Source: Bacteroidales bacterium (GTDB lineage: Bacteria; Bacteroidota; Bacteroidia; Bacteroidales; UBA932). From it: a DNA stretch of 64,000 nucleotides. The position numbers and the translations under genes are program-made. This document shows positions 1 through 64,000 of the stretch, piece by piece (within the stretch, counting starts at the first letter, position 1; the number at the start of each line of letters is the position of its first letter). The notes below the pieces were generated by a model. The model was not told where the DNA came from. It saw only the letters and a program-made list of their open reading frames with translations, and did no database searches. The DNA lies in contig JAQWAL010000002.1 of assembly GCA_028707695.1 (NCBI GenBank), positions 62,001 through 126,000 on the forward strand, given 5' to 3'.

Positions 1-153
1 ATAGGCTGGATGTTCTTCTCCAGGCCAGAAGGGTCAGCGTTTGGCATAAGCGCTGTATTCCCTATTGTTGCGGCTATCCTGACTTTCACAGCAATGAAGT
101 ACATAGCTGGTGACGAAGCTCTTGTAAGGTCAACTTCCAGACTAAGGAAATAG
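1..153 (+). CDS. DUF4293 family membrane protein, C-terminal fragment
   Basis: Frame 1 is open from the first base of the window and stops at TAG 151-153, giving the last 50 residues of a gene that begins outside the window. The end reads as a hydrophobic membrane segment followed by DEALVRSTSRLRK. A membrane helix followed by a [DE]E-LVRS-x-[DS]R-[IL]R tail is the typical end of DUF4293, a four-helix membrane protein found in Bacteroidota. Function is unknown. It converges with the TPR gene; only 26 bp separate the two stops and I see no clear terminator between them. Confidence 0.75.
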   Translation: MGWMFFSRPEGSAFGISAVFPIVAAILTFTAMKYIAGDEALVRSTSRLRK

Positions 154-179
154 CATTCCGGAATTTGCCAAAGAATTAA

Positions 180-2186
180 TTAATTATCTTCTGTCACGCA
201 ATATTTTTTGATCACGCCATAAGCATCTTCAATTCCAAGTTCACCTGCTTTACTCATGTCAAGGCAACCCTTTTCACGATCCTGCAGGTAAATGTGAACC
301 AAGCCCCTGTTGTAGTAAGCTTCTGCCAAACCAGGGAATAGTTCCAGGGATTTGCTATACTGTACGATGGCTTCCGGCAAATCGTTGGATAACGAGTATA
401 GGTTCCCAAGGTTGTAATATACATATGGTATCTCCGGAGATATTTCGGCTGCCCTTTTCATATCGTGTATTGCAGCTGTGTAATCGTAGCTCCGGGTCTG
501 GTTGTCCCTTACCTTGGCCCTTGTCGCACCAGTATTGTCCAAAGTCAAAACCTGAACATTACTCTCAATAGAAGAGATAAAATCAATCATTTCCGACTGG
601 AGAGCACCCCTGTTCAGATAAAAAAATGTTTGTTCGGGATCCAGCTCAATAGCTTGATTATAGCACTCCAGGGCAGTGTTGAACTGCTTGTTGCCAGTCT
701 CAATTACCGCTTTGGCAAAAAGCATTTCAGGTTCTTTGCCTACATGCAGGGAACTGTCAATTATTTGCAGGTATCCCTCCCTAGTCTGTTCTGCAACATC
801 ACTTTGGTCTGCAGTCAAAGATACAGGAAAAGGCACCTTTTGGGCAAACTGTTCTATCACAATGTTCCGGAACCTTTTATCCAATGCCATATATTCCGAT
901 TTCTTTTGCACCAGCCTGAATTTGTACAGAGGTTTGAGCCTTATGTCAACATCCCTGTGTTGCAATAATTCATCGTTGAAATCCCTTTTTGCAAAATCTG
1001 CATCCAAAGCCAGCAAATTATCAAACTTTTTGGTGGTATCTGAAAGTATTGACAAATTTGTAGTATCCCCTCTCCTGGAACGGTACTCCTTGACTTTTTC
1101 CTGTGCAATCTCATAGTCACTACGTGCAGAGTTGAACTGACCCAACTGGTTCTTCACATAAGACCTGTTCAGGTATGCATTGGCAAAATCGGGATATAGG
1201 TTTATTGCCTGTGAATAATCATCCATAGCATCCCTGAAGCGTCCAAGCTGGATAAAAACCGATGCCCTGTTATAGTAGGCAAGAACATTATTTGGATTGA
1301 TAGACAATACCCTGTCGTAATCTTCAATGGCATTGTTGTAATCACCAATCTGGGACCTGATCAAAGCCCTGTTGTACAATGTGAGGGCATTACCCGGATC
1401 CAGCTCCAGTACCTTTTCCAAATCGTCCAGAGCTCCCATGATATCTTTATTCTCGTACCTTACCAAAGACCTGTTGAACAATGCAAAAGTATTGGTTGTA
1501 TCCAACCTAACGGCACTATTCAAATCTTCAAGAGCCAATTCGTAATTCTTTTGCATCATGTATATCCTGGAACGCCTAACATACCCCTCCGGTGCCATCC
1601 TGTCCAATGATATGGCAGTATTGTAATCATCCACAGCCTTCAAAGTATCCCCTAAGAAAAGATAACTGGCACCCCTGTTCAAATAGGCATCGGCTACATT
1701 TGGTTCCCTCCTCAAAAAACGGTCAAAATCCTCCACAGCTTTTTCAAATTGTTGGGAAAGGAAATATGTTACTCCCCTGCTAAAGTACAATCCTGTGTAA
1801 CCAGGCCTTAAATCAACTGCCTCTTCCAAATCCTTGAGGGCCAAATCAAATTTACCTATACGGCTATGTGTTATAGCCCTGTAGTGGTATGCCAAAGTAT
1901 ATAACGGGTTTATTGAAAGAGTTTTGTCAAAATCGTTCTGGGCACCGTAAAAATCACCCAGGTTGTATTTTGCTATACCCCGGAAAAAATAGGCTTCATG
2001 CAAAGTAGTGTCTATCCTGGCCAAAAGATTGAAATGTTCTATAGCCTCACCATACTTTCCCTCAATAAGAGCTTGCCTTCCCCTGAGGAAAAACTGGTTG
2101 GTATCATACTGGCCACGTACCACAACAAATGACATAGTGAAGGCCAGTACAACCAAAACTATATTTTTCACATAAAAATTATTCAT
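180..2186 (-). CDS. Secreted tetratricopeptide repeat protein
   Basis: 668 residues. An N-terminal hydrophobic stretch (about residues 8-25, ending VVVRGQ) looks like a signal peptide, so the protein probably acts in the periplasm or at the envelope. The rest is a near-continuous array of 34-residue TPR units (ALxDLxxAxxLxP type) at roughly 30-370, a linker of about 150 residues with no clear motif (370-500), and further TPRs at about 500-650. TPR arrays bind other proteins, so this is probably a scaffold; the partner is not visible. It lies 28 bp downstream of mtgA on the same strand, which suggests cotranscription and a cell-envelope role. The start ATG (2184-2186) is immediately followed by the signal sequence. 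Confidence 0.8.
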   Translation of the reverse strand: MNNFYVKNIVLVVLAFTMSFVVVRGQYDTNQFFLRGRQALIEGKYGEAIEHFNLLARIDTTLHEAYFFRGIAKYNLGDFYGAQNDFDKTLSINPLYTLAYHYRAITHSRIGKFDLALKDLEEAVDLRPGYTGLYFSRGVTYFLSQQFEKAVEDFDRFLRREPNVADAYLNRGASYLFLGDTLKAVDDYNTAISLDRMAPEGYVRRSRIYMMQKNYELALEDLNSAVRLDTTNTFALFNRSLVRYENKDIMGALDDLEKVLELDPGNALTLYNRALIRSQIGDYNNAIEDYDRVLSINPNNVLAYYNRASVFIQLGRFRDAMDDYSQAINLYPDFANAYLNRSYVKNQLGQFNSARSDYEIAQEKVKEYRSRRGDTTNLSILSDTTKKFDNLLALDADFAKRDFNDELLQHRDVDIRLKPLYKFRLVQKKSEYMALDKRFRNIVIEQFAQKVPFPVSLTADQSDVAEQTREGYLQIIDSSLHVGKEPEMLFAKAVIETGNKQFNTALECYNQAIELDPEQTFFYLNRGALQSEMIDFISSIESNVQVLTLDNTGATRAKVRDNQTRSYDYTAAIHDMKRAAEISPEIPYVYYNLGNLYSLSNDLPEAIVQYSKSLELFPGLAEAYYNRGLVHIYLQDREKGCLDMSKAGELGIEDAYGVIKKYCVTEDN

Positions 2187-2214
2187 TCCAAATCTATTGA
2201 CAAACTATTAACAA

Positions 2215-2916
2215 CTAATCCAACCACTTTGGCTTTGCAATTTTATACATCAGGGTATGGATCTGCCCTGCCCTGGACACTACATACATGCTTGGGAAAG
2301 CAGCACTCCTGTGCAAAGGATCGGGCAAAGTAGCAGCAATCAAAGCAGACTGGTATGCAGTCAGCTTGGATGCTGAGGTGCCAAAATTGTGCCTGGCCGC
2401 AGCCTCCACCCCATAAATACCTTTACCCATTTCTGCCACATTCAGGTAAACCTCCATTATCCTTTCCTTGCCCCAAATCAGCTCTATACCCAATGTAAAC
2501 CACACCTCAAAGCCCTTCCTCAACCATGTACGTGAGGGCAACAAAAAAACATTCTTGGCTGTCTGCTGGGAAATTGTGCTGGCACCACGAACCCTTTTTC
2601 CGCTTCTGTTCTCTTCAATTGCTTTTTCAATCTCTTTCCAGTCAAATCCATTATGCTGGTCAAAAAGATTATCTTCCGAAGCAATAGTTGCCATTACCAT
2701 TGGGTGTGAAATATCTTCAATAGAGACCCATTTTCTGGTTGTTTTAAAATCTTTGTCAGAGGCAAATTCAATGGACCTTTTAACCATAAGGGGGGTGAAA
2801 TAGACAGGCACCCATTTGTGAATGGTTATCCAAACAATGGATAAAATTGCAAATGCAACAGGAATATACAAAAACAGTACTCTAATAAATTTCAAAAAAC
2901 CATTTTTCTTTTTCAT
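2215..2916 (-). CDS. mtgA: Monofunctional biosynthetic peptidoglycan transglycosylase
   Basis: 233 residues. A single membrane anchor (about residues 10-32) is followed by a GT51 glycosyltransferase domain. The catalytic motif EDNLFDQHNGFDW (near residue 80) contains the conserved Glu and matches family motif 1. RGASTISQQTAKNVFL and the helix ELIWGKERIMEVYLN are motifs 2 and 3. There is no transpeptidase domain, so this is MtgA rather than a bifunctional PBP. It polymerises lipid II into glycan strands at the inner membrane. The first gene of a probable two-gene unit with the TPR protein. A TATATTTG sequence (minus strand, 2944-2951) fits a Bacteroidota -7 box, though without a good -33. Confidence 0.93.
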   Translation of the reverse strand: MKKKNGFLKFIRVLFLYIPVAFAILSIVWITIHKWVPVYFTPLMVKRSIEFASDKDFKTTRKWVSIEDISHPMVMATIASEDNLFDQHNGFDWKEIEKAIEENRSGKRVRGASTISQQTAKNVFLLPSRTWLRKGFEVWFTLGIELIWGKERIMEVYLNVAEMGKGIYGVEAAARHNFGTSASKLTAYQSALIAATLPDPLHRSAAFPSMYVVSRAGQIHTLMYKIAKPKWLD

Positions 2917-2962
2917 AATTCTCTATAAAACCACTATTTTTGGCAAATATAAAAAAATCTAG

Positions 2963-3931
2963 ATGTTTTTATTGATTGCACTTACAATTGTTTTAGCAAT
3001 ATTACCCGGCCAGCCGATTCATGCAGAAAACAATTCCCAAAATATTAAATCTTACTCCAACGCCCATGTGTCTAAGATAAAAAACACACTTTCGTTCATA
3101 TCCAATGACCTCACCAGAGGAAGGCAAACAGGCACCAACGGCAGTCTTATAGTATCTTCATTTCTAAGGAACAAACTCAAATCCATGGAGATGATTCCCT
3201 TTTACAGCAAAACGCTCACCCAAAGCTTCATAGCAGTTGGCGACCATGGAAATCCAGTAATTGGCAGGAACATCATCGGAGTACTTCCCTCTCTTTATTA
3301 TTCCGACAAATATGTGATAATCTCTGCTCATTATGACCACTTGGGCATACTTGGCGGACAAATTTACAACGGAGCAGATGACAATGCATCCGGTGTGACA
3401 GCATTGCTGACAATTGCAGAGTGGTTCTACAACATGCGAAAAGAGAGGGTCGGTCCAAAAGTAAATATCATATTTGCATTTTTCGATGCCAAAGAGAACA
3501 ATATGGCCGGATCTGAATTCTTTGCCAAGAACCTTAAGATACCGGCATCAAAAATAAAGATAAACATCAACTTAGACCAATTGGGATGCACCTTTGCTCC
3601 TCCCGGAACAAGGGAAGATTATTTACTTTACGTTGCAGACAAAGGACTTAAACCGGAACTAAGAAGGAAGCTAAACATAATCAACAAGTTCTATGGAATA
3701 AACCTAGATATTGACCACACATTCTACTCCAGTAGTGCCTTTTACGAAATTTTTATGAAAACTTCCGACCAACACAACTTGTCAAAAGTTGGGATTCCTT
3801 CAATGTTATTTACTTCAGGCATACACATGCACACATACAAGCCAACCGACGAGCACTATTTCATCAACTACCCTGTGTTTATCAAAAGGATAAAATTGAT
3901 ATTCCACCTTATTGAGGATTATGTGAAATAG
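2963..3931 (+). CDS. Secreted M28 family peptidase
   Basis: 322 residues, with a signal peptide (residues 1-21, ending IHA). M28 zinc-aminopeptidase landmarks are present in order: ISAHYDHLG (His123), YNGADDNASG (Asp140), FFDAKENNMAGS (Glu178), NLDQLG (Asp205) and a C-terminal HMHTYKPTDEH block. These provide the five usual ligands for two metals. The residue before Glu178, normally the catalytic Glu of the EE pair, is Lys177, so activity may be altered or lost. A TATTTTTG box at 2935-2942 is a possible -7 element. The last 13 bp overlap the 3' end of uvrA on the other strand. Substrate cannot be told from sequence. Confidence 0.88.
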   Translation: MFLLIALTIVLAILPGQPIHAENNSQNIKSYSNAHVSKIKNTLSFISNDLTRGRQTGTNGSLIVSSFLRNKLKSMEMIPFYSKTLTQSFIAVGDHGNPVIGRNIIGVLPSLYYSDKYVIISAHYDHLGILGGQIYNGADDNASGVTALLTIAEWFYNMRKERVGPKVNIIFAFFDAKENNMAGSEFFAKNLKIPASKIKININLDQLGCTFAPPGTREDYLLYVADKGLKPELRRKLNIINKFYGINLDIDHTFYSSSAFYEIFMKTSDQHNLSKVGIPSMLFTSGIHMHTYKPTDEHYFINYPVFIKRIKLIFHLIEDYVK

Positions 3932-6729
3932 GGAGCCAGAGCTTTACCTGTGTAACTACCATCCACTTTGGCCAACTCCTCGGGAGTTCCCGAAAACAAT
4001 ACCCTTCCACCTTTCTGGCCACCTTCGGGACCCAAGTCAATCACCCAGTCGGCACACTTTACCACATCCATGTTATGTTCCACAACTATTATGGTATGGC
4101 CTCTTGATATCAAAGCATTGAAAGAATCCATCAATTTGTTTATATCATGGAAATGCAAGCCAGTTGTCGGTTCATCAAAAATGAACAAGATGGAATCATT
4201 ACTATTCTCTTTTGCCAAAAAGGAAGCTAGCTTTACACGCTGGCTTTCTCCCCCCGACAATGTACTGCTGCTTTGTCCCAACTGCACATAAGACAAGCCA
4301 ACCGCTTTAAGTGGCATCAATTTATCTGCAATCCTTTTTGCAGAGGGTTCTTTTTGTGCAGAGAAAAAGTCAATGGCTTCATCAACCCGCATGTTGAGCA
4401 CATCATTTATATCATATCCCTTGTATTTCACTTCCAGGATATCTGGCTTGAACCTTTTACCATTGCAAGATTCACACACCATCTGCACATCTGCCATGAA
4501 CTGCATCTCAATCTTGATCACACCCTCACCCTGACATTCGGGGCACCTGCCACCATCAATGTTGAATGAAAAGTGAGAGTGGCCATACTTGTTTGCCTTG
4601 GCATAAGGCTGATCCGAATAAAGACGCCGGATTTCGTCATAAACCTTAAGATAGGTAGCCGGGTTCGACCGCGTGGATTTTCCTATTGGATTCTGATCTA
4701 CATATTCAACGGCAGTAATCTTTGACAAATCCCCTGAAAGCTCCCTGTGAAGCCCCGGCTTATCCCCAAACTGGCATATTTTCCTGTTCAGAGCAGGATA
4801 CAAGATATCCTTTACCAATGTTGATTTCCCGGAGCCACTCACCCCTGTTACTGCAGTGAAAACCTTCAATGGAAAAGCGACGTCCACATCTTTAAGATTG
4901 TTTTCGGCAGCACCCTTCAAAACAATACTACCAGATCCCTCCCTTCTTGATTTTGGAACCGCAATCTTTTTGAATCCGTTCAAATATTGTATGGTCAGAC
5001 TTTTACTTCCACTATCACTGTTATATAAATCATCCGGTGTTCCCTTGAACACTACCTCGCCACCATATGAACCAGCCAAAGGACCAATATCAATGATCAA
5101 ATCTGCAGATTTCATGATTTCTTGGTCATGTTCCACAATCAGCACGGTATTTCCCAAATCCCTCAACTCCTTGAGCACACCTATCAATTGAAGTGTATCC
5201 CTGGGGTGCAGCCCGATGCTTGGCTCATCCAGGATATACAAGGAGCCAACAAGGCTGCTTCCAATGGAACTAACCAAATTTATCCTCTGGCTCTCTCCTC
5301 CGCTCAAACTTCTGGACTCCCTGTTTAGGGTAAGGTATGGCAATCCTACATCCATCATACAAGAGAGCCTTCCTCTCAACTCCTTCAAAGCCCTGCCGGC
5401 AACCTTGGCATCATACTCATCAAGTTCAATATCCCTCACAAAACCATATAGCTCCTCTATGCTCATCTCCATCAACTGGGAAATATCCTTTCCCCCGACC
5501 TTTACATAAAGAGCCTCTTTCCTGAGCCGTTTGCCTTTACACTCCGGACAAGTAGTCTTTCCGGAATAACGACTGAGCATGAACCTGAACTGTATCTTGT
5601 ATTTGTTCTCTTCAATAATATCAAAGAACCTGTCTATCCCGGTAAAATAACCATTGCCTTTCCATAAAATCTTTTTCTCTTCTTCACTTAAATCCCTGTA
5701 AGGTTTATGTATAGGAAAATCAAACTTATGAGAAGAATCTATTAGTTCCCTGTAAAACGATTTCATGGTTTCCCCTCTCCAACACGCCACCGCCTCCTGG
5801 TATATGCTTAGGTTTGGATCAGGAACCACCAAACTCTCATCAATCCCTATAACCTTACCATATCCAGAACAAACCGGACAAGCCCCCAAGGGATTGTTGT
5901 AACTGAACAGATGCTCACTTGGTTCTTCAAAAGAGATTCCATCCCTTTCAAACAAAGAAGAGAACACTCTCATTTCAAACAGACTATCTTTTTGGTGTGC
6001 AATATAGATGCTTTCCTTTTCACTGCCCAATCCTTTCTTTACAGAAAAGGCTGTCTCCAACGAATCTGACAAACGATTCCAGCACTCCTCGTCTTTAGTA
6101 TTGATTATCCTGTCAATCAACAAATACAAATTACCTTGGGCACTCTTTTCTCCAGACATGTAATTTTCAATCCTGTCACTTTGCCCATCCATCCATAGCC
6201 TGGAAAAACCCTCCTCTTTAAGAGCCAGCAGCATTTCTGTCTTGTTGTCTTGTTCCTGCCACGACAAAGGAGCCAATATATATACCGTTTCACCTTGGGG
6301 CAGGGAAAAAACATAATCTATTATGTCTGGGATCCTGTCCCTCTTTACCTGCTCACCCGAAACCGGAGAATATGTTTTGCCAATCCTTGCAAAAAGCAAC
6401 CTCATGTATTCATATATCTCTGTTGTGGTGCCGACAGTAGACCTGGGATTCCTTGTGTTTACCTTTTGTTCAATTGCTATTGCGGGTGGAATTCCCGAAA
6501 TTTCATCGGCATCTGGCTTTGTCATCCTTCCCAGGAACTGCCTTGCAAAGGAAGACAGGCTCTCTACAAACCTTCTTTGGCCCTCTGCAAAAATTGTATC
6601 AAATGCCAAAGTAGATTTTCCGGAACCAGATATTCCTGTCAAAACAACAAGCTTACCTCTGGGTATCTCTACATCCAGATTTTTCAGGTTATTGAGCCTG
6701 GCTCCTTTTACAACAATATTTTCAGACAT
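3919..6729 (-). CDS. uvrA: Excinuclease ABC subunit A
   Basis: About 936 residues; damage-recognition ATPase of nucleotide excision repair. Two ABC ATPase modules are visible: Walker A GISGSGKST (near 35) and GVSGSGKST (near 640); signatures SLSGGESQRINL and TLSGGESQRVKL; Walker B ILDEPSIGLHP and IFDEPTTGLHF. The second zinc module (CPECQGEG...CESCNGKRF) is intact. The N-terminal module keeps CPVC (about 284-287) but lacks the first Cys pair; my recollection is that this variant is common in Bacteroidota. I chose ATG 6729 rather than the upstream TTG. It overlaps the rel stop by 8 bp, implying coupled translation from the uvrB-rel-uvrA unit. Confidence 0.96.
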   Translation of the reverse strand: MSENIVVKGARLNNLKNLDVEIPRGKLVVLTGISGSGKSTLAFDTIFAEGQRRFVESLSSFARQFLGRMTKPDADEISGIPPAIAIEQKVNTRNPRSTVGTTTEIYEYMRLLFARIGKTYSPVSGEQVKRDRIPDIIDYVFSLPQGETVYILAPLSWQEQDNKTEMLLALKEEGFSRLWMDGQSDRIENYMSGEKSAQGNLYLLIDRIINTKDEECWNRLSDSLETAFSVKKGLGSEKESIYIAHQKDSLFEMRVFSSLFERDGISFEEPSEHLFSYNNPLGACPVCSGYGKVIGIDESLVVPDPNLSIYQEAVACWRGETMKSFYRELIDSSHKFDFPIHKPYRDLSEEEKKILWKGNGYFTGIDRFFDIIEENKYKIQFRFMLSRYSGKTTCPECKGKRLRKEALYVKVGGKDISQLMEMSIEELYGFVRDIELDEYDAKVAGRALKELRGRLSCMMDVGLPYLTLNRESRSLSGGESQRINLVSSIGSSLVGSLYILDEPSIGLHPRDTLQLIGVLKELRDLGNTVLIVEHDQEIMKSADLIIDIGPLAGSYGGEVVFKGTPDDLYNSDSGSKSLTIQYLNGFKKIAVPKSRREGSGSIVLKGAAENNLKDVDVAFPLKVFTAVTGVSGSGKSTLVKDILYPALNRKICQFGDKPGLHRELSGDLSKITAVEYVDQNPIGKSTRSNPATYLKVYDEIRRLYSDQPYAKANKYGHSHFSFNIDGGRCPECQGEGVIKIEMQFMADVQMVCESCNGKRFKPDILEVKYKGYDINDVLNMRVDEAIDFFSAQKEPSAKRIADKLMPLKAVGLSYVQLGQSSSTLSGGESQRVKLASFLAKENSNDSILFIFDEPTTGLHFHDINKLMDSFNALISRGHTIIVVEHNMDVVKCADWVIDLGPEGGQKGGRVLFSGTPEELAKVDGSYTGKALAPYFT

Positions 6730-8866
6730 TTGCAATCCTGTTTACAGATTTGACCCCTTTCAGTTTCTTAAGGTTGAATATCAGCTTATCCAATTGCTGG
6801 TTGTTTGTAACGGCAACCTGCATCCTGGCCTCCAACCGCCCTTTTGTTTCCGATATGGAAAAGTTGCGCAAAGATAGTCCAAGCGAATTTACAATCTCCA
6901 TGATTTGGCCCGCACTGGTTGCCTCACCATATCCGCTTATCTTCAAAGATGCCTGGAAATGATTGCCCTGGACACTCTCCCTCCATTTTACCTTTTGTAT
7001 CCTGTACGGATAGTTTTCTATCAACCTGGCAGCATTTGGACAGCTCATCCTGTGGATTTTAACTCCCTCCTTGATTGTCACAAAACCAAACACTTCATCA
7101 CCCATGATAGGATTGCAACATTTTGCAAGTTTGAACCCAATGTTGCCAACCTTTTCATCTATCACAAGGTAGTCTTTCCCGGAAGATACAACCGGTTTGG
7201 TTTGTTTTGCAGAAACAACCGGGAGCTGATCCCTGGAGTCAGGCAAACTATCATTTTCCCTGGCAGCCAGCACCCCTTTTATTGCAGAGATATCCACCTC
7301 TTCCCGGGCCAGAGCTGTGTAAAACTCACCTGCTGTTTTAAATTTGTAATGCTTCAACAAGAAAACCACAAGCTCATCGTTAAAGCTGTATTTCCAGTTG
7401 TTTACCCTTCTCTCAAGAAGTTCCCTGCCTTCAATGGCCCGTTTGCTCTCCTCTTCCTTAACCTTTTGCTTTATCTTGGCCCTTGCCTTTGAAGATACTA
7501 CATAATTCAGCCAATCCAGTGTAGGCTTCTGGTTTTTGTTGCTCATAACCTCCACCACATCTCCGGTATGAAGTTTGTCCCTTATGGAGGCAGGTTTTCC
7601 ATTTATCTTTGCACCTGAGCACTTTGTCCCTAAATTTGTATGAATATCAAAGGCAAAGTCAAGCACCGAAGATCCGGCGGACAACCTTCTCAAATCACCA
7701 TCGGGTGTGAAAACAAAAATTTCTCCCAAAGAGAGATCTACCTCTTTATGCGCATCTGCAATGTTGCCTTTTTCCAGCAAATCCTTAACCCTTCCAAGCC
7801 ACACAGAGAGTCCCTGCTCACTCTTGACTCCTTTGTAAGCCCAGTGGGCAGCATAACCGTTTTCTGCAATATCATCCATCCTTGCACTCCTTATCTGCAC
7901 CTCCACTACATTGCCCTCCTTTGTAAAAACGGTTGTGTGCAAAGATTCATACCCATTTTCCTTAGGAACAGTTATCCAGTCCCTTAGTCGTTTTGTATCC
8001 GGTGTATAATTGCCTGTCACAATTGAATAGACTTTCCAGCACAGCTCCTTTTCCCTTTCCGGTGCAGAATCAATGATTATCCTTATTGCAAACACATCTG
8101 CCACTGATTCAAATCCAATCTGTTGTTTTTGCATCTTCCGGTATATGGAGTATGCAGTTTTGGTACGACTTTTAAGTTGGTACTTGATATGTGCCTTTTT
8201 CAAATCCAGTTCTATGGGCTTTACAAAAAGGTCTGTCAACCTTTTCCTTTCTTGTTCACCGGCTTTGAGTTTGTTCGCAATCAACCTGTAATTTTCGGGA
8301 TCGGTGTAACGGAACGAAAGATCTTCCATCTCACTTTTTATGTTGTACAAACCCAACTGGTGAGCCAAAGGAGCATAAAGCAAAAGAGTCTCAGTTGCTT
8401 TTTTGAGTTGTCCCGATTTGTTGAAATATTCGAGATTGCGCATCACCTCCAGACGGTCCGCCAACTTGATCAACGTTACCCTGGGGTCACGCGAGTAACT
8501 CACTATCAGCTTACGGTAATTCTCTGCCTGCAAACCTGTATCCTTGGGTTTGATGCCGGAAATCTTGTTCAAACTCTCTGCCATATTGATAACCTCTGCA
8601 GAAAAGCTCTTCTTGTTCAAATCCAACACACTTTTATCTACCCTGGACGATTCGTGCAAAAAGAAAGCAGCGACTGCAGGCATAAAAAGTCCCAATTCCA
8701 TCACTATAATCTCAGAAACAGCAATCACATGATTCAAAAAAGGAGAGCCATCACTTCTTTTGACTCCTTCCAATTGTTCCTTGGCAATATCAAATGCCAA
8801 CCTTACCTCATTTCTCTCTTTTTCCGGAGAAGATTCATAGGCCTTCTCCATTTTAACGGAAAACAT
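6722..8866 (-). CDS. RelA/SpoT-family (p)ppGpp synthetase with degenerate hydrolase domain
   Basis: 714 residues from ATG 8866; an upstream in-frame start would run into uvrB. Order of domains: HD hydrolase-like (about 20-170), synthetase (about 210-330, with RTKTAYSIYRKM, the VPKENGYESLHTTV loop and EVQIRS), TGS (about 370-440), a conserved Cys-Cys zinc-finger-like domain (KCCNPIMGDE) and C-terminal ACT. The hydrolase signature HDxxEDT is replaced by HESSRVD (His71-Glu72), and the LADRLHNM motif reads LADRLEVM, so the catalytic Asn is also gone. This points to a RelA-like enzyme that makes but does not degrade the alarmone. A second, hydrolase-competent homologue is expected elsewhere in the genome. 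It sits between uvrB (19 bp upstream) and uvrA (overlapping). Confidence 0.92.
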   Translation of the reverse strand: MFSVKMEKAYESSPEKERNEVRLAFDIAKEQLEGVKRSDGSPFLNHVIAVSEIIVMELGLFMPAVAAFFLHESSRVDKSVLDLNKKSFSAEVINMAESLNKISGIKPKDTGLQAENYRKLIVSYSRDPRVTLIKLADRLEVMRNLEYFNKSGQLKKATETLLLYAPLAHQLGLYNIKSEMEDLSFRYTDPENYRLIANKLKAGEQERKRLTDLFVKPIELDLKKAHIKYQLKSRTKTAYSIYRKMQKQQIGFESVADVFAIRIIIDSAPEREKELCWKVYSIVTGNYTPDTKRLRDWITVPKENGYESLHTTVFTKEGNVVEVQIRSARMDDIAENGYAAHWAYKGVKSEQGLSVWLGRVKDLLEKGNIADAHKEVDLSLGEIFVFTPDGDLRRLSAGSSVLDFAFDIHTNLGTKCSGAKINGKPASIRDKLHTGDVVEVMSNKNQKPTLDWLNYVVSSKARAKIKQKVKEEESKRAIEGRELLERRVNNWKYSFNDELVVFLLKHYKFKTAGEFYTALAREEVDISAIKGVLAARENDSLPDSRDQLPVVSAKQTKPVVSSGKDYLVIDEKVGNIGFKLAKCCNPIMGDEVFGFVTIKEGVKIHRMSCPNAARLIENYPYRIQKVKWRESVQGNHFQASLKISGYGEATSAGQIMEIVNSLGLSLRNFSISETKGRLEARMQVAVTNNQQLDKLIFNLKKLKGVKSVNRIANV

Positions 8867-8885
8867 TGTTATCTCTTTATTCTGG

Positions 8886-10883
8886 TTAAATTTTCTCTGC
8901 AAGCTTCTTGAGAGCCTGCATCTCATCCCTGAATTTGGCAGCCCTCATAAAATCCAAATCGGCAGCAGCACTCTCCATCTGGAGTTTGGCAGCATGTATT
9001 GCCTTTTGCAATTGTCCGGGATTGAACTTTGCCATTACGGGATCCAAAAGCAAAGGGTTCTGCTCTTGCTCTTCTGCTTGGTAATCCCTTGCCCGCCCAA
9101 GTACATTACGGACCTGTTTAACAATTTGACGTGGAATTATGTTGTGCAAAGAGTTGTAATCTTGTTGTTTTTTCCTTCTTCTTTCTGTCTCTTCAATTGT
9201 CCTCTGCATAGATCCTGTTATATTGTCTGCATACATGATCACCCTGCCGTCAACATTTCTTGCAGCCCTTCCTGCAGTTTGTGTCAAAGACCTTTCACTC
9301 CTCAAGAAACCCTCTTTGTCTGCATCCAGTATAGCCACAAGGGATACCTGAGGCAAGTCCAGACCTTCCCTTAAAAGATTCACCCCAATCAAAACATCAA
9401 ACCTGCCTTGCTGGAAATCTTCCAGAATTTCCACCCTCTCCAATGTATCAACATCGGAATGGATGTACCTGCACCTGACCTCCACCGCAGAAAAATATTT
9501 GTCCAACTCCTCTGCCATCCTTTTTGTAAGGGTCGTCACCAAAACCCTCTCATCCTTGGCTGTCCTTATCCTTATCTCTTCCAGCAAATCATCAATCTGC
9601 CCCTCTGTTGGCCTTACCTCTATAGGAGGATCCAACAACCCGGTAGGCCTGACTACCTGCTCTACTATCAAACCCTCCGAAACGGCCAGCTCGTAATCTG
9701 CAGGAGTGGCGCTAACAAAAATCCTTTGACCTAGAATTGCTTCGAATTCATCAAATTTAAGAGGTCTGTTATCTGCAGCTGCAGGCAATCTGAAACCATA
9801 GTTAATAAGAGTCTCTTTCCTGGAGCGGTCTCCTCCGAACATTGCCCTCACCTGAGGAATAGTGACATGGCTCTCGTCTACAAAAGTTATGAAATCCGAT
9901 GGAAAATAATCTATAAGGCAAAAAGGCCTCATTCCAGGTTTACGGCCATCAAAGTATCTGGAATAATTCTCAATTCCGGGACAATATCCAATCTCCTTGA
10001 TCATTTCCAAATCGTACTCAACCCTCTGTTTGAGCCTTTTTGCCTCCAAATGTTTCCCAATCTCTTTCAAATAAGTTGTTTGAGAAACCAAATCGTCCTG
10101 GATCAAAGAGATAGCGCTTTTCATCCGATCTTTGGTGGTTACAAAAATATTTGCCGGATAGATGGATATCTCTTCAAGTTCAGATAAAAACCCTCCATTC
10201 AATGGCTCAAACAGTTCTATTGTTTCAATTTCATCACCAAAGAAAATAACCCTGACTGCAGAATCTGAATAGGAGGGATAGATATCTACAGAATCTCCTT
10301 TTACCCTGAAGACACCCCTTTTGAACTCTGCTTCGTTCCTGGAATAAAGGCTGTCAACCAAAGCATACAGCAACTTGCTCCTGGAAACCTTCTCCCCTTT
10401 GTGCAACTTGATTGTGTTGGCATGGAAATCCTCTGGGTTTCCGATACCATAAAGACATGAAACACTTGATATTACAATAACATCTTTCCTACCGGACAAA
10501 AGTGCGCTGGAGGCAGACAGTCTCAGTTTTTCAATTTCATCGTTAATGCTAAGGTCCTTTTCAATATATGTGTCAGAAACCGGCAAGTAGGCCTCGGGCT
10601 GGTAATAATCGTAGTACGACACAAAATATTCAACCGCATTATCTGGGAAAAATGAACGGAACTCACCATATAGTTGGGCAGCAAGTGTCTTATTATGGCT
10701 TAGTATCAGTGCCGGCCTCTGTAGCTTTTCAATCACATTGGCCATTGTGAATGTCTTTCCGGAACCGGTCACTCCCAGCAAAGTTGCAGCATTGACCCCC
10801 TGCTCCATGTATTTAGAGAGCAAGTCAATAGCTTCTGGTTGGTCTCCAGTTGGTTTGTATTTTGAAGATAGCTTGAATTCCAT
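8886..10883 (-). CDS. uvrB: Excinuclease ABC subunit B
   Basis: 665 residues, the usual UvrB size. Walker A GVTGSGKTF (about 38-46), the beta-hairpin region YYDYYQPEAYLP that probes damaged DNA, helicase motif II with FVDESH, motif VI QTAGRAARN and a C-terminal UVR domain (about 625-660; MxxAAxxLxFxxAAxxRD pattern) that contacts UvrC. It loads on damage with UvrA, then recruits UvrC for dual incision. The first of three tightly packed genes (uvrB-rel-uvrA), 25 bp downstream of the amidase gene, so it may share the amidase promoter. Confidence 0.97.
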   Translation of the reverse strand: MEFKLSSKYKPTGDQPEAIDLLSKYMEQGVNAATLLGVTGSGKTFTMANVIEKLQRPALILSHNKTLAAQLYGEFRSFFPDNAVEYFVSYYDYYQPEAYLPVSDTYIEKDLSINDEIEKLRLSASSALLSGRKDVIVISSVSCLYGIGNPEDFHANTIKLHKGEKVSRSKLLYALVDSLYSRNEAEFKRGVFRVKGDSVDIYPSYSDSAVRVIFFGDEIETIELFEPLNGGFLSELEEISIYPANIFVTTKDRMKSAISLIQDDLVSQTTYLKEIGKHLEAKRLKQRVEYDLEMIKEIGYCPGIENYSRYFDGRKPGMRPFCLIDYFPSDFITFVDESHVTIPQVRAMFGGDRSRKETLINYGFRLPAAADNRPLKFDEFEAILGQRIFVSATPADYELAVSEGLIVEQVVRPTGLLDPPIEVRPTEGQIDDLLEEIRIRTAKDERVLVTTLTKRMAEELDKYFSAVEVRCRYIHSDVDTLERVEILEDFQQGRFDVLIGVNLLREGLDLPQVSLVAILDADKEGFLRSERSLTQTAGRAARNVDGRVIMYADNITGSMQRTIEETERRRKKQQDYNSLHNIIPRQIVKQVRNVLGRARDYQAEEQEQNPLLLDPVMAKFNPGQLQKAIHAAKLQMESAAADLDFMRAAKFRDEMQALKKLAEKI

Positions 10884-10908
10884 TATATGAATTAAAAAAC
10901 AACCATAT

Positions 10909-12384
10909 CTATTTCAAGGATTCCCTTACATCACCTATGTAATCTTCCAGTCCCGCTGCTACCTTTTCCATCATATCCCTGCGGAATTCAGGCGAAGCCA
11001 ACAACTCCTCATCGGGTAGCGAACTCATGAAAAGGGTCTCTACCAAAACGGTTGGGAAATCGGTTGGAGCATTCAAAGAAAAGTTGAAGTTTCCAATCAA
11101 TCCGAATTCTCCCACATTCAGTTCCATCAACCTGTCCAAAATACCCTTTGCCAAGGGCCTGTACTCTATATGCCTGTAATATGTGCTGGTGCCCATTGGC
11201 TGCAACGGGTTGCCACCAGCATTGCAATGTACGGAAACCATAATGTCAATATTTGCATTGCGGAAAATATCTACCCTCTCCTGCATGGAAACATCAATAT
11301 CCTCACTCCTGCTCAAAACAACCTTTCCTCCGTTGCTTTCTATCAACTCTTTAAGTGACATTACCATATCCAAGTTCAGGTCTTTCTCCTTGATACCTGA
11401 CGGACTCACAGCTCCGGATGACGTTCCACCATGACCCGCATCCAAACCTATAGTCAGACCGGCAAAAGGTCTCTTTGAACGGGAATACAATACTTCCGGT
11501 GTGTTCTTGATGGAAATTTCCAAACCATTACCTACGTAATCTACATTGTAACCCCAGCTGAATTTCTCTTTCAAACCAATCACAACCTGTAGTACATCAG
11601 AAGAGATTTGGTTAAGGTGGACATAATCTATAGATTTTAAATTCCTGTATTGTGTGATCCAGTTGGAATTGTTAACGGTACCATGTATTTCAACAACCAA
11701 TTGGTTCGGTTGGGGGTTTCTGTATATTATGTAAGGTTGGCGGTTTTCCAAAGCAATTCTGACCTTGTCATATTTACCGGAATTGACTACACTCCAGGAA
11801 CTGGAAACTGAAAAAGCAGGCATCTCCCCAACCGGAAGCAAATCTGCATAATACCTTGGTAAATATGCACTCCTGTTGTCAGACAGCTTTACCTTGTAAA
11901 GGTTCCCCTCTACTCCCAGCAACTCCATTTTTATCCCTTCTGAAAGGAAATTCATTTTGGCTCCACCCAAACGATCGCCACCTGGGCTGGAGTTCAAATA
12001 TGCCCCTTTTTTGGTAACCACAACCGGATATTTGAAAAAAGGAACATCCCTTACCTCTTGCAACGATGACTGTTTGTAAAAAACAGAAAAACTATCCGTC
12101 ATCTCTTCAGATCCGGAATAAACCTTTATTTCCACTGGATTGACTCCATCCTGCAACATCATCTGGGTTCCAAAAGAACCAGTGGAATACTGCTTGACTT
12201 TCATTCCGTTGATAAAGATCTCTGCTCCCAATGGTGCTACTCCAATTATGAAATGGCTCCTGCTATTGACCGTGTCGGTTTTTCCCCTTACAATTTTGAA
12301 CCTAAGGTTATCCTGTGCAAAACTATTATAAGTCATTAACAATATTATTGCTAATGAGAATAGTGTTTTAAATTTTCTTTTCAT
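10909..12384 (-). CDS. N-acetylmuramoyl-L-alanine amidase (Amidase_3) with N-terminal AMIN/SH3-like region
   Basis: 491 residues with signal peptide (1-23, ending NSFA). The N-terminal half (about 25-300) is beta-rich: it resembles an SH3-like segment followed by an AMIN-type domain, regions that usually bind peptidoglycan or localise the enzyme. The C-terminal catalytic domain (about 305-485) has the zinc ligands in DAGHGG, GIKEKDLN and SVHCNA, plus the catalytic Glu in VLVETLFMS. It hydrolyses the bond between MurNAc and the stem peptide, acting in cell separation or wall turnover. The AmiC/AmiB division amidases are the nearest analogues, but no divisome gene is adjacent. Confidence 0.9.
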   Translation of the reverse strand: MKRKFKTLFSLAIILLMTYNSFAQDNLRFKIVRGKTDTVNSRSHFIIGVAPLGAEIFINGMKVKQYSTGSFGTQMMLQDGVNPVEIKVYSGSEEMTDSFSVFYKQSSLQEVRDVPFFKYPVVVTKKGAYLNSSPGGDRLGGAKMNFLSEGIKMELLGVEGNLYKVKLSDNRSAYLPRYYADLLPVGEMPAFSVSSSWSVVNSGKYDKVRIALENRQPYIIYRNPQPNQLVVEIHGTVNNSNWITQYRNLKSIDYVHLNQISSDVLQVVIGLKEKFSWGYNVDYVGNGLEISIKNTPEVLYSRSKRPFAGLTIGLDAGHGGTSSGAVSPSGIKEKDLNLDMVMSLKELIESNGGKVVLSRSEDIDVSMQERVDIFRNANIDIMVSVHCNAGGNPLQPMGTSTYYRHIEYRPLAKGILDRLMELNVGEFGLIGNFNFSLNAPTDFPTVLVETLFMSSLPDEELLASPEFRRDMMEKVAAGLEDYIGDVRESLK

Positions 12385-12481
12385 GGCTTGAAATTTGCTA
12401 TTAATGGGTTATCTAATATTGGAAAAGCTTTGCTAAATTTGCACCGTGGTACAAACAGAGCTTACAAATTTAAACAAAATT

Positions 12482-13198
12482 ATGGGAAGTAAAGTTTCGG
12501 AAAAATCTCTTTTCCCCGGCATATTCATAATGCTGGGTCTGATTTTCCTTGGTGTTTTCATCAAGAGTGCTGTAATTTCATTCAAGTCATACGACCGTGT
12601 GGTAAATGTCAAAGGGCTGGCAGAGATGGAAGTTGCGGCAAACAAAGTAGTATGGCCGGTGGTGTACAAAGAGATCGGAAACGACCTCTCTACACTTTAC
12701 AAGGAGATTAACAACAAAAATGGAAAAATCATCTCTTATTTGGAATCCAAAGGACTTGACGCAACCGAAATCAGCATTTCTGCACCCTCTATCATAGATA
12801 TGAACGCAGAGAGGTACCAAAGCCAAAATGTAACATACCGGTACAATATTACCAGTGTGATTACCGTAACATCGGACAAAGTCGACCTGGTACGGGAAAT
12901 AATTTCCGGACAATCGGAATTGCTGGCCCATGGCGTAGCTTTGCTGGACGGGGACTACCAATACCAAACCAGGTACCTGTACACTTTGTTGAACGATATC
13001 AAACCAACAATGATAGAAGAGGCAACCAAAAACGCTCGAGCCTCTGCAGAAAAATTCGCAAAAGACTCAAACAGCAAACTGGGCAAAATCAAAAGGGCAA
13101 GCCAAGGGCAATTCTCGATTTCAGACAGGGATGCCAACACTCCTCATATCAAGACGGTAAGAGTGGTGAGCACAATAGAATATATGCTACGCGACTAA
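12482..13198 (+). CDS. SIMPL domain-containing protein
   Basis: 238 residues from ATG 12482; a GTG 36 bp upstream is in frame but sits just after a TAAATTTG -7 box (12434-12441), so the ATG is preferred. One N-terminal membrane helix (about 12-34) is followed by a periplasmic SIMPL (DUF541/BP26) domain beginning RVVNVKGLAE and ending with the highly conserved SISDRDANTPHIKTVRVVSTIEY-type segment. The closely related Bacteroides proteins share this sequence. SIMPL proteins form multimeric channel-like rings of uncertain function. Divergent from the amidase, 58 bp ahead of eno. Confidence 0.85.
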   Translation: MGSKVSEKSLFPGIFIMLGLIFLGVFIKSAVISFKSYDRVVNVKGLAEMEVAANKVVWPVVYKEIGNDLSTLYKEINNKNGKIISYLESKGLDATEISISAPSIIDMNAERYQSQNVTYRYNITSVITVTSDKVDLVREIISGQSELLAHGVALLDGDYQYQTRYLYTLLNDIKPTMIEEATKNARASAEKFAKDSNSKLGKIKRASQGQFSISDRDANTPHIKTVRVVSTIEYMLRD

Positions 13199-13250
13199 CA
13201 AGGAAAGTAATAGACATAAGTAATAAATTTCAATTAACATCTAACATTAA

Positions 13251-14525
<1,275 letters not shown>

Positions 14526-14562
14526 ATTTCAATTAAGATAAACAATTATCTTTGGTTATATC

Positions 14563-14603
14563 AAAACGCAAGCTATTATTCAACAATGGCTTGCGTTTTT
14601 TAT
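14563..14603 (+). terminator. Intrinsic terminator after eno
   Basis: AAAACGCAAGC (14563-14573) pairs perfectly with GCTTGCGTTTT (14589-14599) around a 15-nt loop and is followed by a T tract. A TATCTTTG -7-like box directly follows at 14604-14611, and would start transcription of the carboxypeptidase gene. Confidence 0.85.
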
Positions 14604-14635
14604 TATCTTTGGCCTGCAATAATAATCTTAACCAA

Positions 14636-16444
14636 ATGAAAAACATAACACTCATTTACCTGTTTCTGTTCGCAACACAAACAATACTCTCTTGCAACGG
14701 ATCCAATGCCGGCAAACAAGAGAAACAAGATACTGCCTTTACTCAGAAGTTCCTCACACATTACGAAAACAACAACTTCAACAAGACACCCCGGTTTGCA
14801 GAAACAGTTGAATACTGCAAGCTGCTGGCACAAAACTCCCGTAAAGTAAACTTCATCTCTGCTGGAAAATCCCCCCAGGGAAGGGATATTCCACTAATCA
14901 TCCTGGACAAGGATGGTTTGAAAGACCCAGAAAAGATAAGAGAGAAAGGACGTTCGGTAATATTGGCAGAAGCCGCAATCCACGCAGGAGAACCCGATGG
15001 AAAGGATGCTGGTCTTATGCTTGTCAGGGATATAGCAATTTTCGATAAATATCCTGGCATTCTGGACAGTGTATCCCTTCTTTTCATTCCAGTAATCAAC
15101 CCTGACGGCCATGAAGATTTTGGCACCCATTACAGGATCAACCAAAACGGACCAGAAGAGGTTGGCTCCAGGTTCACTGCGCAACGTTACAACATGAATC
15201 GTGATTTCATAAAGGCAGATGCTCCTGAAACAAGAGCATTCCTTAAGTTGTACAACAACTGGATGCCAGAGCTTTTCATAGACATTCATGTGACCAACGG
15301 AGCCGATTTCCAGTATGTAAGCACATATGGCCTGGATCAGTGCGGTTACCTTGCACCTGCCATGCACCAATGGAGCAAAGAGATTTACGAAAAAGAACTT
15401 AACATAAAGATGGAGCAGTCCGGATACCCCATATTCCCATACCTTGAATACACTAGTTACAGGGATTCCTCTTCTGTATTGCTACCTTCAAATTTCGCCC
15501 CCCAATACTCAAACGGATATGCATATGCCAACAACCGGATTGGTCTGTTGGTAGAGAACCATATATACAAACCATACAAAGAGAGGGTGCAGGCAGCCTA
15601 CCAGATTTTGCTCCATTCACTTGAAATAATTGGGCAAAACAACCACTCCCTAAAGGAGAGTGTAGCAATAGCAGATGAATACTCCTCCCGCACCAACTTT
15701 CGCAAGGACTCCATAACACTCAATTATATACATGATTCCACCAAATTTCAAATGGTAGATTTCCTTGCATGGCAACCAAAAAGTGAGATGAGTGAGATGA
15801 GCGGCGCACAATGGACCTATTCAAACAGGAGTGCCCCTGTCACTTACAAAATGCCATATGTAAATAACTACAAAGAAGAGGACAAGATAGGAGTACCTGT
15901 TGCCTATATTATACCTCAAGAGCAACTCCAAACCATAGAACTGCTGGATATACACTCAGTCCAATACAGCAGGTTGGAAAAAGACACAACCATTCAACTG
16001 GCAACCTACAGGTTCCATGATCCCAAATGGTCAACAAGACCATACGAAGGAAGGATCACCCTGGAAACAAACTATACAAAACAAGACGAAATTGTAAAAT
16101 GCAACAAAGGAGACATTTATGTTTCTACTGCACAGCCAAAGATCAAGGTTATCACTCATATGCTTGAGCCAAAATCATCTACATCCCTTGTATACTGGGG
16201 TTTCTACAACTCATACGTGGCACCTCCGACGGAATTCTGGATTAGCCTCAACTACATGGAGGTCAAAGGACGGGAGATGATGGAAAAGGATCCTGAGCTA
16301 AAGGCAGAGTTTGAAAAGAAGAAAATGGAAGACAAAGCATTCGCATCAAACCCAAAGGCAATCCTTCAATTCTTCATGGACAAGGTGCGGGCCGGAATAG
16401 AGGTAAATGCAAACCAATATCCGGTATACCGCCTAGAGAAGTAA
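14636..16444 (+). CDS. M14 family zinc carboxypeptidase, probable lipoprotein
   Basis: 602 residues from ATG 14636, chosen because the upstream in-frame start lies inside the eno terminator. The N-terminus (about 20 residues ending TILSC) looks like a lipoprotein signal. Peptidase_M14 features: AAIHAGEPDGKD (His and Glu zinc ligands), PVINPDGHEDF, YNMNRDF, the third ligand in FIDIHVTNG, and the catalytic Glu in LLVENHIYKPY. The last 250 residues form an extra beta-rich region. It probably trims C-terminal residues or diaminopimelate-type bonds from peptides outside the inner membrane. Its last 12 bp overlap the 3' end of the prenyltransferase gene. Confidence 0.87.
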   Translation: MKNITLIYLFLFATQTILSCNGSNAGKQEKQDTAFTQKFLTHYENNNFNKTPRFAETVEYCKLLAQNSRKVNFISAGKSPQGRDIPLIILDKDGLKDPEKIREKGRSVILAEAAIHAGEPDGKDAGLMLVRDIAIFDKYPGILDSVSLLFIPVINPDGHEDFGTHYRINQNGPEEVGSRFTAQRYNMNRDFIKADAPETRAFLKLYNNWMPELFIDIHVTNGADFQYVSTYGLDQCGYLAPAMHQWSKEIYEKELNIKMEQSGYPIFPYLEYTSYRDSSSVLLPSNFAPQYSNGYAYANNRIGLLVENHIYKPYKERVQAAYQILLHSLEIIGQNNHSLKESVAIADEYSSRTNFRKDSITLNYIHDSTKFQMVDFLAWQPKSEMSEMSGAQWTYSNRSAPVTYKMPYVNNYKEEDKIGVPVAYIIPQEQLQTIELLDIHSVQYSRLEKDTTIQLATYRFHDPKWSTRPYEGRITLETNYTKQDEIVKCNKGDIYVSTAQPKIKVITHMLEPKSSTSLVYWGFYNSYVAPPTEFWISLNYMEVKGREMMEKDPELKAEFEKKKMEDKAFASNPKAILQFFMDKVRAGIEVNANQYPVYRLEK

Positions 16445-17317
16445 ATCTGCAATGGTGAAAGTTGCAAAAACAACAGATGCTATACCGTTTGATGTGAAAA
16501 AAGCGGCATTTACCCGGCTCAAATCCTTGGAAGAGACAATCAAATGTTGCCAAACCAAGAAAGCAGAGAAGAGCAGCGAACCCGCAATGTATATCCAACC
16601 TAAAAGATTATCACTATTGTTTACAGATATATAAAACAATACTAAAAAAGGTAAGACCATTATATGCCCTGCCCACGAAATACGCAGGGCATTTTTGATT
16701 CCAAACAAACAAGGAACAGAATGCAGTTTGTTTGCCTTATCAAATTTTTCATCTTCAAGAGAGTAAATAATATCAAACCCACTTACCCAAAAAAGGACAA
16801 GAACAGATAACAAAACCGGAGCTAAATGGAAACTCCCGGAAACAGCAATGAACGCACCGGTAGGAGCAATAGCAAGGGCAACACCAAGCACGTAATGGCT
16901 CAAAGCAGATATCCTCTTCATATAGCTGTAACCCAACAAAACTGCCAAAGTGGGAAAAGCCAGGATAAAAGCAAGGTCATTGATAAAAAAAGCAGCTAAT
17001 AAAAAAAGAAGTGAGTTTATGGCTACAAACACAAGTGCCCCCTTTGCAGAGATTACGCCGGCAGGTATCTCCCTTTTGCTGGTGCGTGGGTTTTTAGCAT
17101 CCACGTCCCTGTCAAGGAACCTGTTGAAACCCATGGCAGCATTACGGGCTGTAACCATTGCCAACAGAACAAGCAATAACAACCAAACAGAAAAGATATC
17201 CCCGGTGATTGTCAAAGCCAAAACAAAACCTGTCAAGGCAAAAGGCATGGCAAAAAGAGTGTGTGAAAATTTTACCAAAGAGACAAAATTTTTCACTCCA
17301 GGTTTAATATGTTCCAT
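16433..17317 (-). CDS. UbiA-like polyprenyltransferase
   Basis: 294 residues, eight or nine predicted membrane helices. Both Asp-rich motifs of the UbiA superfamily are present: NRFLDRDVDAKNPRT (about 65-79) binds the prenyl diphosphate via magnesium, and DIIYSLEDEKFD (about 180-191) is the second. The sequence resembles the 4-hydroxybenzoate-type branch (the group that includes MqnP of the futalosine menaquinone pathway) rather than MenA. It therefore likely attaches a polyprenyl chain to an aromatic quinone precursor in the inner membrane. No other quinone gene is nearby. It starts 5 bp after the pheT stop, suggesting cotranscription. Confidence 0.85.
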   Translation of the reverse strand: MEHIKPGVKNFVSLVKFSHTLFAMPFALTGFVLALTITGDIFSVWLLLLVLLAMVTARNAAMGFNRFLDRDVDAKNPRTSKREIPAGVISAKGALVFVAINSLLFLLAAFFINDLAFILAFPTLAVLLGYSYMKRISALSHYVLGVALAIAPTGAFIAVSGSFHLAPVLLSVLVLFWVSGFDIIYSLEDEKFDKANKLHSVPCLFGIKNALRISWAGHIMVLPFLVLFYISVNNSDNLLGWIYIAGSLLFSAFLVWQHLIVSSKDLSRVNAAFFTSNGIASVVFATFTIADLLL

Positions 17318-17322
17318 ACAAA

Positions 17323-19839
17323 CTATCTCAACGAAGCACCGAACCTCTGTGCAAAGGTATCCAGCAACCTCTTCATAAAGTCTTCCACTGCCTTGTCTGT
17401 CAGTGTCTTATTTAAATCCTGAAGAGTGAAGCTGACAGCATATTGTTTTTTGCCCTCAGGTATCTTGTCTCCCCTGTACACATCAAACAAAACCACATTC
17501 TTAAGAAGCTTCTTCTCAGTAGCAAAAGCACTTTTCCTTATCTCTGCATAGGATACCCCCTCATCCAGCAACAATGCCAAATCCCTTGTTACCGAAGGAA
17601 ACTTAGGCATTTCACTATAAAGGACCTTTTGTTTGCGCAACTGTTTGAATATAATATCCCAGTTAAGTTCCGCCGCAAAAACCGGTTGCTTGACATCAAA
17701 CTGCTTTGCCAAGTCCTTGCGTACTGTACCCATCACTCCTATCTCCTTTCCTTTTGCTGCTGACGGGTTACTGTTTTTTGTTAATATAGAAATCCCTTCG
17801 GAAAAAAGATCAGAAGGAGCTGGTTCGTAATCGTATTCATTCAAATCCAACCCAAACCTTTTCAATAATGCCTCAACGTAACCTTTAAGTGCAAAGTAGT
17901 TTCCTGCTGGGCGCTTACCTCTCCAGTACTGCGATCCTTGCCCGGTCACAAACAAAGATAGCCTGGAACTTTCTTTATATGCTTTAAGCTTTCCTGAATC
18001 TCCGTTGCCGGCATCTGTGGTATTTGAAGAAGGAGCTGATTGTTCAAACGAATAGACATTTCCAAACTCATATAGTTTGAGATCGGTATGTTGCCTGTTT
18101 ATATTGTATGCAATAACCTCCAAACCATTCAGTAGAAGAGTCTGACGCATCGCATCCAAATCCGAACTCAAAGGGTTCAACAGCATAACCAGCTTCTCTT
18201 TAGGGAATGATTCCAATTTTGAATAATAGTCACTTTTGGTCAACGAGTTGTTCATGGTCTCATAAAACCCATTATCTGTCAGCAAATTAGCAGCAACAGA
18301 GCGAACCCTCTCCATGTCTGGTTTGGACCCCGGAGCCAAAGAGGCACTCATCCTTTGTGGCAGTTCTATATTGTTGTATCCATAAATCCTTAGTATATCC
18401 TCCACCACATCACATTCCCGGGTCACATCCACCCTGTAACGAGGTACAGATACCGTAGCTCCCTTTCCGTCACTAGAGAGGATATCAAATTCCAAAAGTT
18501 TCAAAAGAGACTCTATCTTGTCAAATCCAATCTCCTTTCCCATCAATTTCTCCATCCTTGGATACTCAAGCTCTATCTGTGCTTTTGGGGGTATATCACC
18601 ATTAAATTCCACAATTTGCCCACAAACCTTTGCCCCGCACAAAAGGTTCAACATTATGGCAGCCCTTTTAAGGGCATACTCTACATTGTCCGCATCTGCT
18701 CCCCTCTCAAAACGGAAAGACGCATCTGTCTTCAGGTTGTGGCGTTTTGAACTTTTACGTATAGAGACCGGATTGAAATAGGCGCTTTCAAGGAAAACGG
18801 ATGTTGTGGACTCGGTGACCCCTGAGTTGTTTCCACCAAACACTCCGGCAATACACATCGGCTTGGAATTGTCGCAAATCATCAAATCATCCGAACTCAT
18901 CTTACGTTCAACCTCATCCAAGGTTACAAACACCTCACCCTCAACAGCCCTTCTGACAACCACCTTTCCTCCATCAATCTTTTCGTAATCAAAAGCATGC
19001 AGAGGATGGCCGGTTTCATGTAAAACAAAATTAGTAACATCCACCACATTGTTGATTGGTCTCAAACCTATGGCCCTGAGTGAATTTTGCAACCACTCAG
19101 GAGATGGGGCTACCTTCACATTGTCCAAGGTCAGCCCAAAGTATTTGGGAGCTCCATCCTTTGCCACAACATCAAGTTCTGCAGCTTTCAACCTGTCCGA
19201 TTTTGGCAGAGCATCAAATTGGTCAATCTCCGGAATTTCAAATTTGCATGCAATGCCATTGAATTTAAGGTAAGCATTCAAATCCCTGGCAACCCCAATA
19301 TGGGATGCAGCATCTATCCTGTTTGGAGTCAGTCCAATTTCAAATATAGTGTCACTTTCCAGTTTCAGGTACTCCTTTGCATCTATACCCACAGGTGTAT
19401 CTGATGGCAGTACCATTATACCTTCATGTGAGGTTCCAATTCCCAATTCATCTTCTGCACAAATCATCCCCATACTCTCCTCCCCTCTTATCTTGGACCT
19501 TTTTATCTTTAGAACCTCTCCGTTGGAAAAAGTAAGCACACTGCCCACAGTAGCCACCAAAACCTTTTGACCGGCAGCAACATTGGGAGCACCGCAAACT
19601 ATATTCAGCAGCTCTCCTGTGCCCACATTTACCTTTGTAATGCTAAGTTTGTCTGCACCCGGATGTTTGGCACACTCTACCACCTCTCCTGTAAAGACTC
19701 CTGCCAGACCACCGGGAACCTGCTCTGCAGACTCCGATGCCTCTACCTCCAAACCTATGGATGTCAGTATCTCCTCTATTTTCTCAATTGATATATCTGT
19801 TTCTAAATACCTTTTTAACCAGTTGTATGAAATCTTCAT
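17323..19839 (-). CDS. pheT: Phenylalanyl-tRNA synthetase beta subunit
   Basis: 838 residues, slightly longer than most Bacteroidota PheT. Domains in order: the conserved start MKISYNWLKRYL, a tRNA-binding EMAP-like fold (about 45-155), B3/B4 editing domain (about 210-400, with NNVVDVTNFVLHETGHPLHAFD), B5 (about 405-480), the catalytic-like core (480-740) and a C-terminal anticodon-binding FDX-ACB domain (about 745-838, ending FAQRFGASLR). Works as (alpha-beta)2 with PheS, which is not in the window; the two are unlinked here. Confidence 0.97.
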   Translation of the reverse strand: MKISYNWLKRYLETDISIEKIEEILTSIGLEVEASESAEQVPGGLAGVFTGEVVECAKHPGADKLSITKVNVGTGELLNIVCGAPNVAAGQKVLVATVGSVLTFSNGEVLKIKRSKIRGEESMGMICAEDELGIGTSHEGIMVLPSDTPVGIDAKEYLKLESDTIFEIGLTPNRIDAASHIGVARDLNAYLKFNGIACKFEIPEIDQFDALPKSDRLKAAELDVVAKDGAPKYFGLTLDNVKVAPSPEWLQNSLRAIGLRPINNVVDVTNFVLHETGHPLHAFDYEKIDGGKVVVRRAVEGEVFVTLDEVERKMSSDDLMICDNSKPMCIAGVFGGNNSGVTESTTSVFLESAYFNPVSIRKSSKRHNLKTDASFRFERGADADNVEYALKRAAIMLNLLCGAKVCGQIVEFNGDIPPKAQIELEYPRMEKLMGKEIGFDKIESLLKLLEFDILSSDGKGATVSVPRYRVDVTRECDVVEDILRIYGYNNIELPQRMSASLAPGSKPDMERVRSVAANLLTDNGFYETMNNSLTKSDYYSKLESFPKEKLVMLLNPLSSDLDAMRQTLLLNGLEVIAYNINRQHTDLKLYEFGNVYSFEQSAPSSNTTDAGNGDSGKLKAYKESSRLSLFVTGQGSQYWRGKRPAGNYFALKGYVEALLKRFGLDLNEYDYEPAPSDLFSEGISILTKNSNPSAAKGKEIGVMGTVRKDLAKQFDVKQPVFAAELNWDIIFKQLRKQKVLYSEMPKFPSVTRDLALLLDEGVSYAEIRKSAFATEKKLLKNVVLFDVYRGDKIPEGKKQYAVSFTLQDLNKTLTDKAVEDFMKRLLDTFAQRFGASLR

Positions 19840-19902
19840 TGGAAATGTTGTTTATGTTATAGTATTATATTAAACATGTACTAATGCACCCTTTTTGTTT
19901 GG

Positions 19903-20862
19903 TTACTCAAACAGAGAACCGACAAACTCCTTTTTGTCGAATAACTGCAAATCTTCTATCTTTTCTCCTACACCTATGAATTTCACAGGTATCCTGAACT
20001 GATCGGATATACCTATCACTACCCCGCCTTTTGCAGTCCCATCCAATTTTGTAACAGCCAAAGCTGTAACATCAGTTGCCTTGGTAAACTCCCTGGCTTG
20101 CAGGTAGGCATTCTGTCCTGTAGATCCATCCAGCACCAAAAGCACCTCATGCGGAGCATCTGGGATTACCTTACCCATTACATTGCGGATTTTGGTAAGT
20201 TCGTTCATAAGGTTCACCTTATTGTGCAACCTGCCTGCAGTATCTATCAACACTACATCTGCTCCTATGGATTTTGCGTTTGAGACTGCATCAAAAGCGA
20301 CCGAAGCCGGGTCTGCTCCCATTTTTTGCTTCACTATGGGAACGCCAGCCCTTTCACTCCAAACAACCAGCTGTTCTATCGCAGCTGCCCTGAAAGTATC
20401 GGCCGCTCCCAGCACAACACTTTTACCGGAATCCTTTAACCTTGCAGCCAATTTCCCTATTGTGGTTGTTTTTCCCACTCCGTTAACACCAACTACCATT
20501 ATGACATATGGTTTTTTGGAAAAATCGAATGGTTCCGGATTTACTCCATCATTATCCGATATATCCAACAACTCCTCTATCACACCCCTCAAGATGGAAT
20601 TGAGCTCCGCAGCATTCATGAACTTATCCTTTGCAACCCTCTCTTCCAGTTTGTCTATTATCCTGAGGGTGGTTTCAACTCCAATGTCAGAAGCAATCAA
20701 GGCCTCTTCTATGCTGTCAAGTGTAGAGTCATCTACCTTTGATTTACCGGCCACAGCTCTGGTCAGTTTATCAAAAATACCGCTCTTGGTCTTTTGCAGA
20801 CCCTCTTCCAATGCCCTCTTCTCTTCCTTTGATTTAGAGCCGAATAATCCAAATAGTGCCAT
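19903..20862 (-). CDS. ftsY: Signal recognition particle receptor FtsY
   Basis: 319 residues from ATG 20862 (MALFGLFGSKSKEEK); an upstream in-frame start adds 13 poorly conserved residues. Helical N domain (about 15-105), then SRP-type GTPase G domain: GVNGVGKTTTIGKLA (P-loop), DTFRAAA, DTAGRLHN, TKLDGTAKGG, and the closing GVGEKIEDLQLF. It lacks the long acidic A domain of E. coli FtsY. Docks ribosome-SRP complexes at the membrane for cotranslational insertion. Lies downstream of a terminator that separates it from the ribosomal protein genes, and 63 bp before pheT. Confidence 0.97.
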   Translation of the reverse strand: MALFGLFGSKSKEEKRALEEGLQKTKSGIFDKLTRAVAGKSKVDDSTLDSIEEALIASDIGVETTLRIIDKLEERVAKDKFMNAAELNSILRGVIEELLDISDNDGVNPEPFDFSKKPYVIMVVGVNGVGKTTTIGKLAARLKDSGKSVVLGAADTFRAAAIEQLVVWSERAGVPIVKQKMGADPASVAFDAVSNAKSIGADVVLIDTAGRLHNKVNLMNELTKIRNVMGKVIPDAPHEVLLVLDGSTGQNAYLQAREFTKATDVTALAVTKLDGTAKGGVVIGISDQFRIPVKFIGVGEKIEDLQLFDKKEFVGSLFE

Positions 20863-20931
20863 AAGAATAAAATTAACTGACGAAGATACAAATAATGCCA
20901 AACTCCGCCAAAACAGAGTAACCCTTTATGC

Positions 20932-20965
20932 AAAAAGGCCAGTACAAATTAATGTACCAGCCCTT
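20932..20965 (-). terminator. Intrinsic terminator of the rpmB-rpmG-DUF4295 operon
   Basis: Read on the minus strand, AGGGCTGGTACA pairs with TGTACTGGCCTT over a 6-nt loop, using two G-U pairs, and is followed by TTTTT. The two wobble pairs become A-C mismatches on the plus strand, so the element works leftward. It lies directly after the DUF4295 stop. Confidence 0.8.
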
Positions 20966-20983
20966 TAATCCTATTATTACAGC

Positions 20984-21145
20984 TTACTTCTTAGCGAAGA
21001 AATCTTTCACTCCGTCAACCGGAATCATTTCTTCCTTGAAAGAGTAAGAACCGCTACGGTCAGAACGATCCATACGGATACATTTCACTTTTGTCCTGCT
21101 TGAGCCTCTTACCCCACTAAAGGTAGCAACTACTTTCTTTGCCAT
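20984..21145 (-). CDS. DUF4295 family small protein
   Basis: 53 residues: begins MAKKVVATFSG, contains SYSFKEEMIPVDGVK and ends DFFAKK. It matches DUF4295, a basic protein of about 50 residues found in Bacteroidota and consistently located beside rpmG. That position suggests a ribosome-associated protein, but no function is established. 22 bp downstream of rpmG and followed by the operon terminator. Confidence 0.88.
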   Translation of the reverse strand: MAKKVVATFSGVRGSSRTKVKCIRMDRSDRSGSYSFKEEMIPVDGVKDFFAKK

Positions 21146-21167
21146 TTTATTTCGTTTTTAATTATTC

Positions 21168-21350
21168 TTATTTGATCTCGCGATGAAGGGTTACCTTCTT
21201 GAGATATGGGTTGTATTTTTTACGCTCCAGGCGCTGGGTAGTATTTTTCTTGTTCTTGGTAGTTATATACCTGGACATTCCCGGAACACCACTTTCCCTT
21301 TGTTCGGTGCACTCCAGTATAACCTGTACCCTGTTACCTTTCTTTGCCAT
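21168..21350 (-). CDS. rpmG: 50S ribosomal protein L33
   Basis: 60 residues: [17 protein letters not shown] start and a lysine-rich [14 protein letters not shown] end. Bacterial L33 of the type without a complete zinc ribbon (a single Cys). Lies 13 bp downstream of rpmB; the rpmB-rpmG pair is the standard bacterial order, here with DUF4295 as third gene. Confidence 0.96.
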
Positions 21351-21363
21351 ATTGTGTAATGTA

Positions 21364-21606
21364 TTAAATCACGTTAACTAAACCTTTGGCCTTGGATTCT
21401 TTCAAAACTGCATTAAGGCCTTTCTTATTGATTGTGCGCATCCCTGCGGCAGAAACCTTAAGGTTTATGAACCTTTGTTCCTCTTCAAGCCAAAAACGTT
21501 TGTTTTGCAAATTTGGTGCAAATTCACGTTTGGTCCTGCGCTTAGAGTGAGAAACATTGTTCCCAATCATTCTTTTCTTTCCTGTAACTTGACAAACTCG
21601 TGCCAT
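21364..21606 (-). CDS. rpmB: 50S ribosomal protein L28
   Basis: 80 residues with the L28 signature start [11 protein letters not shown] and [19 protein letters not shown]. The first gene of the rpmB-rpmG-DUF4295 transcript. The candidate promoter lies 37 bp upstream of its ATG. Confidence 0.97.
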
Positions 21607-21642
21607 TTTATATCGTAGAATTTAATATTTTTTCAAGGGTTG

Positions 21643-21675
21643 CAAATATCGTGAATTTTTTTTTCTTATCCAAAA
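21643..21675 (-). promoter_or_regulatory. Predicted promoter of rpmB operon
   Basis: On the minus strand TTTTG, a 20-bp spacer, then GATATTTG. This is one mismatch from the Bacteroidota consensus TTTG-N19-21-TAnnTTTG, at a suitable distance from rpmB. Confidence 0.5.
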
Positions 21676-21678
21676 TAT

Positions 21679-23034
21679 TTACACAAATTTAAAAATCCTT
21701 TTCCATCTTATACTCTTTGGAAAAGCTTTGAACTGATTCTTAGAGAACCAAATCACTGAAGGAGATCCAACAACATGTGATTCAGGAACAAACCCCCAAT
21801 AACGGGAATCCAGTGAATTATGCCTGTTGTCTCCCAGCATAAAATAATAGTCCATTTCAAATGTATAGCTTGCAGCCTCAGCTCCATTTATGAAGATCAC
21901 ACCATCCTTTACATAAAGGTCATTCCCTTCGTAAGACTCGATTATCCTTTGGTACAAAGGTAGATTGTCCAAAGAGAGGGCTACAGTAGCCCCTTTGGCC
22001 GGAATCCACAATGGCCCAAAGTTATCCCTTGTCCACTTGAAAGAAGAAGCATCTGTAAAAGGGAACAACATCAGTTTGAAATCTGGAAAATCTGGAGGAT
22101 AAACATCTATGTTTTGCCTGATTTCCACTATATTTCCTAACTTTGCCAACTCCTCTGCCTCACTCTCATTAAGAGGAAACGAAGTATAACCTGGTAAAGA
22201 GGAGTCGTAGTAGAGCTCTTCCTGATTCAGCCCCATTTGGTCTAGAATCTTCACATTCAACGGTGTACCGTTGGTAATCACGGTAAAAGTGTTTTGTATT
22301 CCCGGATATGCCTTTTGAGGCATTCCGTTTACATGCACCTTCCCGTTGATAATCTGGAGCGTATCGCCAGCAACGGCTACGCATCTTTTAACATAATTGT
22401 CCTTTTTGTCATCCGGTCTCACCACAATAGGACCATACATCCTTATTGTCTGTTCCCTTCCGTGAATCCTGGAGTGAGTGTAGTAATCCTCGGTTGGAAT
22501 CTGCGTTAAGACAGTATCCCCGTGAGGAAAATTAAATACTACAATATCATCCCTTTTCACAGATGAAAAACCAGCCAATCTTCTGTATGGATTTTGTATC
22601 CATGTGAGATAGGATTCTCCCCCGGTAATTGGCAAAACATTATGTACAAGCGGAAATGAAAGTGGTGTCTGGGATACCTTTGGCCCGTATTTAAGTTTGC
22701 TTACAAACAGGTAATCACCTGTCATAAGCGTCCTTTCCATAGAGGAGGTCGGTATCATGTAAGCTTCAAAAAAGAATGCTTTTATAAATGTGGAGACTAC
22801 CAATGCAAAAACTATTGCATCCAACCACTCCAACCAAACATTTTTCTTTTCCCCTTCTTTGTAATGCTTTTTCCAAAAGGCCCACTTTACCTTGCGGGTA
22901 ATGAAGAGGTCAAAGATAACTAACAGCCCTGTCAGGAGCCACCAATTACCAAACCATACTACCCATAGTAGATACAAAAGAGCCCAGATCCCAAACCTGA
23001 ACCATTTGTTGCCTTTTGAAGGGAGGAATTTCAA
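21679..23034 (-). CDS. lepB: Signal peptidase I
   Basis: 451 residues; three hydrophobic N-terminal segments, then the S26 catalytic region. The Ser box YMIPTSSMERTLMTGD, box C RDDIVVFNFP, the Lys box YVKRCVAVAGDTL and box E GDNRHNSLDSRYWG are present. An insert of about 150 residues lies between the Lys box and box E, typical of Bacteroidota LepB. It removes signal peptides at the outer face of the inner membrane. The only plausible start is TTG at 23034: the in-frame stop of rplT is 6 bp upstream and the first ATG is far inside the catalytic region. It is the last gene of the thrS-infC-rpmI-rplT block. Confidence 0.94.
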   Translation of the reverse strand: MKFLPSKGNKWFRFGIWALLYLLWVVWFGNWWLLTGLLVIFDLFITRKVKWAFWKKHYKEGEKKNVWLEWLDAIVFALVVSTFIKAFFFEAYMIPTSSMERTLMTGDYLFVSKLKYGPKVSQTPLSFPLVHNVLPITGGESYLTWIQNPYRRLAGFSSVKRDDIVVFNFPHGDTVLTQIPTEDYYTHSRIHGREQTIRMYGPIVVRPDDKKDNYVKRCVAVAGDTLQIINGKVHVNGMPQKAYPGIQNTFTVITNGTPLNVKILDQMGLNQEELYYDSSLPGYTSFPLNESEAEELAKLGNIVEIRQNIDVYPPDFPDFKLMLFPFTDASSFKWTRDNFGPLWIPAKGATVALSLDNLPLYQRIIESYEGNDLYVKDGVIFINGAEAASYTFEMDYYFMLGDNRHNSLDSRYWGFVPESHVVGSPSVIWFSKNQFKAFPKSIRWKRIFKFV

Positions 23035-23040
23035 TATGAA

Positions 23041-23385
23041 CTATTTTACAGAGTTAATGATTGCTTCAAACGCTTGCGGGTTGTTCATTGCAAGATCTGC
23101 AAGCACCTTACGGTTCAGGCCTACGTTGTTCTTTGCAAGTTTACCTATGAACTGTGAATAGTTCATTCCATGCTGTCTGGCTGCAGCGTTGATCCTTTGA
23201 ATCCACAATGCACGGAAAGCACGTTTTTTGTTTTTACGGTCGCGGTAAGCATAAGTGAGACCTTTTTCGTAGGTATTCTTAGCTACAGTCCAAACGTTTG
23301 CACGAGCCAGAAAATTACCGCGTGTTAGTTTTAAAATTTTTTTACGGCGGGCTCTTGAAGCCACCGAGTTTACCGATCTTGGCAT
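23041..23385 (-). CDS. rplT: 50S ribosomal protein L20
   Basis: 114 residues. Typical start [20 protein letters not shown], then [22 protein letters not shown] and [25 protein letters not shown]-type L20 core. L20 is needed for early 50S assembly and, in E. coli and B. subtilis, represses its own operon through mRNA structure. A hairpin in the 87-nt gap from rpmI could serve this purpose here. Confidence 0.97.
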
Positions 23386-23406
23386 ACTACACTAATTGGG
23401 TTTTAA

Positions 23407-23454
23407 GAATGTCAGCGCTCTCCTCTTATGAGAAACTTTTCCTGCTAAACATTC
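23407..23454 (-). promoter_or_regulatory. Hairpin between rpmI and rplT, possible L20 leader element
   Basis: Transcribed leftward, GAATGT (minus strand of 23449-23454) pairs with ACATTC (minus strand of 23407-23412). Inside it AGC pairs with GCT and a small TCTC/GAGA stem caps it. There is no long U tract, so it is not a typical terminator. L20 autoregulation by mRNA structure is known in other phyla; applying it here is inference. Confidence 0.35.
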
Positions 23455-23472
23455 AGGTTAATAATAATTTGA

Positions 23473-23667
23473 TTAAGCTACCAACAAAGCTTTGATTCTT
23501 TTCTCGTCAACATCGGAAACCAAAGCAGAGTAAGTAAGATTTCTCTTTTGCTTAATGGTTTTCTTTGTCAGAATGTGGCTTTTGTAGGCGTGCTTTCTTT
23601 TCACTTTACCTGATCCGGTAAGCTGGAAACGCTTTTTCGCACCGGAATTGGTCTTAATCTTTGGCAT
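23473..23667 (-). CDS. rpmI: 50S ribosomal protein L35
   Basis: 64 residues: [21 protein letters not shown] start, [15 protein letters not shown] core. A complete L35. It lies 24 bp downstream of infC in the usual infC-rpmI-rplT order. Confidence 0.97.
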
Positions 23668-23691
23668 TTTTATTACTTGTTTTAATTAAGA

Positions 23692-24312
23692 TTATTTCTT
23701 TTTTACCGGAGATAACATCATTATCATCCGTTTTCCTTCTAATTTTGGCATTTGTTCTGCTTTGCCATATTCATCCAGTTCGTAAGCAAACCTTAAAAGA
23801 AGTTTCTCTCCTTGGTCTGCAAACAATATTGAACGTCCTTTGAAAAACACAAAAGCCTTTACTTTGGAACCCTCTTCCAAAAAAGATTTTGCATGTTTGA
23901 GTTTAAACTGGAAATCATGTTCATCGGTATTAGGACCAAACCGAATCTCTTTAATAACAACTTTTTGAGTGTTTGCCTTGATCTCTTTTGCCTTCTTCTT
24001 CTGTTGGTAAATGAACTTTTGATAGTCAATTATCTTGCAAACAGGCGGATCGGCATTGGGAGAAATCTCCACCAAGTCAAGCTCCATCGCCTCTGCCATC
24101 TTAATTGCCTCTAAAGTGGAAAATATCCCGGGATTAGGCACATTATCCCCCACAAGCCTAACGTTAGGGACGGTAATGTTGTTGTTAATCCTTGGTCCAT
24201 CCTCAACTCTCCTATTAGACATGTTTCTCCTGTCTCTATTCCTGTTAACTGAAGATGAGCTATTTGTCTTCTTGACAAATCCTCCGGGGCGAGGTTTAAA
24301 TGGTGTAGCGAT
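23692..24312 (-). CDS. infC: Translation initiation factor IF-3
   Basis: IF-3 N-domain ([16 protein letters not shown]... [18 protein letters not shown]), linker helix with QKKKAKEIK, and C-domain ([35 protein letters not shown]). The first in-frame ATG (24222) gives 176 residues, but the frame stays open upstream with a basic extension ([14 protein letters not shown]...). An AGGAGG lies 8 nt before an ATC codon at 24310-24312, and an in-frame TAA lies between them. I therefore place the start at ATC (206 residues). Non-AUG starts are a known autoregulatory feature of infC (AUU in E. coli). Product certain, start probable. Confidence 0.93.
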
Positions 24313-24326
24313 AAGTTATTCCTCCT
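24310..24326 (-). promoter_or_regulatory. Strong Shine-Dalgarno and probable AUC start of infC
   Basis: Minus strand: AGGAGG (24321-24326), 8 nt spacer, ATC (24310-24312). Strong Shine-Dalgarno sequences are scarce elsewhere in this window. A perfect one placed in front of a rare start codon is what an IF-3 feedback switch would need. Confidence 0.6.
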
Positions 24327-24335
24327 AAATTTTAG

Positions 24336-26273
24336 TTAATAATTAATTTGTTCTTTAATCTCTTTTTCAATCATAGACGCAAACTCTGCAGCACTCATTT
24401 GTCCTTTGTCTCCATCTCCCTGCTTCCTTACAGATATGGTATCTGTATCCATCTCTTTTTCACCAACAATAAGGAGGAATGGAACCCTCTTCAGCTCATT
24501 CTCCCTGATTTTCTTGCCTATAGTCTCGTTACGATCGTCAATTGAGGCGCGAATATCGTTATTATTGAGGAATTCTACAACTTTTTTTGCGTATTCGTTG
24601 AATTTTTCACTGATTGGAAGGACAACTGCTTGCTCTGGAGTAAGCCATAACGGGAACTTCCCGCCGGTGTGTTCTATCAGGACTGCCACAAACCTCTCCA
24701 TCGATCCAAATGGAGCACGGTGTATCATTACCGGCCTGTGTTTTTTGTCATCAGCCCCTACATATTCCAGCTCAAATCTCTCTGGCAGGTTATAATCGAC
24801 TTGTATGGTACCCAATTGCCATTTACGACCAATTGCGTCTTTTACCATAAAATCCAATTTTGGACCATAAAAAGCAGCTTCTCCCAACTCTACAACTGTT
24901 TCCAGCCCCTTTTCCCGGGCTGCCTCAATAATCGCCTTTTCTGCTTTTTCCCAATTGTCGTCAGAACCAATATACTTCTCCTTGTTGTTGGGATCCCTTA
25001 GCGAAATCTGTGCTGTGTAATCTTTAAAATCAAGGGTTCTGAAAATATACAACACAATATCTATTACCTTTATGAACTCCTCTTTCAGTTGGTCCGGGCG
25101 GCAAAAAATATGAGCATCATCCTGTGTAAACCCTCTTACCCTTGTAAGACCATGTAGTTCGCCACTTTGTTCGTAGCGATAAACTGTACCAAACTCTGCA
25201 AGCCTCAAAGGCATATCCTTGTATGACCTTGGTTTTGTCTTGTATATTTCACAATGGTGCGGGCAATTCATTGGTTTTAACAGAAATTCCTCACCCTCTT
25301 GTGGAGTGTGTATTGGCTGGAACGAATCCTTACCATATTTTGCATAGTGGCCAGAAGTCACATAAAGCTCCTTTTGACCAATATGAGGCGTCATCACAGG
25401 AAGGTAGCCATGTCTTTTTTGTACTACCTTGAGAAAATTTTCCAACCTTTCCCTCAACATGGCTCCTTTAGGCAGCCATAAAGGAAGGCCCTGCCCCACC
25501 CTTTGTGAAAACGCAAACAATTCCAACTCTTTGCCAATCTTACGGTGGTCTCTCTTTTTGGCCTCTTCCAACATTACCAGGTATTCATCCAGTAATTTCT
25601 TTTGAGGGAATGTAACACCATATATACGGGTCAGCATCTTGTTTTTCTCATTGCCCCTCCAGTATGCGCCTGCAATTGAGGTAAGTTTCACAGCCTTTAT
25701 CACAGAAGTATCAGATAAATGCGGACCTCTGCAAAGATCGGTAAAGGAACCGTTGGTATAAAAAGAGATGGTACCATCTTCAAGGTCATCAATCAATTCA
25801 CATTTATACTCATCACCTTTTGCCTTGTATGTTTCCAATGCCTCTTGCTTGCTCACCTCTCTCCTCACAAAAGATTGCTTCTCCCTTGCAAGCTCCAGCA
25901 TTTTCTCTTCAATTTTCTTAAGGTCAGATTCGGTTATCTGTCTCTCCCCGGTATCCACGTCATAATAAAACCCAACCTCAATGGAGGGTCCTATCCCAAA
26001 CTTTATCCCTGGGAACAACTGCTCCAAAGCCTCGGCCATAAGGTGGGAAGATGAGTGCCAAAAAGTGCTTTTTGCCTCTTGGTCCTCCCATTTGTGGAGT
26101 TTCAAAGTGGCATTTTCTTTGATTGGTCGCGTTATTTCTACAATATTGGAATTAACCGTAGCAGCCAATATGTCAGAGGCTAACCTAGGGCTTATTGAAC
26201 TTGCAATTTCGTGAGGGGTAACCCCCTCCTGGTATTTACGGACGCTTCCGTCCGGAAAAGTAATCTCTATCAT
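24336..26273 (-). CDS. thrS: Threonyl-tRNA synthetase
   Basis: 645 residues. TGS domain (1-62), HxxxH editing domain ([13 protein letters not shown] near 73; late Cys-containing DLCRGPHL), class II catalytic core (about 245-535; zinc ligand in [12 protein letters not shown], motif 2 [26 protein letters not shown], motif 3 [13 protein letters not shown]) and anticodon domain (540-645). Heads the thrS-infC-rpmI-rplT block, the order known from E. coli. I found no T-box or tRNA-like operator upstream. A TAACTTTG box (minus, 26300-26307) may be its -7 element. Confidence 0.97.
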
Positions 26274-26333
26274 ATATTACGTCATTTCTAATCAACTCAC
26301 AAAGTTAATTATAATTTATAAAATATCTAAATT

Positions 26334-26363
26334 TTGTACCAAATCATATTTTATCTAAATTTG
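26334..26363 (+). promoter_or_regulatory. Predicted promoter of the DUF4199-GT2 operon
   Basis: TTG (26334-26336, within TTTTG), a 19-bp spacer, then TAAATTTG (26356-26363): an exact fit to the Bacteroidota vegetative promoter. The ATG follows 42 bp downstream. Confidence 0.65.
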
Positions 26364-26405
26364 GAAAATATTATCATCACAACTAATCCTGAAATTTAAA
26401 CAATT

Positions 26406-26921
26406 ATGCAAAGCAAATGGACAACAGCAGCAACAGGTGGGCTATTGCTGGCTTTGGTAACAATCATCGTTACCCTCATCCAAACAGTCCTCCAACCGGG
26501 GACTGCCATAAACATCATCCTTTGGCTGGTAAAATTCGTTGGAAGCATCTGGCTTCTGTTTTATTTTGTCAAAGAGTACTCCAAACAACATGAGTTTTTC
26601 TCGTATGGCAACGGCTTCCGTTACGGGGTTTTGGTTGCATTCTTCTCATCCCTAATTTGTGCCTGCTATATGTTCCTTCACTACGCTGTTATCTTCCCGG
26701 ACATGGTTGCAGAGCAAATGTCAACCGCAATGGAGATGGTGGCCGCCTCCAACCCTGATGCTGTAGACACAATTGCAAAGGTAGAAGGAATACTGCCACA
26801 ACTGATATTTGCCTTTTCCTTGGTATACTACACAATATTTGGCGCAATTGCTTCTGCAATAATTGCGAACTACACAAAAAAAACGACACCCTTTTCACAG
26901 GAAGGTGGTGAAACTGCATAA
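26406..26921 (+). CDS. DUF4199 family membrane protein
   Basis: 171 residues with four predicted membrane helices (about 8-28, 34-57, 74-97, 138-160) and a short polar tail. The arrangement, with FFSYGNGFRYGVLVAFFSSL in the middle, matches DUF4199, common in Bacteroidota and often placed next to a GT2 glycosyltransferase as it is here (15-bp gap). Its function is unknown; it may partner the glycosyltransferase in the membrane. Confidence 0.8.
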   Translation: MQSKWTTAATGGLLLALVTIIVTLIQTVLQPGTAINIILWLVKFVGSIWLLFYFVKEYSKQHEFFSYGNGFRYGVLVAFFSSLICACYMFLHYAVIFPDMVAEQMSTAMEMVAASNPDAVDTIAKVEGILPQLIFAFSLVYYTIFGAIASAIIANYTKKTTPFSQEGGETA

Positions 26922-26936
26922 ACATATTTACAAAAA

Positions 26937-27884
26937 ATGGATCTGTCAATTGTAATATCCCTTTTGAACGAAGAAGAGTCCCTCAAAGAACTGATTCCGT
27001 GGATAGACCGCTCTGTCAGGGATCATGGCTTTGAATACGAAGTAATATTGGTGGATGATGGAAGTACAGACAGCTCCTGGGAGGTGATAGAACACCTTGC
27101 TGCAGATTACCCCTTAAAAGGAATAAGTTTCAGAAGGAACTACGGAAAATCTGCAGCTTTGTACTGTGGTTTTGAAGCAGCTCAGGGAGATATTGTAATC
27201 ACCATGGATGCCGACCTTCAGGATAGTCCGGAAGAGATTCCTCATTTGGTAAAAATGATCAAAGAGCAGGACTACGACCTTGTTTCAGGGTGGAAAAAGA
27301 AAAGACATGACAGTTTCTTCGGAAAAAATCTTCCGTCCAAGATTTACAATGCTACTGCACGTAAGGTGACAGGAATAAAACTACACGATATGAACTGTGG
27401 TTTGAAAGCATATCGCAAAGAGGTTGTGAAGAATATAGAGGTTTACGGAGAAATGCACAGGTATATACCTTACCTTTGCAAAAACGCCGGGTTCACAAAA
27501 ATAGGTGAAAAGGCGGTCAAACACCAACCCCGTAAATTCGGGAAAAGCAAATTTGGAATGAACCGCTTTGTAAATGGTTTCCTGGATTTGCTTTCACTAT
27601 GGTTTCTCTCCCGCTTTGGAAAAAAACCGATGCATTTTTTCGGTCTTATAGGTTCAATGACATTTATTATTGGAGCCATTATTTCTGTTTACCTCATTGT
27701 ACAAAAGATAACGACTCAAGCCAAGGGACTTCCATTCAGGCAAGTAACAGACCAACCGCTCTTTTACATATCACTGGTTGCGCTCATTATAGGTATGCAG
27801 CTCTTTTTATCTGGCTTCCTTGCAGAACTTGTAAGCCGAAATAGCAGTGAAAGAAATATTTACAAAATCAAAAAAAAATTTTAG
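26937..27884 (+). CDS. Family 2 glycosyltransferase, polyprenyl-phosphate sugar synthase type
   Basis: 315 residues. GT-A fold GT2 domain (1-230): VDDGSTDSS, FRRNYGKSAALYCGF, the metal-binding TMDADLQDSP and the acceptor-side GLKAYRKEV. Two C-terminal membrane helices (about 232-258 and 275-300). This layout is that of dolichol/undecaprenyl-phosphate sugar transferases such as GtrB/DPM1-like enzymes, which load a sugar on a polyprenyl phosphate at the inner face of the membrane. The sugar cannot be told. Second gene of a two-gene unit. Confidence 0.88.
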   Translation: MDLSIVISLLNEEESLKELIPWIDRSVRDHGFEYEVILVDDGSTDSSWEVIEHLAADYPLKGISFRRNYGKSAALYCGFEAAQGDIVITMDADLQDSPEEIPHLVKMIKEQDYDLVSGWKKKRHDSFFGKNLPSKIYNATARKVTGIKLHDMNCGLKAYRKEVVKNIEVYGEMHRYIPYLCKNAGFTKIGEKAVKHQPRKFGKSKFGMNRFVNGFLDLLSLWFLSRFGKKPMHFFGLIGSMTFIIGAIISVYLIVQKITTQAKGLPFRQVTDQPLFYISLVALIIGMQLFLSGFLAELVSRNSSERNIYKIKKKF

Positions 27885-27949
27885 AATTTACTTTTTAGTC
27901 CCGTTTTTTTTTATACTTTTGATAATCTTTTCATGTAACAAACTACTAT

Positions 27950-29059
27950 ATGATTAAAACTTATTCTTTCCCCAGCGTTTACGAGTCAACATTAAGGGAC
28001 TTCACAACCAGCAATGATCCTATATTGGGTTTTTCCAAATTGAAATTCGACGGAGCAGACTACCTGGTAGGGCTTAAAGCTTTGAACGAGGGAATTTCCC
28101 CACATAAATCCATCAACCCTGCACCAGAAGACATTGATTACAAAATCATAACACAGGCAGCTTTGGTTGTGGCAAACAATGCACTTCAGTCAGAATCAAA
28201 AAATGGCAGGATACCAAAAATGGTTTTAACCACAGGCTTCCCATATGCGACATACCAATTCAATAAAGAAGAGGCAGAAGAGTACTTCAAAGAAGAGAAG
28301 GTTGTCGCTTACTACAAAGTTAACGACGAAGGTGAACAAAATTCTGAACAGAGGATTGTTTCTGTACAAGAGATCAACATAATTCCGGAACTATCCGGCT
28401 GCGACAATGCTATCAGGCACGGGGAGAATCCTGTTAATGGTAATTTTTTGGTTGTCAGTTTGGGATATGGTACTTGCGAAGGGGCTCTCAGTACACCGGA
28501 GGGTTTGTCGGTCCGCACATTGTTCAGCACACATGGTATAAGCTACCCCGTAAACCTTTTTGCCCAAGAGCTATCCAAACATACATACCTCTCAATGCGT
28601 ACAGAACATCAGATTGACCATCTTTTCACAAAGGGGTTCCTGTTTGTAAACCGCAAAAGAAGGGATTTCTACAAGGAAAAACAACTGGCATTGGAAATGT
28701 ACTACAACAACGTAATTTCACCTGCAATAAGAAGATACATTTCAGACCAGGACTTCGAATCATGCGAACAGCTCATACTTGTAGGAGGCGGAGCCAACCA
28801 CAAAGACTTGGTGGAACTTTTCCGCAAGGAGTTTGGAGAAATTATGACAGTCACAGTATTCGACTCGCCTGAAAAATGTGCCGCGACAGGTTATGCTATC
28901 TACTCAAAATTAAATCATACTGTAGCAACACGCGAAGGTGTATTTTCTACCGACGAAAAAGAGAAAACAGCATACCTGGGGATAGATATCGGAAATGCAA
29001 ACACATCTGTGTCCATATGCATGGAAGAGAGTAAACCTGCTCAAAACGGTTCAAACTAA
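27950..29059 (+). CDS. ParM/Alp-like actin-family ATPase, apparently circularly permuted
   Basis: 369 residues. The start MIKTYSFPSVYES followed by FDGADYLVGLKAL (33-45) matches the part of ParM/Alp proteins that normally comes after the first nucleotide-binding loop. A phosphate-2-like segment (VVSLGYGTCEG, 168-178) has Ser for the usual Asp. The adenosine motif LILVGGGANHKDL is at 275-287, and the closing helix CAATGYAIYS at 310-319. After a polar linker the protein ends with AYLGIDIGNANTSVSIC (341-357), a textbook phosphate-1 hairpin that belongs at the N-terminus. No coding sequence upstream could supply another copy. Preceded by a TACTTTTG box (27914-27921), followed by a bidirectional terminator. 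Likely filament-forming; role unknown. Confidence 0.8.
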   Translation: MIKTYSFPSVYESTLRDFTTSNDPILGFSKLKFDGADYLVGLKALNEGISPHKSINPAPEDIDYKIITQAALVVANNALQSESKNGRIPKMVLTTGFPYATYQFNKEEAEEYFKEEKVVAYYKVNDEGEQNSEQRIVSVQEINIIPELSGCDNAIRHGENPVNGNFLVVSLGYGTCEGALSTPEGLSVRTLFSTHGISYPVNLFAQELSKHTYLSMRTEHQIDHLFTKGFLFVNRKRRDFYKEKQLALEMYYNNVISPAIRRYISDQDFESCEQLILVGGGANHKDLVELFRKEFGEIMTVTVFDSPEKCAATGYAIYSKLNHTVATREGVFSTDEKEKTAYLGIDIGNANTSVSICMEESKPAQNGSN

Positions 29060-29098
29060 ATATTAGTTTACATTTAGGTAGGGTATTTCCTAAAGAGA

Positions 29099-29133
29099 GA
29101 AAAAAGCCGGCTAAACTTTTAGCCGGCTTTTTT
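29099..29133. terminator. Bidirectional intrinsic terminator
   Basis: AAAAGCCGGCTAAA pairs with TTTAGCCGGCTTTT with almost no loop, flanked by A and T tracts. It lies between the convergent actin-like and bactofilin genes and can stop both. Confidence 0.9.
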
Positions 29134-29153
29134 AAATATTATAACATTACCAA

Positions 29154-29555
29154 TCAGACATTTAATTTTTTATCGCTCTCGAGTGTTTTAAGGCTGTCTT
29201 CAAATTCCTCTGCACTGATAATCTTGCAGGATCCGTTGAACGCTCCCCCTTCCTCAATGAATATTTTATTACAGGCAATCTTCCCTTTGAATATTCCGGA
29301 TTTCCTTAGTCCAAAATGCTCCTTCAACAAAAGATTTCCCTCCATTTCTCCATAAATATCGCAAGTCCTGGCTATTGCCTCTCCATGCAAATGGGCTGAC
29401 TCTCCAATCACCAATTTCCCTGTAGTTGTTATTTTCCCTTCAAACAAACCATCTAACCTAATGTCTGCATTTGAATTCATTGTTCCATGGAACTCTGTTC
29501 CCGAAGATATCCTGTTTACCTCGTTTACCTGTGTTACCACCTCGTTTTTTGACAT
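29154..29555 (-). CDS. Bactofilin (polymer-forming cytoskeletal protein)
   Basis: 133 residues. A short N-terminal tail, then a right-handed beta-helix domain (about 18-112) with regularly spaced Gly and hydrophobic positions (SSGTEFHGTMNSNADIRLDG, GKLVIGESAHLHG, KIFIEEGGAFNG). This is the DUF583/bactofilin family, which polymerises without nucleotide and positions wall-modifying enzymes in other bacteria. It starts 12 bp after lpdA and is probably transcribed with it, converging on the actin-like gene. Confidence 0.9.
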   Translation of the reverse strand: MSKNEVVTQVNEVNRISSGTEFHGTMNSNADIRLDGLFEGKITTTGKLVIGESAHLHGEAIARTCDIYGEMEGNLLLKEHFGLRKSGIFKGKIACNKIFIEEGGAFNGSCKIISAEEFEDSLKTLESDKKLNV

Positions 29556-29566
29556 ATCATTGTAGT

Positions 29567-30955
29567 TTAAACGTGAATTACTTCGCCATGTGATGCTGCA
29601 GCAGCTTCCATAACCGCCTCACTCATAGTTGGATGTGGATGGATAGAATGCATAATGTCCTTTGCTGTTGCACCCAAACTTCTGGCAGTCACAATTCCTG
29701 CCAACATCTCGGTAACATTTGCTCCAACAAGATGAGCACCAAGTATCATATCGCTTTGCTTATCAATGAGCAACTTTACAAAACCATCCCTCTCACCCGA
29801 AGCAGAAGCTTTTCCGGATGCAGTGAATGGAAACTTCCCTACGTAATATTCTATCCCCTTCTCTTTCAATTCCCTCTCAGTGCTGCCAACCGATGCCACT
29901 TCCGGAGAGGTGTAAGTACAAGCCGGAATATTGGTGTAATCAATTGGTTTGGGATCCAGCCCGGCAATCTTCTCAACACAACAAATTGCCTCTGCAGAAG
30001 CAACATGGGCAAGAGCTGGTGTTGCAATGATATCCCCAATAGCAAATACATCTTCCATGGATGTGTGGTAAAACTCATCAACTTTGACCTTACCCCTTTC
30101 AGTTACTATATTGTTCTCTTCCAGCCCTAAGTTTTCTATATTGGAAACAACACCAACAGCAGACAAAACCTTGTCAACTTCAATGGTCTCTTCACCCTTT
30201 TTGGTCTCCACCAAAACCTTGCAACCCTCTCCCGATACATCCACATTCTTTACCTGCGCAGAGGTCATCACTTTGATACCCATTTTGCGGAAAGACCTGC
30301 TCAACTGTGCAGAGGCATCATCATCTTCAAGCGGAACAATATTTTTCAAATATTCAATCAAATAAACTTCAGACCCCATGGATCTGTAAAAGAAGGCCAG
30401 CTCACTGCCAATTGCCCCGGAACCAATAACAGCCAATCTGGAAGGAATGGAATCCGGAACCAGTGCTTGCCTGTATGAAATTATCTTATCCCCATCTATT
30501 GGTGCAAAAGGCAATGAATTTGCCCTTGCTCCGGTAGCCAACAAAATGTTCTTGGTTTTAAGTACCTCTTTGCTCCCTTGGTTGTCGGTCACCTCTACCT
30601 CCCCTTTTGCCAAAATCCTGCCATGTCCGCTGATTACCTTCACATTGTTCTTCTTGAAAAGGTATTCAATACCCCTGCTCATGCCAGATGCAACACCCCT
30701 GCTCCGTTCAACTACCTTTCCAATATCAACTTTGACCTCTCCTTCAATTGTAAAACCGTAATCTTCAGAACTCCTGGCATAGTGTAAAGCCTGCGCACTT
30801 TTAAGAAGAGCTTTGGTGGGGATACAACCCCAATTGAGGCAAACACCCCCCAATTCTGACTTTTCCACAACAGCCACATCCATACCCAATTGGGCAGCTC
30901 TTATAGCGGCCACATATCCTCCTGGTCCAGAGCCTATTATAATAATATCATACAT
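29567..30955 (-). CDS. lpdA: Dihydrolipoyl dehydrogenase
   Basis: 462 residues from ATG 30955 (an in-frame TTG lies two codons upstream). FAD-binding IIIGSGPGGYVAA, redox disulfide GGVCLNWGCIPTKALL, NAD-binding IGSGAIGSELAFF and the active-site His-Glu in HPHPTMSEAVMEAA. E3 component of 2-oxoacid dehydrogenase or glycine cleavage complexes; neither is in the window, so the partner is unknown. Lies 28 bp downstream of secA. Confidence 0.95.
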   Translation of the reverse strand: MYDIIIIGSGPGGYVAAIRAAQLGMDVAVVEKSELGGVCLNWGCIPTKALLKSAQALHYARSSEDYGFTIEGEVKVDIGKVVERSRGVASGMSRGIEYLFKKNNVKVISGHGRILAKGEVEVTDNQGSKEVLKTKNILLATGARANSLPFAPIDGDKIISYRQALVPDSIPSRLAVIGSGAIGSELAFFYRSMGSEVYLIEYLKNIVPLEDDDASAQLSRSFRKMGIKVMTSAQVKNVDVSGEGCKVLVETKKGEETIEVDKVLSAVGVVSNIENLGLEENNIVTERGKVKVDEFYHTSMEDVFAIGDIIATPALAHVASAEAICCVEKIAGLDPKPIDYTNIPACTYTSPEVASVGSTERELKEKGIEYYVGKFPFTASGKASASGERDGFVKLLIDKQSDMILGAHLVGANVTEMLAGIVTARSLGATAKDIMHSIHPHPTMSEAVMEAAAASHGEVIHV

Positions 30956-30983
30956 ATCCAATAAATTTAATGGTTAATAAACA

Positions 30984-33900
30984 TCAATTAGCTGCACCAT
31001 GGCAATTCTTGTATTTCTTACCACTCCCGCAAGGACAAGGATCATTCCTTCCCACCTTTTTCTCTACATGCACAGGCCCCTGCGACTTAGGTTCCCCGGA
31101 AGAGGTAACCAAATCTGTCCTGGATGTCTGCATGTTGGATAAATCAGTCTTGCGTCTCTGCTCCTGCCTCAACTTGGCAGGATCACTCTGCACATCCCTC
31201 AATGGAATATGTGCCTTCAAAAGGAATCCAAGCACATCCCTGTTCACCTTGTCAAGCATTGTCTGGAACAGTTTGAAACTTTCAAATTTGTATATGAGCA
31301 ATGGGTCTTTTTGTTCATAAGATGCATTTTGTACAGATTGTTTCAGGTCATCCATCTCACGCAAATGTTCCTTCCAATACTCATCTATCATCATCAATGT
31401 AATGCTTTTGTTCAAAGACCTTGCTATTTCACGACCTTGTGTTTCATAGGCTTTCTTAAGGTTCACCAAAACTTGCATCATCTTGCTTCCGTCACTTACC
31501 GGTATTGCAATATTGTCATATGTTGCACTTTGTGTCTCGTACACTTGTTTAATTATTGGCCAAGATTGAGATACCAATGTATCAACCCTGCGTTTATGTA
31601 CTGCCTGAACACTCTCCAATAATCTTTCACTTACAGCCTGTACGTCTTCCTTATCGTAAAAATCCTGGTCCATACCTGGTTCTATGGACAAATGCCTTAT
31701 TGTTTCAAATGAAAACTCTTCAAACGGAATGTTCCCGTGGGATGATTGTACCAATGAGTCCGTATAATCATTCATCATGTTCTGGATATCCACATCTATC
31801 CTCTCCCCGTAAAGGGCATTCCTTCTCCTGGTATAAATCACCTCCCTCTGGGAGTTCATCACATCGTCATATTCAAGTAACCGTTTCCTTATACCAAAGT
31901 TGTTTTCCTCTACTTTTTTCTGAGCCCTCTCAATTGATTTTGAAAGCATGGAGTGTTGCAAAACCTCACCATCTTTCATTCCCATCTTATCTACCAGTCC
32001 CGCAATCCTTTCAGAACCAAACAGACGCATCAAATCATCCTCAAGAGAAACAAAGAAACTGGAAGAACCAGGGTCTCCCTGGCGACCGGCCCTACCACGA
32101 AGCTGTCTGTCAACCCTTCTGGAGTCATGCCTCTCTGTTCCGATTATTGCCAAACCACCAGCCTCTTTCACACCACTGCCTAGTTTAATGTCCGTTCCGC
32201 GTCCCGCCATATTGGTGGCTATAGTCACAGAACCTGGTTGTCCAGCCTCGGCCACAATATCAGCCTCCTTTGCATGTTGCTTGGCATTCAGAACATTGTG
32301 TTTTATGCCTCTAAGCTTCAACATCCTGCTCAAAAGTTCAGAGACCTCAACAGAAGTTGTACCTACCAACACAGGTCTGTTCTTTTTGGTCAATTCTACA
32401 ATCTCGTCTATCACAGCGTTGTATTTCTCCCGCTTTGTTTTGAAAATCATATCTTCCAAATCTTTGCGGATAATTGGACGGTTTGTTGGTATAACAACCA
32501 CATCCAGTTTGTAAATAGACCAGAACTCCCCAGCCTCCGTCTCTGCAGTACCCGTCATACCAGCAAGCTTGTGGTACATCCGGAAATAGTTTTGCAATGT
32601 TATGGTGGCAAAGGTTTGTGTTGCAGCTTCAACCTTTACAGATTCCTTGGCCTCGATTGCCTGATGCAGTCCATCGGAGTATCTCCTGCCTTCCAAAATA
32701 CGGCCAGTCTGTTCATCAACAATCTTTATCTTGTTGTCCATAACCACATACTCAACATCCTTCTCGAACATGGTATATGCTTTGAGCAATTGGTTTACGG
32801 TATGTACCCGTTCACTTTTTACAGCATAGTCACTCAACAATGCATCCTTTTGTGCCAACTTATCTTCGGGTGAAATCTCAGCTTTTTCCAGTTCAGATAT
32901 TTCGGTTCCAATATCAGGAAGTATGAAAAACTTACTGTCGCTTACATTCTTTGCAATAAGCTCATGACCTTTGTCAGTAAGTTCCACAGAGCGTTGTTTC
33001 TCATCAATTACAAAAAACAGATCATCTGTTATCAAGTGCATCTGCTTGTTATTATCCTGCATGTAAAAATTTTCGGTCTTGAGCAGGATCTGCTTCATCC
33101 CAGGTTCGCTAAGATATTTTATCAGCGGGTTATACCTGGGAAGACCCTTGTGGGCTCTAAGCAAAAGCTTTCCACCCTCCTCTTCGTTGCCCTCCTTGAT
33201 CTTTGCCTTTGCTTCGTTCAGCAATTGGGTAACCTGAGCCCTTTGTGCACTGTAAAGCCTCTCTACAATAGGCTTGTATTCGTTAAACTGTTGTTCATCA
33301 CCTTTTGGAACCGGACCAGAAATGATAAGGGGAGTCCGGGCATCATCAATCAACACGGAGTCAACCTCATCCACAATGGCATAATGGTGCTTCTTTTGTA
33401 CCAGATCCTCTGCGTTGATAGCCATATTGTCACGCAGGTAATCAAAACCAAACTCGTTGTTTGTACCAAATGTGACATCAGCCCTGTAAGCTGCCTTCCT
33501 AGCCTCCGAATTTGGCTGGTGTTTATCCAGGCAATCCACCTTCAAACCATGGAACTGGTACAACGGCCCCATCCACTCGGAGTCACGTCGTGACAAATAG
33601 TCATTCACTGTAACCACATGAACCCCTTTGCCAGCCAAAGCATTCAGGAATACTGGCAGAGTTGCAACCAGCGTTTTCCCTTCCCCTGTGGCCATTTCTG
33701 CGATTTTCCCCTGGTGCAGGGCAACTCCTCCGATAAGCTGCACATCGTAATGCACCATATCCCACACAATTTTGGTACCACCGGCAATCCAACTGTTGCT
33801 GTATATTGCGTTGTCCCCTTCAATCTCTACAAAATCATGTTTGGCAGCAAGATCCCTGTCAAACTCCGAAGCTCTTACAACAACCTTCCCATTCTCCTTG

Positions 33901-34271
33901 AACCTTCGGGCCGTAGATTTCATAATAGCAAAAGCATCCGGCAGTATATCCAGCAAAACCTCCTCTATACGGCCATCTATCTTTTTGGTGAGTTTGTCCA
34001 CCTCTGTTGCTAATTCTTCCTTCTCCCTCACATCTATCAAGACATCTTCCAACCTCTCCCTCAAATGCTTCTTCTTCTGTTCATCGGCTGCTATTGCATC
34101 GGATATGATTTTCTTCAGGTTCAGACTCTCATCCCTCAATTCATCATTGCTGAGTTTGTCTATCCTCTGGTATGCCTCTATTGTTTTATCTACATACGGC
34201 TGGATTTGCTTTATATCCCTCTCTGACTTTGTGCCGAAAAACTTTTTCAGCACATCTGATATTAATGCCAT
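30984..34271 (-). CDS. secA: Preprotein translocase ATPase SecA
   Basis: 1095 residues, the large form normal in Bacteroidota. NBD1 Walker [19 protein letters not shown]-like [17 protein letters not shown], preprotein cross-linking domain, NBD2 with [13 protein letters not shown] and [16 protein letters not shown], helical wing and scaffold, then a C-terminal SEC-C zinc motif ([18 protein letters not shown]) that contacts SecB or ribosomes. Drives export through SecYEG. A TATCTTTG -7 box (minus, 34305-34312) lies 34 bp upstream. Confidence 0.98.
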
Positions 34272-34304
34272 TATTTACTTGTTAATTTAATTACTGCTAA
34301 TTTG

Positions 34305-34340
34305 CAAAGATAAAAAAAATGAAAGAATGATTTACATTTG
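34305..34340. promoter_or_regulatory. Divergent -7 boxes of secA and mnmD
   Basis: Minus strand TATCTTTG (34305-34312) faces secA; plus strand TACATTTG (34333-34340) faces mnmD. Both match TAnnTTTG exactly and lie only 20 bp apart. I do not see a good -33 TTTG for either, so confidence is limited. Confidence 0.45.
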
Positions 34341-34358
34341 TATCAACAACCTAACACC

Positions 34359-35096
34359 ATGTCAAAAGAAATTATCAACACATCCGATGGTTCTGCAACC
34401 ATAAGCTCCCCCTACGACGGAGAATCGTACCACTCCAAAAACGGGGCTTTGACAGAAAGCCTCCATATTTTCATTGAAAACGGGCTAAACAGGTATATCG
34501 GGAACATTTTTGAGGAAGGGAAACACCAAACCAACAAATCCATAACCCTCAACATCCTGGAAATGGGGTTCGGTACAGGACTTAACTCTGTTGCAACATT
34601 TGCCCGTTCCCAAGAACTGGAAAATATTAATATCAATTACCATTCGGTAGAAAAATATCCGTTGACAAAAGAAGAGCACCTTGGATTGAAGCACAGTTTG
34701 TTATTCCCGTCAATTGACCAATCTTGTATTTGCAAAATCTATGAATCACAATGGAATAGCATCATAGAAATATCAAACCGTTTCAAACTTGTGAAAATCA
34801 AGGGTGATATTGAGGATATCAATTCCTACAAACCGTATTTATTTGGTAACAATTCCATTGACATTGTATTTTTTGATGCATTCTCGCCTGGTTCACAACC
34901 ACATTTGTGGAGCAGTGAGGTATTTGGTGCCCTCTACTCCATAATGTCCGACCACTCCCTTCTGGTAACCTATTCGGCAAAAGGGACAGTAAAAAAAGCT
35001 TTAAGGGAATCAGGTTTTCAGGTAGAAAGAAGAGCAGGGCCTCCCGGGAAAAGGCATATACTTGCAGCAATAAAAGGAACAGGGGTTACTTTTTAA
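34359..35096 (+). CDS. mnmD: tRNA (mnm5s2U34)-methyltransferase, MnmD type
   Basis: 245 residues from ATG 34359; the upstream in-frame TTG lies inside the -7 box. Characteristic substrate segment TSDGSATISSPYDGESYHSKNGALTES, SAM-binding ILEMGFGTGLNS, and DIVFFDAFSPGSQPHLWSSEVF followed by LVTYSAKGTVKKALRESGF. This is the stand-alone equivalent of the methyltransferase half of E. coli MnmC (DUF752), completing mnm5(s2)U34 in wobble positions. No FAD-oxidase half is fused. Tail overlaps the glutaminyl cyclase gene by 11 bp. Confidence 0.88.
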   Translation: MSKEIINTSDGSATISSPYDGESYHSKNGALTESLHIFIENGLNRYIGNIFEEGKHQTNKSITLNILEMGFGTGLNSVATFARSQELENININYHSVEKYPLTKEEHLGLKHSLLFPSIDQSCICKIYESQWNSIIEISNRFKLVKIKGDIEDINSYKPYLFGNNSIDIVFFDAFSPGSQPHLWSSEVFGALYSIMSDHSLLVTYSAKGTVKKALRESGFQVERRAGPPGKRHILAAIKGTGVTF

Positions 35097-35865
35097 TCAA
35101 CTCAATCCGGTACATCCTGGGCCAATATTTACCTGTCACGTAAACAAAGTCCTTCTCTGCATCATAAGCAATACCATTCAGGACATCTGTATCGGGTTTC
35201 CTTTGATAGTAAGGCAACAAGCCGGAACAATCCACGGTAGCCTTTACAACACCTGTAGACGGGTCAATAATGACAATCACATCACTACCGTAAACATTTG
35301 CCCAGATATCACCTTTGATGTATTCCAGTTCGTTCAATTGATCCAGAGGATTACCGTTCAAAGTAACCTCCACCCTTGAAAGTTCCCGGAAAGTTGCAGG
35401 GTCATGGAAATACAAATTGGAAGAACCATCAGTTGAGATAAGTTGTTCACCATCGGTAGTCAGGCCCCATCCTTCCCTGGGGTTATAGAGGGTGGTCAGA
35501 GGCTTGAAAGTATCTACATCATAAACCAATACAGAATTTTCCATCCAGGTTAGGATATAAATACGCTTCCCGAACACAACTGCTCCCTCTGCAAAATACT
35601 TTGGAGGCAAGTTCAAGCTTCTCAATGAAGTTCCCTTCTTCAGGTCCACTTCATGGAAAAAAGATTGTTTGTATTGGCCGGAGCTTTCATACAGCCGCCC
35701 TTGGAAAAAGAAAAGTCCTTGGGTGTATGCCTTGATGTAATGGGGTAATGACTCAACAATCTTGGCGGTATACTCCTTAGGCTTCTTCCCTTGAGATGCA
35801 GAACAAGTTACCGCACAAAAAGCAACAAGCAACATAAACCCTATTTTGCCAAGTTTAAAATCCAT
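35086..35865 (-). CDS. Glutaminyl-peptide cyclotransferase, secreted
   Basis: 259 residues. N-terminal hydrophobic signal (1-20) followed by Cys (AVTC), possibly a lipoprotein. The rest is the plant/bacterial-type glutaminyl cyclase five-bladed propeller: PHYIKAYTQGLFF (contains the catalytic Glu/Gln region), YESSGQY, LTWMENSVLVYD, EGWGLTTDG, STDGSSNLYFHDP, LNELEYIKGDIWANVYGSD, DVLNGIAYDAEKDFVYVTGKYWPRMY. It forms N-terminal pyroglutamate on exported proteins. In Bacteroidota many mature secreted proteins begin with Gln after signal cleavage. Starts 5 bp after pyrG. Confidence 0.9.
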   Translation of the reverse strand: MDFKLGKIGFMLLVAFCAVTCSASQGKKPKEYTAKIVESLPHYIKAYTQGLFFFQGRLYESSGQYKQSFFHEVDLKKGTSLRSLNLPPKYFAEGAVVFGKRIYILTWMENSVLVYDVDTFKPLTTLYNPREGWGLTTDGEQLISTDGSSNLYFHDPATFRELSRVEVTLNGNPLDQLNELEYIKGDIWANVYGSDVIVIIDPSTGVVKATVDCSGLLPYYQRKPDTDVLNGIAYDAEKDFVYVTGKYWPRMYRIELIKK

Positions 35866-35870
35866 GGAAA

Positions 35871-38315
<2,445 letters not shown>

Positions 38316-38338
<23 letters not shown>

Positions 38339-38774
38339 GATACTCCGAGAAATTTTTCAATTTAGGCTTGTACTCACTGTCAAATAGCTCAGAAGAGATC
38401 AAGTAGTCGGCAGAAGAACGGTTGATGGCGGTAGGCACATTATAAAGGCTGGATATCCTCAGCAACGCCTTTACATCCACATCGTGTGGCTGTGGTTGCA
38501 TAGGGTCCCACAAAAAGAACAACATATCAACCTCTCCTTCACAAATAAGTGCTCCCAATTGTTGGTCTCCACCCAAAGGACCAGACCTCAATATCCTGAT
38601 ATCCGGTTTCCTTCCGCTCAAGGATATATTCTGAGTTAGGGCAGCTTCCACCATCCTTCCCGTTGTTCCGGTGCAAACCAATTTGTGTTTGAGCAAGGTC
38701 TCCTTGTTGAATTCCACCCATTCAATCAAATCCCTCTTCCTGTTGTCATGAGCTACTAATGCTATTGTTTTCAT
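38316..38774 (-). CDS. mgsA: Methylglyoxal synthase
   Basis: 152 residues. IALVAHDNRKRDLIEWV start, CTGTTGRMVEAAL phosphate-binding loop, RSGPLGGDQQLGALI and the active-site region LFFLWDPMQPQPHDVDVKALLR. Converts dihydroxyacetone phosphate to methylglyoxal, a bypass relieving sugar-phosphate build-up. Lies 33 bp downstream of an acetyltransferase gene on the same strand. Confidence 0.96.
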
Positions 38775-38807
38775 TTCAATTTTAATTCCAATTATTGCTA
38801 TTAACCT

Positions 38808-39299
38808 TTATTCCAATTCTCCTGCCTCTTTGGCCAACCCATCAAGTTTGCTCCCCTGTAGCCTGTAGACTGTCCAATCGTCCATCGGTTCAGCTCCAAG
38901 GCTTTTGTAAAAGCCAATCGAAGGAGTGTTCCAATCCAGTACCGCCCAGTCAAACCTGTCACACTCTCTCTCCACAGCAATGACAGCCAACTCCCTGAAC
39001 AACTTCTTTCCATATCCCTTTCCCCTGAATTGGGGAGAGATGAAAATATCTTCAAGATAGAGGCAAGCTCTTCCCTTGAATGTAGAGAAATTGAAAAAAT
39101 AAAGGGCAAAGCCAACGGCAACATCATTTTCATAGCCAATCAATACCTCTGCCTGTTTTTTCACAAACAACGATTGGTGTAATAATTCCGGAGTTGCAGT
39201 TACCTCATCCCTTAGTTTTTCGTATTCTGCAAGTTCACAAATGAAATCAAAGATCAGAGAAATATCTTGGGGAGTCCCCTTTTTAATGACAAAAGACAT
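38808..39299 (-). CDS. GNAT family N-acetyltransferase
   Basis: 163 residues from ATG 39299 (MSFVIKKGTPQD), chosen over an in-frame start six codons upstream. Motif A LEDIFISPQFRGKGYGKKLF binds acetyl-CoA; motif B DWAVLDWNTPSIGFYKSLGA follows. The sequence YLEDIFV-type strand with WxVLDWN is characteristic of the spermidine/diamine acetyltransferase (SSAT-like) branch, so a small polyamine or thialysine substrate is plausible. Not proven from sequence. Confidence 0.85.
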   Translation of the reverse strand: MSFVIKKGTPQDISLIFDFICELAEYEKLRDEVTATPELLHQSLFVKKQAEVLIGYENDVAVGFALYFFNFSTFKGRACLYLEDIFISPQFRGKGYGKKLFRELAVIAVERECDRFDWAVLDWNTPSIGFYKSLGAEPMDDWTVYRLQGSKLDGLAKEAGELE

Positions 39300-39383
39300 G
39301 ATTATAGTATTTATCATGCAAAATTAAGACTTTATTCATTATTTATAGTGATTTTATTACTGTAAAATACCAATTAATGGGGA

Positions 39384-39414
39384 TTGCATCTAAAAGACAT
39401 CTACTCTAACTTTG
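39384..39414 (+). promoter_or_regulatory. Predicted feoAB promoter
   Basis: TTG (39384-39386), 20-bp spacer, TAACTTTG (39407-39414): exact fit to the Bacteroidota consensus, 35 bp before the feoAB ATG. I looked for a Fur-type inverted repeat and did not see one. Confidence 0.65.
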
Positions 39415-39449
39415 TGTTTTACAAATAAAACACAAAGGACAGCAATACA

Positions 39450-41951
39450 ATGCAGGAAACAAATATATCAAACTTCAATAATAGTACCGAAACATATTTG
39501 TCGCAATTGAAGCCCGGGGAGTCAGCAATAATTGTCAAGGTCAAAGGGCACGGAGCATTCCGGAAAAGGATAATCGAGATGGGATTTGTCAAAGGTAAAA
39601 AGGTCACTGTCATAAAGCAAGCACCCTTGAACGACCCTATGGAATACCAAATCATGGGCTACAACATCTCCCTTCGTAAAAGCGAGGCTGGTTTGATAGA
39701 GGTTATTGAGGAGTCGGGTGTAATTTCAGCAACCGGAGATCCTGCACCTGTTGCAGACATAGAAGCAGAGGCTGTAAGGGCGGCAACTCAAAAAGGGAAA
39801 AGGATTAACATAGCACTGGTGGGAAATCCCAACTGTGGTAAAACCACATTGTTCAACTATGCTACAGGATCCCACGAAAGGGTTGGTAACTATGGGGGTG
39901 TGACGGTTGAGTCCAAAGAGGGTGTCATCACAAAATTCGGTTACAAATTCATTTTGTCCGACTTGCCGGGAACATACTCCATAACCGAATATACCCCGGA
40001 AGAGCTGTATGTAAGAAGCCATTTGCTGGAAAACCGTCCCGATGTGGTTGTGAACATTGTGGACGCCTCCAACTTGGAAAGGAACCTCTACCTTACCTCA
40101 CAACTCATTGATATGAACATCAAGGTTGTGATAGCCCTCAACATGTATGATGAGCTGCAAAAAACAGGGGCAGAAGCAGACCATTGCAAATTAGGGAAAT
40201 TATTGGGCATTCCTGTGATACCCACCACAGCAAACAAAGGCAAAGGTATTGGTAAATTACTAAAGAAAATCATTGAGGTATATGAAGACCAGGATACAAT
40301 ATCAAGGCATGTTCATGTGCATCATGGCAACGAAATAGAAAAAAGCATATCCAAAGTACAGGAGCAGGTAAAGAAAACCGGGCATATAAAAGACCTTTAT
40401 TCAACAAGGTATTTGGCCATAAAGCTACTTGAAAAGGACCAGACAACCCACAAGTTGCTGTCGGGATATGAACAGTACACCCAAATCAATGATACGACCA
40501 ACAAAGAGATATCCAAACTAGAAGAGCAATACAAAGAGAGCTCCGAGGCTGTAATGACTGATGCCAAATACGGCTTCATTGACGGCGCCCTTAAGGAGTG
40601 TGTCAAATACCCCGAACTGCCAGGCAGGAAGATCCGCAACCTGGACGATATACTCACCCACAAATACTTTGGGCTCCCCATATTCATAGCATTCATGTGG
40701 CTGATGTTCCAGACCACCTTCTCCCTTGGCAATTACCCAATGGAACTGATAGAAAAACTGGTCTCTGCAACAGGCTCATTATTCTCTTCAATCATTGCAG
40801 AGGGGCCTCTCAGGGACCTGGTTGTAAACGGGATAATTGATGGTGTCGGCGGGGTGGTGGTGTTCCTTCCCAATATCCTTATACTCTTCTTTTTCATCTC
40901 GTTCATGGAAGACAGCGGGTATATGGCAAGGGCGGCATTCATCATGGACAAGCTGATGCACAAGATAGGGCTGCACGGCAAATCCTTCATACCACTGGTA
41001 ATGGGTTTTGGTTGCAATGTCCCTGCCGTGATGGCCACACGGACACTGGAGAGTAAAAGCGACAGGATCCTCACGACACTGTTGGTTCCCTTCATGTCCT
41101 GCAGTGCAAGGCTGCCAGTTTATGTGTTGCTTATCTCGGCATTTTTCCCAAAAAACCAAGGGTTGGTACTATCAGGGATATATTTCACCGGAATCCTGAT
41201 GGCTGTTATTCTGGCCCTTATCCTCAAAAAGCTTGTCTTCAAAAAACAGGAAATCCCGTTTGTAATGGAGCTGCCCCCTTACCGGATCCCAACTTTGAAA
41301 AGCACTTCCAGGCATATGTGGCACAAAGGTTACCAATACCTTAAAAAGATGGGGTCGGTTATATTGGCAGCATCTGTAATAATATGGGCAATGGGCTATT
41401 TTCCCAGGGAGTTTGACAGGAGTGCCGAATTTGATTCCAGGATAGAGAACATACAAAACGATAATTCGTTAACTACAGAGTTAAAAACAGATTTACTGAA
41501 CCAACTCGAGGCAGAGAAAGAGTCTTTGAGACTGGAAAACTCATATATAGGACAACTGGGTCACTCGCTTGCCCCTGTGATGGAGCCGTTGGGTTTCGAC
41601 TGGAAGATGGGAGTGAGCATTATAAGTGGCCTGCCTGCAAAAGAGATAGTTGTGAGCACCATGAGTGTGCTTTACCAGGCTCCCGGAGCGGATGAAGAGA
41701 GCGACTCCCTCATTGCCGGAATAAAATCCCAGTTGCACCAATCCGGGGAAAAAGCGGGCCAAAGGGTTTTCGACCCTGTAGTTGCCCTTGCATTCATGGT
41801 CTTTATCCTTATCTATTTTCCATGTGTAGCAACAATAGTTGCCATAGGCAAGGAGTCGGGATGGCAATGGGCTGTTTTTTCCATGCTCTACACAACCCTT
41901 CTAGCATGGGTCATGGCATATGCCGTTTACAACATAGGGAACTTACTTTAA
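39450..41951 (+). CDS. feoB: FeoA-FeoB fusion ferrous iron transporter
   Basis: 833 residues. FeoA SH3-like domain (about 18-90: LKPGESAIIVKVKG, KRIIEMGFVKGKKVTV), then FeoB G domain (about 115-280: G1 GNPNCGKTT, G2 GVTVES, G3 DLPGTYS, G4 NMYD), a guanine-dissociation-inhibitor helical region, and the membrane part (about 400-833) with two Gate repeats, including GYMARAAFIMDKLMHKIGLHGKSF and GFGCNVPAVMATRTLESKSDR. Imports Fe2+ across the inner membrane under anaerobic conditions. FeoA-FeoB fusions are usual in Bacteroidota. Cotranscribed with a small Cys-rich membrane protein. Confidence 0.97.
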   Translation: MQETNISNFNNSTETYLSQLKPGESAIIVKVKGHGAFRKRIIEMGFVKGKKVTVIKQAPLNDPMEYQIMGYNISLRKSEAGLIEVIEESGVISATGDPAPVADIEAEAVRAATQKGKRINIALVGNPNCGKTTLFNYATGSHERVGNYGGVTVESKEGVITKFGYKFILSDLPGTYSITEYTPEELYVRSHLLENRPDVVVNIVDASNLERNLYLTSQLIDMNIKVVIALNMYDELQKTGAEADHCKLGKLLGIPVIPTTANKGKGIGKLLKKIIEVYEDQDTISRHVHVHHGNEIEKSISKVQEQVKKTGHIKDLYSTRYLAIKLLEKDQTTHKLLSGYEQYTQINDTTNKEISKLEEQYKESSEAVMTDAKYGFIDGALKECVKYPELPGRKIRNLDDILTHKYFGLPIFIAFMWLMFQTTFSLGNYPMELIEKLVSATGSLFSSIIAEGPLRDLVVNGIIDGVGGVVVFLPNILILFFFISFMEDSGYMARAAFIMDKLMHKIGLHGKSFIPLVMGFGCNVPAVMATRTLESKSDRILTTLLVPFMSCSARLPVYVLLISAFFPKNQGLVLSGIYFTGILMAVILALILKKLVFKKQEIPFVMELPPYRIPTLKSTSRHMWHKGYQYLKKMGSVILAASVIIWAMGYFPREFDRSAEFDSRIENIQNDNSLTTELKTDLLNQLEAEKESLRLENSYIGQLGHSLAPVMEPLGFDWKMGVSIISGLPAKEIVVSTMSVLYQAPGADEESDSLIAGIKSQLHQSGEKAGQRVFDPVVALAFMVFILIYFPCVATIVAIGKESGWQWAVFSMLYTTLLAWVMAYAVYNIGNLL

Positions 41952-41963
41952 AAAATTTGAATC

Positions 41964-42215
41964 ATGACACAATTGACAATAGTTTACATAATAATTGCAG
42001 CAGTGGTTGCAGTAACCCTTTACCGTATATCCGTCAGCCTGCTTGCCACCTTCAAAAGCAAAAAGCCATCAAAATGTGCCAACTGTTACCTCAAAGAGGT
42101 GTGCACCTCCCGAAACAACCCGGCAACATTCTGCCAGACAATCAACTCTCCTCTCTATGTAAAACCAGCAAAAACCGGTAAAAAGAATCATCCGGTTTAC
42201 AAATACAATCTATAA
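41964..42215 (+). CDS. FeoB-associated Cys-rich membrane protein
   Basis: 83 residues: an N-terminal membrane helix (about 4-26), then a cytoplasmic tail with a Cys cluster (CANCYLKEVC and a later Cys) and a basic end. Small Cys-rich membrane proteins of this form directly after feoB are known as FeoB-associated proteins. They may act like FeoC in sensing or maturing the transporter. 12 bp after feoB, followed by a terminator. Confidence 0.85.
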   Translation: MTQLTIVYIIIAAVVAVTLYRISVSLLATFKSKKPSKCANCYLKEVCTSRNNPATFCQTINSPLYVKPAKTGKKNHPVYKYNL

Positions 42216-42273
42216 TCACCTGTTTTTTTAAATTGGTCTATTCCAAAAAATAACAAAAAGATTCTTAAATAAG

Positions 42274-42315
42274 AAAAACACCGCAACTGCAGATTATGCT
42301 GTTACGGTGTTTTTT
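42274..42315. terminator. Bidirectional intrinsic terminator between feo operon and tRNA-fMet
   Basis: AAAAACACCG (42274-42283) pairs with CGGTGTTTTT (42305-42314), extended inward by AAC/GTT. A and T tracts flank both sides. It can stop the feo transcript rightward and the tRNA transcript leftward. Confidence 0.85.
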
Positions 42316-42317
42316 AG

Positions 42318-42390
<73 letters not shown>

Positions 42391-42427
42391 GTATATTTCT
42401 TGTTGGTATTACCTTTGAATTGGAATG

Positions 42428-42459
42428 CAAAGATAATGCAATACATCTTACAATCCAAA
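42428..42459 (-). promoter_or_regulatory. Predicted tRNA-fMet promoter
   Basis: Minus strand TTTG (42456-42459), 20-bp spacer, TATCTTTG (42428-42435). Exact consensus, about 38 bp ahead of the mature 5' end, lying directly after the hisS stop codon. Confidence 0.65.
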
Positions 42460-42461
42460 TT

Positions 42462-43835
42462 TTATTCCTGATTATCTTTCAACCATTTGGATAAACCACT
42501 AATATCCAATGCTATCTGTTCACCCGAAGAGAGGTTTTTCACATTAACACAATTATTACGCATCTCCTCCTCGCCAATGATAGCAATATAAGGAATTCCT
42601 CGTTTGGTTGCATAATCGAACTGCTTTTTGAGTTTCACGTTCTCTGTATAAATCTCTGCAACAATGCCATTAGCCCTCAATTCTTTGAGCAGAGGGATTA
42701 TGTGTTTCTCCTCGGCACTGCCCAAATTTGCAAACAACACTTTGGTACCTGACTGGGCCTCTGCGGGGAATTTATCCAATGCCAGCAACACATCGTAGAT
42801 CCTGTCGGCCCCAAATGAGATCCCTACCCCCGAAACACCAGGCATACCGAAAATACCGGTGAGGTCATCGTACCGGCCTCCACCGCAGATGCTCCCGATT
42901 TGTGTCTCTTTGGCCTTGACCTCGAATATTGCACCTGTATAGTAATTCAGTCCCCGGGCCAGGGAGAGGTCCAATTCCGTCTCCTGGCTCACACCGGCCA
43001 GACCAATAAGCCCGAACAGCTCTTCCAGCTCCTGCAACCCTTTGGTACCTGTTGCAGATTGTGCCAGTATTGGCTTCATGGCTTCCAGCTTTTCACTCGT
43101 GGTTCCTGAGAGCTTTAAAATTGGTTCGAGTTTGGCAATGGCTGCGCTATCGATTCCTTTGTCCACAAGTTCTTGCTTGACAGAATCAATGCCTATCTTG
43201 TCAATCTTGTCTATTGCAATTGTGATATCCACCAGCTTGTCGGGATGGCCAATAACCTCTGCAATCCCCGACAACACCTTGCGGTTGTTTATCTTCACCA
43301 AAACATCTATACCCAATGCTCCAAACACCTCATCGGTTATTTGTACCAACTCCAGTTCGTTCAAGAGGGAGTCACTCCCTATCACATCCACATCACATTG
43401 GTAGAATTCACGGTAACGTCCCTTTTGAGGCCTGTCGGCACGCCACACAGGTTGGATCTGGTATCTTTTGAAAGGAAATGTTATTTCGTTCTGGTGCTGC
43501 ACAACAAACCGTGCAAAAGGAACGGTGAGGTCATACCTCAGCCCTTTTTCACACACCTTCAAAGACAAAGCATTGCTGTTGTCAAGCATAGATGCATCTA
43601 CCTTGGCAAATGCATCTCCCGAATTGAGGACCTTGAACAGCAGCCTGTCCCCCTCCTCTCCATATTTACCAAGCAAGGTAGATAGGTTCTCCATCGCTGG
43701 AGTCTCGATTGGAGAATATCCGTAGAGTTTGAATTTATCCCTTATAGTATTGAAAATATAATCCCTGCGAGCGGTCTCCAACGGACCGAAATCCCTTGTT
43801 CCTTTTGGTATTGATGGTTTCTGTGCCATATTCAT
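42462..43835 (-). CDS. hisS: Histidyl-tRNA synthetase
   Basis: 457 residues (ATG 43835; a second ATG two codons later is equally possible). Class II core: [11 protein letters not shown] start, motif 1, motif 2 [26 protein letters not shown], the histidine-specific [19 protein letters not shown] and GGRYDDL, then the HGTP anticodon-binding domain (about 360-450). Also a non-conserved central insertion typical of HisRS. A consensus promoter lies immediately upstream. Confidence 0.96.
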
Positions 43836-43850
43836 GAATAATTAAGGGTG

Positions 43851-43882
43851 CAAATTTAGTCAACAATATGCACCCTCACAAA
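43851..43882 (-). promoter_or_regulatory. Predicted hisS promoter
   Basis: Minus strand TTTG (43879-43882), 20-bp spacer, TAAATTTG (43851-43858). Exact match to the Bacteroidota consensus; implies a very short hisS leader. Confidence 0.65.
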
Positions 43883-43898
43883 TTAACCAGTTTCAGTT

Positions 43899-45290
43899 TT
43901 ATCCTTTTTTGTTCTTGATATATGAATCAATCGCGCTTGCAGCTTTCCTGCCGGCTCCCATGGCCAAAATCACAGTGGCTGCACCGGTAACCACATCACC
44001 ACCTGCAAAGACACCTTCACGGGTAGTAACTCCATAATCGTCTGCTACCAAGCAGCTCCACCGGTTAGTTTCCAACCCCGGTGTAGTATTTGCAATCAGA
44101 GGATTGGGCGATGTTCCAAGGGACATTATTACCACATCGGTCTCAATGTCAAAGTCGGAGCCTTTGAGAGGTTTAGGCGACCGTCTTCCGCTATCATCGG
44201 GTTCTCCCAACTCCATCTTTATACAAGTTAGACCTCTTACCCAACCTTTATCGTCTCCCAAAACCATCACAGGATTGGTCAGCATCCTGAATACTATCCC
44301 CTCCTCTTTGGCATGATGTACCTCCTCTACCCTTGCAGGTAGCTCTTTTTCGGTTCTCCTGTAAACTACAGTTACCTCTGCTCCTAATCTTTTGGCAGTA
44401 CGGGCAGCATCCATGGCCACATTACCTCCCCCCACAACGGCAACCCTTTTGCCAACATAAATAGGAGTTTCATAATCCGGGTCATATGCCCTCATCAGGT
44501 TGCTACGGGTCAGGAACTCATTTGCAGAGACCACTCCGTTCAGGTTTTCCCCGGGGATACCCATGAATTTTGGCAACCCGGCTCCTGATCCCACAAACAC
44601 AGCTGCAAAACCCTCATCATCCATCAACGAGTCTATTGTTACGGTACGTCCCACAACCACATTGGTTTCAATCTTCACACCCAAGGCCTTGACATTGTCT
44701 ATCTCTGTCTTGACAACGCTCTCCTTTGGCAGGCGGAACTCCGGAATCCCATACTGCAATACACCTCCGGGTTCATGCAGAGCCTCAAAAATTGTCACAT
44801 CATATCCCATCTTGGCCAGGTCGGTGGCGCATGCTATCCCTGCCGGCCCGCTTCCAATAACAGCCACCTTGAATCCGTTGGACGGCTCCTTGGAAGTAAA
44901 CCTGACCCCATGTTCACGGCTCCAGTCTGCCACAAAACGCTCCAGTTTCCCAATTGCAACCGGCTCATTTTTCACACCCAATATACAAGCTCCCTCACAT
45001 TGAGACTCTTGGGGACAAACCCTGCCACAAACAGCAGGCAACGAACTATCCATTGCAATAATCCTTGCTGCTTCTTCAAAATTACCCTTTTCAACTTCGT
45101 GCAGGAATTGAGGAATCTGTATGTTCACAGGGCAATTCACAATGCATTTGGGATTCTTGCAATCCAGGCATCTGGATGCCTCCAACATTGCCTCCTGTTC
45201 GTTGTATCCATAACAAACCTCCTGGAAATTGCCAATTCTGGCTACAGGGTCCTGTTCCCTTACCGGAACCCTTGGTATCTTGTTTTTCAT
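43899..45290 (-). CDS. nfnB: NADPH-dependent GltD-like oxidoreductase, NfnB-type large subunit
   Basis: 463 residues. N-terminal ferredoxin-like domain with two [4Fe-4S] Cys clusters (RCLDCKNPKCIVNCPVN and AVCGRVCPQESQCEGAC), FAD-binding VIGSGPAGIACA (about 142-153), NADPH-binding VVGGGNVAMDAARTAKRLG (about 285-303) and the C-terminal GGDVVTGAATVILAMGAGR. The family includes GltD, but there is no glutamate synthase large subunit; its immediate partner is an FNR-like subunit. That pairing is characteristic of NfnAB, which couples NADH, NADPH and reduced ferredoxin by electron bifurcation in anaerobes. A GltD role is the alternative. Confidence 0.85.
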   Translation of the reverse strand: MKNKIPRVPVREQDPVARIGNFQEVCYGYNEQEAMLEASRCLDCKNPKCIVNCPVNIQIPQFLHEVEKGNFEEAARIIAMDSSLPAVCGRVCPQESQCEGACILGVKNEPVAIGKLERFVADWSREHGVRFTSKEPSNGFKVAVIGSGPAGIACATDLAKMGYDVTIFEALHEPGGVLQYGIPEFRLPKESVVKTEIDNVKALGVKIETNVVVGRTVTIDSLMDDEGFAAVFVGSGAGLPKFMGIPGENLNGVVSANEFLTRSNLMRAYDPDYETPIYVGKRVAVVGGGNVAMDAARTAKRLGAEVTVVYRRTEKELPARVEEVHHAKEEGIVFRMLTNPVMVLGDDKGWVRGLTCIKMELGEPDDSGRRSPKPLKGSDFDIETDVVIMSLGTSPNPLIANTTPGLETNRWSCLVADDYGVTTREGVFAGGDVVTGAATVILAMGAGRKAASAIDSYIKNKKG

Positions 45291-45302
45291 AATTATTACA
45301 AT

Positions 45303-46157
45303 TTAATTGCCTAGTCCAATTTTACATTTGTGATCGGCCTCTGCCTCAATACTCTTGTACATACCCTGACGTCTCATTGCTTCGTCAAAATCCACTTTGT
45401 ATGCATCAAACTCAGGACCATCCACACAGGCAAACTTCACCTGGTCCCCAACCGAAACCCTGCAAGCCCCGCACATTCCTGTCCCATCCACCATAAGGGT
45501 ATTCAAACTCACTATCAATGGCAAGTTGTACTCCTTGGCAGAAAGGGTAACAAACTTCATCATTATCATAGGACCTATGGCAACAGCCTGGTCATACTCC
45601 TCACCTTTGTCCAGCAGCTCTTTGAGCATCTGTGTCACCAACCCTTTCCTGCCATAAGAACCGTCATCCGTACAAATGTAAAGGTTATCACACACAGCCC
45701 CCATCTCCTCTTCAAAGATTACCATATCCTTGGTTTTGGCCCCGATTATCACATCAATCTTCGCACCCATGGAGTGGAGGTATTTCACTTGTGGATATAC
45801 CGGAGCTGTGCCAAGCCCTCCGGCCACAAACAAAAACCGTTTTGCACCAAGCTCCTCCCTGGACATATGGATGAATTCCGATGGTTGGCCAAGGGGTCCT
45901 GCAAAATCTGTGAAAGAGTCACCCTCTTCCATGTTGCATATCCTTCTGCTGGAGGCACCCACAACCTGGGTTACAATTGTTACGGTTCCTTTTTCGGAGT
46001 TATAATCACAAATGGTCAAAGGGATACGCTCTCCCTTTTCATGGACCCTTACTATTAGGAATTGTCCCGGTTTGGCAGATTTCGCCATCCTGGGCGCATC
46101 CACATCCATCAAAGCAATGGCCGGGGTAAGGAATTTTTTCCTGACAATCTTGTACAT
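45303..46157 (-). CDS. nfnA: FNR-like FAD/NAD(P)-binding protein with [2Fe-2S] motif, NfnA-type small subunit
   Basis: 284 residues. Ferredoxin-reductase-like FAD domain (1-100), NAD(P)-binding domain (about 105-220; FVAGGLGTAPVYPQ), and a C-terminal Cys motif MVDGTGMCGACRV...KFACVDG. In characterised NfnA the [2Fe-2S] cluster has three Cys and one Asp ligand, consistent with the Asp and Cys seen here. Related to dihydroorotate dehydrogenase electron-transfer subunit PyrK, but the partner gene argues for NfnAB. First gene of the nfnA-nfnB operon, 12 bp gap. Confidence 0.85.
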   Translation of the reverse strand: MYKIVRKKFLTPAIALMDVDAPRMAKSAKPGQFLIVRVHEKGERIPLTICDYNSEKGTVTIVTQVVGASSRRICNMEEGDSFTDFAGPLGQPSEFIHMSREELGAKRFLFVAGGLGTAPVYPQVKYLHSMGAKIDVIIGAKTKDMVIFEEEMGAVCDNLYICTDDGSYGRKGLVTQMLKELLDKGEEYDQAVAIGPMIMMKFVTLSAKEYNLPLIVSLNTLMVDGTGMCGACRVSVGDQVKFACVDGPEFDAYKVDFDEAMRRQGMYKSIEAEADHKCKIGLGN

Positions 46158-46183
46158 ATGGTTTTTTTGAAGAATTAAAGAAA

Positions 46184-46213
46184 CAAAGTTAAGAAAAATT
46201 ACAACCTGTCAAA
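46184..46213 (-). promoter_or_regulatory. Predicted nfnAB promoter
   Basis: Minus strand TTTG (46210-46213), 18-bp spacer, TAACTTTG (46184-46191). The -7 is exact; the spacer is 1 bp shorter than usual. It overlaps the end of the deacetylase coding region. Confidence 0.45.
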
Positions 46214-46819
46214 TTCATATCCCAGCTCCTTCAACCTGCCAATAATCACATCCAGATTGTTGTAAAGTTTATCTATACGGCTGTTTTCAGTTCCTGGATG
46301 GATAAGTATGAACGCTCCGCCCAATCCCTCCTTTTGTTCAAATCCAAACAAAGCATCCATAAGTTGCTGCGAACTTTTGTAATTTCTCATGTCCGGAGTT
46401 GTATAATCGGCAGGTGTGGCTGTACCCGGTGTGTAATTGAAGGTTACCAGCCCCAAACGGGACACCAGTTCCACCGACTCTTTATTGTACCATTCGTATG
46501 GAGGAATAAACCATTTGGCATCCTTTGGATAAACACCAAACTTTTCCAGTTCCCTGTAATTCTCCTTGACATCATTTATCAAACTATCCGGTGAGAGCAA
46601 CGATTTGTCCCTGTTGTCCCAAGGAGCATACAAAACATGCCTGTCAGAATGGGCACCTACATAATGCCCCTCCTTGATGATTTTACCGGTAATCTTGCGA
46701 TGTTGCATCATACGCAGGAAATTACCGGTAAAAAAGAAGGATCCTTTTATCCTGTTTTTCTTAAGAACCTTTAGAACCTTGGCGCCACCCTCAAACATGG
46801 AATCGGCAGTAAACACCAA
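46199..46819 (-). CDS. CE4 polysaccharide deacetylase domain, out-of-frame 3' part of the GH9 gene
   Basis: 206 residues in the track of an open frame that extends upstream to 46879 without any good start; only TTG or GTG codons are available and they cut into the first conserved strand. NodB-fold motifs: VFTADSMFEGG replaces TFDDG, HSDRH (metal-binding HxxxH), WFIPPYEWYN, and LIHPGTENS near the end. The metal site is therefore largely present though motif 1 is unusual. Adding one A to the A10 run at 46880-46889 joins it in frame to the GH9 protein. It is probably the C-terminal module of a GH9-CE4 enzyme, broken or expressed by slippage. Confidence 0.7.
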   Translation of the reverse strand: MVFTADSMFEGGAKVLKVLKKNRIKGSFFFTGNFLRMMQHRKITGKIIKEGHYVGAHSDRHVLYAPWDNRDKSLLSPDSLINDVKENYRELEKFGVYPKDAKWFIPPYEWYNKESVELVSRLGLVTFNYTPGTATPADYTTPDMRNYKSSQQLMDALFGFEQKEGLGGAFILIHPGTENSRIDKLYNNLDVIIGRLKELGYEFDRL

Positions 46820-46875
46820 GTATACTGTTTTTTTTGAAGGGTCTTTGCGAATAACCGCCCCCCACTCATCGGCAA

Positions 46876-48681
46876 CTACTTTTTTTTTTCGCGCAGTTTT
46901 TTGCCTTCAGCTTCCATAACGGCAAAATAATAGCTTAGCCCGGCAGTTCCGTCCATCGTAGGTTCATTCGAAGAGTAATCTCCAATATCGTCATGGTAAA
47001 CAGCTTTACCATTATTGAAAAGCGCATACTCATCGGGCTTTGTCAAAGATTTGCCGGCCCTCTCCAAAAAGAGTTCCCTCTCTATAGGTCCATCCACAAG
47101 CCCCCCGTAGGTAAGGTCGCCATTATGCACAGTATAAGAAGAATGCGGATACATCGGATAATCACCGCCCTCAGGAAAACCTACAATCATGGAGGTACCC
47201 CACGGATTTGTCCCGAACAGCCAATCACGCAGAGCCATCTCCATCTCAAGGTAAGTGTTGTCACCGGAGGCTTTCCTGTAGAGGTGTGCTTGTGTTATTG
47301 CTGCAGATACCAGGTTGTTTGAACACCACAGGAAGGGAATACCGTAAATGAACGGATCGTTGCCTGCCCTTTGTTTTAAATGTTCCAATCCATCCCTCAT
47401 GAAACCAAGGTACTTGTCACGGGTAGCTTTGTCAGATGACATAGCCAAATAGTAGTGTCCAAGGTTTATGAAAGGGTAAAACTGGTAATGGCGACCCCTG
47501 CCAAGCTCCATCCAAGGAGTGACCGGTTCCAGTTGGCCCCAGTAATCGGCACGCACCCTCCAGTCGGCATCTTTTGAATAATAATAATGGGTTGCAGCAG
47601 CAAGTTCAACATCGTCTACATAAGTATCCTCTTCATAAAAATAAGGTGATACAAGACAAGCAGTTTGAGTGTTTCCGGGTTTCTCAACAGCAAATTCAAA
47701 TGCCTGTAAAGATTTCTCATGCATCTGCTTTGCAAATCCGGGGTCCTTTTCCTTGAAGATCTCAGCGCCCAACGCAAAGCTGGAAGAGAATTTGCCGGCA
47801 GTAGAGGCCACTCCGGTGGTACGGTTTATATGTTTGCCCAATCCCTGAGGCCTGCCTGTGACAAAATAGACCGGGCGTCCTGTTCCGGGACCCCATCCAT
47901 AATCCACTTTGTCATTTTGAGGCAAACGGAATCCGGCATGGTCACGGTCGTCCGCAATCTGGTTGAACATAACCTTGTCTTCGGGGTTCATCTTCATAAG
48001 CCAGTCAAGCCCCCACCTGATCTCATCCAGTATGTCCGGAATACCATTGGCTCCAGGCCTTCCCGCAGCATCAAACTTATCCTTGAAAACAGATTTGTCC
48101 TGAAGCTGCTCCCAGGCAAACATCATATGGTAAACAGTTGTTGCAGAGGTTGTCTGATATTGAAGGTAGTCAGTAGCATCATGCCAGCCTCCACGTACAT
48201 CAATCTTTTCGCCGGTACGGGCAGGATGGTCCACTATATAACCATCATGCTGGTGGCACAACTCACCGGTATAAGGGTTGTCGCCACATCTCTGTTGGCG
48301 CATATACTCCAGTAAAAAATCTGCAAGACCATCATATGCATCTGCAGCAATTTTAAACACAGGAGATTTGATTCCGTTGGATTCTATGTAATAACCACCC
48401 TCTTTCTCAATAGAAGAGATGTCCATACGATAAGCTTTTTCCATTCCCCACTCTTTTGCAGAGACCTCTTTCCCCTCACCCTCAAAAACAAGTTTGTCAC
48501 TCAAAGCATCAAATACCATAAAGTTCCCATCTGCCCCCTTGTCCAGGGAAATCATCACTGCCACCTTTATGTCATTTGGCAAATAACCAGCCTGGTTTAT
48601 CCTGATCCAACTCTGCTGTGTTTGTGAGTATGCCAATGATAATGTGGTAATGGCAACCAATAACGTCAATAACCTTTTCAT
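46876..48681 (-). CDS. Glycoside hydrolase family 9 (cellulase-like), secreted
   Basis: 601 residues. Signal peptide (1-19, ending AYSQ), CelD_N-type immunoglobulin-like domain (about 24-110, starting WIRINQAGYLPND), and a GH9 alpha6/alpha6 barrel (about 120-595). The barrel has GGWHDATDYLQYQ with the catalytic Asp, GTNPWGTSMIVGFPEGGD, YPMYPHSSY, and DDIGDYSSNEPTMDGTAG with the catalytic Glu. Acts on beta-glucans such as cellulose, xyloglucan or mixed-linkage glucan; the exact substrate is uncertain. The frame ends in lysines encoded by A10 then TAG. One extra A would fuse it to the deacetylase domain, giving 827 residues. No SusC/SusD pair is nearby. Confidence 0.88.
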   Translation of the reverse strand: MKRLLTLLVAITTLSLAYSQTQQSWIRINQAGYLPNDIKVAVMISLDKGADGNFMVFDALSDKLVFEGEGKEVSAKEWGMEKAYRMDISSIEKEGGYYIESNGIKSPVFKIAADAYDGLADFLLEYMRQQRCGDNPYTGELCHQHDGYIVDHPARTGEKIDVRGGWHDATDYLQYQTTSATTVYHMMFAWEQLQDKSVFKDKFDAAGRPGANGIPDILDEIRWGLDWLMKMNPEDKVMFNQIADDRDHAGFRLPQNDKVDYGWGPGTGRPVYFVTGRPQGLGKHINRTTGVASTAGKFSSSFALGAEIFKEKDPGFAKQMHEKSLQAFEFAVEKPGNTQTACLVSPYFYEEDTYVDDVELAAATHYYYSKDADWRVRADYWGQLEPVTPWMELGRGRHYQFYPFINLGHYYLAMSSDKATRDKYLGFMRDGLEHLKQRAGNDPFIYGIPFLWCSNNLVSAAITQAHLYRKASGDNTYLEMEMALRDWLFGTNPWGTSMIVGFPEGGDYPMYPHSSYTVHNGDLTYGGLVDGPIERELFLERAGKSLTKPDEYALFNNGKAVYHDDIGDYSSNEPTMDGTAGLSYYFAVMEAEGKKLREKKK

Positions 48682-48708
48682 CTCTAATATTTAATTGTTG
48701 TCAATAAT

Positions 48709-49524
48709 TTATCTGTATCCCCTCTTCAAAAGGGGCTGTTTGTCATAACTAAAAAGAGTATGCAACACAGGATCGGAAAGAACCTCTGGATATGAATACT
48801 CCACCCCGTCAACCAATACTTTATTTTTCACCATCCTTGTGCCATGGCTGTAGTCCACATAAGAATCAATATGGACATTGGTTTCCGGCTGAATCGGTTT
48901 TCCGTCCGGCTTGTGCCACCCATATATTATGACATGGTGGGTCCTGGTGCTGTCAGCCAGTTTTGACGATATCACAATATCTTTTTTAACTCCGGCAATG
49001 AATGTCCCGGGTACCCTGCCGGCAGCTTTCATCTGTGCCTGTATAACCTTGGAATGTTCATATAAAAGATCTGCAGATTCATTCCTCCTGCCCCTTGGAA
49101 TATAATTGAATGGTTCCAGTTTTAGCTCAGCCGCACAGTATATCATATCCACTATTTTTGGAGTCGGCAACCACGCGCCCGACATTTCGCATATCTCTTC
49201 AGAAGCCATGGGTGTCAACGGGAGTGTATAATAATCACCGGAATTACCTATAGCCAAATAATCCGGAGAGACAAAAAACACCACCTCCCTCTTTTTCCCA
49301 TGGGCATCTTCCTGCACTGTTCCAATCTCTGCCCACTCTGTTAAAAACGATGGGTAATTTCCTTTGGCAAACTCTTCTATTGCCAACTTTTCCATTTGCT
49401 GACGGGAAAGCTCCCTTGTCCTTTCATGAAAAAAGGAACCACCTCCGGACTCCTGGGAAAAGAGGAGTCCAAAAGTGGTTGCCATTATCAGCGTACAGAT
49501 GATTCTACATGACATCCGTCTCAT
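48709..49524 (-). CDS. Secreted protein of unknown function
   Basis: 271 residues; signal peptide (about 1-24, ending LLFSQ). I do not recognise the family. Distinctive segments: NYPSFLTEW (about 55-63), WLPTPKIVDMIYCAAELKLEP (about 119-139), VIIYGWHKPDGKPIQP (about 199-214) and HIDSYVDYSHGTRMV (about 218-232). The density of His, Asp, Tyr and Trp in the last two suggests an enzyme active site, which is inference. No membrane segment beyond the signal. Starts 7 bp after the HMA protein and ends 27 bp before the GH9 gene, so probably cotranscribed with both. Confidence 0.7.
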   Translation of the reverse strand: MRRMSCRIICTLIMATTFGLLFSQESGGGSFFHERTRELSRQQMEKLAIEEFAKGNYPSFLTEWAEIGTVQEDAHGKKREVVFFVSPDYLAIGNSGDYYTLPLTPMASEEICEMSGAWLPTPKIVDMIYCAAELKLEPFNYIPRGRRNESADLLYEHSKVIQAQMKAAGRVPGTFIAGVKKDIVISSKLADSTRTHHVIIYGWHKPDGKPIQPETNVHIDSYVDYSHGTRMVKNKVLVDGVEYSYPEVLSDPVLHTLFSYDKQPLLKRGYR

Positions 49525-49531
49525 TCACGTT

Positions 49532-49882
49532 TCATTTTTTTCCTTCCGTTGTTTTTCCTTTTCCTTTCTCTACATCCTTCTTCACCTCAACAGCAGGGTA
49601 TCCAAGTTTGTCAAGCGCTTTTACCAGTGTCTCCTTGTTTGTCTTGTCTGTACGGTACAGGAACCAGATGGTTTGCTTTTCCAGGTCAATTTTCATATCC
49701 TTCACACCTTTTTCGTAAGGCAGTTTGGATTCCAGTTTCTTTTGGCAACTAGGGCAATCAATAGGTACAGAAAACAGTACCTCCGACTCTTTTGAATCTT
49801 TTTTATCCTGGGCACTGGCACTTCCCGAAAACATGAGAAGGGCAGATAATAAAGCGATTGAAATTAATTGAATGGTTTTCAT
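49532..49882 (-). CDS. Periplasmic heavy-metal-associated (HMA) domain protein
   Basis: 116 residues. Signal peptide (1-24, ending ASAQ), then one HMA ferredoxin-like domain (about 35-100) with the metal site IDCPSCQKKLE (CxxC) and the typical VKDMKIDLEKQTIWFLY strand. The C-terminal tail is Lys/Glu-rich. HMA domains bind Cu+ or other soft metals and pass them on. It lies 49 bp downstream of a TonB receptor that carries its own Cys cluster, suggesting a metal relay. Confidence 0.85.
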   Translation of the reverse strand: MKTIQLISIALLSALLMFSGSASAQDKKDSKESEVLFSVPIDCPSCQKKLESKLPYEKGVKDMKIDLEKQTIWFLYRTDKTNKETLVKALDKLGYPAVEVKKDVEKGKGKTTEGKK

Positions 49883-49930
49883 AATAATCTTTGTTTGGTA
49901 AAAATATAAAAAGTTAATTAATAGCAGAAA

Positions 49931-52159
49931 TTATTTCCACAGGGTATACCTTAACCCTGCATAAAATTTTCGTCCTATCAAAGGCCCCCACACTACAGAT
50001 GCATTGAAATCCTGGGAAAAAGGGTTCTCATGATTGAGTATTGCATGCTCCTGCCTGTAATTTGTAAGGTTCTCGACCCCTACGTAAACATCTATGTCCC
50101 TGAATTTCTTTGTAACCTGGCCATAGAACATACCGTAGACAGGAGAAAACCGTCCCATACCGGCAAAATCCGGAATACGAGCAGGGCCGTTCAACTGAGC
50201 GGTAAAATCGAATGTCCATATATTCATCCTGGTGGCATACTGGATATTGAATACACCTTTGTATCGGCTAGTCAAAGGTTTCTCAACCAATCCTTGTCCT
50301 TTGAGTGTTACTTTGGCATCTGTATACCTGAAAGTTGCAAGCATGGTCAGCCTTTCTGCCGGCTCCATATTGAAATCAACTTGGTAAGTATTGGTATATG
50401 ACTTACCATCCAGGTTGTATACAGAGATTTTCCCAAGGTCATACTCTTGGTCGACAATTACCTGGCTATTGAAGTCAGACCTGAAATAATCGAAACTCAA
50501 CGAAGCATCTTCAAATCCAAGTTTGAAATAGCCGGTAAGATTTGCCCCGTATGTCCATGCATCTTCAATATCCAGATTGCTCCAGGACTCTATCCTCCTT
50601 CCGGTCGATAGCATCCCCAGGTTGTCGGGTATAACATTTGCAGAGCGGAATCCCCTGCCGGCCAAAGCCCTGAATATAAGTTTCGGGTCAAACGCATATT
50701 TTACATTTATCCTGGGAGCTGGCAACCATCCATGCATGTTGTTATAATCTGCCCTCATACCTGCAACAACAGAGACTTTTTCTCCCTGGGTGTAGGTATA
50801 TTCACCGTAAAACCCTACTGCATTCTCTTCCCTTCCGGGAAATTGGTCGTAGTAAGAGCCTATATGGTAATCCTTCAAGTGCTCGTCAATATTGTCCGAA
50901 TGGAGGTTCACCCCAAAGGAATACCAGTGGTTTTCCCTAACCATATTCTGGTAAATGACATTAAGGAACACAGAATTTTGGGTTGCATTGTATCCCTTCA
51001 ATCCAAAATAGGAATCCAGGTTGTGGTAAGAGTAATCTGCAACCGTGGCAATGTTTTGAGAGTTATCTGCATTCAAAGGTATACCAACCTTCAGGTAACC
51101 ATTGAAGCCTTTGTTTTTGATATTGGAACCCCACACATCCGTGCTTCCCTCCAAATCTTTGTCAAAATCAATCTGTCCGGCAAGCCTGTCATCGCTCAGG
51201 GCTTTGAACCCGAACCTAACCTGAGCTCCATTCTCTGCCATATACAACCATCTGTTGGAGAGGTTGAACTGCATAGATTTTGGTTCGTCCCTGAAACCAT
51301 CGTGATTCCCGTCGTGCTCAGCCGGATCTTGAGAGAAATGTGCCATTGTCACTGTGCTCCATTTGTTGTTCAACTGCAACGAAGAGGCAATGTTTGCCTC
51401 GGTCCTCAGGACATCACTCAAAAACAGGTTCACAAAGAGAGGCTGTTCTGCAGTAGGTTTGCGATGTTCAAGGTTTATTTGTCCGGAAATAGCTTCCAAG
51501 CCGTTTATGACAGAAGAGGGTCCTTTTGCAATCTGGATACTCTCCAACCATTGACCCGGTACATAAGACAATCCGAATGGTGCTGCAATACCCCTCATCA
51601 CAGGACGGTTCTCGTCCAGCATTTGGGTATAGATGCCGGAAAGTCCCAATAAACGGATTTGCCGGGCTCCCGTGATTGCATCTGCATACCCCACGGTAAC
51701 ACTTGCTGAGTTTTCAAAGCTCTCGGCAAGATTGCAGCAGGCCATTTTGCAGAGTCCTGCAGCAGATATGACCTCGGTTTTCACAGGTGTGAGTTTTGAT
51801 ATATAATTCCCCTGTTGCCTGGTTACAACCCTTGCAGCTTGCAGCTCTGCCCCTTCGGAAATAAGGAACTCAACTGTCTGTTGGTTGGGCTCTACAACTA
51901 CTGTATCTTGTGTATGTCCCACAAAAGTTGCAACCAGCGAAAGTTTTCCGCTGTTTTGCCTGTCAAAGGAGAACCTGCCCTGGTCGTTTGACTCAACCAC
52001 CGTTTGCTTCTCAATCCAATATACCGAAGCATAAGGCATTGGCTCTATCTCTCCGTTTGGTTTCTTTACCTTAACAACACCCGAGAGTGTTTGGGATTGC
52101 AAACTTACGGCAGATAAAAGGGAAAGGGCAATAAATATGATAATTCTGGAAAATTTCAT
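49931..52159 (-). CDS. TonB-dependent outer-membrane receptor, probable metal-linked
   Basis: 742 residues from ATG 52159 (MKFSRIIIF; upstream in-frame ATG rejected because the signal peptide starts here). Signal peptide, carboxypeptidase-regulatory-like beta-sandwich (about 22-105), TonB plug (about 120-230, with TGARQIRLLGLSG and GLEAISGQINLEHRKP) and a 22-strand barrel ending KFYAGLRYTLWK. The plug carries a CKMACC cluster (Cys137, 141, 142), a feature I associate with Bacteroidota receptors found next to HMA proteins. Copper or a metal chelate is the likely ligand. No SusD partner. Confidence 0.87.
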   Translation of the reverse strand: MKFSRIIIFIALSLLSAVSLQSQTLSGVVKVKKPNGEIEPMPYASVYWIEKQTVVESNDQGRFSFDRQNSGKLSLVATFVGHTQDTVVVEPNQQTVEFLISEGAELQAARVVTRQQGNYISKLTPVKTEVISAAGLCKMACCNLAESFENSASVTVGYADAITGARQIRLLGLSGIYTQMLDENRPVMRGIAAPFGLSYVPGQWLESIQIAKGPSSVINGLEAISGQINLEHRKPTAEQPLFVNLFLSDVLRTEANIASSLQLNNKWSTVTMAHFSQDPAEHDGNHDGFRDEPKSMQFNLSNRWLYMAENGAQVRFGFKALSDDRLAGQIDFDKDLEGSTDVWGSNIKNKGFNGYLKVGIPLNADNSQNIATVADYSYHNLDSYFGLKGYNATQNSVFLNVIYQNMVRENHWYSFGVNLHSDNIDEHLKDYHIGSYYDQFPGREENAVGFYGEYTYTQGEKVSVVAGMRADYNNMHGWLPAPRINVKYAFDPKLIFRALAGRGFRSANVIPDNLGMLSTGRRIESWSNLDIEDAWTYGANLTGYFKLGFEDASLSFDYFRSDFNSQVIVDQEYDLGKISVYNLDGKSYTNTYQVDFNMEPAERLTMLATFRYTDAKVTLKGQGLVEKPLTSRYKGVFNIQYATRMNIWTFDFTAQLNGPARIPDFAGMGRFSPVYGMFYGQVTKKFRDIDVYVGVENLTNYRQEHAILNHENPFSQDFNASVVWGPLIGRKFYAGLRYTLWK

Positions 52160-52183
52160 TATTGATAGATTATAGTTAAACAT

Positions 52184-52219
52184 AAAAAACAGTCAACCCA
52201 CCAACCATAGGTCGGTTGA
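52184..52219 (-). terminator. Possible terminator or attenuator before the TonB receptor gene
   Basis: Minus strand TCAACC pairs with GGTTGA (52214-52219 and 52193-52198), enclosing an ACC-ATA-GGT stem, and is followed by a T6 tract (52184-52189). It lies between the HYC_CC_PP gene and the receptor gene and could reduce read-through. Confidence 0.4.
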
Positions 52220-52237
52220 ATATTCAAATATGCCTGA

Positions 52238-52663
52238 CTACAATCTCCACTGCGAAATAACCGGAAGCAGAGGCATCTGCAAAAGCGGTGGTCCATGATA
52301 GGCATCCCGCACATCCAGGTTAGATATGATTTTGTCTCCGGACAAGCATGCCATTAGATAGGGTTGAACATCAATTGTTTTCACATCCGGTGACAGCTCA
52401 ACGGCAACGGTGTTACTCTCTGCATCAACATCCAAATGGTAAATATGGGTATCGCAACAACTTTCATCATGGTTGTTTGCCTGGCACCCCTCGGAATTGC
52501 AAGAGCAATGGTCATGGATTTCGCTGCAATTCTTGTCACTGTTGATCAAAAGAAGGTCCTTGGTACCTTTGTGGTTGCATTCATGTATCCCGAAACCTGT
52601 TGAGGCCAGCATGTAGGCAACCGACAGGATGAACGAAACAACTATTCTTGCAACATTTTTCAT
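52238..52663 (-). CDS. HYC_CC_PP family small secreted protein
   Basis: 141 residues. Hydrophobic N-terminus (about 5-25), then GIHECNHKG (His-x-Cys), a His/Cys-rich centre (CSEIHDHCSCNSEGC, ESCCDTHIYH) and a late HGPPLLQ. These three landmarks fit the Bacteroidota HYC_CC_PP group, usually near TonB receptors and HMA proteins. Probably binds metal in the periplasm; function unproven. A TATATTTG box (minus, 52669-52676) with a TTTG 22 bp further may be its promoter. Confidence 0.8.
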   Translation of the reverse strand: MKNVARIVVSFILSVAYMLASTGFGIHECNHKGTKDLLLINSDKNCSEIHDHCSCNSEGCQANNHDESCCDTHIYHLDVDAESNTVAVELSPDVKTIDVQPYLMACLSGDKIISNLDVRDAYHGPPLLQMPLLPVISQWRL

Positions 52664-52684
52664 ATATGCAAATATAAAACTTAT

Positions 52685-53971
52685 TTAGGAATATTTGCCA
52701 AACAAGTACCTCAAAGGAGAGACAACCCTTTTGAGCAATGATATATCTTGTGTTATAATCTCTGCAATACCATGCATTTCCTGACCTAGTTCCAATTGGT
52801 GGGAATAGGTGGTCCTGACCACAGAGGGGAAATCCAAAGTGACTATATAAACCTTTTGACCTCCCACATTTGCAGGTATAGGAGAGACAGACTTCACAAC
52901 CGTCTCTATAACCCCATATTCCATATAGGGATAACTATCCAGTTTTATATTCACCTTTTGGCCGGAAGCCACTTTGCCTGCACCCGCCAAAGGAATGAAG
53001 ATTTTGGCTGTGACAATCTCCTTTTCTTGCGGAAGGATCGTAAATACGGTTTCACCTGCCAATACATTTTGGTTCTCCTGCCAATAACTGGTAAAAACCA
53101 CAGATCCGTCATCCGGGGCAACCAACAGGTAACTCTCTTCCCAAGCCTTTATGGCTGCCGTCAAAATGGCCAAGTCAGAATCACATGCCCGTTCCATCCT
53201 GGTCCTGGACTCTTCTTTGTCCATCTCTACCTTTAGCAACTCTTGGTTGGCTTGCAGCAACTCCCCTTTGACCCTCACAATCTCTTCCCTTGCACTCTCC
53301 ATTTGTGCGGTTGCCTGCAACATCACCTCCTCTGCCCTGTCCATCTCCTGTTGTGAAATTGCCCTCTCGGCAAAAAGCCCACGCTCCCTTTCCACCTGTT
53401 TCGTTGCCAGGTTGTACCTTCCGGCAGCTATCTCCTCCCTTTTTTTTGCAAGCAACAGTTGATCCTGTTTCACATCTATCTCCTGCTTTAGGGACAAGGC
53501 CATTTTTCCATGAAAATCCAGCTCAAGGAAAGTGAGATACTCATTGTTGCTTTTGACAAAATTGGAATATGCCCCCTGCATCTCTCCCAAAGAGAGGGTA
53601 TCTTGCAACATCATACTCTTCAAGGAAAAACTCTCCAGCATACCAGACATCACAAGGTAGTCCTCAAATTCTGCGGTATTTTCCAACAACGCTATCGCAT
53701 CTCCCTTTTGGACTACAGAGTTGTTCTCCTTGAAAACCCTTTCCAGCCTGCCCGTTTTTTTTGCAACCACACTTATTGGCATGTTTCGGGAACTCAAAAC
53801 CACTGGTGCTTTGATAATATCGGGATACTTCATTATGGCAGACAATGTCAGGAACAAAACCACAATCCCCAGGAACATGACACTCCCCGACCTCACCAAC
53901 CATGCGGGGGGGCGGGACAAGATATCATTGACTTCATCAGAGCGTACTTCGTACTTCCTTCCTTTAGACAT
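52685..53971 (-). CDS. HlyD-family membrane fusion protein (peptide exporter adaptor)
   Basis: 428 residues. One N-terminal membrane helix (about 29-50), lipoyl-like halves (VVAKKTGRLERVFKENNSVVQKGDAI near 75-100 and the returning LLVAPDDGSVVFTSYW near 275), a long coiled-coil hairpin between them (about 130-265) and a beta-barrel with GQKVNIKLDSYPYMEYG. Adaptor of a type I peptide exporter, linking the inner-membrane ABC protein to an outer-membrane duct; no TolC-like gene is present here. Its ATG overlaps the exporter stop by 8 bp, so translation is coupled. Confidence 0.92.
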   Translation of the reverse strand: MSKGRKYEVRSDEVNDILSRPPAWLVRSGSVMFLGIVVLFLTLSAIMKYPDIIKAPVVLSSRNMPISVVAKKTGRLERVFKENNSVVQKGDAIALLENTAEFEDYLVMSGMLESFSLKSMMLQDTLSLGEMQGAYSNFVKSNNEYLTFLELDFHGKMALSLKQEIDVKQDQLLLAKKREEIAAGRYNLATKQVERERGLFAERAISQQEMDRAEEVMLQATAQMESAREEIVRVKGELLQANQELLKVEMDKEESRTRMERACDSDLAILTAAIKAWEESYLLVAPDDGSVVFTSYWQENQNVLAGETVFTILPQEKEIVTAKIFIPLAGAGKVASGQKVNIKLDSYPYMEYGVIETVVKSVSPIPANVGGQKVYIVTLDFPSVVRTTYSHQLELGQEMHGIAEIITQDISLLKRVVSPLRYLFGKYS

Positions 53972-56156
53972 ACAGCTGGTTCTTTACCAATTCATAATAC
54001 ACATTTGCATTTGCCACCAGCTCCTTATGCGTACCTTGCTCTACAATCATACCTCTGTCCAGTACAATTATATTGTCGGCATTCTTGACGGTACTAAGGC
54101 GGTGCGCAACAACAACAACAGTTTTGCCTTCGAAAAATTGGTCCAGGTTCTTCATTATTTCCCGTTCATTCTTAGCATCCAGAGCGTTGGTGGCCTCGTC
54201 AAATATTATGAATTCAGGGTCCTTGTAAACGGCCCTTGCTATAAGTATCCTCTGTTTTTGCCCCTGGCTAAGGCCAAGTCCTTCCTGACCTATTTTCGTA
54301 TTGTACGCCAAAGGTAACGATTCTATGAAATCTTTTATACAAGCAGTCTCAACAGCCTTGTAAAGTTTTTCCATATCTATGTGTTCTGTACCAGGAGCAA
54401 TATTCCTGGCTATGGTGTCAGAAAAGATATACCCATCCTGCATCACCACACCGCATTTTCCCCTCCAGGCACTCATGCTCATGGAGTCGAAAGGCATCTC
54501 TCCATATCTCAGCTCCCCGGCTGTAGGCTTGTAAAACCCAAGCAACAGCTTCACCAGGGTGGTCTTTCCGCTCCCGCTCATACCCACTATTGCAGTTATT
54601 TTCTTTGGAGAAACAGTCATGTTCAGTTTTTTAAGGACCAATGGAGACCCGGCCCCTTCGTAACGGAAAGAGAGGTCTTCCAAAAGGATAGGTTTGCAGG
54701 CAGGAATTTCATGTACCAGTGAGTTTCCTGGTCTCTCCTCATCCTCTTTGTCATGCACCTCTGCCAACCTTTCCAAACTTATCTTTGCATCCTGCGAGCT
54801 CCTGATAAACCCGACTATCCCTGCAAGCGGAGCATTTAGTTGTCCTATTATATATTGCACAGAGAGCATCATTCCCAAAGTAAGTTCCCCGTTCAAAACC
54901 GCATTTGCTGCCAATACGGTTATCAAAATATTTTTGATTTGGTTGATCAATGTCGCTCCGGCATCCTGATACTGGCCCAAAGACAAACTCTTTATATTCA
55001 GTTTGAACAACCTGGCCTGTATATGCTCCCATTCCCATCTTTTCTGATTCTCGCAACTGGTCAGTTTGATCTCCTGCATTCCTGCTATCAGCTGGATGAT
55101 TGAACTTTGGTTTGCAGCGTTTTGGGTGAAAGTACGATTGTCAATCTCCCTTCTTTTTTTCATGAACAGCAGAACCCAGCCCACGTAAAAAGCAGAGGTA
55201 GCAATAAAGACAGAAAAGACCAGCAGGTTGTAATAGAGCAACACGGCTCCGAATATCACAATGTTTACCATGGAAAAAAGGACAGACAAAGAAGAGCCGG
55301 TAAGGAAAGATTGTATCCTTTTATGGTCTCCTATCCTTTGCAGAAGGTCCCCAGTATTACGGCTGTCAAAAAAACCTACCGGAAGCCTCATCAGCTTACC
55401 CAAAAAATCCGATATCAAAGAGATGTTTATCCTTGTCCCAAGGTGCAACAATATCCACCCCCTTACAAAATCCACCGAAGCTGCACTCAAAGAGAGCATT
55501 AGTTGGGCTGCCAGCACCAGCCATATAAATCCTATATCCCTGGTTCCTATTCCAATATCCACTATACTCTGTGTGAGGAACGGAAACAGAAGCTGTATCA
55601 AGCTACCGGCAACAAGACCGGCAACCAATTGTGTCATGAGCCTTTTGTGAGGTTTCAAATAGGAGAGCAAGAAAGGGATTCCTCTCCTGGAGATACTATC
55701 CTCCTCTGCCTCATAAAATTTTGGTGTAGGTTCCAAAAAAAGAGCAATGCCTCTCCCTTCTCCTCCCGATACTGTGCTGAACCAGGATTTACAAAATTCC
55801 GCAACCCCAAGTTTGACCTTGCCAGTTGCAGGGTCGGCAATATATATTTTCCTATCTGCACCTTTACCTTTTACATTGTAGAGTACCACAAAATGGTTTT
55901 GGTTCCAGTGGACAATTGCAGGCAAGTTTGCTTTGCAGAGTTCTTCAAAGGAGAGACGTGCTCCCAAAGACCTTAAACCTATGCTTTCTGCGGCTTTGCT
56001 AATCCCCAGCAAATTCACACCCAGCTTTCCCTTTTCGCTGCGTTCCCTTAAATTTTCCAGGCTAAAATGTTTCCCATGGTGCATTGCAACCATCCGCAAA
56101 GCTGCCGGACCGCAGTCGGTAGCATCTATCTGGGCAAAATATCTAAATCTTTTCAA
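53964..56156 (-). CDS. Peptidase-containing ABC transporter (C39) for double-glycine peptides
   Basis: 730 residues. C39 protease domain (1-125: Cys15 in ATDCGPAAL, His88 in NQNHFVVLY, Asp108 in IADPATGKV), transmembrane domain (about 165-450, six helices) and ABC ATPase (about 485-725: GMSGSGKTTLVK, GLSQGQKQRILIARA, FIIFDEATNALD). It cleaves leader peptides after Gly-Gly and exports the rest. The only usable start is TTG 56156, behind AGAGGG; the in-frame stop is five codons upstream. The nearby double-glycine peptide is the obvious substrate. Two GCTCA boxes lie 80-100 bp upstream. Confidence 0.95.
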   Translation of the reverse strand: MKRFRYFAQIDATDCGPAALRMVAMHHGKHFSLENLRERSEKGKLGVNLLGISKAAESIGLRSLGARLSFEELCKANLPAIVHWNQNHFVVLYNVKGKGADRKIYIADPATGKVKLGVAEFCKSWFSTVSGGEGRGIALFLEPTPKFYEAEEDSISRRGIPFLLSYLKPHKRLMTQLVAGLVAGSLIQLLFPFLTQSIVDIGIGTRDIGFIWLVLAAQLMLSLSAASVDFVRGWILLHLGTRINISLISDFLGKLMRLPVGFFDSRNTGDLLQRIGDHKRIQSFLTGSSLSVLFSMVNIVIFGAVLLYYNLLVFSVFIATSAFYVGWVLLFMKKRREIDNRTFTQNAANQSSIIQLIAGMQEIKLTSCENQKRWEWEHIQARLFKLNIKSLSLGQYQDAGATLINQIKNILITVLAANAVLNGELTLGMMLSVQYIIGQLNAPLAGIVGFIRSSQDAKISLERLAEVHDKEDEERPGNSLVHEIPACKPILLEDLSFRYEGAGSPLVLKKLNMTVSPKKITAIVGMSGSGKTTLVKLLLGFYKPTAGELRYGEMPFDSMSMSAWRGKCGVVMQDGYIFSDTIARNIAPGTEHIDMEKLYKAVETACIKDFIESLPLAYNTKIGQEGLGLSQGQKQRILIARAVYKDPEFIIFDEATNALDAKNEREIMKNLDQFFEGKTVVVVAHRLSTVKNADNIIVLDRGMIVEQGTHKELVANANVYYELVKNQLYV

Positions 56157-56177
56157 AAATATCCCTCTTTAAAAAAA

Positions 56178-56216
56178 TGTAAACCACACCTGTAAACATA
56201 ATGGAAATCATGTTTA
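56178..56216. repeat. TGTAAAC direct repeats and small hairpin upstream of the exporter gene
   Basis: TGTAAAC occurs at 56178-56184 and 56191-56197. The second copy also forms a 7-bp inverted repeat, TAAACAT (56193-56199) with ATGTTTA (56210-56216). Read leftward, the segment includes TATGTTTA, one base from the -7 consensus. It lies within the exporter leader or promoter. Confidence 0.35.
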
Positions 56217-56236
56217 TTTTTTAATTAAATATCTGT

Positions 56237-56258
56237 TTTTGAGCTTCTTATGAGCTTT
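56237..56258 (-). promoter_or_regulatory. Two GCTCA boxes, 11-bp period, upstream of the exporter gene
   Basis: Minus strand AAAGCTCATAA then GAAGCTCAAAA, GCTCA cores exactly 11 bp apart (56251-56255 and 56240-56244). Same core, flanks and period as the three boxes before the kinase gene. Tandem direct repeats with an 11-bp period are the usual target of OmpR/PhoB-type regulators. They lie about 80-100 bp upstream of the exporter start. Confidence 0.6.
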
Positions 56259-56283
56259 CTACCGAATTCCTTTGAGGGTTCCC

Positions 56284-56430
56284 TTAGGGTTGTACCTCCT
56301 CATCATCTACCTCTTCTTCTATAATAAAATACCAAACATTCCCGTATTTGTCGGTAATTTCAACTACTCTGTCACCACCTACTACATTGACCATCTCTTG
56401 GTCGTTCAATTTTTCAAATGTTGTTTCCAT
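56284..56430 (-). CDS. Double-glycine leader peptide precursor
   Basis: 48 residues from ATG 56430 (in-frame ATGs at 56475 and 56523 would add 15 or 31 residues without leader character). The leader METTFEKLNDQEMVNVVGG has the LxxxEMxxVxGG form recognised by C39 peptidases. Cleavage would release 29 residues beginning DRVVEITDKYG, centred on the aromatic NVWYFII and ending in a run of Glu/Asp with EVQP. By count it has 10 acidic and 2 basic residues, so it is strongly anionic and has no Cys. Sits between the exporter gene (128 bp downstream) and the divergent kinase. A signalling role is more likely than a classic cationic bacteriocin. Confidence 0.75.
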   Translation of the reverse strand: METTFEKLNDQEMVNVVGGDRVVEITDKYGNVWYFIIEEEVDDEEVQP

Positions 56431-56514
56431 AACTGCAAATTTTGAATTGTGATTAATGTTGTTGTTGTTTTGCATTACAAATAAATTAATAATATTTCGT
56501 AGATTTGTACATGT

Positions 56515-56547
56515 AATGCTCAAGGAATGCTCACAAATTGCTCAAAA
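56515..56547 (+). promoter_or_regulatory. Three tandem GCTCA boxes, 11-bp period, directly before the kinase gene
   Basis: AATGCTCAAGG, AATGCTCACAA, ATTGCTCAAAA: three adjoining 11-bp units with GCTCA at 56518, 56529 and 56540, ending at the kinase ATG. A TAGATTTG -7-like box lies at 56500-56507. If that is the promoter, the boxes are in the leader and would favour repression of the kinase. For the leftward peptide gene they lie upstream, where an activator could act. Confidence 0.65.
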
Positions 56548-57896
56548 TGATCAACCGCGCACTAACCCTCACATCCGTCGCTATCTTCTTTTTGCTGGCA
56601 CTCCAGGGTGTCTGGCTATTCAGGCTCATTGACAATGAAATGAATAGGTTTTCTGCAATTGCCCAAACAGCCCTTGAGCAATCCTTGAGGAATGAGCTTG
56701 ACTGGAGGCTCAGAAGCATCAACAAAGGCAAAGATTTTAGATTAATTTTATCAAATAAATCTACCCGGCAAGATTTTTCCGGTTCAAACAACCCAGTAAA
56801 GGTAGATATCAAGGAAAATCAAGAGGTGGTAACCAACGTTTCATTCCAAGAAATATTACAAGAAGCATACAAAAAAGACTTCCCTCTTAACCTGGACACA
56901 CTGGCCTCTTTTTTCCGGAAAGAGATGGATAGCCTTGGAAAAGGGACAGCATTCCAACTTATATACCTCTCCCCCGACACCACAAGGCAAACACCATTGT
57001 TAAATCAAGAGAGGGTCTTTTCGCTTTTCCACCCCACATTCGACAAAGAGATGCCCCTTACAGTTTCCCGGGACCTGGTTGTCAAGGCCCATATATACTA
57101 CCCTGCAAGTGTGTTCAAAGGTGACCTTCTTGTAATATTGATACTTTCCATGGCCATTACCATATTCATTCTCTTTTCAATTGTGGTGCAAACCCGCATG
57201 CTCTACAAACAGGTATCACTTGCCAAGGTAAAGGAGAACATAACCCACTTCCTCACCCACGAACTGCGCTCCCCTTTGCAATCTTCCATAACCAACCTAG
57301 AGGTTGGGGAAATGGCTACAGGAGAAAACTCTGCCTATTTCCTTTCAAAGGCAAAGGAGCAGCTGTACTTCCTCAACTCCCTAATAGAGAACATCCTTAA
57401 CATAAACAAATTCGAGAAAAGGCAATCTCCTTTGGAAAGGGTGGCTTTCCACCCAATGGAAGCAATTGAGCCACACATAGCCAGGCACTCTTTGGAAAAG
57501 GCAAAACAATGTCTCATCAGGGCAAACCTGGTGGATGATATTAACGAAATCTTCGGGGACAAACTTCATATCACAAATGCAACCGGCAACCTTATTGACA
57601 ATGCCGTCAAATATTCAGGGGAGAGTGTGGAGATAACTGTCACTGTCAAAAGCGAAGGAAAGTACAATATCATCAGTGTCAAGGACAACGGAATAGGTAT
57701 TCCCAAGGAAGAGCAGTCAAAGGTGTTTGAAAAGTTCTACCGCATTGGTAAAAAGGAGTACTCCCAAAAAGGGAAAGGTTTCGGACTTGGCCTTACCTAT
57801 GTGATGTGGGTGGTCAAGGCCCATAAAGGCAAAATAGAACTCAAAAGCGAAGTTGGAAAGGGGAGTGAATTCTTCATGTATTTTAAAAAAACCTGA
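56547..57896 (+). CDS. Sensor histidine kinase
   Basis: 449 residues from ATG 56547. Two membrane helices (about 8-27 and 194-213) frame a periplasmic domain of about 165 residues with no family I recognise. HisKA with His238 in HFLTHELRSPLQSS, then HATPase_c: N box TNATGNLIDNAVKYS, G1 DNGIGIPKEE, F box FEKFYRIG, G2 KGFGLGLTYV. Autophosphorylates and passes phosphate to the regulator whose gene begins 2 bp later. The position beside the double-glycine peptide and its exporter suggests peptide sensing in the periplasm. Confidence 0.93.
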   Translation: MINRALTLTSVAIFFLLALQGVWLFRLIDNEMNRFSAIAQTALEQSLRNELDWRLRSINKGKDFRLILSNKSTRQDFSGSNNPVKVDIKENQEVVTNVSFQEILQEAYKKDFPLNLDTLASFFRKEMDSLGKGTAFQLIYLSPDTTRQTPLLNQERVFSLFHPTFDKEMPLTVSRDLVVKAHIYYPASVFKGDLLVILILSMAITIFILFSIVVQTRMLYKQVSLAKVKENITHFLTHELRSPLQSSITNLEVGEMATGENSAYFLSKAKEQLYFLNSLIENILNINKFEKRQSPLERVAFHPMEAIEPHIARHSLEKAKQCLIRANLVDDINEIFGDKLHITNATGNLIDNAVKYSGESVEITVTVKSEGKYNIISVKDNGIGIPKEEQSKVFEKFYRIGKKEYSQKGKGFGLGLTYVMWVVKAHKGKIELKSEVGKGSEFFMYFKKT

Positions 57897-57898
57897 CA

Positions 57899-58570
57899 AT
57901 GGCACAAAAGATTCTGATTGCAGATGACGAACTGAATTTTGGATATGCTATGTCCGAATTCCTCAAAATGACCGGGTACGATGTTACCTTTGTCAACGAT
58001 GGCAAAAGTGCTTTGGAAAAATACCAGCAAATCCGTCCAGACCTCATGCTTTTTGACGTGAACATGCCGGAGATCAGCGGTTTCGAACTTGCCACCATAA
58101 TCAGGGCCACAGATAAGAACACCCCTATTATCTTCATAACTTCAATAAGCGACGATGTGAGCGTGGCAAACGGTTTCGAAATCGGTTGCAACGATTACCT
58201 CAAAAAACCATTCGGTCTCAAGGAGCTCCAGATAAGGGTACAGAAAAGTTTGCTGATCTCTGCCAAACAGTGTGAATTGTATACTCTTGGCACCATTACC
58301 TACTCTCCCGAAGTAAGAACACTCTACAACCAGGATGGCTCCTCCACAGCTTTGTCAGAGAATGAAAACCTTCTTTTGGAAATGTTCTGCAGGAACTTCA
58401 ACCAAACTTGCAAAAACTCAGATATTGTGGCACGAGTATGGGGCGAGAAAGAGATTGACCCTAAACGCACACTGGAAGCTACCACATCCAACCTCAGGAA
58501 AAAACTTACCGGCTCTACATTGGTCATAGAGAGTGTAAGGGGAGTGGGATACCGTTTGAGGAAAAAATAA
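57899..58570 (+). CDS. OmpR/PhoB-family response regulator
   Basis: 223 residues. Receiver domain (1-120: acidic pair Asp9-Asp10, phospho-acceptor Asp53 in LMLFDVNMPE, FITS, Lys in LKKPFG) and C-terminal winged helix (about 125-223: ALSENENLLLEMF, RTLEATTSNLRKKL, VIESVRGVGYRLRKK). Binds tandem direct repeats as a dimer. The 11-bp GCTCA repeats in the same locus are candidates. Cotranscribed with the kinase; converges on the RND genes with a 2-bp gap. Confidence 0.95.
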   Translation: MAQKILIADDELNFGYAMSEFLKMTGYDVTFVNDGKSALEKYQQIRPDLMLFDVNMPEISGFELATIIRATDKNTPIIFITSISDDVSVANGFEIGCNDYLKKPFGLKELQIRVQKSLLISAKQCELYTLGTITYSPEVRTLYNQDGSSTALSENENLLLEMFCRNFNQTCKNSDIVARVWGEKEIDPKRTLEATTSNLRKKLTGSTLVIESVRGVGYRLRKK

Positions 58571-58572
58571 TC

Positions 58573-61500
58573 CTATTTCCTGGAAAAGAGCACCGGCATA
58601 AACAATACTATCCCCAGGATGGAGAAGACCAATCCTCCCATGGTCCCCACTGCAAAGGAAAACCAGAAAACCTCATTTGGCCCGTCGGTCAAAAAGGGAG
58701 TAAGTCCCAACACTGTAGATACCACTGTCAAAACAATAGGAATTATCTTGTGGTTGTATGCCTTTATGTACAATTTCACATTATCCATCCCTTTTCCGGC
58801 ATCCTCTGCCATTATGTTGTATTGGTTCAGCACATAAATACCGGCATTCACAGAGATTCCGCTCAACATTATCAAAGCAGCAAACCCTCCTTGGTCAAAA
58901 CGGTATCCGGTCAGGTAAAATGTAAGGAACAACCCTATGAATGAGAATGGTATCAAAAGCAAAATGGTCAAAGGCTGCAAAAGGGATTCAAACAATATAG
59001 CACAAATCAGGTAGATTATTGCCACAATCACAAATAGCAGGAAAAAGGTTTTTTGTGTGGAAAAATCCCAGGAATGCCTTTGCACCCCTGCCTTGAACCC
59101 GACCGGCAAAACCTCTTTGTTAAGCCGATCTATCTCCCTCTCCATAACCCTTCTTGCAAGTTCATAAGAACCAATGAAATCATAAGCCACATTAAGCAGG
59201 TACTGCTGGTTCCTTTTGAATATATCGTTTCCCGATTTTCTCATGTCAATATTCCCTATGTCAGAAAACTTCACTTTGCGGCCACCCAAATCCAGGTATT
59301 CATTCCTGAGGTTCCAAATATCAAATGTACCCTTCTCATCGGACAAAACATTTGCCCTTACATACTCCTCACCCTCCATCTTTACCATAGCACTTCCGGA
59401 TGAAGAGAGCTTCCGGTTCAAAGCACCATAGACAAGGGCCGGATCAATATCCAGCATTGCCATCCTCTCTTTGTCAAAATCTATGAAATATTCATTCCTT
59501 CCCCCACGCGACCCCCAATAAGAGGCCCCTGAAATATACGGTTCCTTTACCCTTTGGTTGGTCAATAGGGATTGGGCAGATTCCATACCGTAGCCATAAA
59601 GCATGTCGTAATTGTATCCTGTAAGTTCAATCCGGTTGTTGCCCCCACCCATGGAGCCAACATTGTTGTTGAAATATTGGTCGTCTATACCCGTCACACG
59701 CCAGTTTGCACCACCAAAATCTATTGCTTTGGATATGACCTCGTTTTTGAGCATCAACGGGAATCCTGTATTTTCCACCTCTTTCAGGAACCTGACCCTT
59801 ATAGATGCATTGCTGTAAGAACTTATATTGGTGTAAAACATCTCAATCTGGGGAAACTGCGACAGGTAGTTCTCCATGAACTTAACAATTTCGTTAAGCT
59901 GCTCCACTGTGCAACCATCTGGCATGGAAGCTCCTATACTAAGTTCCGGACGTGCAGGGTCACGGTAAAAGCCACCCGACAAACCAGTCCCCTTTTCAAA
60001 CAACCTTAATGTGCCACCCAAGAGAGGTTCCACATGTTTTTTAAGTTTGTTCTGGTAAAAATTGGAGCCAATTGTTTTGTTGTAGATCTCATTGAAAGAG
60101 CCACCCTCCTTCTCATCCAGTTTTGCAGGCAATTTGTGCACGGGGAGCCCGAACCCCAGGATGATGATCAATACAAAGACCCATTTGTAACGCCTCCCGA
60201 ACACAATGAACTTTTGGTACCTTCCATTGAATTTGACAATCTTCCTTGCCCTGGAAATGGATTGGGCATTACTTACCCCCTTTATCGGGAACTTGTCTAT
60301 AAGTGCAGGGATGAACAACAAAGCAATTGCCATGGAAACCATCAAATTCACAATGATTACGGCAGCAAACTCCATCAACATGTTCTTCTCCTGGTCCGGA
60401 AGCAGGAAAACAACCGTCAATGCCCCTATTGTGGTTAAAAGCGCTGCCAAAATTGCTATGAAGGCTTTCCTGTCTTTGTAGTATCCGTAATGGGATATCA
60501 TTATTATTGAAGTATCAATAACTATTCCCAGGGAAACAGTTATCCCCGCCAGTGAATAGATATGGATTTCCAGGTTGAAAATATAATAGAAAATAAAGGC
60601 AATCAATATATTTGCCAACAGGGTCACACTAATGATTGCCAAATAACGGAGGCTCCTGCTCACAGCAAAAACAAATGCAAGCAATATCAAAAGAGACAAA
60701 ATTGTACGGCGAAGTATCTTGTCAATCTCCCCCTTTATCTCCTTGGACTGGTCCTCGACAACAAAAGCCGAAAAATCTGCAGGGAAATTATGGCTCAGCT
60801 GTTGCATCGTAGATTTTACAGAAGCAATCAACTCCAGGTTGTTCACACCTTTTTCGGGAATTATGTACAGGTTGATTGTATTAAGCCCGTTTATACGGCT
60901 GTAACGCTGAGGCTTCTCCTCTTTGAGCTCTACATTTGCTATATCACCTATCCTGACAATACGGCCATTCACATTCTTAACAGGAACCTGCTCCAAATCA
61001 AGGTCACCTGCGTTGCTCCTTACCACAATCGCCTTTCCCTCCCGGTTACCCAGTATGGTTTCCCTGCCGTTGTTTGTGTTGATAGCAGAAGAGATATCAG
61101 AGGCAGAGATTCCAAGGTTTCCAATATACTCGGTATTATACTCAATTTCGTATACATAAGAGGTAAAACCACTCATCCTGGCATCCCTCAGGCCTGGTAT
61201 AAGGGAGAGCTCCTTTACAATCTTATCTTCTGTGTACTCCTTTATTTTTATAGAAGAGAGGGACGAATTGATTGTATAAACCAATACGGGGCTGTTTTCA
61301 TCTTCGGAATAACTCCCCGTTGCAGAAGATATGGAGGGGAAAGAGACCCCTTCCGGCAATTTTGGATAAATACGCCTCAATACAGAAGAGAGCTCAAACC
61401 TTACGGCATCCATGTCTGTGCCCGGTTTAAATGAAACATTCACAAATCCGGAATTTTTGGATGATGTGGATGAAACCTCCCTGACTCCCTTCAAAGTAGA

Positions 61501-61707
61501 GACGATACCCTCCAGTTTGGATGTAACTTCGGCTTCAATCACCCTTGCAGAGGCCCCGCTCCATGAAAATGACACAGACAGGTTGCTGCCCTTTTCCGTT
61601 GGTTTGTACTGCAAACTCAACAGCGGGGCAACCCCGGCCCCCACAACAACCAGCACCACAAACACAAGTATCACCGAAAAAGAAGGAAGTCTCATTTTTC
61701 TCTCCAT
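58573..61707 (-). CDS. Efflux RND transporter permease subunit
   Basis: 1044 residues, full RND length. TM1 at about 8-28, porter domain 1, TM2-TM6 (about 335-470, with the TM4 segment LGIVIDTSIIM holding one Asp), TM7, porter domain 2 (about 540-850) and TM8-TM12. The TM4 Asp pair of AcrB is reduced to Asp-Thr, so its proton relay differs from AcrB. Start either ATG 61707 or ATG 61695, the latter overlapping the upstream stop as ATGA. It is coupled to a second RND gene; no adaptor or outer-membrane gene is in the window. Substrate unknown. Confidence 0.93.
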   Translation of the reverse strand: MERKMRLPSFSVILVFVVLVVVGAGVAPLLSLQYKPTEKGSNLSVSFSWSGASARVIEAEVTSKLEGIVSTLKGVREVSSTSSKNSGFVNVSFKPGTDMDAVRFELSSVLRRIYPKLPEGVSFPSISSATGSYSEDENSPVLVYTINSSLSSIKIKEYTEDKIVKELSLIPGLRDARMSGFTSYVYEIEYNTEYIGNLGISASDISSAINTNNGRETILGNREGKAIVVRSNAGDLDLEQVPVKNVNGRIVRIGDIANVELKEEKPQRYSRINGLNTINLYIIPEKGVNNLELIASVKSTMQQLSHNFPADFSAFVVEDQSKEIKGEIDKILRRTILSLLILLAFVFAVSRSLRYLAIISVTLLANILIAFIFYYIFNLEIHIYSLAGITVSLGIVIDTSIIMISHYGYYKDRKAFIAILAALLTTIGALTVVFLLPDQEKNMLMEFAAVIIVNLMVSMAIALLFIPALIDKFPIKGVSNAQSISRARKIVKFNGRYQKFIVFGRRYKWVFVLIIILGFGLPVHKLPAKLDEKEGGSFNEIYNKTIGSNFYQNKLKKHVEPLLGGTLRLFEKGTGLSGGFYRDPARPELSIGASMPDGCTVEQLNEIVKFMENYLSQFPQIEMFYTNISSYSNASIRVRFLKEVENTGFPLMLKNEVISKAIDFGGANWRVTGIDDQYFNNNVGSMGGGNNRIELTGYNYDMLYGYGMESAQSLLTNQRVKEPYISGASYWGSRGGRNEYFIDFDKERMAMLDIDPALVYGALNRKLSSSGSAMVKMEGEEYVRANVLSDEKGTFDIWNLRNEYLDLGGRKVKFSDIGNIDMRKSGNDIFKRNQQYLLNVAYDFIGSYELARRVMEREIDRLNKEVLPVGFKAGVQRHSWDFSTQKTFFLLFVIVAIIYLICAILFESLLQPLTILLLIPFSFIGLFLTFYLTGYRFDQGGFAALIMLSGISVNAGIYVLNQYNIMAEDAGKGMDNVKLYIKAYNHKIIPIVLTVVSTVLGLTPFLTDGPNEVFWFSFAVGTMGGLVFSILGIVLFMPVLFSRK

Positions 61708-64000
61708 TTATAAATATTGTAATACAAAAGCGGTATGAAAAACACACTCACAATGGTACCTACTATCATACCACCTATAAGTGCCAATGAAAGAGGATAT
61801 TGTAAATCAGAACCCATATCTCCGCCGGCAAGGAAAGGCGCAATTGCCAAAATGGTTGTCAAACTGGTCATGATTATTGGTTTAAGCCTCCTTGCACCAC
61901 CGGTCAGTATTGCCCTCAAAAGGGAGTGCCCCTCCCTCCTGAGACGGTTTATTGTGTCCACCTTCAAAATGGAGTCATTTATTATGATACCACTCATTAC
62001 AACAATACCAATAAGGGACATAAGGTTGAGTCCGGAACCAAACACCCACAAAAAAAGCATTGCCCCCAAAATGTCAACAAGTACTTCTGACAAAATTATA
62101 AAAGGCTGTACTAGCGATTCAAACTGGGCAGCCAATATGAAAAAGAGCAGCAGCAATGCCACGGAAAGAATTACCAACAACTCCTTTACCAGCTCTTTGT
62201 TGGCAAAATAACTTCCGGAATAGACCACATCAAAAACCCCCTCTTCCTTGGCCAGTGAACTCACGGCAGCCATGACCCTCTCCACATCCCTGTTGTCCGG
62301 GTCCATCTGCAAAGGATAATAATCACCCTCCACACCAGACACAATGCTTTTGAAATCACGCACCCTGCTCTCACTGACAAGCAGGTCCACAGGAATCTCC
62401 ACTCCCTCCCGGTTTGTCACATACAACCCGTATACACCGGCTCCGTTGCTACCCTCCTCTCCCATTTTCACAGGAATAGAGTAGGTGCCGTGGTTTATGG
62501 ACAAGAGCTTGTTCTCTTTTGCAGAGTTCATCAAAGCCCCGTGAATAACAGAATGATCCACATTGTACAAAGAGAGCATCTCTGGTTTGGTCAACAACAT
62601 TATCTGCTCTTGCCACAAAACAGGTTCTATATACAAATCCGGTATTTCCAATTTAACCTTGTCCAGGAACAAGTTAAGTTTATCAGGATCGGGAGGTTTG
62701 TTATCCTTTGACAACAGTTTGGCTGTCAGTTTATGTTGGTTGTCAGAAAAAATTATATTGAAAATGTTGTCAGACAAAGCAAAACCGTAAGTGGCTTCGG
62801 GATACAACTCCTTTATGGCTGCAGAAACAACCTCTTCTATCAAAGAAACATCGTCCGGAGAATTCCCTCTGATATAAACCATTGCCTCAGATGCCGTCAA
62901 ATCGGGAGTATGGGAGAGGATAAACTGCTGGTTGGCAACATACGAAGTCCTGTGCTCTATCCTCTCAAGGGCTCCTGACAATACCCTCTCAACCCGGGAA
63001 TCGTTCTCTTCCGGAGTAATAGGCAAATTCCAGTCTATGTGCAAAATGGTATCATCCCTTGTGACCGGAGGCAATTTGGATTTATCAATTGTATTGTACA
63101 AGAAATACAGGGCTGGCACAGATAGCAGGAACATGGCCCAAACCAACTTCTGGTGCCTGAACACCCATTTGAGACCCTTTTCGTAGATTTTTTCGTAGTC
63201 CACGGGATGCAGCTTCTCCAGGTATTTGTTATTGACGGGACCTCCGCTTTTTTTGTAAAAAAGATAGTAGTATACAGGTATCACCAACACTGCAACAAAA
63301 AGTGAAGAGAAAAGGCCGATTGTAACTGCCATTGCCTGGTCATAAAAAAGAGATCCGGCAATACCACTAAGGAATATCAACGGTACAAACACAGAACAAG
63401 TGGTCAGGACAGAGCTCAGCATAGGGGCAAAAACCTCTGCAACACCTTTTGTTACAGACTCCCTCAAAGCAAGCCCACGCTCCTTGAGCTGGGTAATGTT
63501 ATCGATTACTATAATTGAATTGTCTACCATCATACCAATACCCAGGATCAATCCGGACAACGATATTATGTTTATGGATATCCCCACTACAAAGAAAAAC
63601 AAAAGGGAAACAATCAAAGAGAGAGGTATGGTAATGGTAACCAGCAATGGAGAACGGAAATCCTTAAGGAACAGGAAAATCACAAGGCAAGCCAAAATAG
63701 CTCCAATCAAAATATTATCCCTCAGGTTAGAAATGGAATAATCCAGCAGCTGGGTCTGGTCCCTTGTGATAACAAAATCAATTTGTGGATACTCATTGTT
63801 GAATTGCCCTACCAGCTCCTCCAAAGACTCTTTCAAATGAGCCATCTGGGCATCCGATTGTTTTATGACAGCCATGCTCACTGCAGGTTTGCCGTCGGAG
63901 CGGGCAAGTCCTTTGATTGATGCAGGTCTTTCAGAAACCTTTGCCAGCTCCTTGAATTTGAACACCCGTCCATTCACATTCAGGTTTATCTGCTCAATAT
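61692..64000 (-). CDS. Efflux RND transporter permease subunit, N-terminus outside window
   Basis: The frame is open to the last base, so about 769 residues are seen and roughly 250 N-terminal residues are missing. Visible: the end of porter domain 1 (VNGRVFKFKELAKV), TM2-TM6 with GIGMMVDNSIIVID (TM4 Asp), porter domain 2, and TM8-TM12 with IVVMSGIIINDSIL. Its stop overlaps the next RND gene (ATGA at 61692-61695 if the internal start is used). Tandem RND genes can form heteromeric pumps of the MdtBC type, which is possible here. The missing upstream part may hold the adaptor gene. Confidence 0.92.
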   Translation of the reverse strand, partial: IEQINLNVNGRVFKFKELAKVSERPASIKGLARSDGKPAVSMAVIKQSDAQMAHLKESLEELVGQFNNEYPQIDFVITRDQTQLLDYSISNLRDNILIGAILACLVIFLFLKDFRSPLLVTITIPLSLIVSLLFFFVVGISINIISLSGLILGIGMMVDNSIIVIDNITQLKERGLALRESVTKGVAEVFAPMLSSVLTTCSVFVPLIFLSGIAGSLFYDQAMAVTIGLFSSLFVAVLVIPVYYYLFYKKSGGPVNNKYLEKLHPVDYEKIYEKGLKWVFRHQKLVWAMFLLSVPALYFLYNTIDKSKLPPVTRDDTILHIDWNLPITPEENDSRVERVLSGALERIEHRTSYVANQQFILSHTPDLTASEAMVYIRGNSPDDVSLIEEVVSAAIKELYPEATYGFALSDNIFNIIFSDNQHKLTAKLLSKDNKPPDPDKLNLFLDKVKLEIPDLYIEPVLWQEQIMLLTKPEMLSLYNVDHSVIHGALMNSAKENKLLSINHGTYSIPVKMGEEGSNGAGVYGLYVTNREGVEIPVDLLVSESRVRDFKSIVSGVEGDYYPLQMDPDNRDVERVMAAVSSLAKEEGVFDVVYSGSYFANKELVKELLVILSVALLLLFFILAAQFESLVQPFIILSEVLVDILGAMLFLWVFGSGLNLMSLIGIVVMSGIIINDSILKVDTINRLRREGHSLLRAILTGGARRLKPIIMTSLTTILAIAPFLAGGDMGSDLQYPLSLALIGGMIVGTIVSVFFIPLLYYNIYKWREK

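Follow-up and report, generated by a model that had tools for sequence, protein, structure and literature searches.

The described proteins closest to the one analyzed here are actin-like ATPases of the ParM/Alp type (PF17989), including Alp12, pCBH ParM, and Dh-cParM1; PRTRC system protein D (TIGR03739); the chromosomal actin homolog MreB; and other actin-like proteins such as Ta0583, BeeR, and CorM. In canonical actins, an FPS-type segment comes after the phosphate-1 hairpin, and both termini of the actin fold lie in subdomain I. Ta0583, BeeR, and CorM are not known to depart from this canonical motif order. We are aware of no actin-family ATPase that is circularly permuted in nature. Neither a naturally permuted actin nor an actin-bactofilin gene pair was found described in the open-access full-text literature, a scope outside which most subscription papers fall.

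A gene in the window, as we call the whole 64,000-nucleotide stretch of Bacteroidales DNA analyzed, encodes a protein that shares features with each of these systems. ParM/Alp proteins are its best sequence match and have the same mid-chain motifs and catalytic Glu, but the window protein carries phosphate-1 at its C terminus, has its phosphate-2 Asp replaced, and is encoded chromosomally, without ParR/parC-like neighbors. PRTRC_D is matched over nearly its full length after the permuted order is undone, whereas the model itself is in canonical order and the permuted proteins score far below its cut-off and lie outside a recognized PRTRC cluster. Like MreB, the protein is a chromosomal actin homolog with three motifs that align piecewise, but these stand in permuted order, and a canonical MreB is already encoded in the genome. 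The likeness to proteins such as Ta0583, BeeR, and CorM is a fold match of the core of weak models. The fold family is already known, and it is the permuted topology and the gene partnership with bactofilin that are new to us. The features of the locus are as follows.

27950..29059, plus strand: gene for the putative permuted actin-like ATPase, an ORF of 369 amino acids with an ATG start and a Pfam ALP_N match.
27965..27985, plus strand: SFPSVYE segment, residues 6 to 12; P8, S9, and E12 are invariant in 32 sequences.
28388..28390, plus strand: Glu147 (IIPEL), invariant and aligned with the ParM catalytic Glu (PES).
28451..28474, plus strand: phosphate-2 loop VVSLGYGT, residues 168 to 175, with Ser170 in the usual Asp position.
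28781..28795, plus strand: adenosine loop VGGGA, residues 278 to 282.
28907..28975, plus strand: terminal part of the last helix, with the polar linker that follows it, residues 320 to 342.
28970..29029, plus strand: phosphate-1 hairpin AYLGIDIGNANTSVSICMEE, residues 341 to 360, at the C terminus, identified by sequence, alignment, and a rotation test.
29100..29133, no strand assigned: 15-bp stem-loop that has runs of T on each strand, between the convergent actin and bactofilin genes.
29154..29555, minus strand: bactofilin gene, 133 amino acids, the convergent neighbor and proposed partner (Pfam Bactofilin, E 3e-24).

The window protein begins with MIKTYSFPSVYE, at the FPSVYE segment (FPS being residues 7 to 9), and so has at its N terminus what canonical actins carry after the hairpin. 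Pfam ALP_N aligns residues 3 to 147 with model positions 17 to 145 (E 2.3e-10, above the cut-off), and the first 16 model positions, which correspond to the phosphate-1 hairpin, are absent from the N terminus. The hairpin, LGIDIGNANTSVSI, makes up the C-terminal part of the protein, where the polar linker leads into the hairpin and then into nine more residues; LGIDIGNANT occupies residues 343 to 352 (28976-29005). The ORF translation thus agrees with the first-pass annotation, which had the protein starting at FPS and ending with LGIDIGNANT, and the upstream sequence agrees with its further claim that no second phosphate-1 copy is encoded there. Only eight in-frame codons (SFHVTNYY) lie between a stop codon and the ATG, and the intergenic gap to the preceding gene, which encodes a glycosyltransferase, is 65 nt; hence, no hidden phosphate-1 loop is present upstream. 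Loss of an N-terminal phosphate-1 through a frameshift or a misassigned start was also considered and is ruled out by the upstream sequence together with the relatives described below.

In a rotation test, the C-terminal hairpin was put in front and the protein was rescanned with Pfam ALP_N. Rotation added 6 to 11 bits, raising the score from 41.3 to 47.1 for the window protein and from 53.1 to 64.3, 48.6 to 58.0, and 53.6 to 63.4 in three other pairs; the match, which starts at model position 17 in the native order, begins at position 1 in all four rotated proteins. A fifth pair (L016) had no reported ALP_N match, native or rotated. Controls with shuffled hairpins (n = 6) reached 52.9 to 57.3 bits against native scores of 53.1 and 53.6, a gain of 0 to 4 bits. 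With PRTRC_D, a full-length NCBIfam model for a ParM-like family, the match of L029 started at model position 21 in the native protein (27.9 bits) and ran continuously from 2 to 315 in the rotated one (32.7 bits), and that of L010 went from a start at position 50 (24.0 bits) to a continuous 2 to 315 (33.9 bits). Two members without a reported native match to PRTRC_D reached 28.7 and 24.1 bits when rotated, and L028 gained nothing.

When the family HMM was compared with solved structures, its match to MreB came in three pieces: positions 320 to 335 aligned with 14 to 29, 157 to 187 with 161 to 191, and 265 to 305 with 290 to 328; each piece is weak alone, and the three together stand in permuted order. 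BiP gave a similar result. An hhalign comparison with ten canonical ParMs covered columns 54 to 313 in the native order and 2 to 331 after rotation, and only this coverage grew, the score staying flat (69.20 to 69.21). Scores of native and rotated profiles barely differed in HMM searches of the PDB and against the genome's own MreB, the matches in both being too weak to tell the two orders apart.

The same order recurs in the relatives. A related-locus search returned seven relatives of the window locus at 66 to 78% identity. Relatives were present in 10 of 198 genomes of the order, 19 of 296 in a phylum sample, 3 of 100 of the family, and 4 of 295 in a class sample, each count taking in the window's own genome, and matches extend to several Bacteroidota classes. 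The permuted actin is a chromosomal family with a patchy spread through Bacteroidota, and two genomes of one group (f154) have two copies each. All 34 further full-length relatives that were read (L001-L007, L009-L016, L019-L034, and L075-L077; 35 to 78% identity) are permuted: their chains open at (F/I/Y)PS(V/I), and the pattern G[ILM]D[IL]GN[AS]xT comes last, followed by 10 to 20 residues or a longer tail. The first-pass annotation had proposed searching orthologs for the same order and had named an intact N-terminal phosphate-1 loop as the contrary sign; a second, N-terminal copy was looked for and found in none of the 34. This conservation excludes chance as the source of the order. Replacement divergence between the window gene and its nearest relatives is 0.16 to 0.26 per site with synonymous sites saturated, which indicates purifying selection on the coding sequence. 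As a separate observation, one genome (G030, contig C131) has a permuted actin gene broken by a frameshift and stops (L017/L018), and the copy in G144, of the same genus, is intact.

The rotation gains with ALP_N and PRTRC_D, the piecewise matches to MreB and BiP, the ParM profile alignment, and the order conserved in 34 relatives are jointly accommodated only by a permutation. At the level of sequence, we therefore regard circular permutation of an actin-like ATPase, as first proposed from the window alone, as close to certain.

The second recurrent feature of the family is its gene neighborhood. The product of 29154-29555 scores 85.5 bits with Pfam Bactofilin against a cut-off of 27.9 and is the only bactofilin found in the window's genome. 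Here the actin and bactofilin genes are convergent, not in one operon, and the stem-loop between them is, judging from its sequence, a probable bidirectional terminator shared by the two. Across the family, a bactofilin gene lies within 1.25 kb of the permuted actin gene for 18 of 32 genes (30 genomes), representing 8 of 16 lineages, where a lineage is a family, or a genus if the family was split, and lineages are not fully independent. The genomes in this count carry 0 to 4 bactofilins each, and proximity by chance would be expected at about 0.15% per lineage (naive Poisson-binomial P of about 2e-19). A bactofilin is also found beside the permuted actin where the surrounding contexts are unrelated, and Pfam confirms these neighbors. 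Both paralogs in the two-copy f154 genomes have a bactofilin of their own, and the gap between the two genes is 28 to 37 nt in three genomes of one genus. In the one of these three that was read, L071 (G445 contig C2, near 7580), a bactofilin frame opens within about 10 nt of the TAG stop of the actin gene and in the same frame; it has a possible GTG start, and an actin-bactofilin fusion is one stop codon away.

Linkage is not universal. No bactofilin lies near the permuted actin in 8 of the 16 lineages, and neither G144 nor G030, the latter with the broken actin copy, has a bactofilin match in its whole genome; bactofilin is thus not an obligatory partner. In another three genomes (f212), the bactofilin and the permuted actin are on different contigs. 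The three f212 proteins resemble one another in a short C-terminal peptide (RLGKFLKTGMW, HKFLISGTW), which might serve in membrane or partner binding. On a tree of 35 proteins, linkage is spread over the branches and requires six changes, at least four of them forced by well-supported branches, as would be expected if the link is ancient and disappeared from some lines or if it arose several times.

In Hyphomonas and Rhodospirillum, pairs of a bactofilin and an M23 peptidase (BacA-LmdC) are reported to govern the shape of the cell (PMC10945521). The permuted actin genes recall these modules in that bactofilin adjoins them and, at L067, an M23 peptidase does so too; there the permuted actin gene comes after that of the M23 peptidase and is followed by genes for a TPR protein and then a bactofilin. 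At both L067 and L069, these genes and a following AtpZ-like gene form an apparent operon, likely a morphogenesis cluster. An actin-like protein did not appear as a recurrent neighbor of bactofilin in the portions of the bactofilin literature covered, PMC10945521 included. The recurrence of the gene pair suggests a new, two-part actin-bactofilin cytoskeleton.

We propose, with a probability of roughly 0.6 for the whole, that the protein is a natural permutant of the ALP/ParM/MreB type that forms an ATP-binding filament and works with the adjacent bactofilin as an envelope scaffold. The first β hairpin of subdomain I, which contains the phosphate-1 loop, has been relocated from the N terminus to the C terminus, and the short junction after the last helix would let it insert in cis at the same position in the fold. 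The completed protein would bind ATP and polymerize, and its filaments, presumably in physical contact with the bactofilin polymer encoded next door, would build a cell-envelope scaffold with a morphogenetic role. Loss of the phosphate-2 Asp probably slows hydrolysis or makes metal coordination unusual, which would favor stable over dynamic filaments. The permutation would also bring a chain end beside the nucleotide pocket, where free C-terminal tails could bind a partner or the membrane in a nucleotide-dependent manner; L014 and L075 to L077 have long polar or Pro/Ala-rich tails after the hairpin. A wider version, in which the permuted actin coassembles with bactofilin throughout Bacteroidota and the hairpin, possibly exchanged between subunits, couples the nucleotide site to the C terminus and the partner, is a doubtful extension.

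The family suggests that an actin fold can be opened after the phosphate-1 hairpin, before the strand that follows, and it offers a natural experiment of evolution on how the state of the nucleotide is conveyed to the ends of the chain. We know of no earlier hint of a dedicated actin-bactofilin module; the recurrent linkage would be the first, and the pair could offer a testable approach to the Bacteroidota cytoskeleton, about which little is known.

In the 32-sequence alignment, phosphate-1 residues G344, D346, G348, N349, and T352, phosphate-2 residues G172, G174, and T175, and the adenosine GGG (279-281) are invariant. All three motifs are found, with little or no variation. Judged by the invariant phosphate-1 Asp and catalytic Glu, and by what these residues are established to do in ParM and actin, ATP or nucleotide binding is probably retained. 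The phosphate-2 position is different: Ser170 replaces Asp in VVSLGYGT, as the first-pass annotation had read, and the Asp is missing from the whole family (Ser throughout, except for Asn in L029). Given the known role of this residue in ParM and actin, hydrolysis is probably slow or altered. The earlier suggestion of altered hydrolysis thus stays plausible, now with a family-wide absence of the Asp behind it and an invariant ParM-type catalytic Glu alongside. The same absence would suit a degenerate actin relative that has given up nucleotide binding and whose only role is that of an adaptor, either structural or regulatory, for example on bactofilin. We consider this unlikely, as the invariance of Asp346, Gly348, Thr352, Glu147, GGG, and G172/G174/T175 is hard to explain without nucleotide.

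The junction before the hairpin bears on where the hairpin packs. In most lineages outside the window clade, exactly 17 residues separate the Gly of GYC in the last helix from the first phosphate-1 Gly; the exceptions are L029 (16), L010 (24), and L009 (33). In the window clade, this interval is about 29 to 31 residues long, and the linkers of L002, L003, and L005 contain a second GF. A terminal hairpin on a flexible linker, as in the window clade with its approximately 20 polar residues, could be donated in trans, completing the fold of the next subunit and giving a strand-exchanged polymer. Such a domain swap seems quite unlikely, since the constant 17-residue junction, helix end included, looks like a fixed cis connection and since the termini of actin folds sit together in subdomain I. 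Insertion of the hairpin in cis is the reading that we prefer. Two AlphaFold models had mean pLDDT values of 39.6 and 41.6, with about 25 in the hairpin region, from a shallow alignment of 8 sequences that are 66 to 78% identical; we attribute the low confidence to insufficient alignment depth and do not read it as a contrary answer. Partial confidence was confined to residues from about 145 to 318 and did not extend to the first 140 residues or to the hairpin at the C terminus. In these weak models, the core from about 145 to 318 matches Dh-cParM1, Ta0583, Alp12, pCBH ParM, and MreB, with Foldseek E values as low as 4e-6, and comparison of the model core with actin-like structures gave VIA Z scores of 8 to 10 with rmsd of 3 to 5 Å across 120 to 200 residues.

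ALP_N matches 27 of 32 members and MreB-like_C matches 32 of 32 (E up to 0.1), and these homologies, with the motifs, support placing the protein in the actin-like ATPase (ASKHA) superfamily. The window protein scores 16.4 bits with the curated MreB model, below the cut-off of 27. The best rotated PRTRC_D score, the 33.9 bits given above, compares with a cut-off of 214.8, and no PRTRC genes were recognized near the permuted actin gene. Assignment to the ParM family is opposed by the C-terminal phosphate-1 in 35 of 35 proteins and by the GT2 and bactofilin neighbors. The window's genome also encodes a canonical MreB, so the permuted protein is an additional actin; the MreB model has two other, remoter matches in this genome, probably DnaK and FtsA. 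A role in anti-phage defense was considered and rejected, with no PADLOC match.

That the nearest curated models are ALP_N, PRTRC_D, and ParM leaves room for a plasmid-type ParM segregation protein, permuted by happenstance and residing on the chromosome or on an integrated element. This is very unlikely: no adjacent ParR-like small gene or iterated repeats were found, and 27700-29700 contains no parC-like or direct repeats. Searches of viral contigs, phages, and plasmids returned no close relatives, only two weak plasmid ParM/StbA matches, and within its own clade the gene has fixed chromosomal synteny, its flanks being formed by thrS, DUF4199, and GT2 at one end and by bactofilin, lpdA, and secA at the opposite end (thrS, lpdA, and secA being names that we assume from sequence recognition). 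Finally, that there is no permutation, the protein having merely lost phosphate-1 and its C-terminal motif being a chance or unrelated hairpin, is scarcely credible, even though phosphate-1 and phosphate-2 hairpins look alike and an FtsA model matched the C terminus weakly and internally (model residues 179 to 217), because the hairpin is conserved in all relatives and restores the first 16 model positions on rotation, where shuffled hairpins fall short.

The same order of bacteria also contains a distinct actin-like protein with canonical motif order (L040; G139 contig C9), which begins with an N-terminal ISVDHGNKAIK and can serve as an unpermuted comparator. Its gene adjoins a probable serine resolvase gene.
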